Positions 1 to 57,645 of a stretch of DNA of 57,645 nt are shown one piece after another. Each line of letters starts with the position of its first letter. Within the stretch, counting starts at the first letter, position 1. Source of the DNA: Candidatus Aminicenantota bacterium (GTDB lineage: Bacteria; Acidobacteriota; Aminicenantia; JAMOAD01); assembly GCA_027061995.1 (NCBI GenBank), contig JAMOUT010000020.1, forward strand, positions 1 to 57,645, written 5' to 3'. A program made the translations under genes and the position numbers. The notes under the pieces were generated by a model. That model saw only the letters and a list, made by a program, of their open reading frames with translations. It did not search any database and was not told where the DNA came from.

Positions 1-34
1 TAAAGTCTAATTGATTAACACATTATTTATTTTG

Positions 35-562
35 TTACTTAAACCTTTTCAAATATTCTTTTCGCAAAAACGGATAATCCCATACATCTCCCGCAATAAT
101 GATTTTATTCGATTTATCCAAAAGATATAGATCGGTTCCATCGAACAAATCTTTTTGATTTATTATGCATATATCATAAGTTTCAAGTTCTTTGTTCAAA
201 AAATATTTTATATAACTATCAGAGCTTTCGATACTTACAATGAAAAATCCTATTTTATGTAATTTTAATAATTTCAAATACAAATCATATATACTCTTTA
301 ATTTTACCAAACATACGGAACAATCAAAACTCATCTCATATATCAGTTTATAATTATTCTTTGTCCCGCACAGATTTCCGATTTTACTGTTTTCACTTGT
401 CACTCTTCTTATTTTACCGATGATTTCATACTCTTTCCCTCTTAATCTATCCATCCGTTTCTCAATCGAATATTGTTTTTCAATCACCACTATTCTTTTT
501 ATAATTACAATGGATAAAAAAACCACAATTATAAACAAAATCACATATAATATTTTTTTCAT
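35..562 (-). CDS. Membrane-anchored thioredoxin-fold protein
   Basis: A 175-residue protein with one N-terminal membrane anchor (about residues 3-21) and a soluble domain facing the periplasm. C81 and C84 form a CSVC pair after a beta strand and before a helix, as in the redox centre of thioredoxin-fold proteins. The downstream region (about residues 105-160) has the alternating strand/helix pattern of that fold, but no cis-Pro motif that I recognise. It follows the propeller lipoprotein gene by 16 nt, so the two are probably cotranscribed. Thioredoxin-like proteins next to 6-bladed propeller lipoproteins are a familiar pairing in Gram-negative anaerobes. No strong Shine-Dalgarno precedes the ATG. 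Redox role is inferred; the substrate is unknown. Confidence 0.6.
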   Translation of the reverse strand: MKKILYVILFIIVVFLSIVIIKRIVVIEKQYSIEKRMDRLRGKEYEIIGKIRRVTSENSKIGNLCGTKNNYKLIYEMSFDCSVCLVKLKSIYDLYLKLLKLHKIGFFIVSIESSDSYIKYFLNKELETYDICIINQKDLFDGTDLYLLDKSNKIIIAGDVWDYPFLRKEYLKRFK

Positions 563-578
563 ATTAAACCCGCTTTTA

Positions 579-1673
579 TTAATTCTTATCCTTATATTTG
601 AATTTCACTATCTCGTTTGCCGTTGCTCCGTAGATATCGGAGTAGTCATCCGATAACCGTATTCTATAAATCTTTTTATCAAGTATTAACTCTTTTGCAA
701 GTTTCCCCCTACTATTCATTATATAAATTTTGTTTGTGAAAACCCCATTATTAGCTCTTCCTTTTTTATTAAAAAAATATCTACCGGAATACAAAAGATA
801 AATCTCGTCAGTTTTTCCATTATAATCAATATTAACATAACCCCACCTTGTTCTTTGATTATATTCCAACGCATAGTATTGACCTGCTGGTTTAATTTCG
901 TATTCGGGGAAAAAAAGTTCGGGTCCATAGTAAGTTGTCAATAGTTTACCATTTTCAATATTGTATTTTTCAATAATTGAGCCGAACAAATTTGCAATAA
1001 AGATCTCATTTGTTTTATTTTTGTAAATCATATCTCCGAGAAATCCTTGCGAATGCTGTTTTGCAAATCTTTTATTTTTATATTTTATAGGTATCTTCCC
1101 TATGGTTTTTATCAATTTCCCGCTCCTATCATACTCAAGGATCCTTCCTTTTGTTGTTATTGCTGTAGCAAAAAACTTATTATCAGGGGAAATAATAATT
1201 TGATCGGGTATTTCATCTTTAAATCTAATAATTTCAACAGGTTCAAAATTATTATTTAAAATCTTTTTAACATTAAAACTTTTTATTGTGGAAGATGAAA
1301 AATCATATATGCAAAACATATTTATATTACTATGGGTTTTAATAATATTAGACGGACCAATAAATTCCGAAGGTCCCTGCCCTTTTTTCCCGAAGGATTT
1401 TAATAATTCTCCTGACTCTATATCAAATATTTTTACCATTTTTTCGGATTTCCTATCAATCAAAACCAGATATTTATCAATAATATTAAAATCTCCAAGT
1501 CTGTTAATTTTTTCTTTATTTATAAATACACCGGATAATAGCTCTTTTTTTATAACAGGCTTTTTCAACTTTATCAAATTAGTATAATTATATTGTGAGA
1601 ATTTATTTGAACACCCGTTTGATAGAAATAATAAAAAAACCAAAAAATATATTATTATCAATCTTCTTTTCAC
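579..1673 (-). CDS. 6-bladed beta-propeller lipoprotein
   Basis: 364 residues. The N-terminus is a lipoprotein signal (KRR, hydrophobic stretch, then LSNGC with the lipidated cysteine at 21). The mature part resembles the 6-bladed beta-propeller family: the GKKGQGPSEF segment at about 95-104 is the family's typical glycine-rich blade turn, and strand repeats continue to the C-terminus. These are NHL-like surface or periplasmic proteins that usually bind a ligand rather than catalyse. Start: GTG at 1673, chosen because AAAGGAGG lies five nt upstream and the signal peptide begins there. It is the first gene of a two-gene unit with the thioredoxin-fold protein. Function beyond the fold is not known. 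Confidence 0.7.
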   Translation of the reverse strand: MKRRLIIIYFLVFLLFLSNGCSNKFSQYNYTNLIKLKKPVIKKELLSGVFINKEKINRLGDFNIIDKYLVLIDRKSEKMVKIFDIESGELLKSFGKKGQGPSEFIGPSNIIKTHSNINMFCIYDFSSSTIKSFNVKKILNNNFEPVEIIRFKDEIPDQIIISPDNKFFATAITTKGRILEYDRSGKLIKTIGKIPIKYKNKRFAKQHSQGFLGDMIYKNKTNEIFIANLFGSIIEKYNIENGKLLTTYYGPELFFPEYEIKPAGQYYALEYNQRTRWGYVNIDYNGKTDEIYLLYSGRYFFNKKGRANNGVFTNKIYIMNSRGKLAKELILDKKIYRIRLSDDYSDIYGATANEIVKFKYKDKN

Positions 1674-1726
1674 AAAACGCCTCCTTTATCAGTCTGTTTA
1701 TTACATCAAACTTTTTACACATATTA

Positions 1727-1753
1727 ATTATATCTTACTTAAATATTAATCAA
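1727..1753 (-). promoter_or_regulatory. Possible promoter of the propeller lipoprotein gene
   Basis: On the minus strand TTGATT (1748-1753) and TATAAT (1727-1732) are separated by 15 nt, shorter than the optimal 17. The position, about 55 nt before the GTG, leaves a normal leader with the Shine-Dalgarno. Confidence 0.35.
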
Positions 1754-1832
1754 TTTCTTAACATTTTTCAACAAAATTTAAAATCCCAAACATTTAACGA
1801 GCGGAGAAGTAAAGCCTTTGAGATTCCAAGCT

Positions 1833-3620
1833 TTAAGCTTTTAATAGTTTCTCGACTTTTCCATCAATCTCATTTAAAAACAGATATCTCTCTTTATCTT
1901 CCATTTTCAGATAAAATTGACTTTTCTTTATATATGGATAAATTCTTTGAAAAGCATTAAAAAAATCTTTGTTTTTCAAATATTCTATGGTTTTATATTC
2001 AAATACGGGAGATACCGCCCTTGTTAAAAATTCATCTTCAGGTTGTTCCCTCTCTATTACGGGATAATCATATCCGCCTGTCCTGCTTTTTAATATTTTT
2101 TTTATTATTACCCTGCTGTTTTCCCTTTTTACATCTTTTAAATACGCGGCACTATAAGGATAAGGGATGAGATAAGAGGATGTCGGAAGCAGATTAAAAT
2201 TCTCCGTTCTTTTTGATATCTCCCATATATAAAAGAATTCATCAATAAATTCTTTCCAATCAGAATCACCGTCAAGAATTATCCAATAATGATAATTTAT
2301 TATATCTCTTTTTTGAAATTCATTAAGAAGTATTTCAAACATCTCTTTTTTCAGATATTGCTTTCCAAGCCTTTTACCCCTTTTTTCGAGGAAAGTATCT
2401 GTTCCAATCCATAACAACGGATTATCAGCATATAGCTCTTTATCACCGATATAATCGAGCATTTTATAATCTATCCCTCTTTTATCAACAAAAGAGCTTA
2501 TTGATGTTTGAAATCCGTAAATTTTAAACCCTTCGGCTTTTATAGTATCAATAATTTCACATGTCTTTTCTTGCCCGAGCAAAATATCATCATCATTTAT
2601 ATTTATATTAAAAATTTGAGAACTATCAATTTTCCTCTTTTCAATCTCTTTTTTATAGTTTTTTAAAATTGTTTTAAGATTTTCAGGATTAATTATTCTG
2701 AATTTTTTCCCGTGAATATGGGAACAGAAGATACAGGATCTCGGACAACCTCTTGAAAGATTAAGTTCAAGCCCTTTTTCAAGTTTTTTATCGGGAATGA
2801 CGGAAAAATCTATTTCCAAACTATCAATATCAATTACACTATTAACTCTATCCATATTTGCAAGGATAAAATAATCATCATCATTATAATAAAACCCCTG
2901 AAATTTTGATATCTCGTTAAATATCGAAAAAATATCATTTTTTTCAAAACCCGAAATTAAGTTCAGAATATCGGCGATAATATTATCAGCTTCTCCTCGG
3001 ACAATAAAATTAATATCTCCGATATGAGTTATAACCGTTAATGGCGATAGAGTAACGAGAGGTCCTCCCGCTCCTATCTTACCCTGATATGTTATTCTTA
3101 TTTCATTAAAAAATTCCAATATTTCGGGGAGTAAATCATCAAAAAGTGTAAAACCCCAAAAATCGGTTTTCGGAATTTCATAATTATTAGATTCTTTATC
3201 TATAATACTGACAGAGCTTTTTATCCCTCTTTTAATAGATTTTCCCGATAAATACAGAAGCGAAGGGGGATAAGGGATATCATCCCACCTTTTATCAAAA
3301 AAAGAGGAAAAAAAAGAGAACTCAGCTGAAATATTTTTATTATATTCATATTTTTTAATTTTGATATTAATCTTTTTTTCATTATGCAAAATAGGATTTT
3401 TCGTATCATAAACACGGATATACCCGTCTTCCGTTTTTGAATAAAATAAACCATTTTCCTTATTATTAAAATCTATTATCCCCCCGTTGTTAAATCCCTT
3501 TTCAATTAATCCCTTTATAATATCAAGATAATATTCATTATCTTTTTTCTTCTTTTTTTTTATTAACCAAACCCCTTTAAATAGTTTTACATCCGGTAAT
3601 TTAATTTTGTTTCTCTTCAT
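1833..3620 (-). CDS. Radical SAM protein with B12-binding-like N-terminal region
   Basis: 595 residues. GCPRSCIFCS holds C292, C296 and C299, the CxxxCxxC that binds the radical-SAM [4Fe-4S] cluster. Before it, residues 170-215 (GAGGPLVTLSP... then FIVRGEAD) match the layout of B12-binding-domain radical SAM proteins, where GGPH-T...VxGEGE lies at the end of the Rossmann domain. The usual DxHxxG cobalamin motif is not visible, so the domain may be vestigial. An acidic/asparagine-rich insertion lies near 325-345. It is the last gene of a unit with the GT2 glycosyltransferase and a short unknown protein, 18 nt after the latter, without a clear Shine-Dalgarno. A modifying role on a lipid or polysaccharide is only suggested by the neighbours. 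Confidence 0.75.
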   Translation of the reverse strand: MKRNKIKLPDVKLFKGVWLIKKKKKKDNEYYLDIIKGLIEKGFNNGGIIDFNNKENGLFYSKTEDGYIRVYDTKNPILHNEKKINIKIKKYEYNKNISAEFSFFSSFFDKRWDDIPYPPSLLYLSGKSIKRGIKSSVSIIDKESNNYEIPKTDFWGFTLFDDLLPEILEFFNEIRITYQGKIGAGGPLVTLSPLTVITHIGDINFIVRGEADNIIADILNLISGFEKNDIFSIFNEISKFQGFYYNDDDYFILANMDRVNSVIDIDSLEIDFSVIPDKKLEKGLELNLSRGCPRSCIFCSHIHGKKFRIINPENLKTILKNYKKEIEKRKIDSSQIFNININDDDILLGQEKTCEIIDTIKAEGFKIYGFQTSISSFVDKRGIDYKMLDYIGDKELYADNPLLWIGTDTFLEKRGKRLGKQYLKKEMFEILLNEFQKRDIINYHYWIILDGDSDWKEFIDEFFYIWEISKRTENFNLLPTSSYLIPYPYSAAYLKDVKRENSRVIIKKILKSRTGGYDYPVIEREQPEDEFLTRAVSPVFEYKTIEYLKNKDFFNAFQRIYPYIKKSQFYLKMEDKERYLFLNEIDGKVEKLLKA

Positions 3621-3638
3621 AAAATAAAGAATAAAGAT

Positions 3639-4268
3639 TTATACTACGATTTTATCCTTTACTTCCCCTTTTATAACATCGAAAACTTCATCAAATTTTT
3701 TTATGGCGGGGAGAATCTCATACTCTATTATATCCGCAATCTCAACATTATCTTGTCTCTGCTGAGCATTATTGAAAACTTCAAAAATCTTATTCAGATT
3801 AGTGAATTGAGATGCAAGAGTATCTCCGTTTTTTAATTTAATGGAATTAATATCAAATTTATACAGGTTATGGATATTAATAAAAAGGGTAATTACAAGC
3901 TTAATCCCTTCAAGACTTCCGTTTATTGCTTCGTTTTTTTTATCATCCTCACCAAGTCTCGCAAATTCAGCCGCCCCTTTTAAAATTTTAATAAGATTAG
4001 GCAAAAACTTTTTTACATTTTCAATTCCATTAAAAGCTATTTGAGAAATATCCAGAGTATTAATCTCTATTCTTTGATAATTATCGGGTGTTTTTTCCAA
4101 TTTCACCCCTGAGATTATTCTGGTTATATCATCACCATCAGCTGTAATTTTAATAATACCCTTTTTCATCTTTCCGATTCTATCATATATCTGTTTTAAT
4201 AGAAGAGACCAATCATTATTAAAATCCGATAATTCTATTTTTTCCCCGTCAAGATAAATTTCCGGCAT
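3639..4268 (-). CDS. Conserved-context hypothetical protein
   Basis: 209 residues, cytosolic, no cysteine-rich or membrane segment, unrecognised. It has a short beta-rich N-terminal part (EIYLDGEKIEL, then GIIKITADGDDITR) followed by mostly helical sequence from about residue 75 on. The start is set at 4268 because GGAAGGAGG lies four nt before that ATG; an in-frame ATG 18 nt upstream abuts the stop codon of the glycosyltransferase gene and would put the Shine-Dalgarno inside the gene. The gene sits between a membrane GT2 and a radical SAM protein, so it may be an accessory factor for them. Confidence 0.55.
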   Translation of the reverse strand: MPEIYLDGEKIELSDFNNDWSLLLKQIYDRIGKMKKGIIKITADGDDITRIISGVKLEKTPDNYQRIEINTLDISQIAFNGIENVKKFLPNLIKILKGAAEFARLGEDDKKNEAINGSLEGIKLVITLFINIHNLYKFDINSIKLKNGDTLASQFTNLNKIFEVFNNAQQRQDNVEIADIIEYEILPAIKKFDEVFDVIKGEVKDKIVV

Positions 4269-4286
4269 ATCTCCTCCTTCCGTCAT

Positions 4287-5777
4287 TTATTCCGCTAAAT
4301 TAAGTTTCTTTCTTTTGCCAAATATAGTTTTAAAATTAATCCCCTCGGTTAATGAAAAAATCGCCATATAGAGATAACCATATTGAAAAATAAACAGGAA
4401 CGGGATTGTCAGATAAATCCCTTTAATAAGAGAGACGACTACGGTAGCGGTAAAATATAGCCCCAACACTAATTCAAAATAAGGAAGATACCCCTTTTTT
4501 GATTTATATTTTTTTGTTCTGACCTCTTCTCCGTTTTTCTTTACACCGTATTTAGGCGTTCTGACAAATTCCGATTCCTTATCAAAAAGTCCCTCAAGCA
4601 CAGCTATGGCATTATTAACTGAGAGCCCTATTCCTATCGCCGATACAAAAGGCAAATATTTTATTTTACTTGTCCATGTTTTAAGATACTCTTTTTGTGC
4701 CACGATATAAAAACTCGAAAAAGAGAAAGTGGCAAGCAAAAGGAACGGAATATCAATTAAAATCATCTGATTCCAATCAAGTCCTCTTCTGATAACAACG
4801 GTAGGAAATATTAAAACCGATAAAGGAATCATAAAAAGATAGGCGATATTTGCATAAAGATGAAAAAACGCCTCTATTTTATTTTTCAAAGGGATATTTG
4901 ATTTTAAAATCGTGGGCATCAATTTTTTTGCTGTTTGAATTGCACCTTTTGCCCATCTATGCTGTTGAGTTTTAAAAGCTTTTATATTAACAGGTAATTC
5001 TGCGGGCGCAATCATATCAGGGATATATACGAATTTCCAGCCCTCAAGTTGAACTCTATAGCTTAAATCAAGATCTTCCGTCAAAGTATCGTGTTGCCAT
5101 CCACCTCCGTCGATAATCGCCTGTTTTCTCCATATCCCTGCGGTTCCGTTAAAATTAAAAAATCTTCCGGTTCTATTTCTAACAGTGCTCTCTATAACAA
5201 AATGTCCGTCTAACAATATTGTTTGAACCTCTGTTAAAAGGGAATAATTTCTATTTATATGTCCCCATCTGATTTGAACCATACCGATTTTAGGATCGGT
5301 AAAATAATGAATCGTTCTTTTTAAAAAATCTCTCGGTGGAATAAAATCAGCGTCAAATATGGCACAATATTCATACTTTGCAATCTTTAATCCTTCATCG
5401 AGAGCCCCGGCTTTATACCCTTCTCTATTATCTCTATGTATGTATTTTATATCAAACCCGAGTTTTTTATATTTTTCGACAACCTGAGAAACAATCTCCT
5501 GTGTTTCATCGGTCGAATCATCAAGAACCTGAATCTCCATCTTGTCTTTAGGATAATTAAAATTACATACGGCTTTAATCAATCTTTCCGCGACATAAAG
5601 TTCATTATACAATGGTAATTGGATTGTTACTCCAGGGAGTTGTTCGAATTTACCCTTTGGTTTAATCCGTTTGTTTTTATTTTTATGATAAAGATATAAG
5701 AGATAGTATCTATGCGCACCAAAAATAGATAAGATAAACAAAATTATAAAATATAAAACCAAGATTAATATATTCAT
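4287..5777 (-). CDS. Processive family 2 glycosyltransferase (cellulose-synthase/CslA type)
   Basis: 496 residues. N-terminal membrane span (2-20), a GT-A catalytic domain (50-280), then four or five C-terminal spans (about 290-335, 345-365, 430-480). The signature residues are all present: D86-D87 of the DDS motif, D142/D144 of DAD, TED at 233-235 and QQHRW at 271-275 (the QxxRW motif). These are the nucleotide-sugar, metal and acceptor-binding positions of beta-glycan synthases such as CslA glucomannan synthases and BcsA. The product is likely a surface polysaccharide or glycolipid; the sugar cannot be read from sequence. First gene of a three-gene unit, with a consensus promoter only nine nt upstream of the ATG and no Shine-Dalgarno. 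Confidence 0.88.
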   Translation of the reverse strand: MNILILVLYFIILFILSIFGAHRYYLLYLYHKNKNKRIKPKGKFEQLPGVTIQLPLYNELYVAERLIKAVCNFNYPKDKMEIQVLDDSTDETQEIVSQVVEKYKKLGFDIKYIHRDNREGYKAGALDEGLKIAKYEYCAIFDADFIPPRDFLKRTIHYFTDPKIGMVQIRWGHINRNYSLLTEVQTILLDGHFVIESTVRNRTGRFFNFNGTAGIWRKQAIIDGGGWQHDTLTEDLDLSYRVQLEGWKFVYIPDMIAPAELPVNIKAFKTQQHRWAKGAIQTAKKLMPTILKSNIPLKNKIEAFFHLYANIAYLFMIPLSVLIFPTVVIRRGLDWNQMILIDIPFLLLATFSFSSFYIVAQKEYLKTWTSKIKYLPFVSAIGIGLSVNNAIAVLEGLFDKESEFVRTPKYGVKKNGEEVRTKKYKSKKGYLPYFELVLGLYFTATVVVSLIKGIYLTIPFLFIFQYGYLYMAIFSLTEGINFKTIFGKRKKLNLAE

Positions 5778-5786
5778 TTAAGTTGT

Positions 5787-5815
5787 ATTTTATTATCTTT
5801 ATAATATTTTGTCAA
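5787..5815 (-). promoter_or_regulatory. Sigma-70 promoter of the GT2 gene, leaderless
   Basis: TTGACA (5810-5815), 17-nt spacer, TAAAAT (5787-5792) on the minus strand. Nine nt separate the -10 box from the ATG at 5777, so transcription should start two or three nt before the start codon. No ribosome binding site is possible in that leader. Confidence 0.7.
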
Positions 5816-5873
5816 ACATTCTCGTTTTTTTTTCGTATTAATATTGTTAGAGATATAAATAAAGGAGTGTTAT

Positions 5874-8800
5874 ATGAATAACAAAAAATTCATGCTTTTT
5901 GTTCTTATTTTATTGTTAGTTAGCTTTACTTATGCGATGAAAGATTCTCGTCTTTTACGGTTTCCCGATATCAATGGTAATCGTATAGCATTTGTTTATG
6001 CCGGAGACATTTGGACTGTTTCTTCGACAGGAGGTGATGCGAAAAGATTAACATCACACATTGGTCTTGAACTTTTTCCCAAAATATCACCGGATGGTAA
6101 ATGGATTGCTTTTTCCGCTGAATATTCAGGCTCAAGACAAATCTATATCATACCTTCCGAGGGAGGGGTGCCTAAACAACTAACTTATTATAATGATGTC
6201 GGAATTATGCCTCCGAGAGGCGGATGGGATTATGCTGTTTTGGATTGGACCCCCGACAGTAAAAAAATACTTATCAGGGCAAACAGAACACCTTACGGGA
6301 AAAGGATGGGAAAATATTATCTCGTCCCCATAGAGGGAGGTCTGGAAACACCGCTTGAGATTCCTGATGCCGGATTCGGTAAATTCTCACCTGATGCAAC
6401 GAAAATAGTTTATACCCCCATATCAAGAGAATTCAGAACATGGAAAAGAACAAAAGGGGGAAGAGCTCAGGATGTTTGGATATATGACCTTGTTAAACAT
6501 ACATCAAAAAGAATAACAAAATTCACAGGAACAGATCAACACCCCCTATGGTATAAAGATAAGATATATTTTGTATCCGACAGAGGCCCTAATGCAAGAC
6601 TCAATTTTCACTCTTATGATTTAAAAACAGGGAGCTTTTCACAAATTACTCATCATAAGGATTTTGATGTTTTATGGCCCTCGGGAAGAAACGGAGTTAT
6701 TATTTATGAAAACGGCGGATATATATATAAACTTAATCTCAATACGGGTAAAACAGAAAAATTAACCATAAATATAGACTTTGATAACCAGAATAGATTA
6801 CCCTATTTTAAAAATGTTGCAAAATATGTTTCAAGATTCGGTTATGATATCTCACCATCGGGTAAAAGAGTTGTATTTGATGCAAGGGGAGATATCTGGA
6901 CGGTTCCCGCTAAAAAAGGGATAACTTATAATCTAACAGATTCCCAGGGTGTTAAAGATTCTTATCCCGCATGGTCACCCGACGGAAGATGGATTCTTTA
7001 TTATTCAGATAAAACGGGAGAGTATGAAATATATTTAACCTCTCCAAAAGGAAAAAAAACAATTCAACTTACAAAAGACAGCCACAAATGGCGTTTTCCA
7101 GCTGTTTGGTCTCCCGATAGCACAAAAATACTCTTTTCCGATAAAGACCAAAATTTCCAATTTATGGATATCAAAACAAAAAAAATAACAATCATTGATA
7201 AAGCGAAACAATCGGATATCACTGATTACGGATGGTCTCCCGATTCAAAATGGGTTGTTTACACAAAAGAGGGTTCCAATGGTTTGGAGGAGATTTGGGT
7301 TTACTCACTCGAAAATAATGTAAAAAAACAACTGACATCGAATGAATATAATAATTTTTCACCTGTTTTTTCAAAAGATGGTAAATACATATATTTTCTC
7401 TCTCTAAGAACCTTTAATATGAATTTCTCAAGCTATGAATTTGATTTTGTTTATAATAAGGCAACTAAAATATATGCTGTAGCTCTTACAAAAGATGCTC
7501 CCAAACTGTTCCAAGATGAAAATGATGAAGAACCTGTAAAATCAAAAAGTATTAAATCCAAAACAAAGAAAAAAGGGAAAGTGAAAAAAAATATTGAAAA
7601 TGATGAATTAACAGTTAAAATAGATTTTAACGGCATAAATGACAGAATAGTTGCCTTTCCCTTAAGAGCCGGTAATTATCACGGAATTGCCGTATTAAAA
7701 GGGGGAATCCTATATCTTAAATCGGGCGGATTGTATAAATTCGATATCAAAAAAAGAAAAAGTGTTCTCATAATTAAAGGGATATCAGGGGGAAAAATAT
7801 CAGCTGACGGAAAAAAACTTTTATACAAAGCTGGTTCCAAATACGGTATTATTCCGATTGCTCCGAAGCAAAAAATCGGTAATGGTCTGCTGAATTTAAA
7901 AAATCTTACGATGAAAATCGACCCTGTTAAAGAATGGAATGAGATGTTTAGAGACGGATGGAGATTATACAGAGATTGGTTTTATGTAAAGAATATGCAC
8001 GGAGTAAATTGGAAAGGGATGTATGAAAAATACAAAAAGTTATTGCCCTTTATTGGTCATAGAGCTGACCTTGATTATATCTTCGGAGAGCTTATAGGTG
8101 AGTTAAATGTTGGACACTGTTATGTTCATTGGGGAGATTTTCCGAGAGTTAAAAGGATAGACACAGGCCTTCTCGGTGCTGATCTTACAGCCGACAAAAA
8201 AGCGGGAAGATATAAAATAGTTAAAATTTACAAAGGGGAAAATTGGAATAAAAAAACAAGATCACCCCTTACAGAGCAAGGAATTAATGTCCATGAGGGT
8301 GATTATATAATCAAATTAAATAATCATGAAGTAACTCTCAAAGATAATCCTTACAAATTCCTTGAAAATACAGTGGGAAAGCTTATTCCCATAACAGTAA
8401 ATTCAAAACCCACTATTAAAGGTGCAAAAACTTATTTGATAAAACCTATAAAAAGTGAACTCGCATTAAAACATCTTGATTGGGTTAACTCAAGAAAAGC
8501 TTTGGTGGATAAACTGTCTCACGGTAGAATAGGTTATGTTTATGTTCCCGATACCGCTGTTGACGGAAACAGAGAATTATTCAAAGGGTTTTATGCTCAA
8601 AGAGATAAAGAAGCTCTGATTGTGGATGAAAGATATAATGGCGGAGGATGGAGCCCGGGAAAAATGATAGAACTTTTATCAAGAAAGATAGTAAGCTATT
8701 GGAGAAGAAGAGGATTGGAATTAAGACCCGAACCTTTCTTTGCAATAGATGGGCCCAAGGTTATGCTTATAAATCATTATTCAAGTTCAGGCGGAGATAA

Positions 8801-9152
8801 TTTCCCTTATTGGTTTAGAAAAGCAAAATTAGGTCTTATTATAGGAACAAGATCCTGGGGAGGATTGGTCGGATACGGCTGGAGTCCTTCTCTTGAAGAC
8901 GGAGGTAGTTTTGCTATTCCTTCTTCGGGTATAGTGGGAACAGACGGTAAATATATTGTTGAAGGTGTGGGAATTTATCCTGATATAGAGGTTGAAGACA
9001 GACCCGAATTAGTGGCTCAAGGGCATGACCCGAGTCTTGAAATAGCGGTAAAAGAACTTTTAAAACAATTGAAAAAACACCCTGTTAAAAAGACTCCTAA
9101 AACTCCCCCTGATCCAAATCGTTCCAAATGGTATGACGGAGTTATCAAATAA
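5874..9152 (+). CDS. Tricorn-type S41 protease
   Basis: 1092 residues, close to the usual tricorn length. A cleavable signal peptide (1-21, ending SFTYA) sends it to the periplasm, unlike archaeal tricorn. Order: TolB/WD40-like propellers with repeated 'SPDG/SPDSK W' blades (30-520), a lysine-rich low-complexity linker (about 545-575), the tricorn C1 region with H748 in GELNVGHCYV, a PDZ-like domain (about 770-850) and an S41 core with the nucleophile S972 in SSSGGD. The acidic residue follows further on in the C-terminal core. Such proteins degrade peptides and feed amino-acid fermentation. AAAGGAG lies seven nt before the ATG. It is monocistronic, divergent from the GT2 gene and closed by a terminator. 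Confidence 0.88.
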   Translation: MNNKKFMLFVLILLLVSFTYAMKDSRLLRFPDINGNRIAFVYAGDIWTVSSTGGDAKRLTSHIGLELFPKISPDGKWIAFSAEYSGSRQIYIIPSEGGVPKQLTYYNDVGIMPPRGGWDYAVLDWTPDSKKILIRANRTPYGKRMGKYYLVPIEGGLETPLEIPDAGFGKFSPDATKIVYTPISREFRTWKRTKGGRAQDVWIYDLVKHTSKRITKFTGTDQHPLWYKDKIYFVSDRGPNARLNFHSYDLKTGSFSQITHHKDFDVLWPSGRNGVIIYENGGYIYKLNLNTGKTEKLTINIDFDNQNRLPYFKNVAKYVSRFGYDISPSGKRVVFDARGDIWTVPAKKGITYNLTDSQGVKDSYPAWSPDGRWILYYSDKTGEYEIYLTSPKGKKTIQLTKDSHKWRFPAVWSPDSTKILFSDKDQNFQFMDIKTKKITIIDKAKQSDITDYGWSPDSKWVVYTKEGSNGLEEIWVYSLENNVKKQLTSNEYNNFSPVFSKDGKYIYFLSLRTFNMNFSSYEFDFVYNKATKIYAVALTKDAPKLFQDENDEEPVKSKSIKSKTKKKGKVKKNIENDELTVKIDFNGINDRIVAFPLRAGNYHGIAVLKGGILYLKSGGLYKFDIKKRKSVLIIKGISGGKISADGKKLLYKAGSKYGIIPIAPKQKIGNGLLNLKNLTMKIDPVKEWNEMFRDGWRLYRDWFYVKNMHGVNWKGMYEKYKKLLPFIGHRADLDYIFGELIGELNVGHCYVHWGDFPRVKRIDTGLLGADLTADKKAGRYKIVKIYKGENWNKKTRSPLTEQGINVHEGDYIIKLNNHEVTLKDNPYKFLENTVGKLIPITVNSKPTIKGAKTYLIKPIKSELALKHLDWVNSRKALVDKLSHGRIGYVYVPDTAVDGNRELFKGFYAQRDKEALIVDERYNGGGWSPGKMIELLSRKIVSYWRRRGLELRPEPFFAIDGPKVMLINHYSSSGGDNFPYWFRKAKLGLIIGTRSWGGLVGYGWSPSLEDGGSFAIPSSGIVGTDGKYIVEGVGIYPDIEVEDRPELVAQGHDPSLEIAVKELLKQLKKHPVKKTPKTPPDPNRSKWYDGVIK

Positions 9153-9184
9153 TTTAAGACGGGTTAAATTTAAGAGAAAATTAG

Positions 9185-9220
9185 GGGAACATCTATCGAA
9201 TGATGGATGTTCCCTTTTTT
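9185..9220 (+). terminator. Rho-independent terminator of the tricorn protease gene
   Basis: Perfect 9-bp stem, GGGAACATC (9185-9193) with GATGTTCCC (9206-9214), 12-nt loop, followed by six T residues. It is the only strong intrinsic terminator I found in the window. Confidence 0.8.
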
Positions 9221-9221
9221 A

Positions 9222-10055
9222 TTATTTTGAAATATTGTCTAATTTTTCCGGAATGGAAAGAATGGCTTTTATAATATCTATGGTTAAAAAGTAAAATACA
9301 AAAGCTATATAAGCAAAAAAGGGTAATAACCCTATCACAGCAATTGAAAACATATTATTAAAAGACAATTTCCATGCAATTGACATTTTAAACTTGCTAC
9401 CAAAGAATCCGAAACTATTGATTAATAATATTATGGTGAATATAATAATCCCGATTCCATAAAAAACAGGGGTTAATTTAACAAATAACTTGATTATATA
9501 TCCCAAGATTCCAATCGCTTCTTCACCAGCCGATGTTGATTTGATTATTTTTATTGAAAGTATGTCGGGATTCAAAGAGATAAGAGAAATCAGTGTAAAA
9601 ACAAAGAAAAATCCCAGGCCTTTGGCAAAAGGGGCAAACTGAGGAATTTTAATCGCAAGATATGTATTCATGAATAAAACCAAAACACCTAATACAAGAG
9701 ATATCAGTCCTACACTATCAGTTAAGGCATTTGAAGTAAGTTGAGTGGTATTATTCTCTATAAGTTTCTCATTAACCGAATAAAATTTACTTGATACATA
9801 CTGAATTAATATAAACCCGATTGAAAAACCTATAGAATATATAAATATATTAAATGATTCCAATCTTATTCCACCTATGACTCCTATCAGAAAAGATAGT
9901 AAAGCTGCAATATAAAGGGTATAATCCCCTATAATAATAATCCAGACTTTCAAAACCTCAAACAATTTTTTTGTTAATTGATTTTTTAGAAATTCGACAA
10001 AAGCTTCGATTCTCCCCTGCAATAGGATAAATGGTTTTTTCTTAATCTCTTTCAT
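9222..10055 (-). CDS. Polytopic inner-membrane protein, unknown
   Basis: 277 residues with about six membrane spans (near residues 40-60, 65-90, 115-135, 145-165, 195-220, 240-265). A short amphipathic N-terminal segment (GRIEAFVEFLKNQLTKKLFE) precedes the first span. I see no motif of a known transporter family. The start is the ATG at 10055 because AAGGAGG lies five nt upstream; the reading frame stays open for another 53 codons upstream, but that extension crosses the promoter and Shine-Dalgarno. It is monocistronic, between the tricorn terminator and tRNA-Asn. Confidence 0.6.
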   Translation of the reverse strand: MKEIKKKPFILLQGRIEAFVEFLKNQLTKKLFEVLKVWIIIIGDYTLYIAALLSFLIGVIGGIRLESFNIFIYSIGFSIGFILIQYVSSKFYSVNEKLIENNTTQLTSNALTDSVGLISLVLGVLVLFMNTYLAIKIPQFAPFAKGLGFFFVFTLISLISLNPDILSIKIIKSTSAGEEAIGILGYIIKLFVKLTPVFYGIGIIIFTIILLINSFGFFGSKFKMSIAWKLSFNNMFSIAVIGLLPFFAYIAFVFYFLTIDIIKAILSIPEKLDNISK

Positions 10056-10068
10056 TCTTTCCTCCTTA

Positions 10069-10094
10069 TTTAATATATTTTTAAATATATTAAA
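10069..10094. repeat. 26-bp perfect palindrome over a -10 box
   Basis: Arms of 12 nt (10069-10080 and 10083-10094) are exact reverse complements around a 2-nt centre. It covers the -10 box and start of the leader of the membrane protein gene at 10055, where an operator would lie. It contains only A and T, so chance is a real alternative. Confidence 0.45.
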
Positions 10095-10112
10095 TTTTAT
10101 AAAAAGATTCAA
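10084..10112 (-). promoter_or_regulatory. Promoter of the membrane protein gene
   Basis: Minus-strand TTGAAT (10107-10112), 17-nt spacer, TATATT (10084-10089), with the -10 inside the palindrome and the Shine-Dalgarno AAGGAGG about 15 nt further downstream. Confidence 0.55.
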
Positions 10113-10263
10113 GTGTTTATAAAAGTTACAATTAATTCTAAAATTCTTGCTTTTTGGAATTAATACTATCATTATTTTCAAAGGGATGAAAAAGATACTA
10201 TCGGTTTCATACATTTTTGTTGCCTGAAAAATAAGAAGAATAATTTGAAGTTATTGATTAAAA

Positions 10264-10339
10264 TGGCTCCCCGGGCAGGACTTGAACCTGCAACACGGTG
10301 GTTAACAGCCACCTGCTCTGCCGATTGAGCTACCGAGGA
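10264..10339 (-). tRNA. tRNA-Asn (GTT)
   Basis: 76 nt including an encoded CCA (10264-10266). The acceptor stem pairs TCCTCGG with CCGGGGA (one G-T pair). D arm TAGCTC...GAGC, anticodon loop CTGTTAA with GTT at 10304-10306, and the T arm containing GGTTCAAGTCC are all present. An encoded CCA and a dedicated consensus promoter support an active gene. Confidence 0.95.
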
Positions 10340-10355
10340 GCATTAAAGATAAGGT

Positions 10356-10384
10356 ATTTTATTAAATTTATTTTCTCTTGTCAA
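10356..10384 (-). promoter_or_regulatory. Promoter of tRNA-Asn
   Basis: Minus-strand TTGACA (10379-10384), 17-nt spacer, TAAAAT (10356-10361), ending 16 nt before the tRNA 5' end. It matches the sigma-70 consensus at 11 of 12 positions. Confidence 0.75.
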
Positions 10385-10674
10385 TAATGTTTTTTTATTT
10401 TTTTTGTAATTTCACATTATCCCTTTATTATGTTTTCAATCCGTTTTCTAATTTATCAAGTTTTATAATATTAGTAAATACTACAAAATACCAATCATTT
10501 TAATAATACCCCCGGCTAAATCTTAAATTCCTACCATCGCGCCATTATTACTTATGAAACATTATATCAATTCCTTTTTGTCATTTTATCTTCTTAAAAT
10601 CATTATAGCATTTGATAAATTATTATTAAAAATTAATGAAAATATTCGGTTTTATTTTAATAAAAAATATTCTA
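10385..10674. other. Non-coding gap
   Basis: Between the tRNA promoter and the chemoreceptor promoter I see no open frame with a ribosome binding site, no stable hairpin and no repeat. The stretch is very A+T-rich except for a short GC patch near 10508-10545. Confidence 0.4.
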
Positions 10675-10704
10675 TTGTAATTTATTATTATTTTATGCTA
10701 AAAT
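10675..10704 (+). promoter_or_regulatory. Promoter of the chemoreceptor gene
   Basis: TTGTAA (10675-10680), 18-nt spacer and TAAAAT (10699-10704) preceded by TG, giving an extended -10. The leader then holds AAGGAGG before the ATG at 10747. Confidence 0.55.
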
Positions 10705-10746
10705 TTAAAGTATGATTATTATATATAATCAATTAAGGAGGTAAAT

Positions 10747-12342
10747 ATGAAAAACATAAGTTTAAGGACGAAAATTCTCGGAACTGTTGGTATCTTGGCA
10801 ATTTTTTTATTTATCGATGTTCTTTATATTTTTATCACATTAAAAAACCAAAAAAACGATGCATTATTAATAAATATAGCCGGCAGACAAAGGATGTTGA
10901 CTCAAAAGATAGCAAAAAACTCTTTCTTATTAATTTCAGCGGATAAATTATCTCTTGATAAAAAGAAAATTATAAAAGAACTTAAAACAGCTGTTACTCT
11001 TTATGATAAAACAATTAAATCTTTTACAAACGGGGGATATACAATAGGGGGAACAGGTAAGAAAATTAATATAAAAAAATTTACATTGGCTTTAAATGAT
11101 TTGAAAAAGACAAATGATCTTTGGTTAAAAACAAAAGAATCAGTTTTAAAAATCATTGATAAGGAAGATAGAGATTCTGAAGTTTTTCTTGCAAATAATA
11201 TAAATAAATTATTATCTTTATCAAATGATATAGTTTCGGTCTTACAAAAGAAATCAGAGATAAAAATTCAGAGGATGAAAACAGTTCAAATATTTGTTTT
11301 AATTCTCGCTTTCTTCGTTTTTGTTTTTATAATTTTTGTCATAAAGAAATCCATTGTCGCTCCTATTGAAAACTTTATAGATGTTTACAATAAAGGGGCT
11401 GAAGGGGATTTAACTGTCAGAATAAAACATATATCAGGAGATGAAATCGGAAAATTATCTCAAAAATTTAATGAATTTATGGAAAAATTATCGGACATGA
11501 TAATCATAATAAAACAGAACACGGAATCCGTATCCTCTGCTTCGGCTGAAATTTCAGCTACTGCCGAGGATCTCTCGCGAACAGCCGAAGATCAATCGGC
11601 ACAATCCCAATCTGTTGCAGCCGCAATGGAAGAGTTAACGGCAACCATAGAAGATAATCAAAGGATGGTAGATGAAGAAACAGTTAAAGTAACGGAAATG
11701 GGAGAGGTAACAAGGAATAGTGCCCAAGTAATGTCAGAAACAATAAACTCGGTCGAGATTATTTCAAAAAAAACAGCTAATTTATCGGAACTCATTACAA
11801 CTTTCGGTGATTCGGCTAAAGGGATCGGAGAAATAGTATCAGTTATAACGGATATTGCGGATCAAACAAATCTGCTTGCTCTTAATGCGGCAATAGAAGC
11901 GGCGAGAGCCGGAGAAGCGGGAAGAGGATTTGCGGTTGTAGCGGATGAAATAAGAAAACTTGCCGAAAGAACAGCAAAATCAACTAAAGAGATTCAAAAT
12001 ATTACAAGAGAGATTCAGGAAGGGGCGGACGGAGCAGTGGTAGCAATGGAAGATGCTTTGCAAGAAGTTGATAAAGGGGTAAAACTCGCAGAAAAAGCTC
12101 AGGAGATGTTTGAACTTATAATAAAATCCCTCGAAGAAGTTCAACAGATAACAACAGCTATCGCTTCCGCAACAACAGAACAAGCTGCAACAGTAAAGGA
12201 TGTAAACTCAAGTGTTCAATTAATCGCTCAAGGAGCTGAACAAGCAAAAATATCAAATTCTCAATTAACGGAAACCGCTATAGATCTTGCTAATCAAGCC
12301 TCTATTTTAAAAGATATTTCGGACAGATTTAGAACAGAATAA
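10747..12342 (+). CDS. Methyl-accepting chemotaxis protein with PilJ-type sensor
   Basis: 531 residues. Membrane span 1 (about 10-32), a periplasmic helical sensor with the PilJ/NarX-like [16 protein letters not shown] segment (about 42-57), span 2 (about 182-203), HAMP (204-256), then the cytoplasmic signalling coiled coil. The hairpin tip that binds CheA/CheW is present: [20 protein letters not shown], then [20 protein letters not shown] (about 365-405). Glutamine/glutamate-rich helices on both sides provide methylation sites. It is monocistronic, with AAGGAGG before the ATG and no chemotaxis or pilus genes nearby. The PilJ-type sensor suggests nitrate-like small anions or a type IV pilus signal, but the ligand is unknown. 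Confidence 0.9.
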
Positions 12343-12422
12343 ACAAATTCATCATAAAATATATTAATTACTGAACCCGACTAAGGAGTTGTTTTCCGTG
12401 CTTTGTCTGTGAGAAGTCAATC

Positions 12423-12950
12423 TTACTTCAGGTGAAATTTTATTTTTTTAACAGGGGGAGAAAGTTTTTTCTTTATACTTAAAAATTTAAAATTTGTTTC
12501 AGGAGAAATAAAGATACCGTCTTTATATATAATATTTTTGCCCATATTCCACGGGGAGTAAAATTTCAGAATAATATTATCAGGTATGCTAAGATAACCT
12601 ATCACCCCTTTCCCGTATTTACCGTAAATAAGTTTTAGAATCCCCTTTTTTTCGGTTGTTTTCAATCTTATCGGAGTCTTGCTTTTAAGTCCGAATTCAA
12701 GATTTGTATTAAAACTTATTTCAGCATAAGAATAATCATTACTTATTACTCCGGGTTCTTCAACAAGAAAGAAAGTATCATACCCGTCCGCTGTTTTTCC
12801 CTTTTTTTCAATAGCAAACCTGAATCCGTAAATATTTCCGGAATCATTTAAAATTATACCATTCCAATATCGGGAATCAAATGATCCGATTTCAAATGAA
12901 TAAAGGATACTAAGACTTATAAACAATAATAAAACCACCCTTTTTAACAT
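12423..12950 (-). CDS. Exported protein of unknown function
   Basis: 175 residues with a signal peptide (LKRVVLLLFISLSILYSFE, 2-20). The rest is beta-rich with aromatic turns (SRYWNGIILND at about 25-35, FYSPWNMG near 128-135), which resembles the N-terminal beta-sandwich of exported glycoside-active enzymes, but no catalytic domain follows. It may be a stand-alone beta-sandwich or the remnant of a larger protein. AGGAG lies seven nt before the ATG. It converges on the chemoreceptor gene with 80 nt between them and no obvious terminator. Confidence 0.5.
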   Translation of the reverse strand: MLKRVVLLLFISLSILYSFEIGSFDSRYWNGIILNDSGNIYGFRFAIEKKGKTADGYDTFFLVEEPGVISNDYSYAEISFNTNLEFGLKSKTPIRLKTTEKKGILKLIYGKYGKGVIGYLSIPDNIILKFYSPWNMGKNIIYKDGIFISPETNFKFLSIKKKLSPPVKKIKFHLK

Positions 12951-13203
12951 GTTTTATCTCCTGAAAACCATTTTATATTTATTATTCTTTATCAATTTTT
13001 TTTATCTTTCAAACTAAGTTTCATCTTCAAAAATAAATATACAAACAATCTCTTATTCTGTTTTCAGGGATAATGGGGAATATTCTTTTATTATCATGTT
13101 ATTAGTATAAACTTTCGATAAATGTAAAAACCGAACAATAAAGAAAATCATAGTATTTAAAATTTCAAAAACCAATCACTTATTATTTCTTTTAATCCGA
13201 ATA

Positions 13204-15405
13204 TTATTTTCTGTTTTTAAGTATATCGGGAATAACTTTCGCTCTCTTTTCCGTAATATTTTCCATATTATTTTGATATACTGTTTTTCCGTTTTTATCT
13301 ATCTTAATTTCACCATCCGTAATTTTTCCGATTTTCATATAGGATAACCCGTGTTTTTCAACCTCTTTTTCAAAAGATTCTTTATCTTTCGGTGATATTG
13401 TCATTATAACTCTTGAAGGTGTTTCACCGAACAAAAAGAGAGATTCTTCAATATTTTCGGGAATATTTAATTCAAACCCTTTTCCATTATACTCGGCGGA
13501 TTCCACCATTACTGTAAATATCCCACCGTTTGATACATCGTTTGCCGACTTTATCAAACATCTTTCAGATAAAATAAAATCTCCTATCTTTTTTGCTGTT
13601 TCCATAGGAGTTTTTCCTATCATCCCCATGGTTTTCTTATAATATTTTTTAATAAAATAAGAGCCGTCAAAACTGAAATCAATATTACCCACAAGATAAA
13701 TCAAATCATCTTCATCCTGAAAATCGGGATAAATAATATTTTCCTTCCCCTCTATAACCCCTACAAGACCGAGAACAGGAGTTGGTTTGATAGGCAATCC
13801 GTTAGTCTCATTATAAAAACTAACATTACCACCCGTTATCGGTGTATTAAAAAACCTGCAAGCTTCTCCCATCCCTTCAACCGCATTTTTAAACTCACCC
13901 ATTATCTCCTCTTTCTCGGGATTACCGAAATTAAGACAATTCGTCGCTCCTATGGGAGTTGCACCTGTTGTTACTATATTAAGATATGCTTCCGTTACAA
14001 TTCTTTTCGCTCCCTCATAAGGATTAAGATAAACAAAATCAGGATTCCCGTCAACACTCATCGATAAAAATTTATCCGTTCCCTTAACTCTTATAACAGC
14101 CGCTCCCCTTCCGGGGGTGATTACACTATTTGTCTGGACCATATGATCATACTGTTCGAAAACCCAATTCTTTTTTGCAAGATTTGGGTCTTTTAACATA
14201 TCCTCTATAATATCTTCAATCTTTTTGTCAGGTTTAATATCTTTTTTCTCTATTTTGGATTCTCTGTTTTTAAAAATATTAAGATAAGGTCTGTCATAAA
14301 CAGGAGCATTATCCGTAAGATATTCAACCGGAATATCGGCAACAACTTCTCCGTTTTCCTTTACCATAAATTTGCCGGTATCAGTTATTTTTCCTATCTC
14401 AACAATATCAAGATCCCATTTATTAAAAACTTCTCTCAATTCATCCTCTTTACCCTCTCTTGCGACTATAAGCATTCTTTCCTGAGATTCGGAAAGCAGA
14501 ATCTCATAAGGGGTCATCCCCTCCTCCCTTTTAGGGATAAGAGCAACATCTATCTCTATGCCTGTTCCCCCTCTTCCGGCCATCTCAACGGATGAAGAGG
14601 TAAGACCGGCAGCTCCCATATCCTGAATCGATGAAATCAAATCTTTATCCATAACTTCAAGACATGCTTCTATTAATAGTTTCTCCTTGAAAGGGTCACC
14701 TACCTGAACATTGGGTCTTTTTTCTTCCGAAGATTCATCAAATTCAGCTGATGCCATTGTAGCCCCGTGTATCCCGTCTCTTCCCGTCTTTGCTCCCGCA
14801 TAAAATACTTTTGCTCCCACGACATCAGCTTTTGCATAAAATATTTTATCCTTTCTCGCTATACCGAGACAAAAAACATTCACCAACGGATTATATGTGT
14901 ATGAGTCATCAAAGCATGTTTCTCCACCCACAGTGGGAACACCCACGGAATTTCCATAACCCGATATTCCGGCTACAACCCCTTTGAATGTTCTTCTGTT
15001 AAGAGGATTGTCAAGTTCCCCGAATCTCAATGAGTCAAGCACTGCCACAGGTCTTGCGCCCATTGTGAATATATCTCTCAATATACCGCCCACACCTGTT
15101 GCAGCACCCTGATAAGGCTCTATAAAAGAGGGGTGATTATGAGACTCTATCTTAAAAACCGCAACATAACCATCGCCTATGTCAACTATTCCCGCATTTT
15201 CACCGGGACCTTGAACAACTTTTTCCCCTTTCGTAGGAAGTTTTTTCAAATGTATTCTTGAACTTTTATAACTGCAATGCTCAGACCACATAACGGAAAA
15301 TACACCGAGTTCGGTTATATTGGGTTCTCTTCCGAGTGCTTCTTTTATTCTTTCGTATTCTTTCACCGTAAGATTATGTTGCTCTAATAATTTCTTTAAT
15401 TCCAT
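13204..15405 (-). CDS. purL: Phosphoribosylformylglycinamidine synthase, PurL subunit
   Basis: 733 residues, the length of the small PurL that works with PurS and PurQ. It converts FGAR, ATP and the ammonia from PurQ to FGAM in de novo purine synthesis. Visible family marks: the N-terminal [24 protein letters not shown], the ATP-site [13 protein letters not shown], a second AIR-synthase-like repeat with [10 protein letters not shown] and GGNVSFYNE, and FGETPSRVI near the C-terminus. It follows purQ by 11 nt in the order purS-purQ-purL. No truncation or missing active-site segment is seen. Confidence 0.97.
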
Positions 15406-15416
15406 ATCGGACTCCC

Positions 15417-16112
15417 TTATTTATCCTTTAAAAAATTGACAATAGATATAAAAAGTTTTTTACCATCCTCAGAGCCGAGCAATTTTTCGGATGCTCTTTC
15501 AGGGTGAGGCATCATACCGAGAACATTCTTTTTTTCATTCATTATCCCGGCTATATTTAGTTTTGAACCATTGGGATTATACTCATCTTTCACATCCCCT
15601 TGTTCATTCGTATATTGAAACAGGATTCTCCCCTCTTTCTTAAGTTTTTCAAGAATATCATCGGAAGCAAAATAATTTCCGTCCGCATGCGCAATAGGTA
15701 TTCTCAGAACATCCCCATTATTATAAGAAGATGTCCACGGAGTTTTATTATCATTAACTTTAATATGAATATGTTTACATATAAAATGAAGGTTTTTATT
15801 CCTCAGCATTGCCCCGGGAAGCATTCCCGATTCAAGAAGCACCTGAAATCCATTACAAATCCCGAGGACAAGACCACCGTTATCCGCAAAATTTTTAACC
15901 TCTTTCATAACAGGGGAAAATCTTGCAATAGCTCCCGATCTCAGATAATCGCCATAGGAAAAACCGCCCGGTAAAACAATCAAATCATAATCCGAAAGAT
16001 TTTTTTCCTTATGCCATATAAAATCTGTTTTAACTCCTATAACACTGTTTAACACATGATAGGAATCATAATCACAATTCGAACCCGGGAAAACAACTAC
16101 TCCGAATCTCAT
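15417..16112 (-). CDS. purQ: Phosphoribosylformylglycinamidine synthase, glutaminase subunit PurQ
   Basis: 231 residues, class I glutamine amidotransferase. The nucleophile C86 sits in [10 protein letters not shown], and the His/Glu pair in MMPHPERAS near the C-terminus completes the triad. The N-terminus [12 protein letters not shown] is typical of the family. It supplies ammonia to PurL through the PurS-bridged complex. The first codon overlaps the end of purS by 4 nt, so translation is coupled. Confidence 0.97.
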
Positions 16113-16351
16113 TTTTCTATCTCAATCGTATAAGTTTCAATTACAGGATTTGATAAAACTTTGTGGGCAATCTCTTCAAGTTTTTTTCTCCCTTTTTCCT
16201 CATCGCTTTCATCAATCTCAATAAAAAATATCTTTCCCTGTCTGACTTTTTTAATCTCATCGTATCCCATCTCATTAAGAGAATGAAGGATGGTTTCACC
16301 TTGCGGGTCTAAAACAATCTCTTTTAAATTTACTATAATTTTTGCTTTCAT
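16109..16351 (-). CDS. purS: Phosphoribosylformylglycinamidine synthase, PurS subunit
   Basis: 80 residues, the usual PurS length. It begins [20 protein letters not shown], followed by the [20 protein letters not shown] helix/strand region, both characteristic. PurS dimers bridge PurL and PurQ. First gene of the operon, with a good promoter and GAGAGG before the ATG. The three-subunit form is typical of bacteria outside the gammaproteobacteria. Confidence 0.95.
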
Positions 16352-16369
16352 TTTATACCTCTCAATTAA

Positions 16370-16419
16370 GGTGAATTATAACAAATTAATTATATTCGGA
16401 CAATCATCTTATATTCACC
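16370..16419. repeat. Inverted repeat bracketing the pur promoter
   Basis: GGTGAAT (16370-16376) and ATTCACC (16413-16419) are exact reverse complements, extended with one gap to about 11-12 nt each. One arm covers the -10 box and start site, the other lies just upstream of the -35. The arm centres are 43 bp apart, close to four helical turns. A purine repressor binding two sites, or looping between them, would fit. CCGAA, the core of Gram-positive PurBoxes, also lies on the minus strand at about 16395-16399. Confidence 0.45.
16375..16403 (-). promoter_or_regulatory. Promoter of purSQL
   Basis: Minus-strand TTGTCC (16398-16403), 17-nt spacer and perfect TATAAT (16375-16380). The leader to the purS ATG is about 17 nt with GAGAGG as ribosome binding site, too short for a riboswitch, so repression at the promoter is more likely. 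Confidence 0.65.
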
Positions 16420-16643
16420 CTAAAAATCGAATAATAAAGTAGAAAAATAATATCTCAATGTATTTCAATATACATAGCTAAAACATAATGGAGGATAAAA
16501 AATCTTGAACATTAGGATAATTTTGTTAATTCTCATTGAGAAACAGAAGATTAATGATATGTTGATTCCCTTTAGTATTCAGGAATGAACCGCTTTGTTC
16601 CTTATGCTTTAAACACAATACTACGAGAAAACAATGCGGTATA
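16420..16643. other. Intergenic region between purS and rplU
   Basis: Beyond the two divergent promoters, this region holds a small inverted repeat (ATGTAT, 6 nt, ATACAT near 16458-16475), and GGAGG followed by a TTG-initiated frame of 27 codons (16505-16588) that I do not accept as a gene. No stable RNA structure is evident. Confidence 0.3.
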
Positions 16644-16672
16644 TTGACAATAGGAATAAAATCTGTTATCTT
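16644..16672 (+). promoter_or_regulatory. Promoter of the rplU-rpmA-obgE operon
   Basis: Perfect TTGACA (16644-16649), 17-nt spacer, TATCTT (16667-16672). The leader of about 20 nt carries AAGGAG before the rplU ATG. No L21 leader structure is visible. Confidence 0.75.
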
Positions 16673-16699
16673 ACATACATTATATTTAAGGAGATAATT

Positions 16700-17011
16700 A
16701 TGTATGCAATAATTGAATCCGGCGGAAAACAACATGTTATTAAGGAAGGAGATATTGTAAAAGTTGAAAAACTTGCCGTAAAAAAGAAAGTTGTGTTTGA
16801 TAAAGTTCTATTTGTATCTACCGATAAAGGTAAATTTGTCGGCTCCCCTTATCTTGAAAATGTAAAAATAACAGGGGAAAAAATAGATGATATAAAAGAT
16901 AAAAAGATAATCGTTTTCAAAAAGAAATCTAAGAAAGGTTATAAGAAGAAAAACGGACACAGACAGATTTATTCACATGTAAAAATTAAAAAGATTGATA
17001 TGGAGGGTTAA
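16700..17011 (+). CDS. rplU: 50S ribosomal protein L21
   Basis: 103 residues, full family length. It begins [18 protein letters not shown], with the conserved GGKQ turn, and ends with the basic [15 protein letters not shown] segment that contacts 23S rRNA. The start at 16700 is set by AAGGAG eight nt upstream and the family N-terminus; an upstream in-frame ATG lies inside the promoter. It leads the operon rplU-rpmA-obgE-nadD-rsfS and more. Confidence 0.97.
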
Positions 17012-17013
17012 CA

Positions 17014-17271
17014 ATGGCTCATAAGAAATCAGGCGGTTCGGCAAAAAACGGTAGAGATTCGATATCCAAAAGGCTTGGTGTTAAGGCTTATGGAAATGAA
17101 ACAATAAATGCGGGTGCCATTATTATAAGACAGAGAGGAACCAAAGTAGCTCCGGGAAAACATGTCGGAAGAGGAAAAGATGATACCCTTTTCGCACTTA
17201 CAAGAGGGAAAGTCCGATTCTATGATAGTAAAGGAAAAAAATTCGTGGAGATTATCCCTGAACCTAATTAA
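17014..17271 (+). CDS. rpmA: 50S ribosomal protein L27
   Basis: 85 residues. The N-terminus [20 protein letters not shown] is that of mature L27, so no processed leader peptide of the Firmicutes type is present. It lies at the peptidyl transferase centre. GGAGG precedes it within the end of rplU, two nt separating the genes. Confidence 0.97.
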
Positions 17272-18302
17272 TGTTTATTGATTCTGTTAAGGTCTTCCTT
17301 AAAGCGGGAAGAGGCGGGGATGGTATAATCGCTTTCAGAAGAGAGAAATTCGTTCCGAGAGGTGGTCCTGCCGGAGGTCACGGCGGAGACGGCGGCTCAA
17401 TATATTTCATAAGTGATACAAATGTCGATCATCTGATTTATCTTAGGTATAAACCCATTATAAAAGCAAAGAACGGATCTCCGGGAGAAGGATTCAACAA
17501 ACACGGAAAAAACGGAAAAGATATCCGTATAAAAGTTCCGGTAGGAACAATTGTCAAAGATATTGAAACAGGAGAGATTCTTCATGATTTTAAAGAACCG
17601 GGGGAAGTTTACCTTGCTGCTAAAGGGGGAAGAGGAGGAAGAGGTAATACCGCATTTAAAACATCCACAAGAAGAGCCCCCAGAATAAGAGAGGAGGGAA
17701 AACCGGGAGAGGAAAAAAATCTTCTTCTCGAGCTTAAAACAATAGCTGATGTCGGGCTTGTGGGTTTTCCTAATGCTGGTAAATCAACACTGATTACAAA
17801 AGTATCAAAAGCAAAACCGGAGATAGCGAATTATCCTTTTACGACTCTTACGCCGCACCCGGGCGTTGTTGAGCTTGATATGTATAGAAGTTTTATAATG
17901 GCGGATATCCCGGGTATAATAGAGGGTGCTCATGAGGGTGCGGGCTTGGGATTAAGATTCTTAAAACATATAGAGAGAACAAAACTTATACTTTTCATGA
18001 TTAACGGAGATCCTTATTCTGATAAGAAACCGCTTGAACAATTAAAAATACTTTTGAAAGAACTTGAAGAATATTCCAAAAGACTGTTTTCAAAACCTAA
18101 AACAGTTGCTTTGAATAAGATTGATTTAATGAATGAAGAGAGTGAAAAACTTGAGAAAGAGTTGGAAGCGTTTTGTAAAAAGAAGGGGTATGGGTTCTAT
18201 AAGATATCAGCCATAAGAGGGGATAATATTAAGGATATGCTCAATGGTTTGTATTCCGAGCTAAAAAAACATAAAATAAAAGATGAAGATTTTGATGAAT
18301 AG
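17271..18302 (+). CDS. obgE: GTPase Obg
   Basis: 343 residues. The N-terminal glycine-rich Obg fold runs to about 158 (GGPAGGHGGDGGS and GGRGGRGN). The G domain follows, with GFPNAGKSTL (P-loop), DIPGIIEGAHEGAGLG (switch II) and NKIDL. The extra C-terminal OCT domain of some Obg proteins is missing. It functions in late 50S assembly and stress control. The start codon overlaps the rpmA stop by one base (TAATG). Confidence 0.95.
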   Translation: MFIDSVKVFLKAGRGGDGIIAFRREKFVPRGGPAGGHGGDGGSIYFISDTNVDHLIYLRYKPIIKAKNGSPGEGFNKHGKNGKDIRIKVPVGTIVKDIETGEILHDFKEPGEVYLAAKGGRGGRGNTAFKTSTRRAPRIREEGKPGEEKNLLLELKTIADVGLVGFPNAGKSTLITKVSKAKPEIANYPFTTLTPHPGVVELDMYRSFIMADIPGIIEGAHEGAGLGLRFLKHIERTKLILFMINGDPYSDKKPLEQLKILLKELEEYSKRLFSKPKTVALNKIDLMNEESEKLEKELEAFCKKKGYGFYKISAIRGDNIKDMLNGLYSELKKHKIKDEDFDE

Positions 18303-18945
18303 AGATAGGATAGGAGTTTTCGGAGGAAGTTTTGACCCTGTTCATATAGGTCACCTGAGATTTGCGGAGATTACAAGGGAGATATTTAATCTTGAGAAGA
18401 TTGTTTTTATCCCCGCTTATATCCTTCCCCATACTTATAAATCGGATGCTTCCGATTATAAATTCAGATATAAGATTACGGAAAAATCAATATCGGAGAA
18501 TGAATATTTTGAAATATCCGATATCGAGAGTAAAAGGGAAGAGAGATCATGGACTATAGATACATTGAGAATAATGAAAGAGAGATATAAAGGTAAAGAG
18601 CTCTATTTTCTGATGGGCTCTGATTCATTTGAAAAAATTGATACATGGAGAGAGTGGAGAAAGATAATATCAGAGTTTAAGATTATTGTTGCAATGAGGC
18701 CCGGGGAGGATAAAAAAAGGTCGTTCGATATATTGAATAAATATGAACTTAAATATAATGAAATTGATGGCTTTGAAAATCAAAAGAAAAATATTGAGAA
18801 AAATATCAATATATTAAATGTAAATAGTTTGATACGGGTTTCCTCCTCTCAGATAAGAGAGTTGGCAAAAAGGGGGAAATCCGTAAGGTATCTTATAAAT
18901 GATAAAATATATGATGATATAATAAAATATTATTCGGAGGTATGA
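18295..18945 (+). CDS. nadD: Nicotinate-nucleotide adenylyltransferase
   Basis: 216 residues. GVFGGSFDPVHIGHLRFAE is the nucleotidyltransferase GxFDPxHxGH motif, and VSSSQIRELAKRG near the C-terminus is the ISSTxIR motif. It joins nicotinate mononucleotide and ATP to deamido-NAD. The start at 18295 gives MNRDRIGVFGG, the usual spacing to the motif; an ATG four codons earlier is possible. Either way it overlaps the end of obgE. NAD supply next to ribosome genes is a common bacterial arrangement. Confidence 0.93.
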   Translation: MNRDRIGVFGGSFDPVHIGHLRFAEITREIFNLEKIVFIPAYILPHTYKSDASDYKFRYKITEKSISENEYFEISDIESKREERSWTIDTLRIMKERYKGKELYFLMGSDSFEKIDTWREWRKIISEFKIIVAMRPGEDKKRSFDILNKYELKYNEIDGFENQKKNIEKNINILNVNSLIRVSSSQIRELAKRGKSVRYLINDKIYDDIIKYYSEV

Positions 18946-19322
18946 ATTTGACGGAAAAAGGAAACACTGTTTTAAACAAAATCATTGAGATTATTAATGA
19001 AAAAAAAGGGGAGAATATCAAAGTATTGAAAGTCTCTCAATTAACAACTATCGCGGATTATATAATCATTGTATCCGGAAATTCCAACAGACAATTGATT
19101 GCAATTACCGAAGAGATTGAAAAAAAACTAAAGAAGATGAAGAGAAAACCATTGAGTGTCGTGGGAAAAGCGAATGCGGAATGGATTCTAATGGATTATA
19201 ATGATATTCTTATAAATATATTTTTAACCAAAACAAGAGATTATTATAATCTCGAGGAATTATGGGAAAGGGATGACAATTGCATATCCTTGCAAAAATT
19301 TGGTATTCAGGGACAGGAATAG
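18942..19322 (+). CDS. rsfS: Ribosomal silencing factor RsfS
   Basis: 126 residues, family length. The conserved core is TTIADYIIIVSGNSNRQL and ANAEWILMDYNDILINIF, where W-x-L-x-D-Y matches family members. It binds L14 and blocks subunit joining under starvation. GGAGG lies two nt before the ATG, which overlaps the nadD stop (ATGA). The nadD-rsfS order is widespread. Confidence 0.92.
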   Translation: MNLTEKGNTVLNKIIEIINEKKGENIKVLKVSQLTTIADYIIIVSGNSNRQLIAITEEIEKKLKKMKRKPLSVVGKANAEWILMDYNDILINIFLTKTRDYYNLEELWERDDNCISLQKFGIQGQE

Positions 19323-20226
19323 CAAGACTGTTTTAAAAAAAGTTCTTGATTTTGCCGCCGCAAAAACACCTATATTATTGATCGGGGGAAATGGAAGCGG
19401 TAAAAAAGAGCTGGCAAAAATTTATCATTATTCTGTTTTTGAAAATGAAGATGGATTTATCCATATAAATTCAAGTAATCTTGATGAAGAGATCGGATAC
19501 TCAATGTTATTCGGTTATAAAAAAGGGGCTTTTACGGGGGCTGAAGAGGATAAAAAGGGGATTTTGGAAGATAAAAAAACAATATATCTCTCTTCGATAG
19601 AGGATCTCCCTTACAACCTTTTCTCTCCGATACTTAATCTTCTGGAAACAAAAGAGTATTATCCTCTCGGGGATAAGGATAAAAAGGTGTTTAACGGAAA
19701 TTTTATTTTCTCTTCCAAATTAAAACCTGATAAATTAAGAAAACATATTGTGGATTCATTCTATTTTTTTATAAAGCCTTTTATTCTGAAAGTTCCCGAT
19801 TTAAAAGAGAGAAAAAAAGATATTTTACCTTTAATAAATTTCAAATTAAAGCGATTAAAAGATAAATCAGGAAAAAACAAGAGATTAAGCGATCGACTTA
19901 TTAAGTTTATAATGATCTATGATTTTAAAGGTAATATCAGAGAGCTTTTTAATCATATTGAGAGAGGTGTGATTGAAAGTGGAGATAGGGAGATTATTGA
20001 GGTAAAGGATATGTTTATTTCGGGGGAAAAAACATCAGCCGATGAGATATTAAAACAGGGTTTTGAAGAAAGGATAACACTTTCGGAATTAAAAAAAAGA
20101 TATATACTTGATATTTACAGGGAAACAGGTGGAAACAGGGAAAAGATGGCGAAAATTCTCGGTATGACAACCCGCAGTATTTACAATTATTTGAAAGAAT
20201 ACGGAATAATAGATGGAAAAGATTAG
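19273..20226 (+). CDS. Degenerate sigma-54 activator-like AAA+ protein
   Basis: 317 residues, without a receiver or other sensor domain. The Walker A GGNGSGKK is at 38-45, and GYKKGAFTGA at 81-90 is the intact sigma-54 contact loop. The Walker B segment reads IYLSSIEDL (104-112) where active members have FLDEIGEL: both acidic residues are serines (107-108). The arginine-finger region (about 158-170, usually FREDLYYRL) has no matching arginine. PDLKERKKDI and a Fis-type helix-turn-helix (NREKMAKILGMTTRSIYNYL) remain. It could still hold ATP and sigma-54 but should hydrolyse ATP poorly or not at all. It overlaps rsfS by 50 nt and rlmH by 14 nt, so it is cotranscribed with housekeeping genes. 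Start ATG is the least certain point. Confidence 0.8.
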   Translation: MTIAYPCKNLVFRDRNSKTVLKKVLDFAAAKTPILLIGGNGSGKKELAKIYHYSVFENEDGFIHINSSNLDEEIGYSMLFGYKKGAFTGAEEDKKGILEDKKTIYLSSIEDLPYNLFSPILNLLETKEYYPLGDKDKKVFNGNFIFSSKLKPDKLRKHIVDSFYFFIKPFILKVPDLKERKKDILPLINFKLKRLKDKSGKNKRLSDRLIKFIMIYDFKGNIRELFNHIERGVIESGDREIIEVKDMFISGEKTSADEILKQGFEERITLSELKKRYILDIYRETGGNREKMAKILGMTTRSIYNYLKEYGIIDGKD

Positions 20227-20677
20227 ACTGCTTGTGATAGGAAAAAACAAATTTCCTCTTCTTGATGATTTTGAAAAGGATTATGAAAAAAAAATCGGCA
20301 GATTGATAAGTTTCAGGATAGAAAGGATAAAAGGGTTTAATGAAAAACTTCCCGAAAAAAAACTTATTATCAAAGAGGGGGAGGAATTTTTAAAAAGGAT
20401 TGAAAAGGGGGATTGGACAATTGTTCTTGATGAAAGAGGTAAAGAGTTTGATTCGGTTGGATTTTCAAAATTTTTAAACAAGCTAACCGATACAAAAAAA
20501 AGGATAAATGTAGTATCGGGGAATTTCGCGGGTCTCTCACCCGAGCTTAAGGATAAAGCTGACTATATACTTTCCCTTTCCAAAATGACTTTTTCCAACT
20601 ATATAGCAAGAGTTGTTATTTTGGAGCAGATATATAGAGCCTTGACAATAAGCAGAGGGATAAAGTATCATAGATGA
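20213..20677 (+). CDS. rlmH: 23S rRNA (pseudouridine-1915-N3)-methyltransferase RlmH
   Basis: 154 residues, a SPOUT methyltransferase. VLDERGKEFDS and the C-terminal knot SLSKMTFSNYIARVVILEQIYRA followed by GIKYH are the family marks. The usual GGxxG before the knot reads VSGNFAGL and the PHQ triplet reads SNY, modest deviations in the SAM pocket. It methylates helix 69 of 23S rRNA, in keeping with the ribosome-linked genes upstream. It starts inside the preceding AAA+ gene. Confidence 0.92.
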   Translation: MEKIRLLVIGKNKFPLLDDFEKDYEKKIGRLISFRIERIKGFNEKLPEKKLIIKEGEEFLKRIEKGDWTIVLDERGKEFDSVGFSKFLNKLTDTKKRINVVSGNFAGLSPELKDKADYILSLSKMTFSNYIARVVILEQIYRALTISRGIKYHR

Positions 20678-20736
20678 TTTAATATTTTATCTAAAGAATT
20701 TGCGGTTTATTTTATAATAAACTATCTTCAACCTTT

Positions 20737-20765
20737 TTGCAAAAATTGTTTTTTTATGATATTAA
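20737..20765 (+). promoter_or_regulatory. Promoter of the small membrane exporter gene, leaderless
   Basis: TTGCAA (20737-20742), 17-nt spacer, TATTAA (20760-20765). Six nt separate the -10 box from the ATG at 20772, and no Shine-Dalgarno is present. Confidence 0.55.
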
Positions 20766-20771
20766 AACCGT

Positions 20772-21248
20772 ATGAATTTTAATACAATTTTAAAAGAGAG
20801 CATGAAAATAATAAGTTTTATGGGGGTTCAATATGCTTTCGGCAAAAAAGGTTCCTATCCATACGGTTTATTATTAAAATTCAGTTTATTAAAAATATCG
20901 GTGATAGTTGTTATCTGCGATATGCTGCAAACTCTTTTTCTCCTTCATCTGATAGAGGTTTCATTTGATAAAATAAATTTTTTAAAAAAAATAATGGATA
21001 AGATGACGCACTCGGAAGAATCAGAGAATAGAAACAAATTCAGAGATAAATTCAAGAAATGGGGAGATTGGGGATTATTTTTCGTAGCAGCTCTTCCCTA
21101 TGCGGGTGGTGCAATCTCGGGAAGCATCTTAGCATTTTCGATGGGGATAGAGAAGAAAAAGGCTTTTATAATCATAACACTCGGATGTATATTGGGAGCC
21201 CTTATATTTTACTTGAGTTTTACCGGAATACTTACTATTTTTAAATAA
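20772..21248 (+). CDS. Small multidrug-export-family membrane protein
   Basis: 158 residues with three or four membrane spans. The segment KWGDWGLFFVAALPYAGGAISG, about 96-118, is the conserved centre of the Sm_multidrug_ex family (PF06695), followed by a glycine-rich span. Despite the family name, no member's export function is firmly established to my knowledge. It stands alone after rlmH with its own promoter. Starts without a ribosome binding site. Confidence 0.75.
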   Translation: MNFNTILKESMKIISFMGVQYAFGKKGSYPYGLLLKFSLLKISVIVVICDMLQTLFLLHLIEVSFDKINFLKKIMDKMTHSEESENRNKFRDKFKKWGDWGLFFVAALPYAGGAISGSILAFSMGIEKKKAFIIITLGCILGALIFYLSFTGILTIFK

Positions 21249-21524
21249 ATGATTATAAGCTTCTTTTTATCATTTTATGGTCGTAATTATATGTTCTATT
21301 TCTAAAGAGTGGTGATAGTTCTTATCAAAAATAAAAAATTTTTTCATAACCCCGATTATATGAAAAGGGTAAAATTGATAGTTCAAGTATTAAAAAAACT
21401 TTTTTAACCATATGGATGTATATTTTTTACCATGGATTGATAAAATAAAGGGGAATCCATGCTAATTTTTATACCGAACAAGGGGAAAAAATTTACATGG
21501 AATAATAAAGGGTAAAATATCTAA
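21249..21524. other. Convergent intergenic region
   Basis: No gene. It contains the hairpin at 21431-21461 and two related stretches, TTTACCATGGATTG...ATAAAGGGG (about 21426-21453) and TTTACATGGAATAATAAAGGG (about 21492-21512), which look like an imperfect direct repeat. Confidence 0.35.
21431..21461 (+). terminator. Possible terminator between convergent genes
   Basis: Perfect 8-bp stem CATGGATT/AATCCATG with a 15-nt loop, followed by CTAATTTTT on the plus strand. The stem is modest in GC and the T run short, so it may end transcription inefficiently. Confidence 0.35.
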
Positions 21525-22529
21525 CTATGAAAATGAAATAAAACCACCTACCGATTCGGAAGGGATAAAACCGGAGTCAAGAATATTTTTCTTCAGAGTT
21601 TCCATATCCTCTTCCACATCCTCATAAACCTGATTTTTCCCCGGATAAATATTGTAAAGTTTTCTAACCCTGTCGGGTGTAAAGGAGGGCATTATAACAT
21701 TTGCTCCCACTCTTAACCCCTCCATCCTCGATTGTTTTTCAATTGCAGCCATTGCACTCGTTGAAGGGATATTTGAACAGGGGTTTAAGATTCTTAATAA
21801 TGATATTATTCTTAAGGATTTTGCAACGCCTCCGTAATTAAACTCTTTTAAGGGTGTATCGGGGTGAGGGATAAAAGGTCCTGCCGCAATCATATGAAGA
21901 TCTGATTTTGATAATTCTAAAATATCATTTGAAAGGATATCAATATTAGAATAGGGAAGATCTATGATAATACCGGAACCAACCTCATATCCCAGCTTTT
22001 TAAGCCATTCTATCATAATTATCCTTTCTCTAAGTTTTCTTCCGGGCCTCATCTTTTCATAAAGTTTTTCATCGAATGTTTCAACCTTAATCAGATATCT
22101 TTCCGCACCCGCATCTTTCCATCTTTTGAGTTCTTCAAAACCCCTTTCTCCGAGAGACAGAGTTACGGCAAGTTTTGAACCGTATCTTTTCTTGATTTTC
22201 ACTATTAATTTTTCAACAAACTCGGTAGTATAAAAAGGGTCATTTCCCGATTGAAGAACAACCGTTCCTATTTTATGATTAAATATTACGGCAACCGTCT
22301 CCAATATCTCATCTTCGCTTAATCTGTATCTTTTCACATTTTTATTGTTTGACCTTAATCCGCAGTATAAACATTTTTCCTTACAGATATTTGAAAATTC
22401 AACTATACCTCTGAGATATATCTCTTTACCGAAAATTTTATCTCTTATTTCGGATGCTTTATTAAAAATCTCTTTATCGCAACACCCTTCCAGATATTTT
22501 TTTATCTCACTTGATTTTATCTTCATCAC
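21525..22529 (-). CDS. hydE: [FeFe]-hydrogenase maturase HydE (radical SAM)
   Basis: 334 residues. C49, C53 and C56 in ICKEKCLYCGLRS are the radical-SAM cluster ligands, and the following RYRLSEDEI, LQSGNDPFYTTE and MRPGRKLRERI match HydE. HydE acts on the Fe(CO)2(CN)(Cys) synthon made by HydG to give the diiron precursor of the H-cluster. The last gene of the hydrogenase operon, its start overlaps aspA by 23 nt, so it is translationally coupled to it. Two adjacent ATG codons open the gene. Confidence 0.93.
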   Translation of the reverse strand: MMKIKSSEIKKYLEGCCDKEIFNKASEIRDKIFGKEIYLRGIVEFSNICKEKCLYCGLRSNNKNVKRYRLSEDEILETVAVIFNHKIGTVVLQSGNDPFYTTEFVEKLIVKIKKRYGSKLAVTLSLGERGFEELKRWKDAGAERYLIKVETFDEKLYEKMRPGRKLRERIIMIEWLKKLGYEVGSGIIIDLPYSNIDILSNDILELSKSDLHMIAAGPFIPHPDTPLKEFNYGGVAKSLRIISLLRILNPCSNIPSTSAMAAIEKQSRMEGLRVGANVIMPSFTPDRVRKLYNIYPGKNQVYEDVEEDMETLKKNILDSGFIPSESVGGFISFS

Positions 22530-23910
22530 TGTATCCCAATTTATACATTTTTTTCGGATTCAGAATATCATTTATCTCTTTTTCATTTAATATCCCTTTT
22601 GCTTTTAATATCTCTTTAATTGATTTTCCGGTTTTCTCGGATTCGATAACTATCTCCTCAACCTTTTTGTAACCGAGAATGGGAACAAGAATCGTTGCAA
22701 TACTTTTGCTTTCATCCAAATATTTTTTACACTTTTCACTATCAGCTTTTATCCCTTTTATGCATTTTTCCCTTAGTCCCTTTGTTATATTATTTAATAG
22801 TTTTAATGTTTCGAGAATTGCATCCGCAAGAAGAGGTAATAATTGATTCAGTTCAAGATTACCCGTCGAAGCAATGCTTGTAATAATTTGATCATTTGAC
22901 ACTGTTTTCAAACCTACCTGAACCACAGCTTCAAGAATAACGGGATTTACTTTTCCCGGCATTATTGTTGAGCCCGCCTGAACCGGAGGAAGTTTTATCT
23001 CTCCGAATCCTCCGTGAGGTCCGCTTGAAAGCAACCTTAAATCATTTGATATTTTAATAAGATTTACGGCATATGTTTTCAACATACCCGATATCTCCGC
23101 GAATGAATCAAGATTCTGAGTTGTATCAACAAGATTTTCCCCTCTTGCCGGATTCAATCCGGTGATATTTCGGAGAGTCTCGGTCACTTTAAAAATATAA
23201 TCTCGTGCCGCTCCGAGCCCTGTTCCCACGGCTGTTCCTCCGAGATTTATAACTTTTATCCTCTCTCTGCATTTAAATATCCTCCATCTGTCTCTTGAGA
23301 AAGCTTCGGCATAGGCTCCGAATTCCATACCGAGAGTTATCGGAACAGCATCCTGAAGCTGTGTTCTTCCGAGTTTAACAATATCTCTGAATTCAATCTC
23401 CTTTTTTTGAAATTCCTCCTGTAGTTTTGCAATCTCATATTCAAGCTCTTTCAAATAAAATAATACTGCAATTCTCAAAGCGGTAGGAAAAACATCATTA
23501 GTGGATTGATGCATATTAACATGATTAAGAGGGTGAATAATATCATATTCCCCCTTTTTTCTTCCCGTAATTTCAAGAGCTCTGTTTGCAATCACCTCAT
23601 TAAAATTCATGTTTAAAGAGGTTCCCGCTCCCCCTTGCAATGGGTCAACAATAATTTGTTCATGCAATTTCCCGTCAATAATCTCTTTTGCGGCGGAGAT
23701 GATTGCATTACCCTTATCTTTTTCAAGATACCCCAAGGATAAATTTGTTTCGGCAGCTGCGAGTTTAACCTGCGCAAAAGAGATGATGAATCTTTTATCA
23801 ATCTTCCTTTCCGATATCTTAAAATTATTTAATGCTCTTGCAGTATTGATTCCATAATAAATATCATCGGAAAGTTTTACCTCTCCCAAATTATCCTTTT
23901 CTATTCTCAT
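22507..23910 (-). CDS. aspA: Aspartate ammonia-lyase
   Basis: 467 residues, fumarase/aspartase superfamily. The mobile catalytic loop GSTIMPGKVNP carries the base S314. HQSTNDVFPTALRIA and GRTQLQDAVPITLG are the aspartase-type substrate-site segments, favouring AspA over fumarase. It splits aspartate into fumarate and ammonia. It lies between hydG-orfX and hydE, overlapping hydE, which ties it to H-cluster maturation. One reading is that it provides ammonia for the azadithiolate bridge; another is plain aspartate fermentation. AAGGAG lies seven nt before the ATG. Confidence 0.9.
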   Translation of the reverse strand: MRIEKDNLGEVKLSDDIYYGINTARALNNFKISERKIDKRFIISFAQVKLAAAETNLSLGYLEKDKGNAIISAAKEIIDGKLHEQIIVDPLQGGAGTSLNMNFNEVIANRALEITGRKKGEYDIIHPLNHVNMHQSTNDVFPTALRIAVLFYLKELEYEIAKLQEEFQKKEIEFRDIVKLGRTQLQDAVPITLGMEFGAYAEAFSRDRWRIFKCRERIKVINLGGTAVGTGLGAARDYIFKVTETLRNITGLNPARGENLVDTTQNLDSFAEISGMLKTYAVNLIKISNDLRLLSSGPHGGFGEIKLPPVQAGSTIMPGKVNPVILEAVVQVGLKTVSNDQIITSIASTGNLELNQLLPLLADAILETLKLLNNITKGLREKCIKGIKADSEKCKKYLDESKSIATILVPILGYKKVEEIVIESEKTGKSIKEILKAKGILNEKEINDILNPKKMYKLGYSDEDKIK

Positions 23911-24166
23911 CCAAAAGCTCCTTTAATTTTAATATTACATTATCAAGATTATCGTGTAAATCCTCCCCTTTTTGAAAAAACAGAAGATATCCGTCGTTTA
24001 TCTTAACTATCTCGGGAGATTCGAAACCGGAGGGGCGGATTCCGCATACAAAAGAATATCTCCTTCCGTATTTTTTCACAATCCAAATCCCCTCCGTCGA
24101 ATATCTATTATGGAGTTTTTTGAGATATCTTTCACACTCCCTAAAAATAAAGGTCTCTTTCACCAT
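23891..24166 (-). CDS. Small protein of the H-cluster maturation segment, unknown
   Basis: 91 residues, soluble. I recognise no family. An N-terminal helix (FIFRECERYLKKLHNRY) is followed by strands (GIWIVKKYGRRYSFVCGIR) and a C-terminal helix (DNVILKLKELLDENRKG). The start at 24166 is preferred since AAGGA stands eight nt upstream; an ATG eight codons earlier is in frame. It overlaps both hydG (26 nt) and aspA (20 nt), so it is tightly coupled to maturation genes. Confidence 0.6.
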   Translation of the reverse strand: MVKETFIFRECERYLKKLHNRYSTEGIWIVKKYGRRYSFVCGIRPSGFESPEIVKINDGYLLFFQKGEDLHDNLDNVILKLKELLDENRKG

Positions 24167-25628
24167 TCTCAATCCTTGTAATATATTCATTCAGCTTATT
24201 ATAAGCTTTGGGCATCTTTGTTTTTACTTCATCAAGTTCTTTTTTAATAAGAGCATCACCTATTTTTGCGGTCTCCTCGGATGCAAAATCCAAAAGCCAC
24301 TCTTTGAATGTTGTTATCGCATTTAGTTTGCAATACTTACCCTCTGTTCCCTCTCGCAAAAGATCCATTATACATTTTCCCGTTCTTCCGCACCTGTATC
24401 CCGCCGTGCAAAAAGAGGTTATATATCCCATTTTCGTAAGATCCCTTATAAGTTCATCCAATGAGCGCGGATCACCAATCATAAACTGTTGCCTTTCAAG
24501 CTCTTGCTCGGTGTATCTGTCACTGTAGGCACCTATCCCTATTCTCGTTGATGCATCCGTCTGGGTTATACCGAGAGGGAGAACCTTATCTCTAATCTCT
24601 CTTGATTCTCTCGCTGTTAAAATCATCCCCGTATAGGGAATTGCGAGTCTTAAAACTAGAATTATTCTTTCAAAATCCTCATCATTCACCATATATTCGC
24701 TGCTTTGTGTAAAAGGAGTGTTTGCAGCAGGCTCAAGTCTCGGAAAAGATACTGTATGAGGACCTATTCCGAATTTTTTTTCAAGTTCTATGGCATGATA
24801 TAAAAGAGCCATTGTTTCAAATCTCCAATCATAGAGTCCGTAAAGTGCTCCGATTCCGACATCATCAACTCCCGCTTCAAGAGCTCTGTGCATGCAATAT
24901 AAACGCCATTTATAATCCCCTTTGAGAGTTCCTTCGGGATGAACCTTTCTATGAGTTTCATGATGATAGGTTTCTTGAAAAACCTGAAATGTTCCGATTC
25001 CCACTTCCTGCAATCTTTTGAGTTCATCAATCTGAAGAGGAGCCGCGTTAACATTCGCTCTTCTTATATGACCGAACCCTTTTCTAACGGGAACTTTAAC
25101 GCCATATATTGTTCTCAAACTATTTTCAATATAATCAACACCGGTTAAAGGGTGTTCTCCGTAAACAACAATTAATCTTTTATGCCCTATCTTTCCGGCA
25201 AGAACTTCTGTTTCCCGTCTTATCTCATCTTCACTGAGAATTTTTCTTTTCATAATGGTATTGCTTGTTCTGAATCCGCAGTAAGCGCAATTATTGACAC
25301 AATAATCCCCGAGATATAGAGGAGCGAATGTAACTATCCTATTATCATAAACCTTAAGCTTTATTTTAAGAGCGGTCTCTTTCATCTCTTCAACAAGCTC
25401 GGGATTCTTCAGGTTTATAAGCATTGCTGTTTCTTCGGGAGAGAGTGTTTCAACTGCAAGAGCTTTTTCAAATATCTCCCTTATCCTGACAGGATCCTGC
25501 TGTTTGTCATCCTTGATATGTTTCCAAATCTCATCATCTTTTATAAAATCACTATCATCATCCATATACTTAACAATCTCATCCTCTTTTATCCTGTTTG
25601 CAACCCAGGATTTTAAATTCTCACTCAT
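24141..25628 (-). CDS. hydG: [FeFe]-hydrogenase maturase HydG (tyrosine lyase)
   Basis: 495 residues. The radical-SAM ligands C110, C114 and C117 lie in YCVNNCAYCGFRT. HydG splits tyrosine into p-cresol and dehydroglycine, then makes CO and CN on an auxiliary Fe-S cluster. The C-terminal auxiliary site reads CTAGYRCGRTGKC...YC with cysteines at 407, 413, 419 and 433. The known CX2CX22C pattern predicts 407, 410 and 433, so the middle cysteine is glycine here (G410), with an unusual cysteine three residues on. Length and remaining motifs are normal. AAAGGAGGAG precedes the ATG; it overlaps the upstream TM1266-type gene by 8 nt. Confidence 0.92.
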   Translation of the reverse strand: MSENLKSWVANRIKEDEIVKYMDDDSDFIKDDEIWKHIKDDKQQDPVRIREIFEKALAVETLSPEETAMLINLKNPELVEEMKETALKIKLKVYDNRIVTFAPLYLGDYCVNNCAYCGFRTSNTIMKRKILSEDEIRRETEVLAGKIGHKRLIVVYGEHPLTGVDYIENSLRTIYGVKVPVRKGFGHIRRANVNAAPLQIDELKRLQEVGIGTFQVFQETYHHETHRKVHPEGTLKGDYKWRLYCMHRALEAGVDDVGIGALYGLYDWRFETMALLYHAIELEKKFGIGPHTVSFPRLEPAANTPFTQSSEYMVNDEDFERIILVLRLAIPYTGMILTARESREIRDKVLPLGITQTDASTRIGIGAYSDRYTEQELERQQFMIGDPRSLDELIRDLTKMGYITSFCTAGYRCGRTGKCIMDLLREGTEGKYCKLNAITTFKEWLLDFASEETAKIGDALIKKELDEVKTKMPKAYNKLNEYITRIENGERDLYF

Positions 25629-25890
25629 TTATCTCCTCCTTTGATAATAAAGTTTTTACCTCAACCCCCTTTATTTGCCCGAGTTTACCGGTTAATGCTC
25701 CTATAATATCAGTCGAACCTTCAAAAATAAGGGAGATCACCCCTGTTTGTTTGTTTTTCAGCGGAACACCGAATCTACCCCTTATAAATTCGGCATACTC
25801 ATTTAAAAGTTTGTTTACCTTTTTTGTGTTGTTTAAATCATGGATAAAAATCCCGATTAAGCCAAGTCTTAAATTTTCTCTTTTTAACAT
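25621..25890 (-). CDS. TM1266-family hydrogenase-associated regulator
   Basis: 89 residues. LGLIGIFIHDLNNTKKVNKL, YAEFIRGRFGVPL and VISLIFEGSTDIIGALTGKL match the TM1266 family, ACT/NikR-C-like small proteins found with [FeFe]-hydrogenases. The fold usually binds a small ligand and forms oligomers. It is the second of two such genes in tandem, directly before hydG. AAGGAGG lies five nt before the ATG. Confidence 0.8.
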   Translation of the reverse strand: MLKRENLRLGLIGIFIHDLNNTKKVNKLLNEYAEFIRGRFGVPLKNKQTGVISLIFEGSTDIIGALTGKLGQIKGVEVKTLLSKEEINE

Positions 25891-25936
25891 TTCACCTCCT
25901 TGAGTCAGGAATAAGCCCTTCTCTCAGATCTGTTTT

Positions 25937-26170
25937 TTATTTAATCGTTAAATAATTCGATTTAATACCTCTGATAGAATTAATCTCATTAATGATTTTT
26001 TCCATCATATTTTTTTCAGCCTTAACAATAATAGTCATTATAAACTCATTTTCATCAACCCTCGGAAGCCCTATTCTTCCGAGAATAATATCAGCGTAAT
26101 TATGCAGTATCCCGTTCACTTCGTCCGATAACTCATTCGTAGGCAGTATAATTGTTATGGTATGAATCAT
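25937..26170 (-). CDS. Second TM1266-family regulator
   Basis: 77 residues, paralogous to the next gene: IHTITIILPTNELSDEVNGI, YADIILGRIGLPR, FIMTIIVKAEKNMMEKIINE and a C-terminal strand that aligns with the same fold. The start at 26170 follows the hydA stop by two nt; a longer frame upstream lies within hydA and has no ribosome binding site. Pairs of TM1266-like genes suggest a hetero-oligomer. Function as regulator is a family label rather than a shown activity. Confidence 0.7.
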   Translation of the reverse strand: MIHTITIILPTNELSDEVNGILHNYADIILGRIGLPRVDENEFIMTIIVKAEKNMMEKIINEINSIRGIKSNYLTIK

Positions 26171-26172
26171 TA

Positions 26173-27975
26173 TCAATGTTTGTGAGTTAACTCTTTTACA
26201 ACAGCGCCTTTGCATATATCCCTTTCAAAATAACATGTATGAAGAAGTTCGTGAGCTTTATGTGAACCGGGTTTTCCGAGAAACTTTGCATAAACTCCCT
26301 CTTCTCCCATAACCATGGGATTCTCATGAGATTGTCTCATCGGAAGATTTTTATCCTCTTTATACAGACCTTCGCCTCTTCTCGCTCTCATAGCTATTGT
26401 GCTTCCGTAAGGTTGACCTCCTCCTCCTACGCAACCTCCCGGGCATGCCATAATCTCTATAAAAGCATATTCGCTCTTTCCTGTTTCCTTTATCTGTTTT
26501 CTGACTTTATCAAGAAGTTTTCTTGCATTCCCCAAACCATGAGCAACCGCAACTTTTACTTTAAGATTACCGAGTTCCTTCGCAGGTATCTCAAGCTCGG
26601 CTTCTTTTATCCCTTCCATTCCTCTGACAGCTTCAACATCAAGGTTTTTCATATTTTCCCCTGTTAAAAGAAAATATGCCGACCTTATGGCGGCTTCCAT
26701 AACTCCTCCCGTAGCTCCGAAGATTGTTGCGGCACCAGTGTATTCACCCATAAGTTTCTCCGCTTTTTCTTCGGGGATAGTTTTAAAATCAATACCCGAT
26801 TCCTTAATCATTCTGACAAACTCTCTTGTTGTTAAAACAAAATCCACATCCTGATATCCGGAATCTCTCATCTCCGGTCTTCTTGCTTCGTATTTTTTGG
26901 CTGTGCAAGGCATAATCGATACACTTACTATTTTTTCGGGGTCAATTTTATACATCTTGGCAAAATATGTTTTTACAAGTGCCCCGAACATCTGCTGAGG
27001 GGATTTACATGTTGATGTGTTCTCCGCAAAATCGGGAAAATATGTTTCCATAAATTTAATCCATCCCGGAGAACATGATGTTATAAGGGGTAGTGTTCCT
27101 CCCCTTTTAACTCTTTCAACAAGCTCGGTTCCCTCTTCCAAAATTGTCAGATCAGCGGAAAAATTTGTATCGAAAACATGATCGAATCCCATTTTTTTAA
27201 GAACAGCATGCATTTTACCGGTTGTAGCAAGTCCCGGTTCCATTCCGAACTCCTCTGCAAGCGTAACTCTGATTGCGGGAGCTTCCTGAACAACAACCAC
27301 TTTTTCAGGGTCAAGAATAGCTTTCCAAACCTCATCTATCTCTGATCTCTCCCTTAATGCACCCGTGGGACATACAACCGTGCATTGTCCGCAATTAACA
27401 CAAGCGCTGTTTCCGAGTCCTTCTTTAAAAAATGTGTTAACACTTACTTCAAATCCTCTATCGGCAAAAGCAAGAGCATAAACAGTCTGAACTTCATTAC
27501 ATACAACCACGCATCTTCCGCAAGCAATACATTTATCAGGTTCTCTTATTATTGAAACACTTGAAATATCCAAAGGTTTATCTTCAAGAATCAAAGGAAG
27601 TGCATTCATATCAACAGCCATATTATTTGCAAGCTCCTGCAAATCACATTTACCGTTTGCATAACAACTCGGACATTCGACATTATGGTTTGATAGAATC
27701 ATCTCAAGAACATTTTTTCTCATAGCTCTTAATTTCGCCGAATTTGTTTTAACTTTCATCCCCTCCATAACAGGAGTTGTGCACGCTCTCTTTGGAGCGG
27801 GTGTTCCCTCCATTTCAACAACACATATACCGCATGCTCCGGTAGGATGCAAATCCTCAAAATAGCATAAAGTTGGGATATTTACACCAATCTTTTTGGC
27901 GGCTTCAACAATTGTTGTTCCTTCGGGAACTTCAACCTCATTATTATCAATATATAATTTTACTGTTCTATGCAT
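26173..27975 (-). CDS. hydA: [FeFe]-hydrogenase catalytic subunit HydA
   Basis: 600 residues, group A with NuoG-like N-terminus: 2Fe-2S domain (CYFEDLHPTGACGICVVEME, C37-C52 region), His/Cys cluster (HNVECPSCYANGKC), two 4Fe-4S motifs (CIACGRCVVVC, CVNCGQCTVVC), H-cluster domain, and a short C-terminal extension. H-cluster motifs are L1 TSCSPGW (299-305), L2 MPCTAKKYE and L3 MACPGGCVGGGGQP. L1 has serine (302) in the cysteine pair of the textbook TSCCPGW; similar L1 forms occur among NADH-linked enzymes to my memory. It makes or uses H2 with electrons from the NuoE/NuoF-like subunits encoded upstream. No twin-arginine signal, so cytoplasmic. Confidence 0.95.
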   Translation of the reverse strand: MHRTVKLYIDNNEVEVPEGTTIVEAAKKIGVNIPTLCYFEDLHPTGACGICVVEMEGTPAPKRACTTPVMEGMKVKTNSAKLRAMRKNVLEMILSNHNVECPSCYANGKCDLQELANNMAVDMNALPLILEDKPLDISSVSIIREPDKCIACGRCVVVCNEVQTVYALAFADRGFEVSVNTFFKEGLGNSACVNCGQCTVVCPTGALRERSEIDEVWKAILDPEKVVVVQEAPAIRVTLAEEFGMEPGLATTGKMHAVLKKMGFDHVFDTNFSADLTILEEGTELVERVKRGGTLPLITSCSPGWIKFMETYFPDFAENTSTCKSPQQMFGALVKTYFAKMYKIDPEKIVSVSIMPCTAKKYEARRPEMRDSGYQDVDFVLTTREFVRMIKESGIDFKTIPEEKAEKLMGEYTGAATIFGATGGVMEAAIRSAYFLLTGENMKNLDVEAVRGMEGIKEAELEIPAKELGNLKVKVAVAHGLGNARKLLDKVRKQIKETGKSEYAFIEIMACPGGCVGGGGQPYGSTIAMRARRGEGLYKEDKNLPMRQSHENPMVMGEEGVYAKFLGKPGSHKAHELLHTCYFERDICKGAVVKELTHKH

Positions 27976-29587
27976 TTAAAACCTCCTCATTGTTTTTTTT
28001 ATTTAATATTTTTATAAAATCCTCTTTAAAATTTGTAAGAGCGCTTTTTACCGGCATTATTACCGATTGTCCCAAAGGACAAAAAGATGTCTCTTTCATT
28101 GTTTCAACGATTTTCAACATCATATCCAAATCTTTCTCGGTTCCCTCTCCGTTTTTTATCTTATATATCAAATCCACAAGATGTCTTGTCCCTATACGGC
28201 ACGGAGAACATTGCCCGCATGATTCATGTGCGAAAAATTTCAATATTGAAAATAGAATCTCGGGGATAGAGGTATCTTCATCCATCACGAGAATAGCTCC
28301 CGAACCCAAAACAGCCTTATTCTCTTTCAAACTTTCATAATCCATTGAAACATTAAGAAGTTTTTCGGATAAAAACACACCGGCAGCACCTCCTATAAGT
28401 GCAGCTTTGAATTTCTTACCCTTTTTAACTCCCCCTCCGTAAATATTAATGATATCTTTTAAAGGGGTTCCCATCTCAACTTCAACAAGACCGGGATATT
28501 CAACATGTCCGAGAATAGTGAAAACTTTTGTTCCCGAACTATTAACCGCTCCAAGATTCTTAAACCAATTGGCTCCGTTTATAATTATGGCGGGAATATT
28601 TGCCAGAGTTTCAACATTATTTACAGCCGTCGGTTTCTCCCATAACCCTTTATTAACGGGATAAGGGGGTTTTTTTCGAGGTTGCCCCCGTTTTCCTTCC
28701 AAAGATTCTATAAGAGCTGTCTCTTCTCCGCAAACATAAGCTCCCGCACCTTTTTTAATCTCAATATCAAAGTTTATACCTGATTCAAGTATGTTTTTAC
28801 CAAGCAGATTGAATTTTCTCGCATCATCAATAGCCTTTTGAGTTCTCTCAATGGATAATTGATACTCGCCTCTGATATATATATACCCTTTTTCAGCTCC
28901 GACAGCATATCCGCCTATTATCATGGCTTCTATAAGTTTATGGGGGTCACCTTCCAAAATCAACCTGTCTTTGTATGTTCCGGGTTCGCCTTCGTCAGCA
29001 TTGCAAATCAGATATTTTTCATCTCCCGGAGTTCTTCTTGTAAAATCCCATTTTAAGCCTGTGGGAAAACCCGCTCCCCCTCTTCCTCTGAGCCCAGAAT
29101 TTTTCACTTCTTCTATAATCTCTTCCGGTTTTATTTTTTCGGATATTATTTTTTCAATGGCCGAATATCCCCCTTTGGCAATAACCTCCTCCATATCAAG
29201 TGTATTTATTATACTGCATCTGTCAAGAACAACTCTCTTTTGTTCCCTTGTTAACCCTACCGTCTTATAATCAACAATCTTACCCGCTCTCTTTTCTCCG
29301 TAATCATGCTCAATCCTTTTGACAATCCTACCTTTAACTATATGCTCTTCAAAAATCTCCTTAACATCGGAGGGTTTTACATTATAATAATACAATCTTT
29401 CGGGATATATTATCATAACCACACCCTTTCCTACGACTCCCACAGGACCGGTTTCAATAACTTTCACCTCATCCTTCAGATTGTTTTTTTCAATAAGCTC
29501 TGATAACTCTCTTTTAACCTCTATTGCCCCATGTTCAACAGCTTCTTCATCCATAGGGATGATTATGTGCATTCTATAAAAGCTCAT
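27968..29587 (-). CDS. hydB: NuoF-like flavin subunit of the hydrogenase (HydB type)
   Basis: 539 residues. The FMN/NADH site (GLRGRGGAGFPTGLKW, CNADEGEPGTYKDRL, CGEETALIESLEG) and the 4Fe-4S motif (ESCGQCSPCRIG ... CPLG) are intact. The N-terminal thioredoxin-like domain, which in HydB-type proteins carries a 2Fe-2S cluster, has lost its cysteines: ETGPVGVVG at 45-53 replaces the usual TGCxGxC. The C-terminal double 4Fe-4S domain of some HydB proteins is also absent. It takes electrons from NADH (or gives them) and works with the preceding NuoE-like subunit. Its start overlaps the nuoE stop, and it overlaps hydA by 8 nt. Confidence 0.92.
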   Translation of the reverse strand: MSFYRMHIIIPMDEEAVEHGAIEVKRELSELIEKNNLKDEVKVIETGPVGVVGKGVVMIIYPERLYYYNVKPSDVKEIFEEHIVKGRIVKRIEHDYGEKRAGKIVDYKTVGLTREQKRVVLDRCSIINTLDMEEVIAKGGYSAIEKIISEKIKPEEIIEEVKNSGLRGRGGAGFPTGLKWDFTRRTPGDEKYLICNADEGEPGTYKDRLILEGDPHKLIEAMIIGGYAVGAEKGYIYIRGEYQLSIERTQKAIDDARKFNLLGKNILESGINFDIEIKKGAGAYVCGEETALIESLEGKRGQPRKKPPYPVNKGLWEKPTAVNNVETLANIPAIIINGANWFKNLGAVNSSGTKVFTILGHVEYPGLVEVEMGTPLKDIINIYGGGVKKGKKFKAALIGGAAGVFLSEKLLNVSMDYESLKENKAVLGSGAILVMDEDTSIPEILFSILKFFAHESCGQCSPCRIGTRHLVDLIYKIKNGEGTEKDLDMMLKIVETMKETSFCPLGQSVIMPVKSALTNFKEDFIKILNKKNNEEVLNA

Positions 29588-30042
29588 TTTTCCCTCCTAA
29601 GTTGTTCGATTATCTCTTTTATCTTTTCAGGATTAAGGTTTCCATAGACCCTATCATTAATCATCATCGCAGGAGCTACTCCGCATACCCCGAGACAAGA
29701 ACTCATCTCAAGGGTGAACAGTTTATCCTCTGTCGTCTCTCCGAATTTGACTCCGAGAACTTTCATAAGCTCTTTGGAAATCGTTGTCGAACCCATCAAA
29801 TGACACGGCGGGGATTGACATATTCTGACAATATATTTTCCTCTCGGTTTCAAACTATACATAGTATAAAAAGTCGCCACCCCATGAACAAAACTATAGG
29901 GAAGCCCGAGATAATCGGAAGCCGCAATTAAATCCTCTTTATCAAGATAATGCTCCTCTTTTGAATCCTGTATCTCATGGAGCATACTAAGAAGATTTTC
30001 CGCTTTTTTCTCAAAGCCATTTATTATTTCATCTCTTTTCAT
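29584..30042 (-). CDS. hydC: NuoE-like 2Fe-2S subunit of the hydrogenase (HydC type)
   Basis: 152 residues. A helical N-terminus is followed by the thioredoxin-like domain, with all four ligands present: CQSPPC and SSCLGVCGVAP. It relays electrons between the NuoF flavin and HydA in trimeric NADH-linked hydrogenases. It lies directly before the second NuoF gene (ATGA overlap), as in HydC-HydB pairs elsewhere. GAGG precedes the ATG. Confidence 0.9.
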   Translation of the reverse strand: MKRDEIINGFEKKAENLLSMLHEIQDSKEEHYLDKEDLIAASDYLGLPYSFVHGVATFYTMYSLKPRGKYIVRICQSPPCHLMGSTTISKELMKVLGVKFGETTEDKLFTLEMSSCLGVCGVAPAMMINDRVYGNLNPEKIKEIIEQLRREK

Positions 30043-30050
30043 ATTTCACC

Positions 30051-33000
30051 TCACAGCATCTCTTCTAATTTCAGATGTTTTTTTTCAGCTTTTCCTTTTG
30101 ATTTTTCCAATATCAAAGATTTACCTCTATCGCAATGAAGACATCTTCTCGCCTCCTCTATGGCATTATCAAGAGATAAACCTTTGTTTACCTCAAGAAG
30201 CATGTCTCTTATTCTCATCTCAATATCCGAATACTCGGGTTTTTTTCGCGGTAAAACCTTTAAATATTTATCCTCATCATAACTGTTTTCAAGTTCGCCT
30301 CTTTCATCTGTAAAAAGTTCACCCGAATAACCGAGGAATTTATCAATCTCAATTGCAGCTTTTCTACCTTGAGCAACAGCTTCGATAACGGTTGAAGGAT
30401 AATAAGCATCTCCTCCCGCAAAAATCCCTTTTTCGGAACTCATCATTGTTTCAGTATCAATCTTTATATGTCCGTTTTTCTCAAGTTCAAGTCCCATATG
30501 AAGCTTACTGAAAGTAAGTTTTTGCCCTATACAGGGGATTACCAAATCAGCCTTTATCGTAAATTCGGTTACATCAACAGGAATAGGTCTTCTTCTACCG
30601 GATGAATCAAACTCACCGAGTTCGGTTCTTATGAATTTCATTGCTTTAACTTTCCCTTTTTCATCCTTAATTATCTCGATGGGATTTGTTAAAAATTCCA
30701 TCTCTATACCCTCTTCTTCACTCTCTATAATCTCTTCTCTTAATGCGGGCATCTCAGCTTTCGTTCTTCTGTAAACAATTTTAACATTTTTAGCTCCGAG
30801 TCTCAGGGCTGTTCTCGCGGCATCTGTTGCTGTGGAACCTCCACCGATAACAATAACATTATCTCCAACTTCCATTTTTTCTCCGAGATTAATTTTCCTC
30901 AAAAAATCTATTCCCGAGATAACTCCTTCAGCATCTTCCCCTTTTATACGCATCTCTCTGGCAGTATGAGCTCCGGTTCCTATAAAAATAGCATTGAATC
31001 CCTCGGCTTTAAGTTTTTCAAGAGATTCAACTCTTGTATTTAATCTGATTTCAACTCCGGCTTCCTCTATAACCTTAACCTCTTTTTCAATATATTTTTT
31101 AGGTAATCTGTATTCGGGAATACCAACGGTCATCATACCTCCGGCTACGGGAAGTGCTTCAAAAACAACAGGTTTATACCCCATCCTCGTAAGATAAAAA
31201 CCGCATGCCAAACCGGCGGGACCTGCACCGACAATAGCAATTTTTTCTTTTTTCGGATTTTCTGGAGGTTTGAATGCGGGGGCATTTTCAAGAGCCCAAT
31301 CGGCAAAAACTCTTTTGACCTCTCTTATTGCAATAGGTTCATCGAATTTTCCCCTTTCACATTTCTGCTCGCAAAATGCGGGACAAACTCTCGCACATGC
31401 GGAAGGAAACGGATTATTTTTCATATGGGTAAGATATGCTTTTTCAAGATCCCCGTCACCCATGTATCCTATATATCTTGCGGCATCAACATTCGAGGGG
31501 CAAGTATTCTGACAAGGGGCATAAAAAAGAGTTGCACAAACTCCTGCGGAACATCTTTTTTCAACAATATGCTCTATATACTCATCTCTGAAATATCTTA
31601 TCGTGGATAAAACAGGGTTAGGCGCAGATTGCCCCAGCCCGCAAAGCGAGGTTTCCTTTATGGCATTCCCGAGTTCAATAAGTTTATCTATATCATCGAG
31701 TTTTCCTTCCCCTTCGGTGATTCTATCCAAAATAGTATGCATCTGTTTTAATCCTATCCTGCAAGGGGAACATTGACCGCAAGATTCCTCTATCGTAAAC
31801 TCAAGGAAAAATTTCGCAATATTCACCATACATGTATCTTCATCAAGAACAATCATTCCGCCCGAACCCATAATAGCTCCGAGCTCTTTTAATGATTCAT
31901 AATCAATCGCCGTATTAAGATACTCTTTCGGGATACAACCTCCGGAAGGTCCTCCCGATTGAACAGCTTTGAATTTTTTATCATTGGGAATTCCTCCCCC
32001 TATATCATATATCAATTCTCCGAGAGTTATACCCATGGGAACTTCAACAAGTCCGGTATTTCTGACATTGCCGGAAAGTGCGAAAACTTTTGTCCCTTTG
32101 CTTTTCTCGGTTCCTATGGAAGCAAACCAATCGGAACCATTAATTAAAATATGCCTGACATTTGCAAAAGTCTCGACATTATTAATTAAAGTGGGTTTCC
32201 CCCATAGCCCTTTCTGAGCCGGAAAAGGGGGTTTGGGCCTGGGTTGACCTCTCTCACCCTCTATCGAAGCAAGAAGCGCTGTTTCCTCTCCGCAAACAAA
32301 AGCTCCCGCTCCCATTCTAAGCTCAATATCAAATGAAAAATCGGTTTCAAAAATATTATTTCCGAGAAGTCCGAGTTCTTTGGCTTGTTTTATCGCTATC
32401 TCAAGTCTGCTTATCGCCAAAGGATACTCGGCTCTTACATATATATAACCTTTATCAGCTCCTATTGAATAACCTGCAATAGCCATCCCTTCAAGAACAG
32501 CATGAGGGTCGCCTTCAAGAACTGCTCTATCCATGAAAGCTCCGGGATCTCCCTCATCAGCATTACAAACAACATATTTTTCCTCTCCTTCCGCCGCTTT
32601 CGTGAATTTCCATTTTAAGCCTGACGGAAAACCGGCTCCCCCTCTTCCTCTCAAACCTGATTTAATCATGTTTTCTATAACTTCATCACGGCTCATTTCC
32701 GTTAAAGCTTTTCCGAGAGCTTCATAACCTTGCTGAGAGATATACTCCTCTATGTTTTCAGGATCTATCTTTCCGCAGTTTGACAGAACAATCTTTTTCT
32801 GTTTCTCGAAAAAAGGAACCTGTTTTTTCTCTTCAACAATTTTCCTCGCTTCCGGAGTTTCCCAAATGAGTCTTTTAAGTGGTCTTCCTTTATAAAAATG
32901 TTCTTCTACAAGTTCTTCAATATCTTCCTCTTTAATTTTTATATAAAAGGCTCCGTCAGGGTAAACAACCATAACGGGACCAAGTTCACAAGGTCCCATA

Positions 33001-33140
33001 CACCCTGTTTCAACAACATTAACCTCATCCATCAACCCTTTTTCCTCAAGAACACTAATTAATTTATCTTTTATCTCATGACTGTGTGAAGAGATACATG
33101 AGCCTCCTCCGCACACAAGAACATCCAATCTTTTTGGCAT
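30051..33140 (-). CDS. NuoF fused to a GltD/NfnB-like flavoprotein (Stn-type)
   Basis: 1029 residues in one frame. N-terminal 2Fe-2S thioredoxin domain with C10, C15, C47 and C51; NuoF core with GLRGRGGAGFPSGLKW, CGEETALLASIEG and ESCGQCSPCRIG...CGLG; then a GltD/NfnB module from about residue 545, with CQNTCP and CARVCPAFCEQKC for Fe-S clusters, FAD-binding IAIVGAGPAGLACGFYL and NADPH-type VIVIGGGSTATDAARTA. The C-terminus has a RRCLHCD motif. This architecture resembles the large subunit of the Sporomusa-type transhydrogenase (Stn), which links NADH, NADPH and ferredoxin. It could confer NADPH access on the hydrogenase. AAGGAGG precedes the ATG. Confidence 0.88.
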   Translation of the reverse strand: MPKRLDVLVCGGGSCISSHSHEIKDKLISVLEEKGLMDEVNVVETGCMGPCELGPVMVVYPDGAFYIKIKEEDIEELVEEHFYKGRPLKRLIWETPEARKIVEEKKQVPFFEKQKKIVLSNCGKIDPENIEEYISQQGYEALGKALTEMSRDEVIENMIKSGLRGRGGAGFPSGLKWKFTKAAEGEEKYVVCNADEGDPGAFMDRAVLEGDPHAVLEGMAIAGYSIGADKGYIYVRAEYPLAISRLEIAIKQAKELGLLGNNIFETDFSFDIELRMGAGAFVCGEETALLASIEGERGQPRPKPPFPAQKGLWGKPTLINNVETFANVRHILINGSDWFASIGTEKSKGTKVFALSGNVRNTGLVEVPMGITLGELIYDIGGGIPNDKKFKAVQSGGPSGGCIPKEYLNTAIDYESLKELGAIMGSGGMIVLDEDTCMVNIAKFFLEFTIEESCGQCSPCRIGLKQMHTILDRITEGEGKLDDIDKLIELGNAIKETSLCGLGQSAPNPVLSTIRYFRDEYIEHIVEKRCSAGVCATLFYAPCQNTCPSNVDAARYIGYMGDGDLEKAYLTHMKNNPFPSACARVCPAFCEQKCERGKFDEPIAIREVKRVFADWALENAPAFKPPENPKKEKIAIVGAGPAGLACGFYLTRMGYKPVVFEALPVAGGMMTVGIPEYRLPKKYIEKEVKVIEEAGVEIRLNTRVESLEKLKAEGFNAIFIGTGAHTAREMRIKGEDAEGVISGIDFLRKINLGEKMEVGDNVIVIGGGSTATDAARTALRLGAKNVKIVYRRTKAEMPALREEIIESEEEGIEMEFLTNPIEIIKDEKGKVKAMKFIRTELGEFDSSGRRRPIPVDVTEFTIKADLVIPCIGQKLTFSKLHMGLELEKNGHIKIDTETMMSSEKGIFAGGDAYYPSTVIEAVAQGRKAAIEIDKFLGYSGELFTDERGELENSYDEDKYLKVLPRKKPEYSDIEMRIRDMLLEVNKGLSLDNAIEEARRCLHCDRGKSLILEKSKGKAEKKHLKLEEML

Positions 33141-33155
33141 TAATTCCTCCTTAAC

Positions 33156-33518
33156 TTATTTTTTAACTTCAAGAATATAATCTGAAACAGGATTACCGTT
33201 AACTATATGTTCGGCGATAATTTTTCTTGCGACTTCGGCACTAACATCACCGTAAACTATGGATGGTTTTCCCTCTTCCTCAACAGTAATAACAGGTTCA
33301 TTAGATGATAATCCTCTCTCCCCCGTCTGAGTAACAAGAACATCTTTTAAACCTCTTTTCGCTATCTCGTCAAGAAGTGCTTTAAGGGTGTCTCTTGCAC
33401 CGGCCGCGATACCGCTTGTCCCCATTCCAACGATTATTTTGATTTTGAATTTACCGTCTCTGAGAGTCATCTCTTTTTCATATTTTTCTCTTATCTTCTT
33501 TAAATCCTCAAGTTTCAT
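33156..33518 (-). CDS. HndB-like thioredoxin-fold subunit without cysteines
   Basis: 120 residues. IIVGMGTSGIAAGARDTLKA and VTQTGERGLSSNEP align with HndB/2Fe-2S ferredoxin-like subunits, in which the motifs read GTCGIAAGA and TGCxGLC. Here the cluster positions are S35, E67 and S71, and the whole protein contains no cysteine, so it cannot carry a 2Fe-2S cluster. The fold and flanks remain, so it is probably kept as a structural subunit. It lies between NuoE and the NuoF-GltD fusion, and has AAGGAGG before its ATG. Confidence 0.8.
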   Translation of the reverse strand: MKLEDLKKIREKYEKEMTLRDGKFKIKIIVGMGTSGIAAGARDTLKALLDEIAKRGLKDVLVTQTGERGLSSNEPVITVEEEGKPSIVYGDVSAEVARKIIAEHIVNGNPVSDYILEVKK

Positions 33519-33536
33519 GTTTTCCTCCTTATTAAG

Positions 33537-34037
33537 TTAATTGGTTTCAGCTTTTTTAAAATCTTTAATAATATTGATAACTTTCTGAGGGCTTAATCTA
33601 CCGTAAACCTCCTCATCAATAACCATAACAGGAGCAAGTCCGCACGCTCCGAAACATCTTGCCGTGGACAGGGTGAAAAATTTATCTTCTGTTGTGCTTC
33701 CCACTTCAATATTAAGTTCTTTCTTAATAGCATCTATAACATCTTTCGCCCCTTTAACATGGCACGCTGTTCCGAGACAAACATTGATTACATGTTTTCC
33801 GATAGGTTCGGTTCTGAAAAAATTATAAAAAGTAACAACTCCGTAAACCTTTGAAAAAGGGATATTCAGCTCTCTCGCCACAAAAAACTGAACCTCTTTC
33901 GGAAGATAGCCGAAAATACCCTGTGCCTTGTGTAAAACCTGAATCAATGGCCCGGGTGTGTTTCGGTGTTCTTCGATAAATTTTTTTAATTCCCTGTAAT
34001 GATCATTATCCGGGATATGAAGACTTTCGGTTTCCAT
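33537..34037 (-). CDS. NuoE-like 2Fe-2S subunit (first copy)
   Basis: 166 residues. Helical N-terminus, then the 2Fe-2S site CLGTAC and ARCFGACGLAP with all four cysteines. It presumably pairs with the NuoF-GltD fusion encoded two genes on. Its sequence differs from the second NuoE copy, so the duplication is not recent. AAAGGAGG lies six nt before the ATG. Confidence 0.9.
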   Translation of the reverse strand: METESLHIPDNDHYRELKKFIEEHRNTPGPLIQVLHKAQGIFGYLPKEVQFFVARELNIPFSKVYGVVTFYNFFRTEPIGKHVINVCLGTACHVKGAKDVIDAIKKELNIEVGSTTEDKFFTLSTARCFGACGLAPVMVIDEEVYGRLSPQKVINIIKDFKKAETN

Positions 34038-34081
34038 TTAAACCTCCTTTATAATATTTATAAATACACAATATAAAAAGC

Positions 34082-34411
34082 TCATTTTTTAAGAATCTCA
34101 TACAATTGCCCTGATATTTCAAAAGAACTTTTACTGGTTTTCAACAGGTAAATCTCTTCCTCTCTTGCCTTTTCGATCAGTTTTTCATCCGGAAACGATT
34201 TTCCCGCAATTATTATCGCTGAAATTTTTTTAAGTTGGGCAACGGCAAGAATATTAAGATGCCTTTGGATTGTAATCCATACACAGTTTTCCTTTGCATT
34301 TGCTATAACATCCGATAAAAGATCGGCGGTATAACCATCCGTAACTTCTTTGTCTTTTCCTTTAACCAATATCTCTAATTCCAACAAATTAATTATCTGG
34401 CGTATTACCAT
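34082..34411 (-). CDS. DRTGG-domain protein
   Basis: 109 residues. VTDGYTADLLSDVIANA, then WITIQRHLNILAVAQLKK and AIIIAGKSFPDEKLIEKARE, match the DRTGG domain (PF07085) as found at the head of [FeFe]-hydrogenase operons in Thermotogae and Clostridia. Those are often followed by sensor or kinase genes, which are missing here. It is the first gene of the operon, with GAGG nine nt before the ATG. Likely a ligand-binding regulatory protein. Confidence 0.75.
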   Translation of the reverse strand: MVIRQIINLLELEILVKGKDKEVTDGYTADLLSDVIANAKENCVWITIQRHLNILAVAQLKKISAIIIAGKSFPDEKLIEKAREEEIYLLKTSKSSFEISGQLYEILKK

Positions 34412-34424
34412 TTTAAAACCTCAA

Positions 34425-34442
34425 TCGTTAAGTCTTTAACAA
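34425..34442. promoter_or_regulatory. Rex-type operator of the hydrogenase operon
   Basis: On the minus strand TTGTTAA, AGAC, TTAACGA: 13 of 14 arm positions match the TTGTTAA-N4-TTAACAA site bound by the NADH-sensing repressor Rex in anaerobes. It lies over the predicted start site, just after the -10 box, where a repressor blocks transcription. High NADH would release Rex and turn on H2 production. No rex gene lies in the window. Confidence 0.7.
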
Positions 34443-34445
34443 TAT

Positions 34446-34474
34446 AATATACTTTAATATTCGGAAAAAATCAA
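34446..34474 (-). promoter_or_regulatory. Promoter of the hydrogenase operon
   Basis: Minus-strand TTGATT (34469-34474), 17-nt spacer, TATATT (34446-34451). Start expected near 34439, inside the Rex-like site. It would drive all 13 genes down to hydE, as I see no other promoter in the short gaps. Confidence 0.65.
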
Positions 34475-34617
34475 GAGTTTCTTTGAAAATTAATTTTTTT
34501 CATAATCGGTAAACTTTTTTAATTAAAAAACAAAATCATACTATTCCCGAATTCCTAATTTTAAGATTATAGTTTCGAACTTTATTATATACCGTAACTC
34601 TCTGCCTATATTATTTT

Positions 34618-34847
34618 TTAGCCTTTTATCATAGAAATCGGTTTTCCGCAATACTTCACCTTCTCACTTCCCGCGAAATAAAGGTTTTCAAAATTTTTCC
34701 CGAAGAGTATTATCTTCCGGAGCATATCCCCTTATTACATTTAAAGATTTTCCCAATATTATAAATCTTCTCCCTCCGAAATATACCGTGCAAACTATAA
34801 TCAAATCCAGGGATGGTTGATATAGTCCTCTTACCCTTTATTCTCAT
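34618..34847 (-). pseudogene. Decayed remnant of an unknown gene
   Basis: The minus strand shows protein-like sequence in successive frames: an ATG frame (MRIKGKRTISTIPGFDYSLHG), then a second frame (VYFGGRRFIILGKSLNVIRG, then YAPEDNTLREKF ending in TGA), then a third (ENLYFAGSEKVKYCGKPIS, ending TAA at 34618). Removing one T from the TTTT run near 34690 joins the last two frames without a stop. The codon and base use resemble those of neighbouring genes. I do not recognise the protein. Confidence 0.35.
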
Positions 34848-34929
34848 ACATTATATAAAAGTTCAAGGTTATATTTTTCTCATTGAATCTCGTTTATTTT
34901 TTTTCGTATAATATTAATTTATCGGCATA

Positions 34930-35022
34930 CTATTGTTTTCTTTCGGTTATTACTTTTGTTATCGCAACAGCACCACCGATAAATATTAAAAACAAGAACA
35001 TTAAGAGGCGCAATGCACCCAT
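34930..35022 (-). CDS. 30-residue single-span membrane protein
   Basis: Starts MGALRLLMFLFLIFIGG, then a charged tail ITKVITERKQ; the whole centre is one membrane span with a basic end, as in small regulatory membrane proteins. AAGGAGG lies six nt before the ATG and a TTGACA promoter stands just upstream, which is why I accept so short a frame. The downstream tail would be cytoplasmic or periplasmic depending on orientation. It lies 94 nt after the GH20-cyclophilin gene and before the hydrogenase control region. No family recognised. Confidence 0.6.
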   Translation of the reverse strand: MGALRLLMFLFLIFIGGAVAITKVITERKQ

Positions 35023-35040
35023 TTTATGCCTCCTTATTTA

Positions 35041-35070
35041 ATAATATAAGCCTTTTTTATCTTTTGTCAA
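35041..35070 (-). promoter_or_regulatory. Promoter of the 30-residue protein gene
   Basis: Minus-strand perfect TTGACA (35065-35070) with TATTAT (35041-35046, 18-nt spacer) or the overlapping TATATT (35043-35048, 16 nt). The start would fall at the edge of the Shine-Dalgarno at 35029-35035, so the leader is very short. Confidence 0.55.
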
Positions 35071-35116
35071 GTAAAAATCATTTTTTTATAAAAAATTATA
35101 ATCTGCGAACTTTCTA

Positions 35117-37654
35117 TTATTTTTTATTATTCTCAAGAATTGCCTCCAATTTATCATCAACTTCTCTTTTTAATACATGTTTAATAAATATTTTTTCAAT
35201 TATCACAGGGTTAATCGGAATATGAAAAGCTATTTTTTTCTTTTTATCGAGATATATCTTTTTTACTTTTACGCTCTCTATCTTTTTTAATATATCATAA
35301 CCTGAAATCAGTTGCCCGAAGACAGTATATTTTCCGTCAAGGTATCTTCTCGGCGCAACACATATATAAAACTCAGTGCTTCCGCTGTCAGGGTCAACAC
35401 CTCTTGCGAGACCAACAGCCCCTATTATGTGAGGATTTTTATTAAACTCCGATTTAACCTTAGGATAATTGTTCTCTCCCCCGTCACCGGCTTGAATAAC
35501 ATGCCCTTTAACAACTCTATAAAACTCTTTCCCATTATAAAATCCGTCCCTTATCAATTTCCTGAAATTAAGTGTTGTTTTAGGTGCCTCCTTATCATAA
35601 AAAACAAAACTCATCTCACCCATATTGGTTTTAATAACACAAACCTCTCGCTTGTAAGATGAAGTTATTATCTTTTCAAGAGGTTCAACAATGGCAAGCT
35701 TAAGTTCTCCCGCAGGCTTTTTAGATTCTTTAATGGTTTTTTCAGCTTTTTCAACAAATTCATTGCTTAATTTATCCCTCTCTTTTTTCATCTTTATTGC
35801 TTGTAGCGCAAGCACTGATAGTTTAGACAAATTTTCCGATAAAGATTTTATTTCATTTAAAATAGGGTTATTCTCAATAATCGGTTCTAATTTTTCATCA
35901 TTGCTTTTCCATATATTCAATAATTTTATGATTTTTGATTCAAGAGTCTTATCTTCGGTTAAAATATATCTATCAACAATTGAAGGGAAATAATTTAATA
36001 TATCAGGGTCCGGAGTTGCAGCATCCACAAATCTCGTAAGAGGAGTGAAAATCGTCCATTTTTTTGAGCCGTGCCTTCTATAATATTTTAAAGGGATAAC
36101 AAGATCATTTAAAATTTTCATATATTTAATGTTCTCATCCCCTTTTATCCTTCTTAATATCATATCCCTATTCTTTATATGGGTAAGACCGAACTCTTCC
36201 AGCATCACTTTGATATATTTTAATCTTTTATACATATATCCCACATCTTTTATCCTTTGAGGAGACCAAAATCTCTCGGCTATCGCAGCTGTTCTGGGCC
36301 AGATTCTTGAATCTATATTTTCGGGAGAAACAAGTTCAGCCCACATAGTTGCTTCTCCCCCAAGGATTCTTTTTTCCTCCTCTTTTGCCAAACCTGAATT
36401 CTCGGGAATAGGGTCATTAAGATAATGCTCTTTTGCCGGTTGGGAAAGATCTATATAATAACCGTTGGAAAGTATTGAGTAATATCCGTTTTTTGCGGTA
36501 TCATAAAGGGTTTTTCTACCTCTCCACGATTGGATAACAACATCTTTATCCATCCCGTTTTTATATATCTCATCCCAACCTATTATCTTCTTACCCCTCT
36601 TTCTTAATATTTTGAAAATCTTTCTATTAAAATATTGCTGAAGTTCTTCGAAATCCTTAATATTATTTTTTTTCATGAACTTTTTGATTTTTTCACTTTT
36701 TTTCCATTGAACTCCGTTTACTTCATCCCCCCCTATATGGATATACTCATCAGGGAAAAGTTTACACATCTCTTTAAAAAATTTTTTTAAAAATTTATAA
36801 ACTTTTTTATTTGAAGGATCCATAACAGGATCTTTAACACCATAGGTTCTAATCATCCTGTATTTTTCGGGGATTGATGCAAGTTCTGGATAAGCCACAA
36901 GCCAACTTGCCGTATGAGCCGGCATATCAAACTCAGGCACAACTCTTATCCCCCTTTCGTCAGCGAATCTTATTATATCTTTCATCTGCGTCTTAGTATA
37001 ATAATCACCGTCGGATGCAAGAAGATGAAGTTTCGGGAAAGTTTTGCACTCTATTCTGAATCCTTGGTCATCTGTAAGATGCAGATGAAGAACATTCATC
37101 TTTAAAAAGCTCATCCCTTTGATATTTCTTTTTATAACATCAATAGGAATAAAATGTCTTGATACATCTATCATTAATCCGCGCCAATGAAAGCGAGGTT
37201 TATCCTGAATTTTAACAAAAGGGAAATAATAACCGTCCGACTCTACACTTAATAATTGATAAAGAGTTTGAAGACCTCTTATTATACCTATATCAGTGTC
37301 AGCTTGTAATTTTATTCCTCTTTCGGATATCATGATTTCATATCTCTCGTCCATTATGGAAGTAAGTTTTATACTTTTTTTATATTCAATCTCCAAAGTA
37401 TGCAATGGCTTTAAAGAGACAATATCCATCCCCGTTTTATCTGAAATCTCTTTTATAAATTCCTTAACTCCGTTTTCAACTCTACTGCTGGGGATTCCTT
37501 TTATATCAATGGTAAAACCACCCTTAACAAACAGTTTACCATTGTTCTGTTCCACTTTATAAGGGATAGGCATAAGCTTGTCAATACTATTTCCGAAACC
37601 CGATACAATTGTAAAAATCATAAAAAAGATAATTAATGTTATGTTTTTTTTCAT
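35117..37654 (-). CDS. Exported GH20 beta-hexosaminidase fused to a cyclophilin
   Basis: 845 residues. Signal peptide (1-21), GH20 non-catalytic N-domain (25-140), TIM barrel with HWRGLMIDVSRHF and the catalytic pair D310-E311 in HIGGDEVNG, a helical linker (about 530-665), then a complete cyclophilin-type prolyl isomerase (669-800) with FYRVVKGHVIQAGD and GLARGVDPDSGSTEFYI. The GH20 part releases terminal GlcNAc/GalNAc from glycans or chitin fragments. The fused isomerase could fold the enzyme or act as a separate periplasmic foldase. The junction is continuous in frame with no start site before the second domain. AGAGGAG precedes the ATG; 16 nt after the DASS gene, probably one operon. Confidence 0.9.
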   Translation of the reverse strand: MKKNITLIIFFMIFTIVSGFGNSIDKLMPIPYKVEQNNGKLFVKGGFTIDIKGIPSSRVENGVKEFIKEISDKTGMDIVSLKPLHTLEIEYKKSIKLTSIMDERYEIMISERGIKLQADTDIGIIRGLQTLYQLLSVESDGYYFPFVKIQDKPRFHWRGLMIDVSRHFIPIDVIKRNIKGMSFLKMNVLHLHLTDDQGFRIECKTFPKLHLLASDGDYYTKTQMKDIIRFADERGIRVVPEFDMPAHTASWLVAYPELASIPEKYRMIRTYGVKDPVMDPSNKKVYKFLKKFFKEMCKLFPDEYIHIGGDEVNGVQWKKSEKIKKFMKKNNIKDFEELQQYFNRKIFKILRKRGKKIIGWDEIYKNGMDKDVVIQSWRGRKTLYDTAKNGYYSILSNGYYIDLSQPAKEHYLNDPIPENSGLAKEEEKRILGGEATMWAELVSPENIDSRIWPRTAAIAERFWSPQRIKDVGYMYKRLKYIKVMLEEFGLTHIKNRDMILRRIKGDENIKYMKILNDLVIPLKYYRRHGSKKWTIFTPLTRFVDAATPDPDILNYFPSIVDRYILTEDKTLESKIIKLLNIWKSNDEKLEPIIENNPILNEIKSLSENLSKLSVLALQAIKMKKERDKLSNEFVEKAEKTIKESKKPAGELKLAIVEPLEKIITSSYKREVCVIKTNMGEMSFVFYDKEAPKTTLNFRKLIRDGFYNGKEFYRVVKGHVIQAGDGGENNYPKVKSEFNKNPHIIGAVGLARGVDPDSGSTEFYICVAPRRYLDGKYTVFGQLISGYDILKKIESVKVKKIYLDKKKKIAFHIPINPVIIEKIFIKHVLKREVDDKLEAILENNKK

Positions 37655-37670
37655 ATTTCTCCTCTCTAAA

Positions 37671-39359
37671 TTATTTTGAAAAAACAGGTATATAAAATTT
37701 ATAAAAATAAAGTAAAATCGTTATTAAAAGGATGGAAATAAAATTCAGGAAAATTCCCGCTTTCATCATATCTTTTATCTTAATATATCCCGAACCGAAA
37801 ACCAGAGCATTAGGAGGTGTTGCAACAGGAAGCATAAAAGCCATTGATGCTCCTATGGCACCAGCGGTCATTAATACAAGAGGGTTATGTGCGGTTGTTA
37901 ATCCTATCGAAAAAAGAATGGGAAGCATCATATTCGTGGATGCCGTATTTGAAGTTATCTCCGTTAAAAAAACCATCAGAAAAACCGTTGATAACAAAAC
38001 AATTAAAAATGATACGGAATTAAACGAAGTTAATGATTGTGCAATATATGAAGCGGCTCCCGTTTTATCAAGTCCTGTCCCCAGCGCGAGACCTCCCCCG
38101 AAAAGCAGAAGAGTTCCCCACGGGAGTTTTTTATTGGAATTCCAATCAAGTGTAAATTCCCACTTTTTAAAATCAACGGGAATAATATAAAAAAGCAGTA
38201 TTGCAAAAACACCAACCACCGCATCATTTACCCAAGGTAAATGGAATAAATCCTTTATATTTTTCTCAAATATCCATATTAATGCCACAATTATAAATAT
38301 GATAAGTGTATTCTTTTCCCCTCTACTAAATTTCCCCATTTTTCCAAGTTCCGATTTTATCCGATTTCTCCCGCCGGTTACATCAACCTTCTCAATAGGG
38401 AAAAGTTTTATCAGTATCATAAAAGTTACGGGAAGCATTATAATCGTTATCGGAAGTCCTATAAGAAGCCAATTGCCGAAAGTTATTTTAACTCCCAAAA
38501 GGGTATCGGCAAACCCTGCAAGAACCACATTAGGCGGTGTTCCTATAAGTGTCCCTACCCCACCGATTGATGCGGAGTAAGCTATTCCGAGCATCAAAAC
38601 TTTTCCGAAATTACTTTTACCCGCATTATTTGTTGCTGTTGCTATTATCCCGAGCCCTATGGGTAACATCATCGCTGTTGTAGCGGTATTTGATATGAAC
38701 ATTGAGAGAAAAGCCGTTATAAGCATAAAAGAGAATATTATTTTATAAGGGGTGAAATCGGTTTTTGATAAAAAGAACAGAGATATCCTTCTGTGAAGAT
38801 TCCATTTTTTCATGGCTTCCGCAATTGTAAATCCAGCGAGAAAAAGGATTATCAAATAATGCATATACAAATGTGCGGGATTAAAAAATCCCGGGAAAGA
38901 GATATATTTCAGATTGGATATATTTAAAACAGGAAACAAAAGCAGGGGTAAAAGGGAGGTTATCGGTATCGGGATAGCTTCGGTTATCCAAAAGATAGCC
39001 ATTAAAACGGCTATTGCAATAGTCATCTTTATAGCGTTTGCTTGGATATAAAACAGATCTGATAATCTTTTACCTTTTCCCTTTGATAATTTAATCCCTT
39101 TATAACCGGTTTTTGAAAAATTCTTAGGAACTTTCACAAGCACATTTTTTGATTTTTTAGAAAAAATGATAAAATTTTCTTTTGTAATATCGGAAGCTTT
39201 TTTTATCCCTATATTTTGTAAAACATGATTATCAGCATGAGACAACACTGTCTTAGAACCAATATAAAGCATGGTTTTGGGAACCGGAGCCACTATAATC
39301 AGAACGAAGAAAAATACACCGGAAATAAATCCGTAAAGCTTATAATTAATTCCATTCAT
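37671..39359 (-). CDS. DASS/SLC13-family dicarboxylate:Na+ symporter
   Basis: 562 residues, about 12 spans. Both SNT signature motifs of the family are present: SNTATTAMMLPIG (from 223) and SNTASTNMMLPI (from 470), each followed by a hairpin with conserved prolines (TPPNVVLAG, TPPNALVFG). They carry the Na+ and carboxylate sites. A polar insertion of about 75 residues (31-108) follows the first span, larger than usual and probably periplasmic. Substrates such as succinate, fumarate or malate fit an anaerobe with AspA. Its promoter is perfect but the ATG follows the -10 by only five nt, and there is no Shine-Dalgarno. Confidence 0.88.
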   Translation of the reverse strand: MNGINYKLYGFISGVFFFVLIIVAPVPKTMLYIGSKTVLSHADNHVLQNIGIKKASDITKENFIIFSKKSKNVLVKVPKNFSKTGYKGIKLSKGKGKRLSDLFYIQANAIKMTIAIAVLMAIFWITEAIPIPITSLLPLLLFPVLNISNLKYISFPGFFNPAHLYMHYLIILFLAGFTIAEAMKKWNLHRRISLFFLSKTDFTPYKIIFSFMLITAFLSMFISNTATTAMMLPIGLGIIATATNNAGKSNFGKVLMLGIAYSASIGGVGTLIGTPPNVVLAGFADTLLGVKITFGNWLLIGLPITIIMLPVTFMILIKLFPIEKVDVTGGRNRIKSELGKMGKFSRGEKNTLIIFIIVALIWIFEKNIKDLFHLPWVNDAVVGVFAILLFYIIPVDFKKWEFTLDWNSNKKLPWGTLLLFGGGLALGTGLDKTGAASYIAQSLTSFNSVSFLIVLLSTVFLMVFLTEITSNTASTNMMLPILFSIGLTTAHNPLVLMTAGAIGASMAFMLPVATPPNALVFGSGYIKIKDMMKAGIFLNFISILLITILLYFYKFYIPVFSK

Positions 39360-39364
39360 CTAAA

Positions 39365-39393
39365 AATATAATACAACCATACTCTATTGTCAA
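39365..39393 (-). promoter_or_regulatory. Promoter of the DASS symporter gene, leaderless
   Basis: Minus-strand TTGACA (39388-39393), 17-nt spacer, TATATT (39365-39370), then five nt to the ATG at 39359. The start site should coincide with the ATG. Confidence 0.7.
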
Positions 39394-39444
39394 TCAAATT
39401 TTCAAGATTATCAAGCTTTTATAATGAAAAAAACAAAAGATAAC

Positions 39445-39473
39445 TTGAAAAATTATTCAAAAAGTATTAAAAT
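39445..39473 (+). promoter_or_regulatory. Promoter of rplS-rnhB
   Basis: TTGAAA (39445-39450), 17-nt spacer, TAAAAT (39468-39473), then a leader with AGGAG before the rplS ATG. It is back to back with the DASS promoter. Confidence 0.65.
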
Positions 39474-39498
39474 AAGTAAAATTTTTTAGGAGTTAATT

Positions 39499-39840
39499 AT
39501 GAGTATAGTAGAAAAAATTGAAAATGAATATTTAAGGAAAGATGTTCCTGAATTCAATATCGGTGATACTGTTCGTGTATCAGTTAAAGTTAAAGAGGGA
39601 GAAAAAGAAAGAACTCAGATTTATGAAGGTGTTGTTATAGGTAGGAAAGGTTCAGGCACAAGAGAGACCTTCACTGTCAGAAGGGTTTCTTATGGAATCG
39701 GAGTGGAAAGAATTTTTCCTTTACATTCAAAAGTAGTTGAAAATATCAAAGTCATAAGAAGAGGAATAGTCAGAAGATCAAAACTTTATTACTTAAGGAA
39801 ACTCTCGGGGAAAAAAGCTCGAATCAAAGAAAAAAGATAA
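39499..39840 (+). CDS. rplS: 50S ribosomal protein L19
   Basis: 113 residues, full length. [19 protein letters not shown], the [20 protein letters not shown] core and the basic C-terminus [19 protein letters not shown] are all typical. It binds 23S rRNA at the subunit interface. AGGAG is six nt before the ATG. trmD and rimM, common partners, are not adjacent. Confidence 0.97.
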
Positions 39841-39844
39841 GTTA

Positions 39845-40432
39845 ATGGGGGTAAAAAATATAGCAGGTGTGGATGAAGCTGGAAGAGGTTCACTCTTCGG
39901 ACCTATTTTCGCCGCCGCCGTTTTAATGAAAGAGAATGATTATATAGACGGAGTTAAAGATTCCAAACAATTAACCCCGAAAAAAAGGGAGATACTCTTT
40001 GATAAAATAATGAATAAAGCGGAGGATATCAGTGTTGCTTTTGAATCAAATTTTGTTATTGACCGAATAAATATCCATAATGCTAATCTAAAAGTTTTAA
40101 AAAACTCCATTTTAAATTTAAGTAAAAAACCAGATATCATATATGTTGACGGCTTTTATATAAAAGATTTACCGATAAATCACACAGCCGTTATAAAAGG
40201 GGATGAAAAAATTCCTGTCATTTCGGCGGCATCGATTGTTGCCAAAGTATTAAGAGACAGATTAATGATTATGTTTTCAAACCTTTTTCCCGAGTATTCC
40301 ATTGATAAACATAAAGGTTATGGGACTGTAAAACACAAGGAAGCTCTCATTAAATACGGAAAAACAATCTTTCATAGGAAAAGTTTTAATTTCGGTAATA
40401 AAAGGAGTAAAACCTATGGCCCGTATCAATAG
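39845..40432 (+). CDS. rnhB: Ribonuclease HII
   Basis: 195 residues. GVDEAGRGSLFGP holds the first two acidic residues (D10, E11), with a third, D102, in IIYVDG, and VKDSKQLTPKKR is the substrate-binding loop. It removes RNA from RNA/DNA hybrids. The rplS-rnhB order is widespread in bacteria. Four nt follow rplS, without a clear Shine-Dalgarno of its own. Confidence 0.95.
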   Translation: MGVKNIAGVDEAGRGSLFGPIFAAAVLMKENDYIDGVKDSKQLTPKKREILFDKIMNKAEDISVAFESNFVIDRINIHNANLKVLKNSILNLSKKPDIIYVDGFYIKDLPINHTAVIKGDEKIPVISAASIVAKVLRDRLMIMFSNLFPEYSIDKHKGYGTVKHKEALIKYGKTIFHRKSFNFGNKRSKTYGPYQ

Positions 40433-43277
40433 AACTAAAATACTTAAAAATATAGAAAAAGCATTAAGAAACGGCAAGTATCAAGTAGCTATAGATGAGT
40501 ATAAGAAACTTCTAAGTGATAATCCTAAAGATTTTATGATAAAAAATCGTATAGGGGAATTATACGAAAAAGCGGGAAATTACAAAGAAGCTTTTACATA
40601 CTACAGAAGCATAGGTGAACATTATGCAAAAGCCGGATTCACAACAAAAAGCATAGCTATCTATGTAAAGATGTATAAGATAGACCCTAAGAATACTGAA
40701 GTGGCTTTCACTTTGGCAAATCTTTATCATAAAGCGGGATATGATGTCGAAGCCCGTAAAATTTATATAGATCTCGCCGAATACCTTAATGCTCAAAAAA
40801 GATTCGGTGATGTCCTTAATGTTTATCAAAAGCTATCCGAACTTGATTATGATAATACTGATATTCTCCTGAAACTTGCCGAATTATATGAAAAACAGGG
40901 TAACAATAAGGAAGCCGGGGAAATTTTCAGAAAGATAGGAGATATCTTCAGAAGAAATAAAAATGTGGATAAAGCGATTTTCTATTATAAAGAGGGATTT
41001 TCAAAAATTGCTAATCTTTATACTTTGAATTCATTGATAAATATTTTAAAAGAGAATAATAGAGTAAGCGAAGTAATAGGTTTATTGAAAAAAGTTATTC
41101 AAGAACATCCCGAAGACAGAAGTTTTAAAAAAGTTCTTGCTAAAATATATCTTGAGCAGGAGGATTATGATGATGCAGAATCAACTCTTCTTGAAATTGC
41201 TGAAAGCGGGGAGGAGATTGATGAAGAACTTTATGAAACATTGGCAAAAATTTATGTGGAAAAAGGGGACCTTACCAAAGCTTTTCAGGTAATCGAGCCT
41301 GTGATAGATCAACTCGTGGAATTAAATAAAGGAAACAAAGCTCAAGAACTGCTAAATATAATATTAATGAAAGACAGCTCTTTTCTTCCCGCACTATGGA
41401 AAAAAGCGAACATTTTTAAAAGATTGGAACAAAAAAGCAGTTATTCCTTAACCTTATTATCTCTTGCGGAAGTTTATAAGAAAAAAGAGGATTTTGATAA
41501 GGTCAGGAAAATTTATGAAGAACTCGTTCAATTGGAACCATCAAATGAAACATATAGATTTGAATTGGAAAGAGTTGATAAACTTGAGAAAGGAGATAAT
41601 ATAGTAACAGATTCACCTGATGAAGAAAACATTAAAGAGGAAGAAACAATAGTTAGGAACATAGATCAATTTGAGAAAATATTTGACGGAGGTTTTAAAG
41701 AGGAAGCTATAAGAGAGGTGGAAACAATAAGTTCCCTTTACCCCGGCAATCCGAGGATTAAAGAAAAGCTTTTGGATTTTTACATAAGAGCGGAATATTT
41801 TGACAAAGCGTTAAGAATAACAAAAGAGCTTATTGACATATATGAAAAACTGGGGCAAAAAGGGAAAGTGGAAACTGTGGTCAGGGAGATTGTCCCATAT
41901 TTTCCTGATGATCCCGTTATAAGCAGTTACATAACATCATCAAAAACCGAGTTAAATATCCCTTCGGTAGAGGATGATATGTCCGGAATCTCTTTTAAAG
42001 AGAATGTAAAAACTCTTGCTGAATATGTCTCTCAGATAAAGTTTTTCATTGATGAAAATTTTATTGAAGATGCCGTTAAACTATCTGAAGAAGCCTTAAA
42101 CTCCTACCCCAACAACCCCGAACTTTTAAAATTACAACAATCGGCAAAACTTGCCCTTAATACTAAAATAGTTAAACCGGATACATATGACTCAAACGAA
42201 ACTTTCGAAGGTGATGAAGATACAGCCGAACTATATGTTATTGATGAAGAACAAGAGGGAAAAGATGAAGTAGAGCAAGCAGAAGATACTATTGAGGTTG
42301 AGGATGAGATGGAGGTTGAGATGGAACTTGAGTTGGAGGACATCTCGGTGGAAAAAGATTCGGATAAGGGATTACAAGTGCAAGATGAATTACAAGAACA
42401 AGAGATTATTATTGATAGCCATGACCAGGAAACAGAATTCGATAATTTTGAAACGGAAGAGAGGGAATCCGTTGAAAACAACCAAACACCAGTTGAAGAA
42501 AAAGAGAATATTATTAAAGAAGAGCTCGAAGAAACCCCTTTTGATTCAGACTCCAACGATTTTAAAGACCTGAATCTCGGAATATCCGAGGAAAGCCTTG
42601 ACGAAGTTCTTGATATAGCATTAACGGAATCCGAAGAAAACGGGGAACACACGGAGGAAACAGATCAGGGTTTCGACTCATTAAAACTCGAGCAAGAACC
42701 CTTCGAAAACATGGATGATCTTTTTGACGGAGAAGAAGTTTTTGACATGCCGGAGTCTTATTATTTTGAAGTCGGAACAATCGTATCACAAGAGATAAAA
42801 GCAATCAATGATATCACAAACAAAGCTAAAGATAATGTAACATCGACTATGGAAAAAGATTTTGATGATATATTGGATCAATTCAAAAAACAACTTGACA
42901 TAAGCGTTAAAAAAGAGGATTTTGATACAAGATATAATTTGGGAATAGCATATTACGGCATGGGTCTTTACGATGAAGCCATAAACGAATTTCTGATATC
43001 AAGCAAAGATAATAAATTAAGATTCGACTCTTTTGTTCATCTCGGATATTCATTCTTTAAAAAAGGGTTATTCAAAGAAGCTGAAGAATGGTTCAATAAA
43101 GTTTTATCAATTGAAGAATCATCTGAAGATAAAATCATTTCAATAAAATATGAGCTTGCAAACATATATACAATTAACGGTAAAAACAGCGAAGCTATAA
43201 AATTATACAAAGAGATTTTAGAGGTTGACTCTAATTATAGGGATGTTAAAAATAGATTAAAGAAGCTCCTCTATTAA
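40416..43277 (+). CDS. Large TPR protein with an acidic linker
   Basis: 953 residues, no signal peptide. N-terminal TPR array (about 5-390), a second helical TPR-like block (about 415-585), an extremely acidic Glu/Asp-rich low-complexity linker (about 590-800), and a C-terminal TPR block (about 830-953). Repeats such as NNKEAGEIFRKIGDIFRRNK show the A/G-x-Y/F spacing. No enzyme domain is seen, so it is probably a scaffold. The ATG overlaps rnhB by 17 nt, with AAGGAG eight nt upstream. It is followed by the P-loop/TPR/sigma-54 gene, with which it may work. Confidence 0.75.
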   Translation: MARINRTKILKNIEKALRNGKYQVAIDEYKKLLSDNPKDFMIKNRIGELYEKAGNYKEAFTYYRSIGEHYAKAGFTTKSIAIYVKMYKIDPKNTEVAFTLANLYHKAGYDVEARKIYIDLAEYLNAQKRFGDVLNVYQKLSELDYDNTDILLKLAELYEKQGNNKEAGEIFRKIGDIFRRNKNVDKAIFYYKEGFSKIANLYTLNSLINILKENNRVSEVIGLLKKVIQEHPEDRSFKKVLAKIYLEQEDYDDAESTLLEIAESGEEIDEELYETLAKIYVEKGDLTKAFQVIEPVIDQLVELNKGNKAQELLNIILMKDSSFLPALWKKANIFKRLEQKSSYSLTLLSLAEVYKKKEDFDKVRKIYEELVQLEPSNETYRFELERVDKLEKGDNIVTDSPDEENIKEEETIVRNIDQFEKIFDGGFKEEAIREVETISSLYPGNPRIKEKLLDFYIRAEYFDKALRITKELIDIYEKLGQKGKVETVVREIVPYFPDDPVISSYITSSKTELNIPSVEDDMSGISFKENVKTLAEYVSQIKFFIDENFIEDAVKLSEEALNSYPNNPELLKLQQSAKLALNTKIVKPDTYDSNETFEGDEDTAELYVIDEEQEGKDEVEQAEDTIEVEDEMEVEMELELEDISVEKDSDKGLQVQDELQEQEIIIDSHDQETEFDNFETEERESVENNQTPVEEKENIIKEELEETPFDSDSNDFKDLNLGISEESLDEVLDIALTESEENGEHTEETDQGFDSLKLEQEPFENMDDLFDGEEVFDMPESYYFEVGTIVSQEIKAINDITNKAKDNVTSTMEKDFDDILDQFKKQLDISVKKEDFDTRYNLGIAYYGMGLYDEAINEFLISSKDNKLRFDSFVHLGYSFFKKGLFKEAEEWFNKVLSIEESSEDKIISIKYELANIYTINGKNSEAIKLYKEILEVDSNYRDVKNRLKKLLY

Positions 43278-43285
43278 TATTAATA

Positions 43286-46200
43286 ATGTATAATTATTTA
43301 ACAAGATATGCTGACTGTAAAAAATCGGGGGTGTATAAAGATCTTTTTTTGAATATTAAAGTTGTTTTTTCGGATAACCCCGATTATGAAAAGATAAAAT
43401 GTTTTCATCATGATAATATATTAAATATAATATCAACCATTAAACTAACAAACGGAGAGAAAAAATTTGTAAAAGAATATAAAGAGAAAACAGATAACAT
43501 CGAACGACATAAAGAAATAATACGGGAGATAGACGAGTTCTTCGATTTATTGGATTTAACACCTGTTTTTTCAAAACAGGTGTATAAAGATAATAAGCTT
43601 GATATTATTGATATCAAAGAAAAGGAAAAAACTAAAAGGGTAAAAACCGATAATTATCGCTCTTTTCTCGGATACAAAAAGATAAAACCTGATTATATAA
43701 ACGAGCTTTTATTACAACTTCATAAACATAAGCTATTATATTTAAACGGTGGTAAAGGAAGTGGAAAAACAATGCTATTATTAGATTTAGTTGAATTACT
43801 TCAATTTGAAGGAAAAATTGTTTTTTATTTTAAAACAATAGAACAATTCAGAAAGCAAATACTTAATTTTTTGTTTCTCGGAAATAAAACTTCAAAGGAA
43901 ATTAATATTGACACTATTTATAAGAGTATTGATAAAGAGGATACTTTTATTTTCATAGATGATTACTCGGAGAACACCCCTATCTCACACATAATAACAG
44001 GTTTTACCGATAGTAGAATCATTGTTGCGGGAGATAAAAAGATTAATAATCTATCATACTTTAAGAAAATCACATATCCCTCATTAGGATTAAATGAATT
44101 AAAACAGATATTTTTTTGGTCTGATGATAGAAAACTATTAAAATTACAAAAAAAATACGGGACAAATATATTTAAAATAAGAAGAGATTTAATAATAAAT
44201 TATAAAGTAAAATTAAATAAAGAGGAACAAGAAGCTTTAATCAAAATATTTTTCTCAGGTAAGATTCCCCATAACTTGGGAAAAAATTCGCTGAAGAAAA
44301 TAATCGATAACAATATTATAGAAAAAGAAGGTAAACACTATAATTTGGAAAAAACAGAATATATCAATCCGAAAACATTAATAACATACATAAGAGACAA
44401 AAAACCTGTTATTGATTATAAAAAAGCTCTATTACTGTTACCTATTATAACAGATGAAGATGATATGCTCTTGTTTTATAAATCATTATCAACACAACTT
44501 CAAATAAAACTTATTGATAAGATAGAGTTGAAGAATTTACCCGATAAAACTTTAAGAAATTTATTGAAATATATTGACAAAGAAAAAGAGGAAGAAAATA
44601 GAAAATTAAAAATTCTTAAAGCACTTAAAAACAAACAAAAACAGGAATATACAGAATTAATTGATGCTTATATAAAATCAAATGATTATAAAGAGGCTTT
44701 AAAATATTTTGATAAACTGAATCAAACCAATCCCTCTCTTTCAATAAAAAAAATTAAATTATTCAGATTAACGGGGGAGTTTTCCAAAGCTTTAAAACTA
44801 TTAAAACAGACAAGAAAACAAAAATTAACCGTTTCCCAGAAAGCAATTTTAACCCTTGAAGAGGGATTACTCTATTATTCATTAAAAGATAATAGTAAAG
44901 CAAATATAATATTTAAAAAGATAATTGATTCAAAACAATTTAACAATGAAAAAAAGATAAAGAACAAAGCATTTAGATATATGGGTTATCTTAACAGAGA
45001 AAATCTCAAAAAAAACCTTAATCATCTTTTTGACTTATATATAGCAGAACTTAAGGATAACGGATACTATGACTTAGGGGAGATAAGCTCTGATATAGGG
45101 CAAATATATTTTAAAAGATATGAATTGGATAAAGCTCTGAATTGGTTTAAAATGTCTTCCTATTATTTTGAAAAAATAGAGCATAAAAAAGCTTACACAC
45201 TGGCGGGCTTTAATATAGGTGAAGTTTTGAAAGAAAAGGGGGAATTGGAAAATGCAAAAAACATTATAACCAAAGCATATGAAACTGATATTGAAACAGG
45301 AAATCCGTATTCCATATCAATAGATTTATTATCTTTATCGGAAATTGCTTTTTTTGAAAACAGATATGATTTATCATTAAGATATCTTGAAAAGATAAAA
45401 GATATATATCAGAAAGATGATATAACCAAATCATTTTCATTATTTTACAGTATTAATAAACTTATGGTTTACGATGGTAAAGATATTAAAAAACTTTCAA
45501 TAAAAAAATATGGAGATTTTGCAGATAAAATACAATCACCTGACTTTATCATTAATTTTATTAAGGAAAATTCCGATAATCTACTTGAGGAATTAAAAGT
45601 ATTAATCTTTTTATCAAGAGGTTTAAATAAAATCAATAAAAAATTACCTAACTCAATTCTAAATAATTATATGATTAAAGCCGAGAAATACAGACTAAGT
45701 TTTTATATTAAAATGATTAATATTATCCTATTCGGAAATAAATCTTTTGGAAAATCAAAATATGAATTAGTGGAGAATTTTTTAAGTGAATATTACGGCG
45801 ACAGAATAAAAATATATTCAAAAGGGAGAATATCTTTCGGAAAAAACCTTTCCCCTAAAGAAAAACAAGACATAGAAATTATTGTTAATAAACTTACAAA
45901 CACAGACAATAGGGAAAAGCAATTTTGCGAAATAGATATTATCGGCTTTGACACCACTCTTCAAAATATCAAAGAGTGGTGTGATAAGATTAAAAACCTC
46001 CCTTATAGTGTCCTAATCTACGGGGAATCAGGTTCCGGAAAAGAACTTCTCGCCAAATATATTCATAAAACAAGCATTCGTTCGGACAAACCCTTTACTT
46101 CTCTCAATTGTGCAGCTATCCCGTCAGAACTCATAGAGTCCATTTTATTCGGTTATAAAAAAGGGGCATTTACAGGAGCAAGAGAAAATAATAAAGGGCT

Positions 46201-46873
46201 TATTCGCGAAACAGAGGGGGGAACTGTTTTTCTTGATGAAATAGGAGAACTCCCGTTGGGGATGCAGGCGAAACTATTAAGGGTCATACAAGAAAAAGAG
46301 GTTATAGGGCTGGGAGAAAGCAAACCTGTTAAAATGGATGTCAGATTTATTTTTGCAACAAATAAAAAATTGAGCGAGGAAGTCGTCAAAGGAAATTTCA
46401 GAGAGGATCTGTTTTATAGAGTAAATGAATTAAGGGTTGATTTACCACCGCTAAGAGAGAGGAAAGATGATATCCCGATTTTAATTAAATATTTTATAAA
46501 AAAGCATAAGTTAATTATAGGTAAGAACAATATTGATATAAGTGACTATGCCATTAATAAATTAGTGGAATACTCGTGGGAAGGAAATATTCGAGAACTT
46601 GAAACAGAGATTAAAAGGGCTGTAATAAGACTGGGAAACGGGGAATATATAATCACTACAAAACATTTGTCAAGCAAAATTCTTTACAGAGAAGATAACG
46701 GTGATCATTATCAATTATTACCACTAAAAAAAGCAAAAGAAAAATGGGAAAAGGATTACCTGTTATCCATTATCAGAAAAACACCTACAATTTCAAAAAA
46801 AAGGATTGCGGAAAAATTGGGTTTAAGCAGGATGCAACTATATAATCTTATGAAAAAATACGATATACTTTAA
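43286..46873 (+). CDS. P-loop NTPase/TPR/sigma-54 activator fusion regulator
   Basis: 1195 residues with two separate NTPase units. The first has Walker A GGKGSGKT (155-162) and a Walker B FIFIDDYSE with D225-D226, followed by a winged-helix-like part and TPR-like helices (about 450-860), as in STAND regulators. The C-terminal unit is a complete sigma-54 activator: GESGSGKE (913-920), GAFTGA (960-965), TVFLDEIGELP, FREDLFYRVNEL and LPPLRERKDDI, then a Fis-like HTH (ISKKRIAEKLGLSRMQLYNL). All catalytic residues are present, unlike the shorter homolog at 19273. It starts eight nt after the TPR gene and ends one nt before the ABC permeases, so it may control them or sense their substrate. Confidence 0.85.
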   Translation: MYNYLTRYADCKKSGVYKDLFLNIKVVFSDNPDYEKIKCFHHDNILNIISTIKLTNGEKKFVKEYKEKTDNIERHKEIIREIDEFFDLLDLTPVFSKQVYKDNKLDIIDIKEKEKTKRVKTDNYRSFLGYKKIKPDYINELLLQLHKHKLLYLNGGKGSGKTMLLLDLVELLQFEGKIVFYFKTIEQFRKQILNFLFLGNKTSKEINIDTIYKSIDKEDTFIFIDDYSENTPISHIITGFTDSRIIVAGDKKINNLSYFKKITYPSLGLNELKQIFFWSDDRKLLKLQKKYGTNIFKIRRDLIINYKVKLNKEEQEALIKIFFSGKIPHNLGKNSLKKIIDNNIIEKEGKHYNLEKTEYINPKTLITYIRDKKPVIDYKKALLLLPIITDEDDMLLFYKSLSTQLQIKLIDKIELKNLPDKTLRNLLKYIDKEKEEENRKLKILKALKNKQKQEYTELIDAYIKSNDYKEALKYFDKLNQTNPSLSIKKIKLFRLTGEFSKALKLLKQTRKQKLTVSQKAILTLEEGLLYYSLKDNSKANIIFKKIIDSKQFNNEKKIKNKAFRYMGYLNRENLKKNLNHLFDLYIAELKDNGYYDLGEISSDIGQIYFKRYELDKALNWFKMSSYYFEKIEHKKAYTLAGFNIGEVLKEKGELENAKNIITKAYETDIETGNPYSISIDLLSLSEIAFFENRYDLSLRYLEKIKDIYQKDDITKSFSLFYSINKLMVYDGKDIKKLSIKKYGDFADKIQSPDFIINFIKENSDNLLEELKVLIFLSRGLNKINKKLPNSILNNYMIKAEKYRLSFYIKMINIILFGNKSFGKSKYELVENFLSEYYGDRIKIYSKGRISFGKNLSPKEKQDIEIIVNKLTNTDNREKQFCEIDIIGFDTTLQNIKEWCDKIKNLPYSVLIYGESGSGKELLAKYIHKTSIRSDKPFTSLNCAAIPSELIESILFGYKKGAFTGARENNKGLIRETEGGTVFLDEIGELPLGMQAKLLRVIQEKEVIGLGESKPVKMDVRFIFATNKKLSEEVVKGNFREDLFYRVNELRVDLPPLRERKDDIPILIKYFIKKHKLIIGKNNIDISDYAINKLVEYSWEGNIRELETEIKRAVIRLGNGEYIITTKHLSSKILYREDNGDHYQLLPLKKAKEKWEKDYLLSIIRKTPTISKKRIAEKLGLSRMQLYNLMKKYDIL

Positions 46874-46874
46874 A

Positions 46875-47804
46875 ATGAAATTTTTAATTAAAAGATTTCT
46901 TATTGCAATTTTTTCTTTATGGAGTGTTTTTACCATTGTTTTTTTTATAATTCATCTAATTCCGGGAGATCCGGTTGAACTTATGCTCGGGGAAGGAGCT
47001 CAACGGGGTGATGTTGAGAAGATGAGAAAAGAACTCGGCTTAAACAAACCCATAATCAAGCAATATTCAAATTATATAAAAAATATGATAAACGGGACCC
47101 TCGGTAAATCAATAGCTCAAAACAGAGCTGTATCGGAAATTATAAGGGAAAGAATTTTGTCAACCGTCAAGCTCGCAATAGGGGGAATACTCATAGCCAT
47201 AATACTATCTTTTCCCATTGGAATCTTATCTTCATACAAAGAAGGAAAACTTACGGATAAATTATCAACCGGCATATCCGTTATAGGGATTGCCATACCT
47301 AATTTTGTTCTCGGACCTATTCTTATAATAATATTTTCAATAAAACTTAATCTACTTCCCGTGGCAGGAGAAGGGGGGATATCTCACTTAATTTTACCTT
47401 CACTTACCCTGGGAACAGGGCTTGCGGCAATACTAACAAGAATTATTAAAACCTCTTTGGATGAGGAAAAAGGGAAAGAATACATAAAAACACTCGAAAT
47501 GATCGGGTTTTCAAAAAAAAGAATTTGGATTTTTCATATACTTAAAAATGCCATGATTCCGATTATAACAATTCTAACTTTACAATTCGGAGCATTATTA
47601 ACGGGAACAATAATTACGGAAACAGTTTTTTCTTGGCAAGGTATAGGCACTCTTTTAATAAATTCAATCAGACAAAGAGATTATCCTTTAATTGAAGGAT
47701 TGATAATTTTCATATCTTTCATATATATAGTTTCAAATCTTATTGCGGACATCTTATATGTTATTGTTGACCCGAGAATAAGGTTAAAAGGGGCTTACCG
47801 ATGA
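46875..47804 (+). CDS. Peptide ABC transporter permease (DppB/OppB type)
   Basis: 309 residues, six spans. MKFLIKRFLIAIFSLWSVF and IPGDPVELMLGE are the typical DppB start, and the EAA loop IKTLEMIGFSKKRIWIFHIL contacts the ATPase. It forms half of the inner-membrane pore for peptide (or nickel/oligosaccharide) uptake. Its ATG follows the regulator's stop by one nt. No substrate-binding protein or ATPase gene lies in the window. Confidence 0.92.
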   Translation: MKFLIKRFLIAIFSLWSVFTIVFFIIHLIPGDPVELMLGEGAQRGDVEKMRKELGLNKPIIKQYSNYIKNMINGTLGKSIAQNRAVSEIIRERILSTVKLAIGGILIAIILSFPIGILSSYKEGKLTDKLSTGISVIGIAIPNFVLGPILIIIFSIKLNLLPVAGEGGISHLILPSLTLGTGLAAILTRIIKTSLDEEKGKEYIKTLEMIGFSKKRIWIFHILKNAMIPIITILTLQFGALLTGTIITETVFSWQGIGTLLINSIRQRDYPLIEGLIIFISFIYIVSNLIADILYVIVDPRIRLKGAYR

Positions 47805-48595
47805 ATTTCAGTTTAAAGATAGGGATTGTTTTGCTTCTGTTTATAATTATTTTCTCTTTTATAATACCGATTTTTTACAATGTTAACCCTATGAAACTTG
47901 ATCTGTCAAATGACCTTGCACCGCCATCATTAAAACACCCGCTCGGAACAGATGATTATGGAAGAGATATTTTAAAAAGATTGATGATAGGGGGACAAAT
48001 TTCTCTTGAAATAAGTTTTATAGTTATTTTCTTCTCTTCAAGTATCGGGCTTATCCTTGGTATAATTGCGGGTTATTACGGAGGAATAATTGATGAAATA
48101 ATAATGAGAATAGTTGATATTCTGTTATCTTTTCCCGGAATACTTCTCGCTCTTACTTTAATCTCTTTTTTCGGAAACAGTATTTTGAACCTTATTCTGG
48201 CATTATCATTAATGGGATGGGTTGTTTACGCAAGACTATCAAGAGGAATTACACTAAAAACAAAGCAGGAAGATTACATACTCTCGACAAGAGCTCTCGG
48301 AGCCGGAGATATTTATATTATGTTTAAGCATATTTTACCCTCGGTTATTCCTATCATTATTGTGCAAGCATCTCTGGGAGTTTCCTCCGTTATTATCGCG
48401 GAAACAGGTCTGAGTTTTCTCGGTCTCGGAGTTCCCATATCTTATCCTTCATGGGGAAATATGATAAATGCGGGAAGAAATTATATTCTGATCAATACTA
48501 ATCTTATACTATTTCCATCGATTCTATTAATAATCACCGTTATCGGATTTAATTATCTCGGCGAAGGATTAAGAAAATTTTTTTCCGGTCATTAA
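47801..48595 (+). CDS. Peptide ABC transporter permease (DppC/OppC type)
   Basis: 264 residues. LKHPLGTDDYGRDILKRLMIGG is the DppC signature, and LSTRALGAGDIYIMFKHILP the EAA loop. It overlaps the DppB gene by 4 nt (ATGA), completing the permease pair. Its last 27 nt overlap the end of the opposite-strand gene. The pair must recruit ATPases and a binding protein encoded elsewhere. Confidence 0.92.
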   Translation: MNFSLKIGIVLLLFIIIFSFIIPIFYNVNPMKLDLSNDLAPPSLKHPLGTDDYGRDILKRLMIGGQISLEISFIVIFFSSSIGLILGIIAGYYGGIIDEIIMRIVDILLSFPGILLALTLISFFGNSILNLILALSLMGWVVYARLSRGITLKTKQEDYILSTRALGAGDIYIMFKHILPSVIPIIIVQASLGVSSVIIAETGLSFLGLGVPISYPSWGNMINAGRNYILINTNLILFPSILLIITVIGFNYLGEGLRKFFSGH

Positions 48596-49249
48596 TTTTC
48601 TAATCTCTGTTTTTATATCTTGTGATATAAAAGGTTTTCTTGAAAGTTCAAGAAGATGATTTCTTGATAATTTTTTCAAAGAATTCATGATTATCTCTTT
48701 GGAAAAATATGATGAGGAAATTAAGGCGAAAAGGATTCTCTCTCTATTTCTCCACCTCTTATCAGCATAAAGCATTTTCAAAAATTGAGGGGACGGCTTT
48801 TGTCTATTTATAATGGTCAAAAGTTCTGTTTCTGTTAATCTTGAATTTTTCAGTATTTCGGAAAGAACAATGGAATCTTTCTCTTTAACCATCCTTAAAA
48901 ACTCGGGAGGAATCATTCTCATTATAACTCTTCTCTCCCCTATTTGTAATTGCTCGTATTTTTGGGCAAGATTCTGCATAGCCATCTGTTTAACAAAGAT
49001 ATTGGTTGAGGCCGTTTTAATAATTTTAACAAGATCCATAGGGAAAAGGGTGGGAAAAAATTGAAAAGCCAATGAAGCATTTACTTCAGGTTTTGTAAGA
49101 ATTTTAAGCAAAAGGGTTCTATCTTTTTTAACAAAATCCTTTTCAAGAATCATTGTGTATTCTCTAAGAGATAATCTATAACCTCTTAATATCTCTTCCA
49201 TCTCCTCTTTATTGTTCGCTTTTTTTATCATTTTGATAATATCTTTCAT
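48569..49249 (-). CDS. Helical-repeat protein of unknown function
   Basis: 226 residues, entirely helical, no signal or membrane segment. The sequence shows repeated helix pairs of about 35-40 residues (for example LLLKILTKPEVNASLAFQ, FVKQMAMQNLAQKYEQL, SIVLSEILKNSRLTETELL), as in HEAT-like or DUF2336-type repeat proteins. The promoter lies five nt before the ATG, without a Shine-Dalgarno. The C-terminus overlaps the dppC gene on the other strand. Function unknown. Confidence 0.55.
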   Translation of the reverse strand: MKDIIKMIKKANNKEEMEEILRGYRLSLREYTMILEKDFVKKDRTLLLKILTKPEVNASLAFQFFPTLFPMDLVKIIKTASTNIFVKQMAMQNLAQKYEQLQIGERRVIMRMIPPEFLRMVKEKDSIVLSEILKNSRLTETELLTIINRQKPSPQFLKMLYADKRWRNRERILFALISSSYFSKEIIMNSLKKLSRNHLLELSRKPFISQDIKTEIRKLMTGKKFS

Positions 49250-49254
49250 AAATT

Positions 49255-49283
49255 ATGATAACAAAATATTACCGGCAAATGAA
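49255..49283 (-). promoter_or_regulatory. Possible promoter of the helical-repeat gene
   Basis: Minus-strand TTCATT (49278-49283), 17-nt spacer, TATCAT (49255-49260), five nt before the ATG at 49249. The -35 abuts the Fur-like palindrome. Confidence 0.45.
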
Positions 49284-49297
49284 GATAATAATTATCA
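49283..49297. promoter_or_regulatory. Fur-family-like palindrome between divergent genes
   Basis: The 15 bp match the Fur box core TGATAAT-N-ATTATCA at all arm positions but the first. It sits between the -35 of the helical-repeat gene and the -10 region of the sulfatase gene, so one regulator could control both. A 13-bp palindrome in A+T-rich DNA may also be chance. Confidence 0.45.
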
Positions 49298-49323
49298 TGT
49301 TTTCTATTTTTAATTAAAAGTGC

Positions 49324-49329
49324 TATTAT
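49324..49329 (+). promoter_or_regulatory. Extended -10 of the sulfatase-family gene
   Basis: TG, one base, TATTAT (49324-49329): an extended -10 box that can work without a good -35, which is not obvious. Nine nt lie between the box and the ATG, so the leader is a few nt at most. Confidence 0.45.
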
Positions 49330-49338
49330 ATTACCGAA

Positions 49339-51162
49339 ATGAACATAAAAAAAATTATTATTATTTTCCTGTCAATTGTTTTTATTTTTATAACTTTTAT
49401 ATTAACACGAAAATCAGATGAAATTATTATCAGGAAAAATTTTAACCAAACATTTAAAGATACCTCTTTAAATTATAAAACAAACGATAAAACAATCTTA
49501 ATATCACTAAAAAACAAAAACAGGATAACCATTCAAATAGACAAAACATCATCAACAATAAAAGGGATTTTTATAAAACCAAAAGAAAAGATAAGTATAA
49601 AACCTAATGTAGAAGGAAACTATTTACTGAATTTTTCTGGTTTTCAAATATTAAGAGAAAAAAAACTTTCAAAATTATGTTTAATTCAACAAAGGGGAAA
49701 CTCCAAAATATATTATCACTGTTTTAATAAGTATAATCGTGTTTTTATATCAAATATAAATATAAATTTAGAGCCGGATGATATAATATCGTTTTTTACG
49801 GAAGGGGATTTTATCTCTATAATTAGTGAACCAGTGTTTATAAAATCTTATAATAAATCTAAAAGATATGTTTTTTTAATAGGTGTTGATACACTCAGAA
49901 GAGATCATATAGGGATATATAATAAGGACAAAAAATGCACTCCCAATATAGATGAATTCTCCAAAGATTCCGTTGTTTTTACAAATGCTTTTTCAACCGC
50001 TCCATGGACACTCCCTGCTTTTACATCCATGATTACCGGCCTATACGCCCCTTTTCACGGATCTAATTACGGAGGAGTTGTTCTCGGTAAAAATATTAAT
50101 GTTTTACTTGATAAAATAAAAAAGAACTCACTTGTTTACGGAATAACGGGGGATTATTTTTTATCATACAGATTAGGTTTCTCTAAGGGGATGGATATTT
50201 ACACGGAAAATCTTGATGATGGTATCAATAATCTTGCTTCAAAACAACTCTTCAGCAAAGCAAAAATCCTTATTAATAATATTAGAAACAATAATGTTTT
50301 ATTTTTCCTTCATACATATCAGATTCACAACCCATATAAACCTGAAAAAGAACTTGCGGATAAATTATATAAAACAAGATTAACAAAATATACCTTTAAT
50401 CCTATTACATTTATAAAATTCGGAAAAGAACTTTGCAAACATGTATCTGATACAAAAAGAGAAGAGATAGAGAAAATCTATGACGCGGGGATTTATACTT
50501 ATGATTATAGATTCGGGGAATTTATAAAATATCTTAAAAAGAATAATATATATGATAATTCAATGATTATATTTTTTGCGGACCATGGTGAAGAGTTCAA
50601 TGATCACGGGTGTTGGGAACACGGACACACTCTTTACAATGAACTGATAAAAATCCCTCTTATAGTTAAATTCCCGAATAACAGATACAAACACAAAAAA
50701 ATAACTGAGAATGTTGCCATAACGGATATTCTTCCCACGGTAATGGATTATTACGGATACGGTGATATTAAGCAACTTAATATACAGGGGAAATCAGTTA
50801 TCCCTCTGATAAAAGGACAGCAAAATAAAAACAGAATTATTATATCTTATCTTGCTCCAAAAAGCATAAGGCGAAATATCCCAGCAAGGGTAGCAATCAT
50901 ACAAGGTGAGTTTAAACTAATATACAACCAAAAAATAAAACCGGAAGATATAAAATACTTTATTTTCCCTCCGCAAAACAATGTCAGATACGAGATGTTC
51001 AATATTTTAAAGGACCCGGAAGAAAAGGATAATATCTTTTATGTCAAAGGTAAATCAGCTACAAGACTAAAAAAACTTTTAAAAAAGATTGAGATAAAAA
51101 AAGGTAAAAACAGATACCTTAAATCACTTAAGAAAAAACTGAAAAGTTTGGGATATTTATAA
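49339..51162 (+). CDS. Membrane-anchored sulfatase-superfamily hydrolase
   Basis: 607 residues. One N-terminal span (about 4-24), a beta-rich domain (30-175), then an alkaline-phosphatase/sulfatase core: LIGVDTLRRDHIG for metal binding, APWTLPAFTSMITGL with T224 at the nucleophile position, and FFADHGEEFNDHGCWEHGH for metal ligands. True sulfatases have Cys or Ser at the nucleophile (CxPSR) to form formylglycine. Threonine here is as in LtaS-like phosphotransferases, so it is more likely a phospho-transferase/hydrolase acting on lipids or glycans in the periplasm than a sulfatase. Monocistronic, divergent from the helical-repeat gene. Confidence 0.8.
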   Translation: MNIKKIIIIFLSIVFIFITFILTRKSDEIIIRKNFNQTFKDTSLNYKTNDKTILISLKNKNRITIQIDKTSSTIKGIFIKPKEKISIKPNVEGNYLLNFSGFQILREKKLSKLCLIQQRGNSKIYYHCFNKYNRVFISNININLEPDDIISFFTEGDFISIISEPVFIKSYNKSKRYVFLIGVDTLRRDHIGIYNKDKKCTPNIDEFSKDSVVFTNAFSTAPWTLPAFTSMITGLYAPFHGSNYGGVVLGKNINVLLDKIKKNSLVYGITGDYFLSYRLGFSKGMDIYTENLDDGINNLASKQLFSKAKILINNIRNNNVLFFLHTYQIHNPYKPEKELADKLYKTRLTKYTFNPITFIKFGKELCKHVSDTKREEIEKIYDAGIYTYDYRFGEFIKYLKKNNIYDNSMIIFFADHGEEFNDHGCWEHGHTLYNELIKIPLIVKFPNNRYKHKKITENVAITDILPTVMDYYGYGDIKQLNIQGKSVIPLIKGQQNKNRIIISYLAPKSIRRNIPARVAIIQGEFKLIYNQKIKPEDIKYFIFPPQNNVRYEMFNILKDPEEKDNIFYVKGKSATRLKKLLKKIEIKKGKNRYLKSLKKKLKSLGYL

Positions 51163-51200
51163 AAATAGAATCATTCCAACTGTTTTTTATTAATTCTCCC

Positions 51201-51229
51201 TTTACAATAAGGCTGAAAATTGATATTTT
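51201..51229 (+). promoter_or_regulatory. Promoter of the small barrel gene, leaderless
   Basis: TTTACA (51201-51206), 17-nt spacer, TATTTT (51224-51229), five nt before the ATG at 51235. No Shine-Dalgarno. Confidence 0.6.
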
Positions 51230-51234
51230 ATAGT

Positions 51235-51681
51235 ATGAAAAAGATAGTTCACCTGATAATAGTAAGTTTAATTATTATTCTTCTTTTACCCTCTTTGACT
51301 TCCGCTACAGAGCTTTCCATTTTTGCGGGAACTGAAAACGGGGGGGAGAAAGTTCTCGGATTATACGGCAATTGGGGTTTTTTACCTTTTATAAGTTCCG
51401 AAGGGGAATACTCCTATAATTACACCACTCTTAATAAGAGTTTTGCTATCGGAGTATCCGGAAAATTTAAAATATCATTTTTCGCCCCCTTTGCAAGAGC
51501 GGGAATAGGTTTAAGAGCCGAGGAGTTTTCCTACTCAGGACTTCATTTCTTTTATTATATAGGTGGAGGACTTAAATTTTACATGGCTCCCCTATTCGGG
51601 CTTAAAGCGGGTTTAACTGTATTTAATGAAAAATCGAGAGTTTACAATCGGTTTTATGTGGGAATATTCATAGAGATTTGA
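51235..51681 (+). CDS. Small outer-membrane beta-barrel protein
   Basis: 148 residues. Signal peptide (KKIVHLIIVSLIIILLLPSL, cleaved after TSA), then eight short amphipathic strands rich in Gly and aromatic residues, ending FYVGIFIEI. This is the layout of an 8-stranded OmpA/OmpX-like barrel. The start at 51235 is preferred over an in-frame TTG five codons earlier because the signal peptide begins there and the promoter overlaps the TTG. It stands just before aspS but has its own promoter. No further function visible. Confidence 0.65.
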   Translation: MKKIVHLIIVSLIIILLLPSLTSATELSIFAGTENGGEKVLGLYGNWGFLPFISSEGEYSYNYTTLNKSFAIGVSGKFKISFFAPFARAGIGLRAEEFSYSGLHFFYYIGGGLKFYMAPLFGLKAGLTVFNEKSRVYNRFYVGIFIEI

Positions 51682-51715
51682 TTATCATGTATTTATTATT
51701 AAAAGGAGATATTAA

Positions 51716-53434
51716 ATGAAAAGAACGGATTATTGCGGAAATATTGATGAAAAGTATGTTGATAAAACAGTTGTTGTGGATGGCTGGGTTCATAAAACAA
51801 GAGATATAGGTAACCTTTTGTTTATAGATCTAAGAGATAGGGAAGGAATCGTTCAGGTAGTTGTTGAAAATGATTATAATGATTTTGAATACGCAAAAAC
51901 CATAAGAACCGAATTTGTCATAGAGGTGGAGGGAAAAGTCAGAAAAAGAGAGAATCCGAATCCCAAGATAAAAACAGGGGGGATTGAAATTATTGCAAAT
52001 AAAATCAAGATTCTTAATAAAGCTGAGGATTTACCGTTTTTCCCATCAGAGAAGAAAGATATTTCGGAAGAAACAAGATTAAAATACAGATATATTGATT
52101 TGAGAAAAGACAAGATAAAAAACAATATAGCTTTAAGACATAAAGCTACAATTAATATAAGAAACTTTTTAAATGATAATGGCTTTTATGAGATAGAAAC
52201 CCCTGTCTTAATCAGGTCAACACCGGAAGGAGCAAGGGATTTTCTTGTTCCGTCAAGAGTTCATCACGGTAAATTTTACGCACTGCCGCAATCACCTCAA
52301 TTATTTAAACAAATACTTATGATTTCAGGTTTTGACAGATACTTTCAACTTGCCAAATGTTTTAGAGATGAGGATTTGAGGTCGGACCGTCAACCCGAGT
52401 TTACCCAAGTTGATATTGAGATGAGTTTTGTTGATGAAAATGATGTCCTGGAACTTTCGGAAAACATGTTGAAAAATCTTTTTAAAGAGATAGGTGTCAC
52501 TGTTGAAACCCCCTTTCTTAAACTCTCTTATGATGAAGCTATGGAAAAATATGCAACCGACAAACCTGATTTAAGAATAAAAGAGGTGATTGAGGATTGG
52601 ACAGAACTTCTCGGAAAAACAAGCTCCAATATCTTAAATTCCATCTATCAGAATAACGGAAAAATAAGAGGTATTAAATTTCAAAACGGAAAAAATTTTT
52701 CAAGAAAAGTCATAGATAATCTTAATAATGAGATTAGAGAGCTCGGAGGAAAAGGGGCTTTTTGGATAAAAAAAATCGAAGGGGTTATAAAATCCTCAAT
52801 AAAACTCAATGATGACGAGCTATCTTCTTTTGAAAAATCTTCTTCAATACAAGAGAATGAGATATATCTTTTCGTAGGTGGTAATAATAAAGAGATAAAC
52901 CCTTATCTTGACTATATAAGAAAAAAATTCGGAAACATCGGAGAAGGATTTGAATTTTTATGGATTGTGGATTTCCCACTTTTTGAAAGAGATTCAGACG
53001 GCAATATAACCTCCTTACACCACCCTTTTACCTCGCCAAAACCGGAAGATATTGAAAAACTCGATATTGATCCTGTGCAAGTATATTCAAACGCCTATGA
53101 TATTGTTTTAAACGGATATGAAATCGGCGGAGGAAGCATAAGAATCCATGATTTTGAACTTCAGAAAAAAATTTTTGAAGTATTGGGACTTTCGGACAAT
53201 GATATAAACAAAAAATTCGGATTTTTTATAAAAGCACTGAAGACAGGAACTCCCCCCCACGGAGGAATAGCTTTCGGACTCGACAGAATCCTTATGCTTA
53301 TGGCGGAAGAAACCTCTATAAGAGAGGTTATACCTTTCCCCAAAACAACATCGGGGATGGATCTTATGAGTGAAACCCCCTCTGAAGTTGATGAAAAACA
53401 ACTGAAAGAATTAAAAATCAATATTATTAAATAA
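51716..53434 (+). CDS. aspS: Aspartyl-tRNA synthetase
   Basis: 572 residues, bacterial type. N-terminal anticodon-binding OB fold (KTVVVDGWVHKTRDIGNLLFIDLRDREG), class II motif 2 FRDEDLRSDRQPEFTQVDIE, the bacterial GAD insertion domain (about 285-410), and motif 3 AFGLDRILMLM. Whether it also charges tRNA-Asn cannot be told. AAGGAG precedes the ATG. The stop lies two nt before that of the convergent barrel gene. Confidence 0.97.
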   Translation: MKRTDYCGNIDEKYVDKTVVVDGWVHKTRDIGNLLFIDLRDREGIVQVVVENDYNDFEYAKTIRTEFVIEVEGKVRKRENPNPKIKTGGIEIIANKIKILNKAEDLPFFPSEKKDISEETRLKYRYIDLRKDKIKNNIALRHKATINIRNFLNDNGFYEIETPVLIRSTPEGARDFLVPSRVHHGKFYALPQSPQLFKQILMISGFDRYFQLAKCFRDEDLRSDRQPEFTQVDIEMSFVDENDVLELSENMLKNLFKEIGVTVETPFLKLSYDEAMEKYATDKPDLRIKEVIEDWTELLGKTSSNILNSIYQNNGKIRGIKFQNGKNFSRKVIDNLNNEIRELGGKGAFWIKKIEGVIKSSIKLNDDELSSFEKSSSIQENEIYLFVGGNNKEINPYLDYIRKKFGNIGEGFEFLWIVDFPLFERDSDGNITSLHHPFTSPKPEDIEKLDIDPVQVYSNAYDIVLNGYEIGGGSIRIHDFELQKKIFEVLGLSDNDINKKFGFFIKALKTGTPPHGGIAFGLDRILMLMAEETSIREVIPFPKTTSGMDLMSETPSEVDEKQLKELKINIIK

Positions 53435-53436
53435 TA

Positions 53437-55797
53437 TCAAAATCTTAAATTTATTCCCAATCTGACACTTCTCGGAAGCTGAAGTTCATTTGCATACCGG
53501 AATCCTCCCGAAAACACATTTTCCGATAATTCACTTCCCAAATCAAGAAAATTAAATATGGAAAGATAGATATCAGCTTTTGCATTCCCCATACTAAAAT
53601 CATAATTGAATTTAAAACTAAAATCCCAAACACAATCCTCTCTCGGCCCCCCTTTTATCCCTTTCTCATTTTCAGCTTGAATTGTTTTATAATAAAATAT
53701 TATGTTTCTGCCGGTATCATAATAATTTATAAAAGCAAAAGGATCTCCGTCTCTGTATTTTATACTCCCCCCTATTGAAAAATTCTTAAAAGGATAAAAA
53801 CCGAAAAATATCTTGCCGGCAAAAGCTCTGTCTCCGTCAACTCTGCCAAACCCGTTTATCCATGAATTAGGGTCAGCCATGCTTTCGTCGATTGTCCCTA
53901 TATCATTATAGACAGGTCCGTTCCCGAAAGAGGTATAACCCATACCTATGTGAGCCATAAATGAAAAAGAGAAAAGCCAGCTGTTTTTTTTGTAACCTTT
54001 AATCTGGGCTAAAAATTCTCCGTAAAAAGGTTCCTTTTTAAAATCATAATTCGTTAATATATAATTTTGGTTATAATTCTGCTGAAAATATAAATCATAT
54101 CCGTGTATGGCTCTGTATTCGCCGGTATATTCACCATATTTTACCCAAAAATTATTCTTAAATTTTTTATACAATGTTTTTATATTAAACCTGAAATACT
54201 TTGAGATTTTAAAAGATAAAAGGGATAAAAATCTGTAATTATAAGGGGATTTTAAATTTTTATCAGGGATGTGAAAAAAAGCACCCGTTGTTTTATATAA
54301 ATCATCAATTGAAAAATCATAGTTTTCGGTAGAATCAGTATAAAAATATTTTCCGAACGGTCTTCTCGATTCAAGAAAAAAATTGAGATTTTCCTTTAAA
54401 TCATAAGGAAATTTACCGAATGAGAAAAATATTTTATTCTGACTTCTCGGGAAAAGTAAAATTCCCACATCCCAACCTATATTTGAAAGTCCTATATCCT
54501 TTGTTTTATCTTCAAAAGAAAGATATCCGTATTTTAAGTAAATAGTTGAATCTATGTTCACAGTATCACCTACGGAATATTTAAGATTTACTCCGGCGGA
54601 AACATTATTATTTATTGTTTTAAATTTTTCAAAAGGATCATACCATTGTAAATTAAGATAAGGGTTATCTCGAAAAGTTATCATATCATTATTAAATGCT
54701 TTCTCTTTTCCCGAAATAATCGAAGTTCTCAAATTGACAAAAGGTTTAATCAAAAGATTATTAATCTTATATTCTCTATCACCTTCAAGAGAGATTGTTA
54801 AGGCTGAAAATTTTCCGAATCTTTCAAAGGGAAAAAATCCGTCTCCGTCTATATCGGTAAGTTCTTTTGAAAAATCATAAACATTAGGGGTTATTTTTTC
54901 ATTTTCCATCAGAACAGAACTTTTAACATTATATCCGTTGTATTCTATTTTACCTCCCATGAAAAAATTAAAACTCTCATTTTTATATGTTTCCTGAGGA
55001 AGTCGTCCGAATTCCGCAAAATCATTATCCCTGAATTTTTTATTGAAAGCTGATATTAATTCAATGTTTCCGTTTTCACTCTTTTTTTTATAATCGGTTA
55101 TAAATGAGAATACCTCCCCTCTTCCTCTAAATACCGAATCATACCTGTTAAAATCATTAAATTGCCTTTTTATATTATAATAACCGAAATCAAAAGAAAG
55201 AGTTGATTTTTCAAATCTCATGAAACGGGAGATATTTATATTATTATTCGATAATATCTTTCTTCTTGTATTATAAAGAGCAATGGATCTTCCACTCGGA
55301 TGAGGAGATAAAAGAGAAGGGGCAAAAGAAACATATGAGCCCATATTAGGGAAAACGGTCGAAAGATTTATATTTGTTGTATTAGTTTTAGATTCCCTTA
55401 TAATAAAATTCATCCCGTTTTTTGCCATTGCGGATGTTTTCCCCTTTAAATCAAACAAAATCATGGGAGAAACAGGTGGCAAAATACCGTAATTTCCCGG
55501 ATTCAAAGAGGAATTTATCTTAAATCCGTTTAAATACCAATTAAAATAAAGCTGGGAATCCCCCTCATAATATGGTTTGGGATTATCAATAAAAGAAAAA
55601 CCATTACTCTCCTCAATCATATATATTAGATCAGGTGTATAATTTTCAAAAAAGAAAGGGAAAAAATTTGCTCCGGGCAAAATACCGGAAATAAATTCAT
55701 CAAAATAAAAACTATTGTCCCCGTATGAAAAATCATCAGCCGATAAACCTATAATTAAAAAAATTAATAGTAAAACGATTATAATATTTTTTCTCAT
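53437..55797 (-). CDS. Large outer-membrane beta-barrel (TonB-receptor-like)
   Basis: 786 residues. Signal peptide (1-20), a short N-terminal region with remnants of a plug domain (about 60-165: YLNGFKINSSLNPGNYGILPP), then many antiparallel strands with aromatic girdles, and a C-terminal LGINLRF ending in Phe, as needed for BAM insertion. The usual TonB box and a full plug are not evident, so it may be a degenerate TonB-dependent receptor or a passive barrel. Ligand unknown. Promoter five nt upstream, with an inverted repeat over the -35. Confidence 0.75.
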   Translation of the reverse strand: MRKNIIIVLLLIFLIIGLSADDFSYGDNSFYFDEFISGILPGANFFPFFFENYTPDLIYMIEESNGFSFIDNPKPYYEGDSQLYFNWYLNGFKINSSLNPGNYGILPPVSPMILFDLKGKTSAMAKNGMNFIIRESKTNTTNINLSTVFPNMGSYVSFAPSLLSPHPSGRSIALYNTRRKILSNNNINISRFMRFEKSTLSFDFGYYNIKRQFNDFNRYDSVFRGRGEVFSFITDYKKKSENGNIELISAFNKKFRDNDFAEFGRLPQETYKNESFNFFMGGKIEYNGYNVKSSVLMENEKITPNVYDFSKELTDIDGDGFFPFERFGKFSALTISLEGDREYKINNLLIKPFVNLRTSIISGKEKAFNNDMITFRDNPYLNLQWYDPFEKFKTINNNVSAGVNLKYSVGDTVNIDSTIYLKYGYLSFEDKTKDIGLSNIGWDVGILLFPRSQNKIFFSFGKFPYDLKENLNFFLESRRPFGKYFYTDSTENYDFSIDDLYKTTGAFFHIPDKNLKSPYNYRFLSLLSFKISKYFRFNIKTLYKKFKNNFWVKYGEYTGEYRAIHGYDLYFQQNYNQNYILTNYDFKKEPFYGEFLAQIKGYKKNSWLFSFSFMAHIGMGYTSFGNGPVYNDIGTIDESMADPNSWINGFGRVDGDRAFAGKIFFGFYPFKNFSIGGSIKYRDGDPFAFINYYDTGRNIIFYYKTIQAENEKGIKGGPREDCVWDFSFKFNYDFSMGNAKADIYLSIFNFLDLGSELSENVFSGGFRYANELQLPRSVRLGINLRF

Positions 55798-55802
55798 CCA
55801 CT

Positions 55803-55831
55803 TTTATAACAAAAAAACAAAAATAAGTAAA
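55803..55831 (-). promoter_or_regulatory. Promoter of the large barrel gene, leaderless
   Basis: Minus-strand TTTACT (55826-55831), 17-nt spacer, TATAAA (55803-55808), then five nt to the ATG at 55797. No Shine-Dalgarno. The -35 lies in one arm of the inverted repeat below. Confidence 0.6.
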
Positions 55832-55847
55832 TAATGTTTGTTTACTT
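55825..55847. repeat. 23-bp inverted repeat over the barrel promoter
   Basis: AAGTAAA (55825-55831) and TTTACTT (55841-55847) are perfect 7-bp arms around 9 nt. One arm is the -35 element, the place for an operator controlling the receptor. It does not match a Fur box. Confidence 0.5.
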
Positions 55848-56050
55848 TTGAAAAGGGTGTAAATAGTGTAAAAATAGCAATAGAATCATATCGGATATCG
55901 TCAGAGATAGAATCTTTATTTATTAAATCTGATGAATTAAAGACTCTCCGTTAAATCAACCTCAAGACATTCATCAATTGCTGCTCTAAAAGACTGTAAT
56001 TTCCAACATAAGCCATATATATCCAAGAAATCATCATTACTATTACACAC

Positions 56051-57645
56051 TTAGCTTTCTAATAATCTCATCCTTATCGTAAGATTTATTTTTTTACCAT
56101 TCTTAATTATTACAGTCATTTTTAAATCCTTATAGTTTCCATATCTGTCATGCACCTTTAATATGTATTTACCGGGTTTCAGATTATAAAAATAAAAATT
56201 TCCGTCCTCATAAACATCAGCAGCTCCCAATGGCAATAATTTTATAACCTTTTTTAAAGGAGTAATAGGTTTTCTCGTATCATACCACTCATAAAGAAAC
56301 ACAACAAATTTATCAACACCATCCTTAATTAATATCAACGATTTACCGCTTTCGCTATCTATTAATCTCCCGCTTATTGTCCTTTCAACCTTCGGTATCT
56401 CTATTACAACCCCTTTTATCTCATCTCCCTCTTTTAAAGAAAATCCTTCCTTTATTATCCAATCAGTGAAACCGAATGGTTTTATCATAAGCGTTGCTTT
56501 ATCCGAAGGTTTTATGTATTCCATGCAAAAACTCCCGTCCTTTTTGAGTTCACTCCCCATTGCAAGGTATTCAATGTTTTTCGGCTCCCTGCGAGCAATA
56601 TTTACAATCGTTCGCACCCTCAGTTTTTTATCCTTTGTGATAACCTTCCCGCATACTCTTGCACTCTTTATCATCTCAATTATCAAACCTTCTATATTTC
56701 GGTCTTTTACTTCGAAGACTCTTTCTTTTTTGTAAGAATCATAATATCCTTTTTGCCTGTCACAATCAATACTGTATTTTCCATTCAAAAGATATATGGA
56801 GAACTCACCGTTTTCGTTAGTTACACAACTATAAAATTCTTTTCTGATTTTATCAAATATTGATACTTCAATTCCACTTATTCCTTTTCCATGATTTACG
56901 ACCTTACCGGAGACTCTGAATTTTGTTTCGGAATAAACCATTGCTGAAAAAAGGGTTAAGAATAAAATGATTATCATATTTTTTTTAATGAAATTATTTT
57001 TCATTTTTATATCCTTTATTGTTAAATTTATATTGAATTTCCTTGTCTCTCCCTTTACAACTTTAATCATAAAATCCTTCCCTATTATTGTTCTCTTAGA
57101 ATCATTAATCCCCGCAATAATCTTCATTTTGTATAAACCGGCCTTTAATCCTTTGCAAAAGTATTTGCCGTTTTTATAATTCGTATAACTACAATGTATT
57201 CTTGAAGATATCTTACCCCCGTCTTCCAGATACCATAAAATAACCGTTAAATTTCTAACACTATTGTTATTAAAGAAAACTTCCCCTTCAACTCCTGTTC
57301 CATCACCGAGATCCAAAGTCTTGTTTATCTCACAAACCTGATTCTTTTTAATATTTATATTTTCAATATATTTTGTTAGATAACCATTAATCATTATTAT
57401 AAGATAATAACCGCTATAAGGCTCAATCCCCGATGCTTCAAAATAGCCTTCCTTATTTGTTTCCATACATTTTATATCATAAAACTTTTCATCTCTTAGA
57501 AATTCCGGTGCAGGGTTACTTTCTCTTGCTACACAGAAGCTAAAATCACTTAAAGCCCTTTCACCTTTATCATCTTTTATCTTTAATCTTCCTTTTACCG
57601 TTCCCCCTTTCTCAAGGCCTATTTTTATATGTTTTATCTCTCCCT
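56051..57645 (-). CDS. Tandem beta-sandwich surface protein(s), partial at the window edge
   Basis: One open frame runs from the window edge to 56051 (531 codons in view, 5' end outside). It has repeated carboxypeptidase-regulatory-like or Ig-like beta-sandwich units, e.g. FRVSGKVVNHGKGISGIEVS and a unit ending FNINLTIK. In its middle stands what looks like a new gene: M at 57004, two lysines, a hydrophobic core MIIILFLTLFSAMVYS and a mature N-terminus, preceded by AAAGGAT. The two halves end alike (NINLTIK... / KINLTIRM...), so this is a tandem duplication in which the upstream copy has lost its stop. Either a fused protein or two exported proteins are made; the second would be 56051-57004, 317 residues. 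Confidence 0.6.
   Translation of the reverse strand, partial: GEIKHIKIGLEKGGTVKGRLKIKDDKGERALSDFSFCVARESNPAPEFLRDEKFYDIKCMETNKEGYFEASGIEPYSGYYLIIMINGYLTKYIENINIKKNQVCEINKTLDLGDGTGVEGEVFFNNNSVRNLTVILWYLEDGGKISSRIHCSYTNYKNGKYFCKGLKAGLYKMKIIAGINDSKRTIIGKDFMIKVVKGETRKFNINLTIKDIKMKNNFIKKNMIIILFLTLFSAMVYSETKFRVSGKVVNHGKGISGIEVSIFDKIRKEFYSCVTNENGEFSIYLLNGKYSIDCDRQKGYYDSYKKERVFEVKDRNIEGLIIEMIKSARVCGKVITKDKKLRVRTIVNIARREPKNIEYLAMGSELKKDGSFCMEYIKPSDKATLMIKPFGFTDWIIKEGFSLKEGDEIKGVVIEIPKVERTISGRLIDSESGKSLILIKDGVDKFVVFLYEWYDTRKPITPLKKVIKLLPLGAADVYEDGNFYFYNLKPGKYILKVHDRYGNYKDLKMTVIIKNGKKINLTIRMRLLES
57002..57016 (-). promoter_or_regulatory. Internal ribosome binding site and start
   Basis: Minus-strand AAAGGAT, five nt, ATG (57004-57002), directly followed by a signal peptide. 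It would allow independent translation of the second half of the open frame above. Confidence 0.5.

Follow-up and report, generated by a model that had tools for sequence, protein, structure and literature searches.

The question raised by this locus is whether a cyclophilin has truly been joined to the end of a hexosaminidase and, if so, what it does there. Cyclophilins are textbook folding helpers and are usually free proteins. In the DNA of a Candidatus Aminicenantota bacterium (assembly GCA_027061995.1, contig JAMOUT010000020.1; the whole stretch of 57,645 nucleotides that was analysed is called the window here), the apparent sole cyclophilin of the genome was found to be locked onto a secreted sugar-cutting enzyme.

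The features of the locus are given in Table 1. Both halves of the encoded protein were found by Pfam domain search, the GH20 catalytic domain with 335.2 bits against a cut-off of 22.3 and the cyclophilin domain (PF00160) with 119 bits against a cut-off of 21.7, the Pro_isomerase match covering residues 673-799 (E 3e-34). The N-terminus was found by eye to contain a basic n-region followed by a hydrophobic core, and it reads as a Sec signal peptide. The exported chain with a GH20 enzyme and a C-terminal cyclophilin, as claimed in a preliminary description of this DNA, was recovered in this way. The AF2 model of the full-length protein had a pLDDT of 83.4 and a pTM of 0.74, with weak stretches (pLDDT below 50) at residues 310-314 and 526-540. 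The transporter gene upstream of the fusion gene was absent from that place in the other three genomes with the fusion (loci L032-L034 differ), and the operon context was not conserved.

Table 1. Position, strand and basis of the features of the fusion locus (positions are those of the window, residues those of the fusion protein)
Feature	Position	Strand	Basis
GH20-cyclophilin fusion gene, 845 aa	35117..37654	-	ORF (one frame, ATG start), Pfam, same fusion in genomes G001, G003 and G004
Putative signal peptide, about residues 1-22, Sec type, lipobox absent	37589..37654	-	by eye; helix 2-18 in the model
GH20b non-catalytic N-terminal domain, residues 27-151	37202..37576	-	PF02838
GH20 catalytic TIM barrel, residues 155-465	36260..37192	-	PF00728, E 7.2e-100; 6yhh, E 7.9e-164
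Catalytic pair D310-E311	36722..36727	-	aligned with D316-E317 of FjGH20; identical in 4/4 fusions
GH20 C-terminal helical bundle, about residues 491-664	35663..36184	-	alignment with 6yhh; PMC7426924
Cyclophilin domain, residues 666-825, variant subfamily	35180..35659	-	Pfam, subfamily HMM, model (pLDDT 93.8), PDB cyclophilin matches
Subfamily-specific C-terminal hairpin and last strand, residues 797-828	35171..35266	-	invariant H811, motif AFHxPxxPV; strands in models
SLC13/DASS-type transporter gene	37671..39359	-	PF00939; same strand as the fusion gene, its end 16 bp upstream

The assembly that contains the window is a draft with 104 contigs, and two genes could have been joined by an error of assembly or sequencing. 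The full-length fusion was found in three further genomes of the window's family, which belong to another genus, at 55-56% identity (60 relatives and 142 class genomes searched), and the matches spanned query residues 2-824, 4-824 and 2-824. The junction recurred in frame on different contigs, and its columns were aligned across the fusions. An assembly artefact was rejected by the identical fusion in these three genomes, and its probability is practically negligible. The preliminary description had advised that the fusion be looked for in relatives and had held that two separate genes there would betray an assembly fusion; the relatives were found to carry the fusion itself.

No split version of GH20 and cyclophilin was found among the five genomes of the window's family, the fifth of which (G002, 85% complete) was found to lack a GH20 match and to carry its single cyclophilin as a free-standing protein. 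Across the class (Candidatus Aminicenantes, 142 genomes, a GH20 match being counted at E <= 1e-60), a GH20 match was present in 72 genomes and was fused to a cyclophilin in only four, the matches of the remaining 68 being without a cyclophilin. Neither a cyclophilin gene nor a decayed remnant was found beside the GH20-alone genes in 36 loci (six-frame HMM scan, best E 3). A match in genome G474 apparently extending to residue 722 was rejected as a read-through of stops into unrelated sequence.

When 18 GH20s were placed in a tree, the fused ones grouped together as a single clade (SH-aLRT 96). The free cyclophilin tree did not unite the four, but a tree with all of them in a single clade could not be rejected (AU p 0.444). 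A second, independent fusion to GH20 is unsupported, since the GH20 tree unites all four, and a single event explains the data most simply. The dN/dS ratios were 0.062 for GH20 and 0.058 for cyclophilin between G004 and G001, and 0.072 and 0.047, respectively, between G003 and G001. Some dS values in the domain comparisons were saturated and gave no usable ratio. Judged by these ratios, both domains are under purifying selection. The cyclophilin was the slowest-evolving part of the protein, with 90-92% identity between G003 and its two congeners against 76-77% for GH20. The helical bundle was the fastest-changing part, in which the window protein is 30-31% identical to the fusions of the other genus. 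Four genomes of one fusion lineage represent a small sample.

The closest solved relative of the GH20 half was found to be FjGH20, the chitobiase of Flavobacterium johnsoniae (PDB 6yhh), with query residues 26-662 aligned at the E value given in Table 1, and it was also placed at rank 1 by Foldseek with the full-length model (TM 0.83 by target). A complete GH20 enzyme with the pair D310-E311, as proposed earlier, was confirmed by the exact alignment of this pair with the Asp-Glu pair of FjGH20. R166, which we take to be the conserved substrate-binding Arg of GH20, was aligned with the solved enzymes and was identical in all four fusions. Asp316 is named in the FjGH20 paper, where a C-terminal eight-helix bundle (504-673) is described with a loop that carries Tyr538 to the substrate pocket (PMC7426924). 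Y525 of the window protein was found to align with this active-site Tyr538 and was kept in all four fusions. The eight-helix bundle with its Tyr-bearing loop, seen in the 6yhh alignment and in the model helices, makes the window protein an FjGH20-type enzyme, the loop at residues 526-540 being one of the weak stretches of the model.

The segment before the cyclophilin, previously called a helical linker, is therefore the C-terminal bundle of the enzyme, as the 6yhh alignment runs through it, and a flexible or helical linker between the domains was rejected. When C-termini were compared, the GH20-alone relatives were found to end at the point where the bundle of the fused GH20 ends. The model shows no flexible linker between the final helix of the bundle (656-665) and the strand that opens the cyclophilin (668-676), so that the cyclophilin would have been added end to end onto a finished enzyme.

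For the GH20 half, the expected activity is that of an ordinary exo-beta-N-acetylhexosaminidase that is exported. It is predicted to act outside the cytoplasm and to remove terminal GlcNAc or GalNAc from glycans, among them chito-oligosaccharides. The window's genome was found to contain a gene for an exported GH18 lipoprotein, which adjoins a SIS-domain gene, and its presence makes chito-oligosaccharides a likely substrate. The nagA-like matches, found in five of six genomes, were all under the curated cut-off, so that GlcNAc catabolism by NagA is not established.

The cyclophilin domain was also modelled alone (Table 1), and with this model Foldseek gave PDB cyclophilins at TM 0.80-0.87 for most of the matches listed. 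Some of the listed matches were complexes or constructs, in which the matched chain was taken to be the cyclophilin. A complete cyclophilin domain at residues 669-800 had been claimed; the fold was indeed found to be complete, but the domain reaches about residue 825 (subfamily HMM 666-825, model strands to 828) and several active-site positions differ from CypA. The subfamily of the domain was separated from 12 other cyclophilins with support 100/99 in the tree.

Positions in the domain are given by CypA numbers, which were assigned by motif and residue spacing. The subfamily alignment contained 39 rows, 38 of them with a letter at the key columns, and was compared with 12 outgroup rows. Arg55 (R713 in the window), Gln63 (Q721) and Leu122 were found to be conserved in 38/38 subfamily rows, and the catalytic Arg and Gln are thus present in the window protein. 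Phe60 was replaced by His (H718) in 38/38 rows, whereas Phe was present in 12/12 outgroup rows; Gln111 was replaced by Glu (E761) in 37/38 rows, whereas Gln was present in 11/12; and Phe113 was replaced by Tyr (Y763) in 38/38 rows, whereas Phe was present in 10/12. A Tyr in place of His54, and an added His in the C-terminal hairpin (H811), were likewise present in 38/38 subfamily rows. The Trp121 position contained His in 35 rows and Tyr in three, the window copy (Y771) being among these three; the L032-type domain has His. The standard proline pocket and site (Phe60, Phe113, Gln111 and Trp or His at 121) were thus replaced in the window protein by H718, Y763, E761 and Y771, and the domain was filed as a cyclophilin-fold domain and not as a standard isomerase.

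A scan of the genome contigs with the whole fusion protein as query gave no matches, and the loci were gathered by a contig scan with alignment A1, which gave 40 loci (L110-L112 weak), with selection by two peptide patterns. Because these patterns contain some of the variant positions, the pattern-free rows were checked separately, and the 19 rows that were also found by pattern-free whole-genome HMM searches all contained H, E, Y and H at the four columns.

The active-site residues of cyclophilins are listed in PMC2911226, according to which His at the 121 position permits cyclosporin binding in human cyclophilins, the activity of PPIA is lost on Trp121Tyr replacement, and three divergent human isoforms have no activity on the standard peptide, yet were seen to bind. 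The replacements F60A and F113A lower the kcat/Km of CypA (PMC2643488), and AquaCyp300, which has Asp for Gln111, is described as having low, selective activity (PMC4898713). With such substitutions at or near the active site, and given these comparison mutants, isomerase activity cannot be assumed, and its prediction for this domain is uncertain; with Tyr at the Trp121 position in addition, the window copy could be a domain without isomerase activity. With F60H, Q111E and F113Y in its pocket, the domain is expected to be either a binder or an isomerase of narrow range or low activity, and not a general foldase.

The search for PF00160 was made in 26 chosen genomes. The fused domain was the single match in all four genomes with the GH20 fusion (95-99% complete), two to four matches were present in each genome with another cyclophilin fusion, and in family f4 six of seven genomes contained no cyclophilin and one contained a single free-standing copy. 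The four fusion genomes were also found to contain parvulins (2-3) and FKBPs (2), and two parvulins and one FKBP of the window's genome look exported by eye. The fusion is the only detected cyclophilin of these genomes but, judging from such apparent export signals, not the only prolyl isomerase of the envelope, so that other prolyl isomerases could still serve the envelope if it were lost.

The subfamily was found in 15 of the 142 class genomes and was fused in 12 of these. The architectures were GH20-CYP (4), BNR_2-CYP (3), RhaT-CYP (2), RhaT-BNR_2-CYP (1), CYP-C69 (1, its ORF running off the contig), CYP-glyoxalase (1) and cyclophilin alone (3), whereas a rhodanese-CYP (L109), which is interrupted by undetermined bases, was left out of the fusion count. 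In the cyclophilin tree, the non-GH20 fusions formed one tight group (100/100; 9 rows, including the free-standing L092) apart from the GH20-fused ones, which indicates that partners changed quickly there. Outside the class, copies were found in Thermoanaerobaculia, Holophagae and Gammaproteobacteria, mostly free-standing and exported (export judged by eye on some), and no constant genomic partner of the free-standing copies was found by eye across 13 loci.

Recurrent fusion of the subfamily partly reflects gene neighbourhood. The RhaT, BNR_2 and cyclophilin genes sit together in genus g5, and at the free-standing locus L081 the upstream neighbour is a glyoxalase, whose end is 14 bp away, while some 3 kb downstream there is a C69 peptidase; both were found as fusion partners in Aminicenantia (L093, L099). 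Such echoes of the neighbours, together with the unconserved operon context of the GH20 fusion, would suit a chance merger of genes in which the join has no purpose and the halves work as before. The fusion has, however, been kept in two genera whose copies are about 55% identical, selection acts on both domains, and among the five family genomes, as noted above, no split version was found. This long persistence makes a chance merger less likely, and we regard it as improbable.

The preliminary description had suggested that the isomerase could assist folding of the glycosidase; in that case it would speed up slow prolyl isomerisations in the GH20 to which it is attached. Its covalent placement at the C-terminus, the rigid junction in the model and the PPIase fold are consistent with such a role. 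GH20s of the same kind, however, manage without a cyclophilin in the 68 class genomes mentioned above, the C-terminal domain emerges last during translation, the active site is altered, and the subfamily is joined to unrelated partners and mostly free-standing elsewhere. A higher proline content of the fused GH20 cores was rejected, as the opposite was seen: the fused cores contained 20-22 prolines against 22-32 in the unfused ones, and no proline column was gained. AT-rich codon use or base composition may contribute to the lower count. The unfused relatives, the absence of a proline gain and the unrelated partners disfavour a folding role for the own GH20, which is held to be quite unlikely.

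The main rival to a role of the cyclophilin in trans is that it binds proline stretches of glycoproteins or matrix proteins and so brings the hexosaminidase to its glycan, like a CBM or lectin domain. The preliminary description had proposed, as its second suggestion, that the isomerase acts on glycoprotein substrates, which it may do. GH20 enzymes often bear C-terminal lectin or CBM domains (PMC4449183), and in the GH20s of family f7 in the class the place of the cyclophilin was found to be taken by a different C-terminal domain, which is unnamed and about 190 aa long. The pocket changes and the Tyr at the Trp121 position suggest binding over catalysis, by comparison with the human cyclophilins described in PMC2911226, and some of the other partners (BNR_2, C69) act on glycans or peptides. 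The RhaT and glyoxalase partners, however, do not fit a role in glycoprotein targeting, and Arg55 and Gln63, kept throughout the subfamily, would be needless for a pure binder. Targeting is considered possible but doubtful.

The best explanation, to which we give a probability of about one in two, is a real two-enzyme protein in which a distinct-subfamily cyclophilin rides on an exported, chitobiase-like hexosaminidase of the FjGH20 type and acts in trans. The C-terminus of the GH20 would have been joined once to a cyclophilin of the exported subfamily, in the ancestor of one Aminicenantia family. The GH20 half would trim terminal GlcNAc or GalNAc from its glycans outside the cytoplasm, and both halves look functional. 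The cyclophilin is the slowest-evolving part, is the sole cyclophilin of its genomes and is free-standing elsewhere, and for these reasons a separate task, carried out in trans, is probable for it. It would be an autonomous module, a selective, specialised prolyl isomerase or a binder of proline peptides, which probably works where the hexosaminidase acts, on targets that may be other exported or extracellular proteins. The hexosaminidase would then serve as its export vehicle and location tag and not as its folding client.

A broader proposal, which we consider rather unlikely, is that these domains represent an exported cyclophilin class with a rebuilt pocket, no longer general foldases but binders or modifiers of particular proline-containing substrates, and that Aminicenantia attach the module to exported enzymes that dismantle glycans or peptides, so that proline-rich glycoproteins would be opened and trimmed by two activities tethered to each other. 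In the window's family the module would be the cell's sole cyclophilin. The enzymes concerned would be the hexosaminidase, the sialidase-like BNR_2 and the C69 dipeptidase, and the rebuilt pocket would comprise His60, Glu111 and Tyr113 with the invariant His in the added C-terminal hairpin.

In the literature searched by title and abstract start, outside subscription papers, preprints and InterPro/UniProt tables, no GH20-cyclophilin fusion, no Aminicenantes cyclophilins and neither the fixed variant site nor the recurrent subfamily fusions were found, and the word 'isomerase' is absent from a survey of GH20 domain organisation (PMC4449183). Each half is of a known kind; for their combination, the fixed variant site and the repeated fusions, no counterpart came up in the literature covered. 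One recombinant protein would test cyclophilins as substrate-handling modules of degradative enzymes as well as the role of the His60/Glu111 pocket, and the protein would gain further interest should the variant pocket turn out to differ in chemistry or in substrates.

Among known systems, FjGH20 (PDB 6yhh) shares with the window protein the N-terminal beta domain, the TIM barrel with the D-E pair and the eight-helix bundle, but it ends after the bundle at 673 residues and has no cyclophilin (PMC7426924); the window organism, moreover, belongs to Acidobacteriota. GH20s with C-terminal add-ons, as presented in the domain survey, share the GH20b-GH20 core, whereas their add-ons are carbohydrate-binding or Ig-like (PMC4449183). 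The AquaCyps of marine Alphaproteobacteria resemble the cyclophilin half in being periplasmic, in having added non-catalytic sequence and, for AquaCyp300, in an altered site; in contrast, their extensions form a NIC domain around one cyclophilin, AquaCyp300 keeps Phe60, and no fusion to a second enzyme is described (PMC4898713). The window domain was found to contain 160 residues and no such extensions in the alignment and the model. Escherichia coli cyclophilin B and human PPIA (PF00160) share with it the fold, Arg55, Gln63 and Leu122, whereas H60, E111, Y113, Y54, Tyr121 and the extra hairpin with His811 set it apart from standard cyclophilins. The other fusions of the subfamily contain the same signature as the window protein, with different partners, in a different clade of the cyclophilin tree and in different genera.

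The cyclophilin subfamily of the window protein was found in several Aminicenantia genomes to be fused to a RhaT-like transporter, to a BNR_2 (sialidase-like) protein or to both, and RhaT-like, BNR_2 and cyclophilin parts were combined in a single chain of 844 aa. Placement of the cyclophilin ahead of the C69 dipeptidase at L099 would make the N-terminal cysteine of the dipeptidase internal. The reading frame of the rhodanese-cyclophilin gene was found to be broken by undetermined bases. Two further cyclophilin architectures were seen within the phylum: the tandem pair at L072 and the HEAT-repeat lipoprotein at L043.

In the GH20s of f7, a family of the same class, the position occupied by the cyclophilin in the window protein was taken by another C-terminal domain, about 190 aa long, which gave no match in Pfam.

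Architectures and genes located in the related loci and in the window
Feature	Location	Strand
Signal peptide-cyclophilin N-terminal to C69 dipeptidase	L099:5791-7671	
Signal peptide-cyclophilin N-terminal to glyoxalase-like sequence	L093:5857-7308	
Rhodanese-like domain, then cyclophilin of the window's subfamily	L109:511-2148	
RhaT-like and/or BNR_2 fusions to the window's subfamily	L101/L031, L087/L027, L094/L028, L098, L049, L096/L030	
f7 GH20s with C-terminal domain of about 190 aa	L133:1863-4559, L134:1844-4507, L135:1792-4497	
Tandem cyclophilin pair, 373 aa	L072:1447-2568	-
HEAT-repeat lipoprotein, C-terminal cyclophilin from another subfamily	L043:2640-4580	-
Tricorn-like protease, 1092 aa (PD40 repeats, Tricorn PDZ, C1 and S41 domains)	window 5874-9152	+

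At L081, L107 and L076 the cyclophilin was free-standing, and the genes clustered with it recurred: one MGMT-like, one for an AI-2E-like membrane protein and one for a small lipoprotein, accompanied by a C69 peptidase at L081 and L107 and, at L081, by a glyoxalase 14 bp upstream of the cyclophilin; gene identities were assigned by Pfam scan for L081 and by eye for L107 and L076.

The GH20-cyclophilin fusion gene was preceded by an SLC13-type transporter in the window but not in the three other fusion genomes (L032-L034), where the two genes ahead of it were of the zinc alcohol dehydrogenase type and the class I/II aminotransferase fold and resembled tdh and kbl, which act in threonine breakdown.
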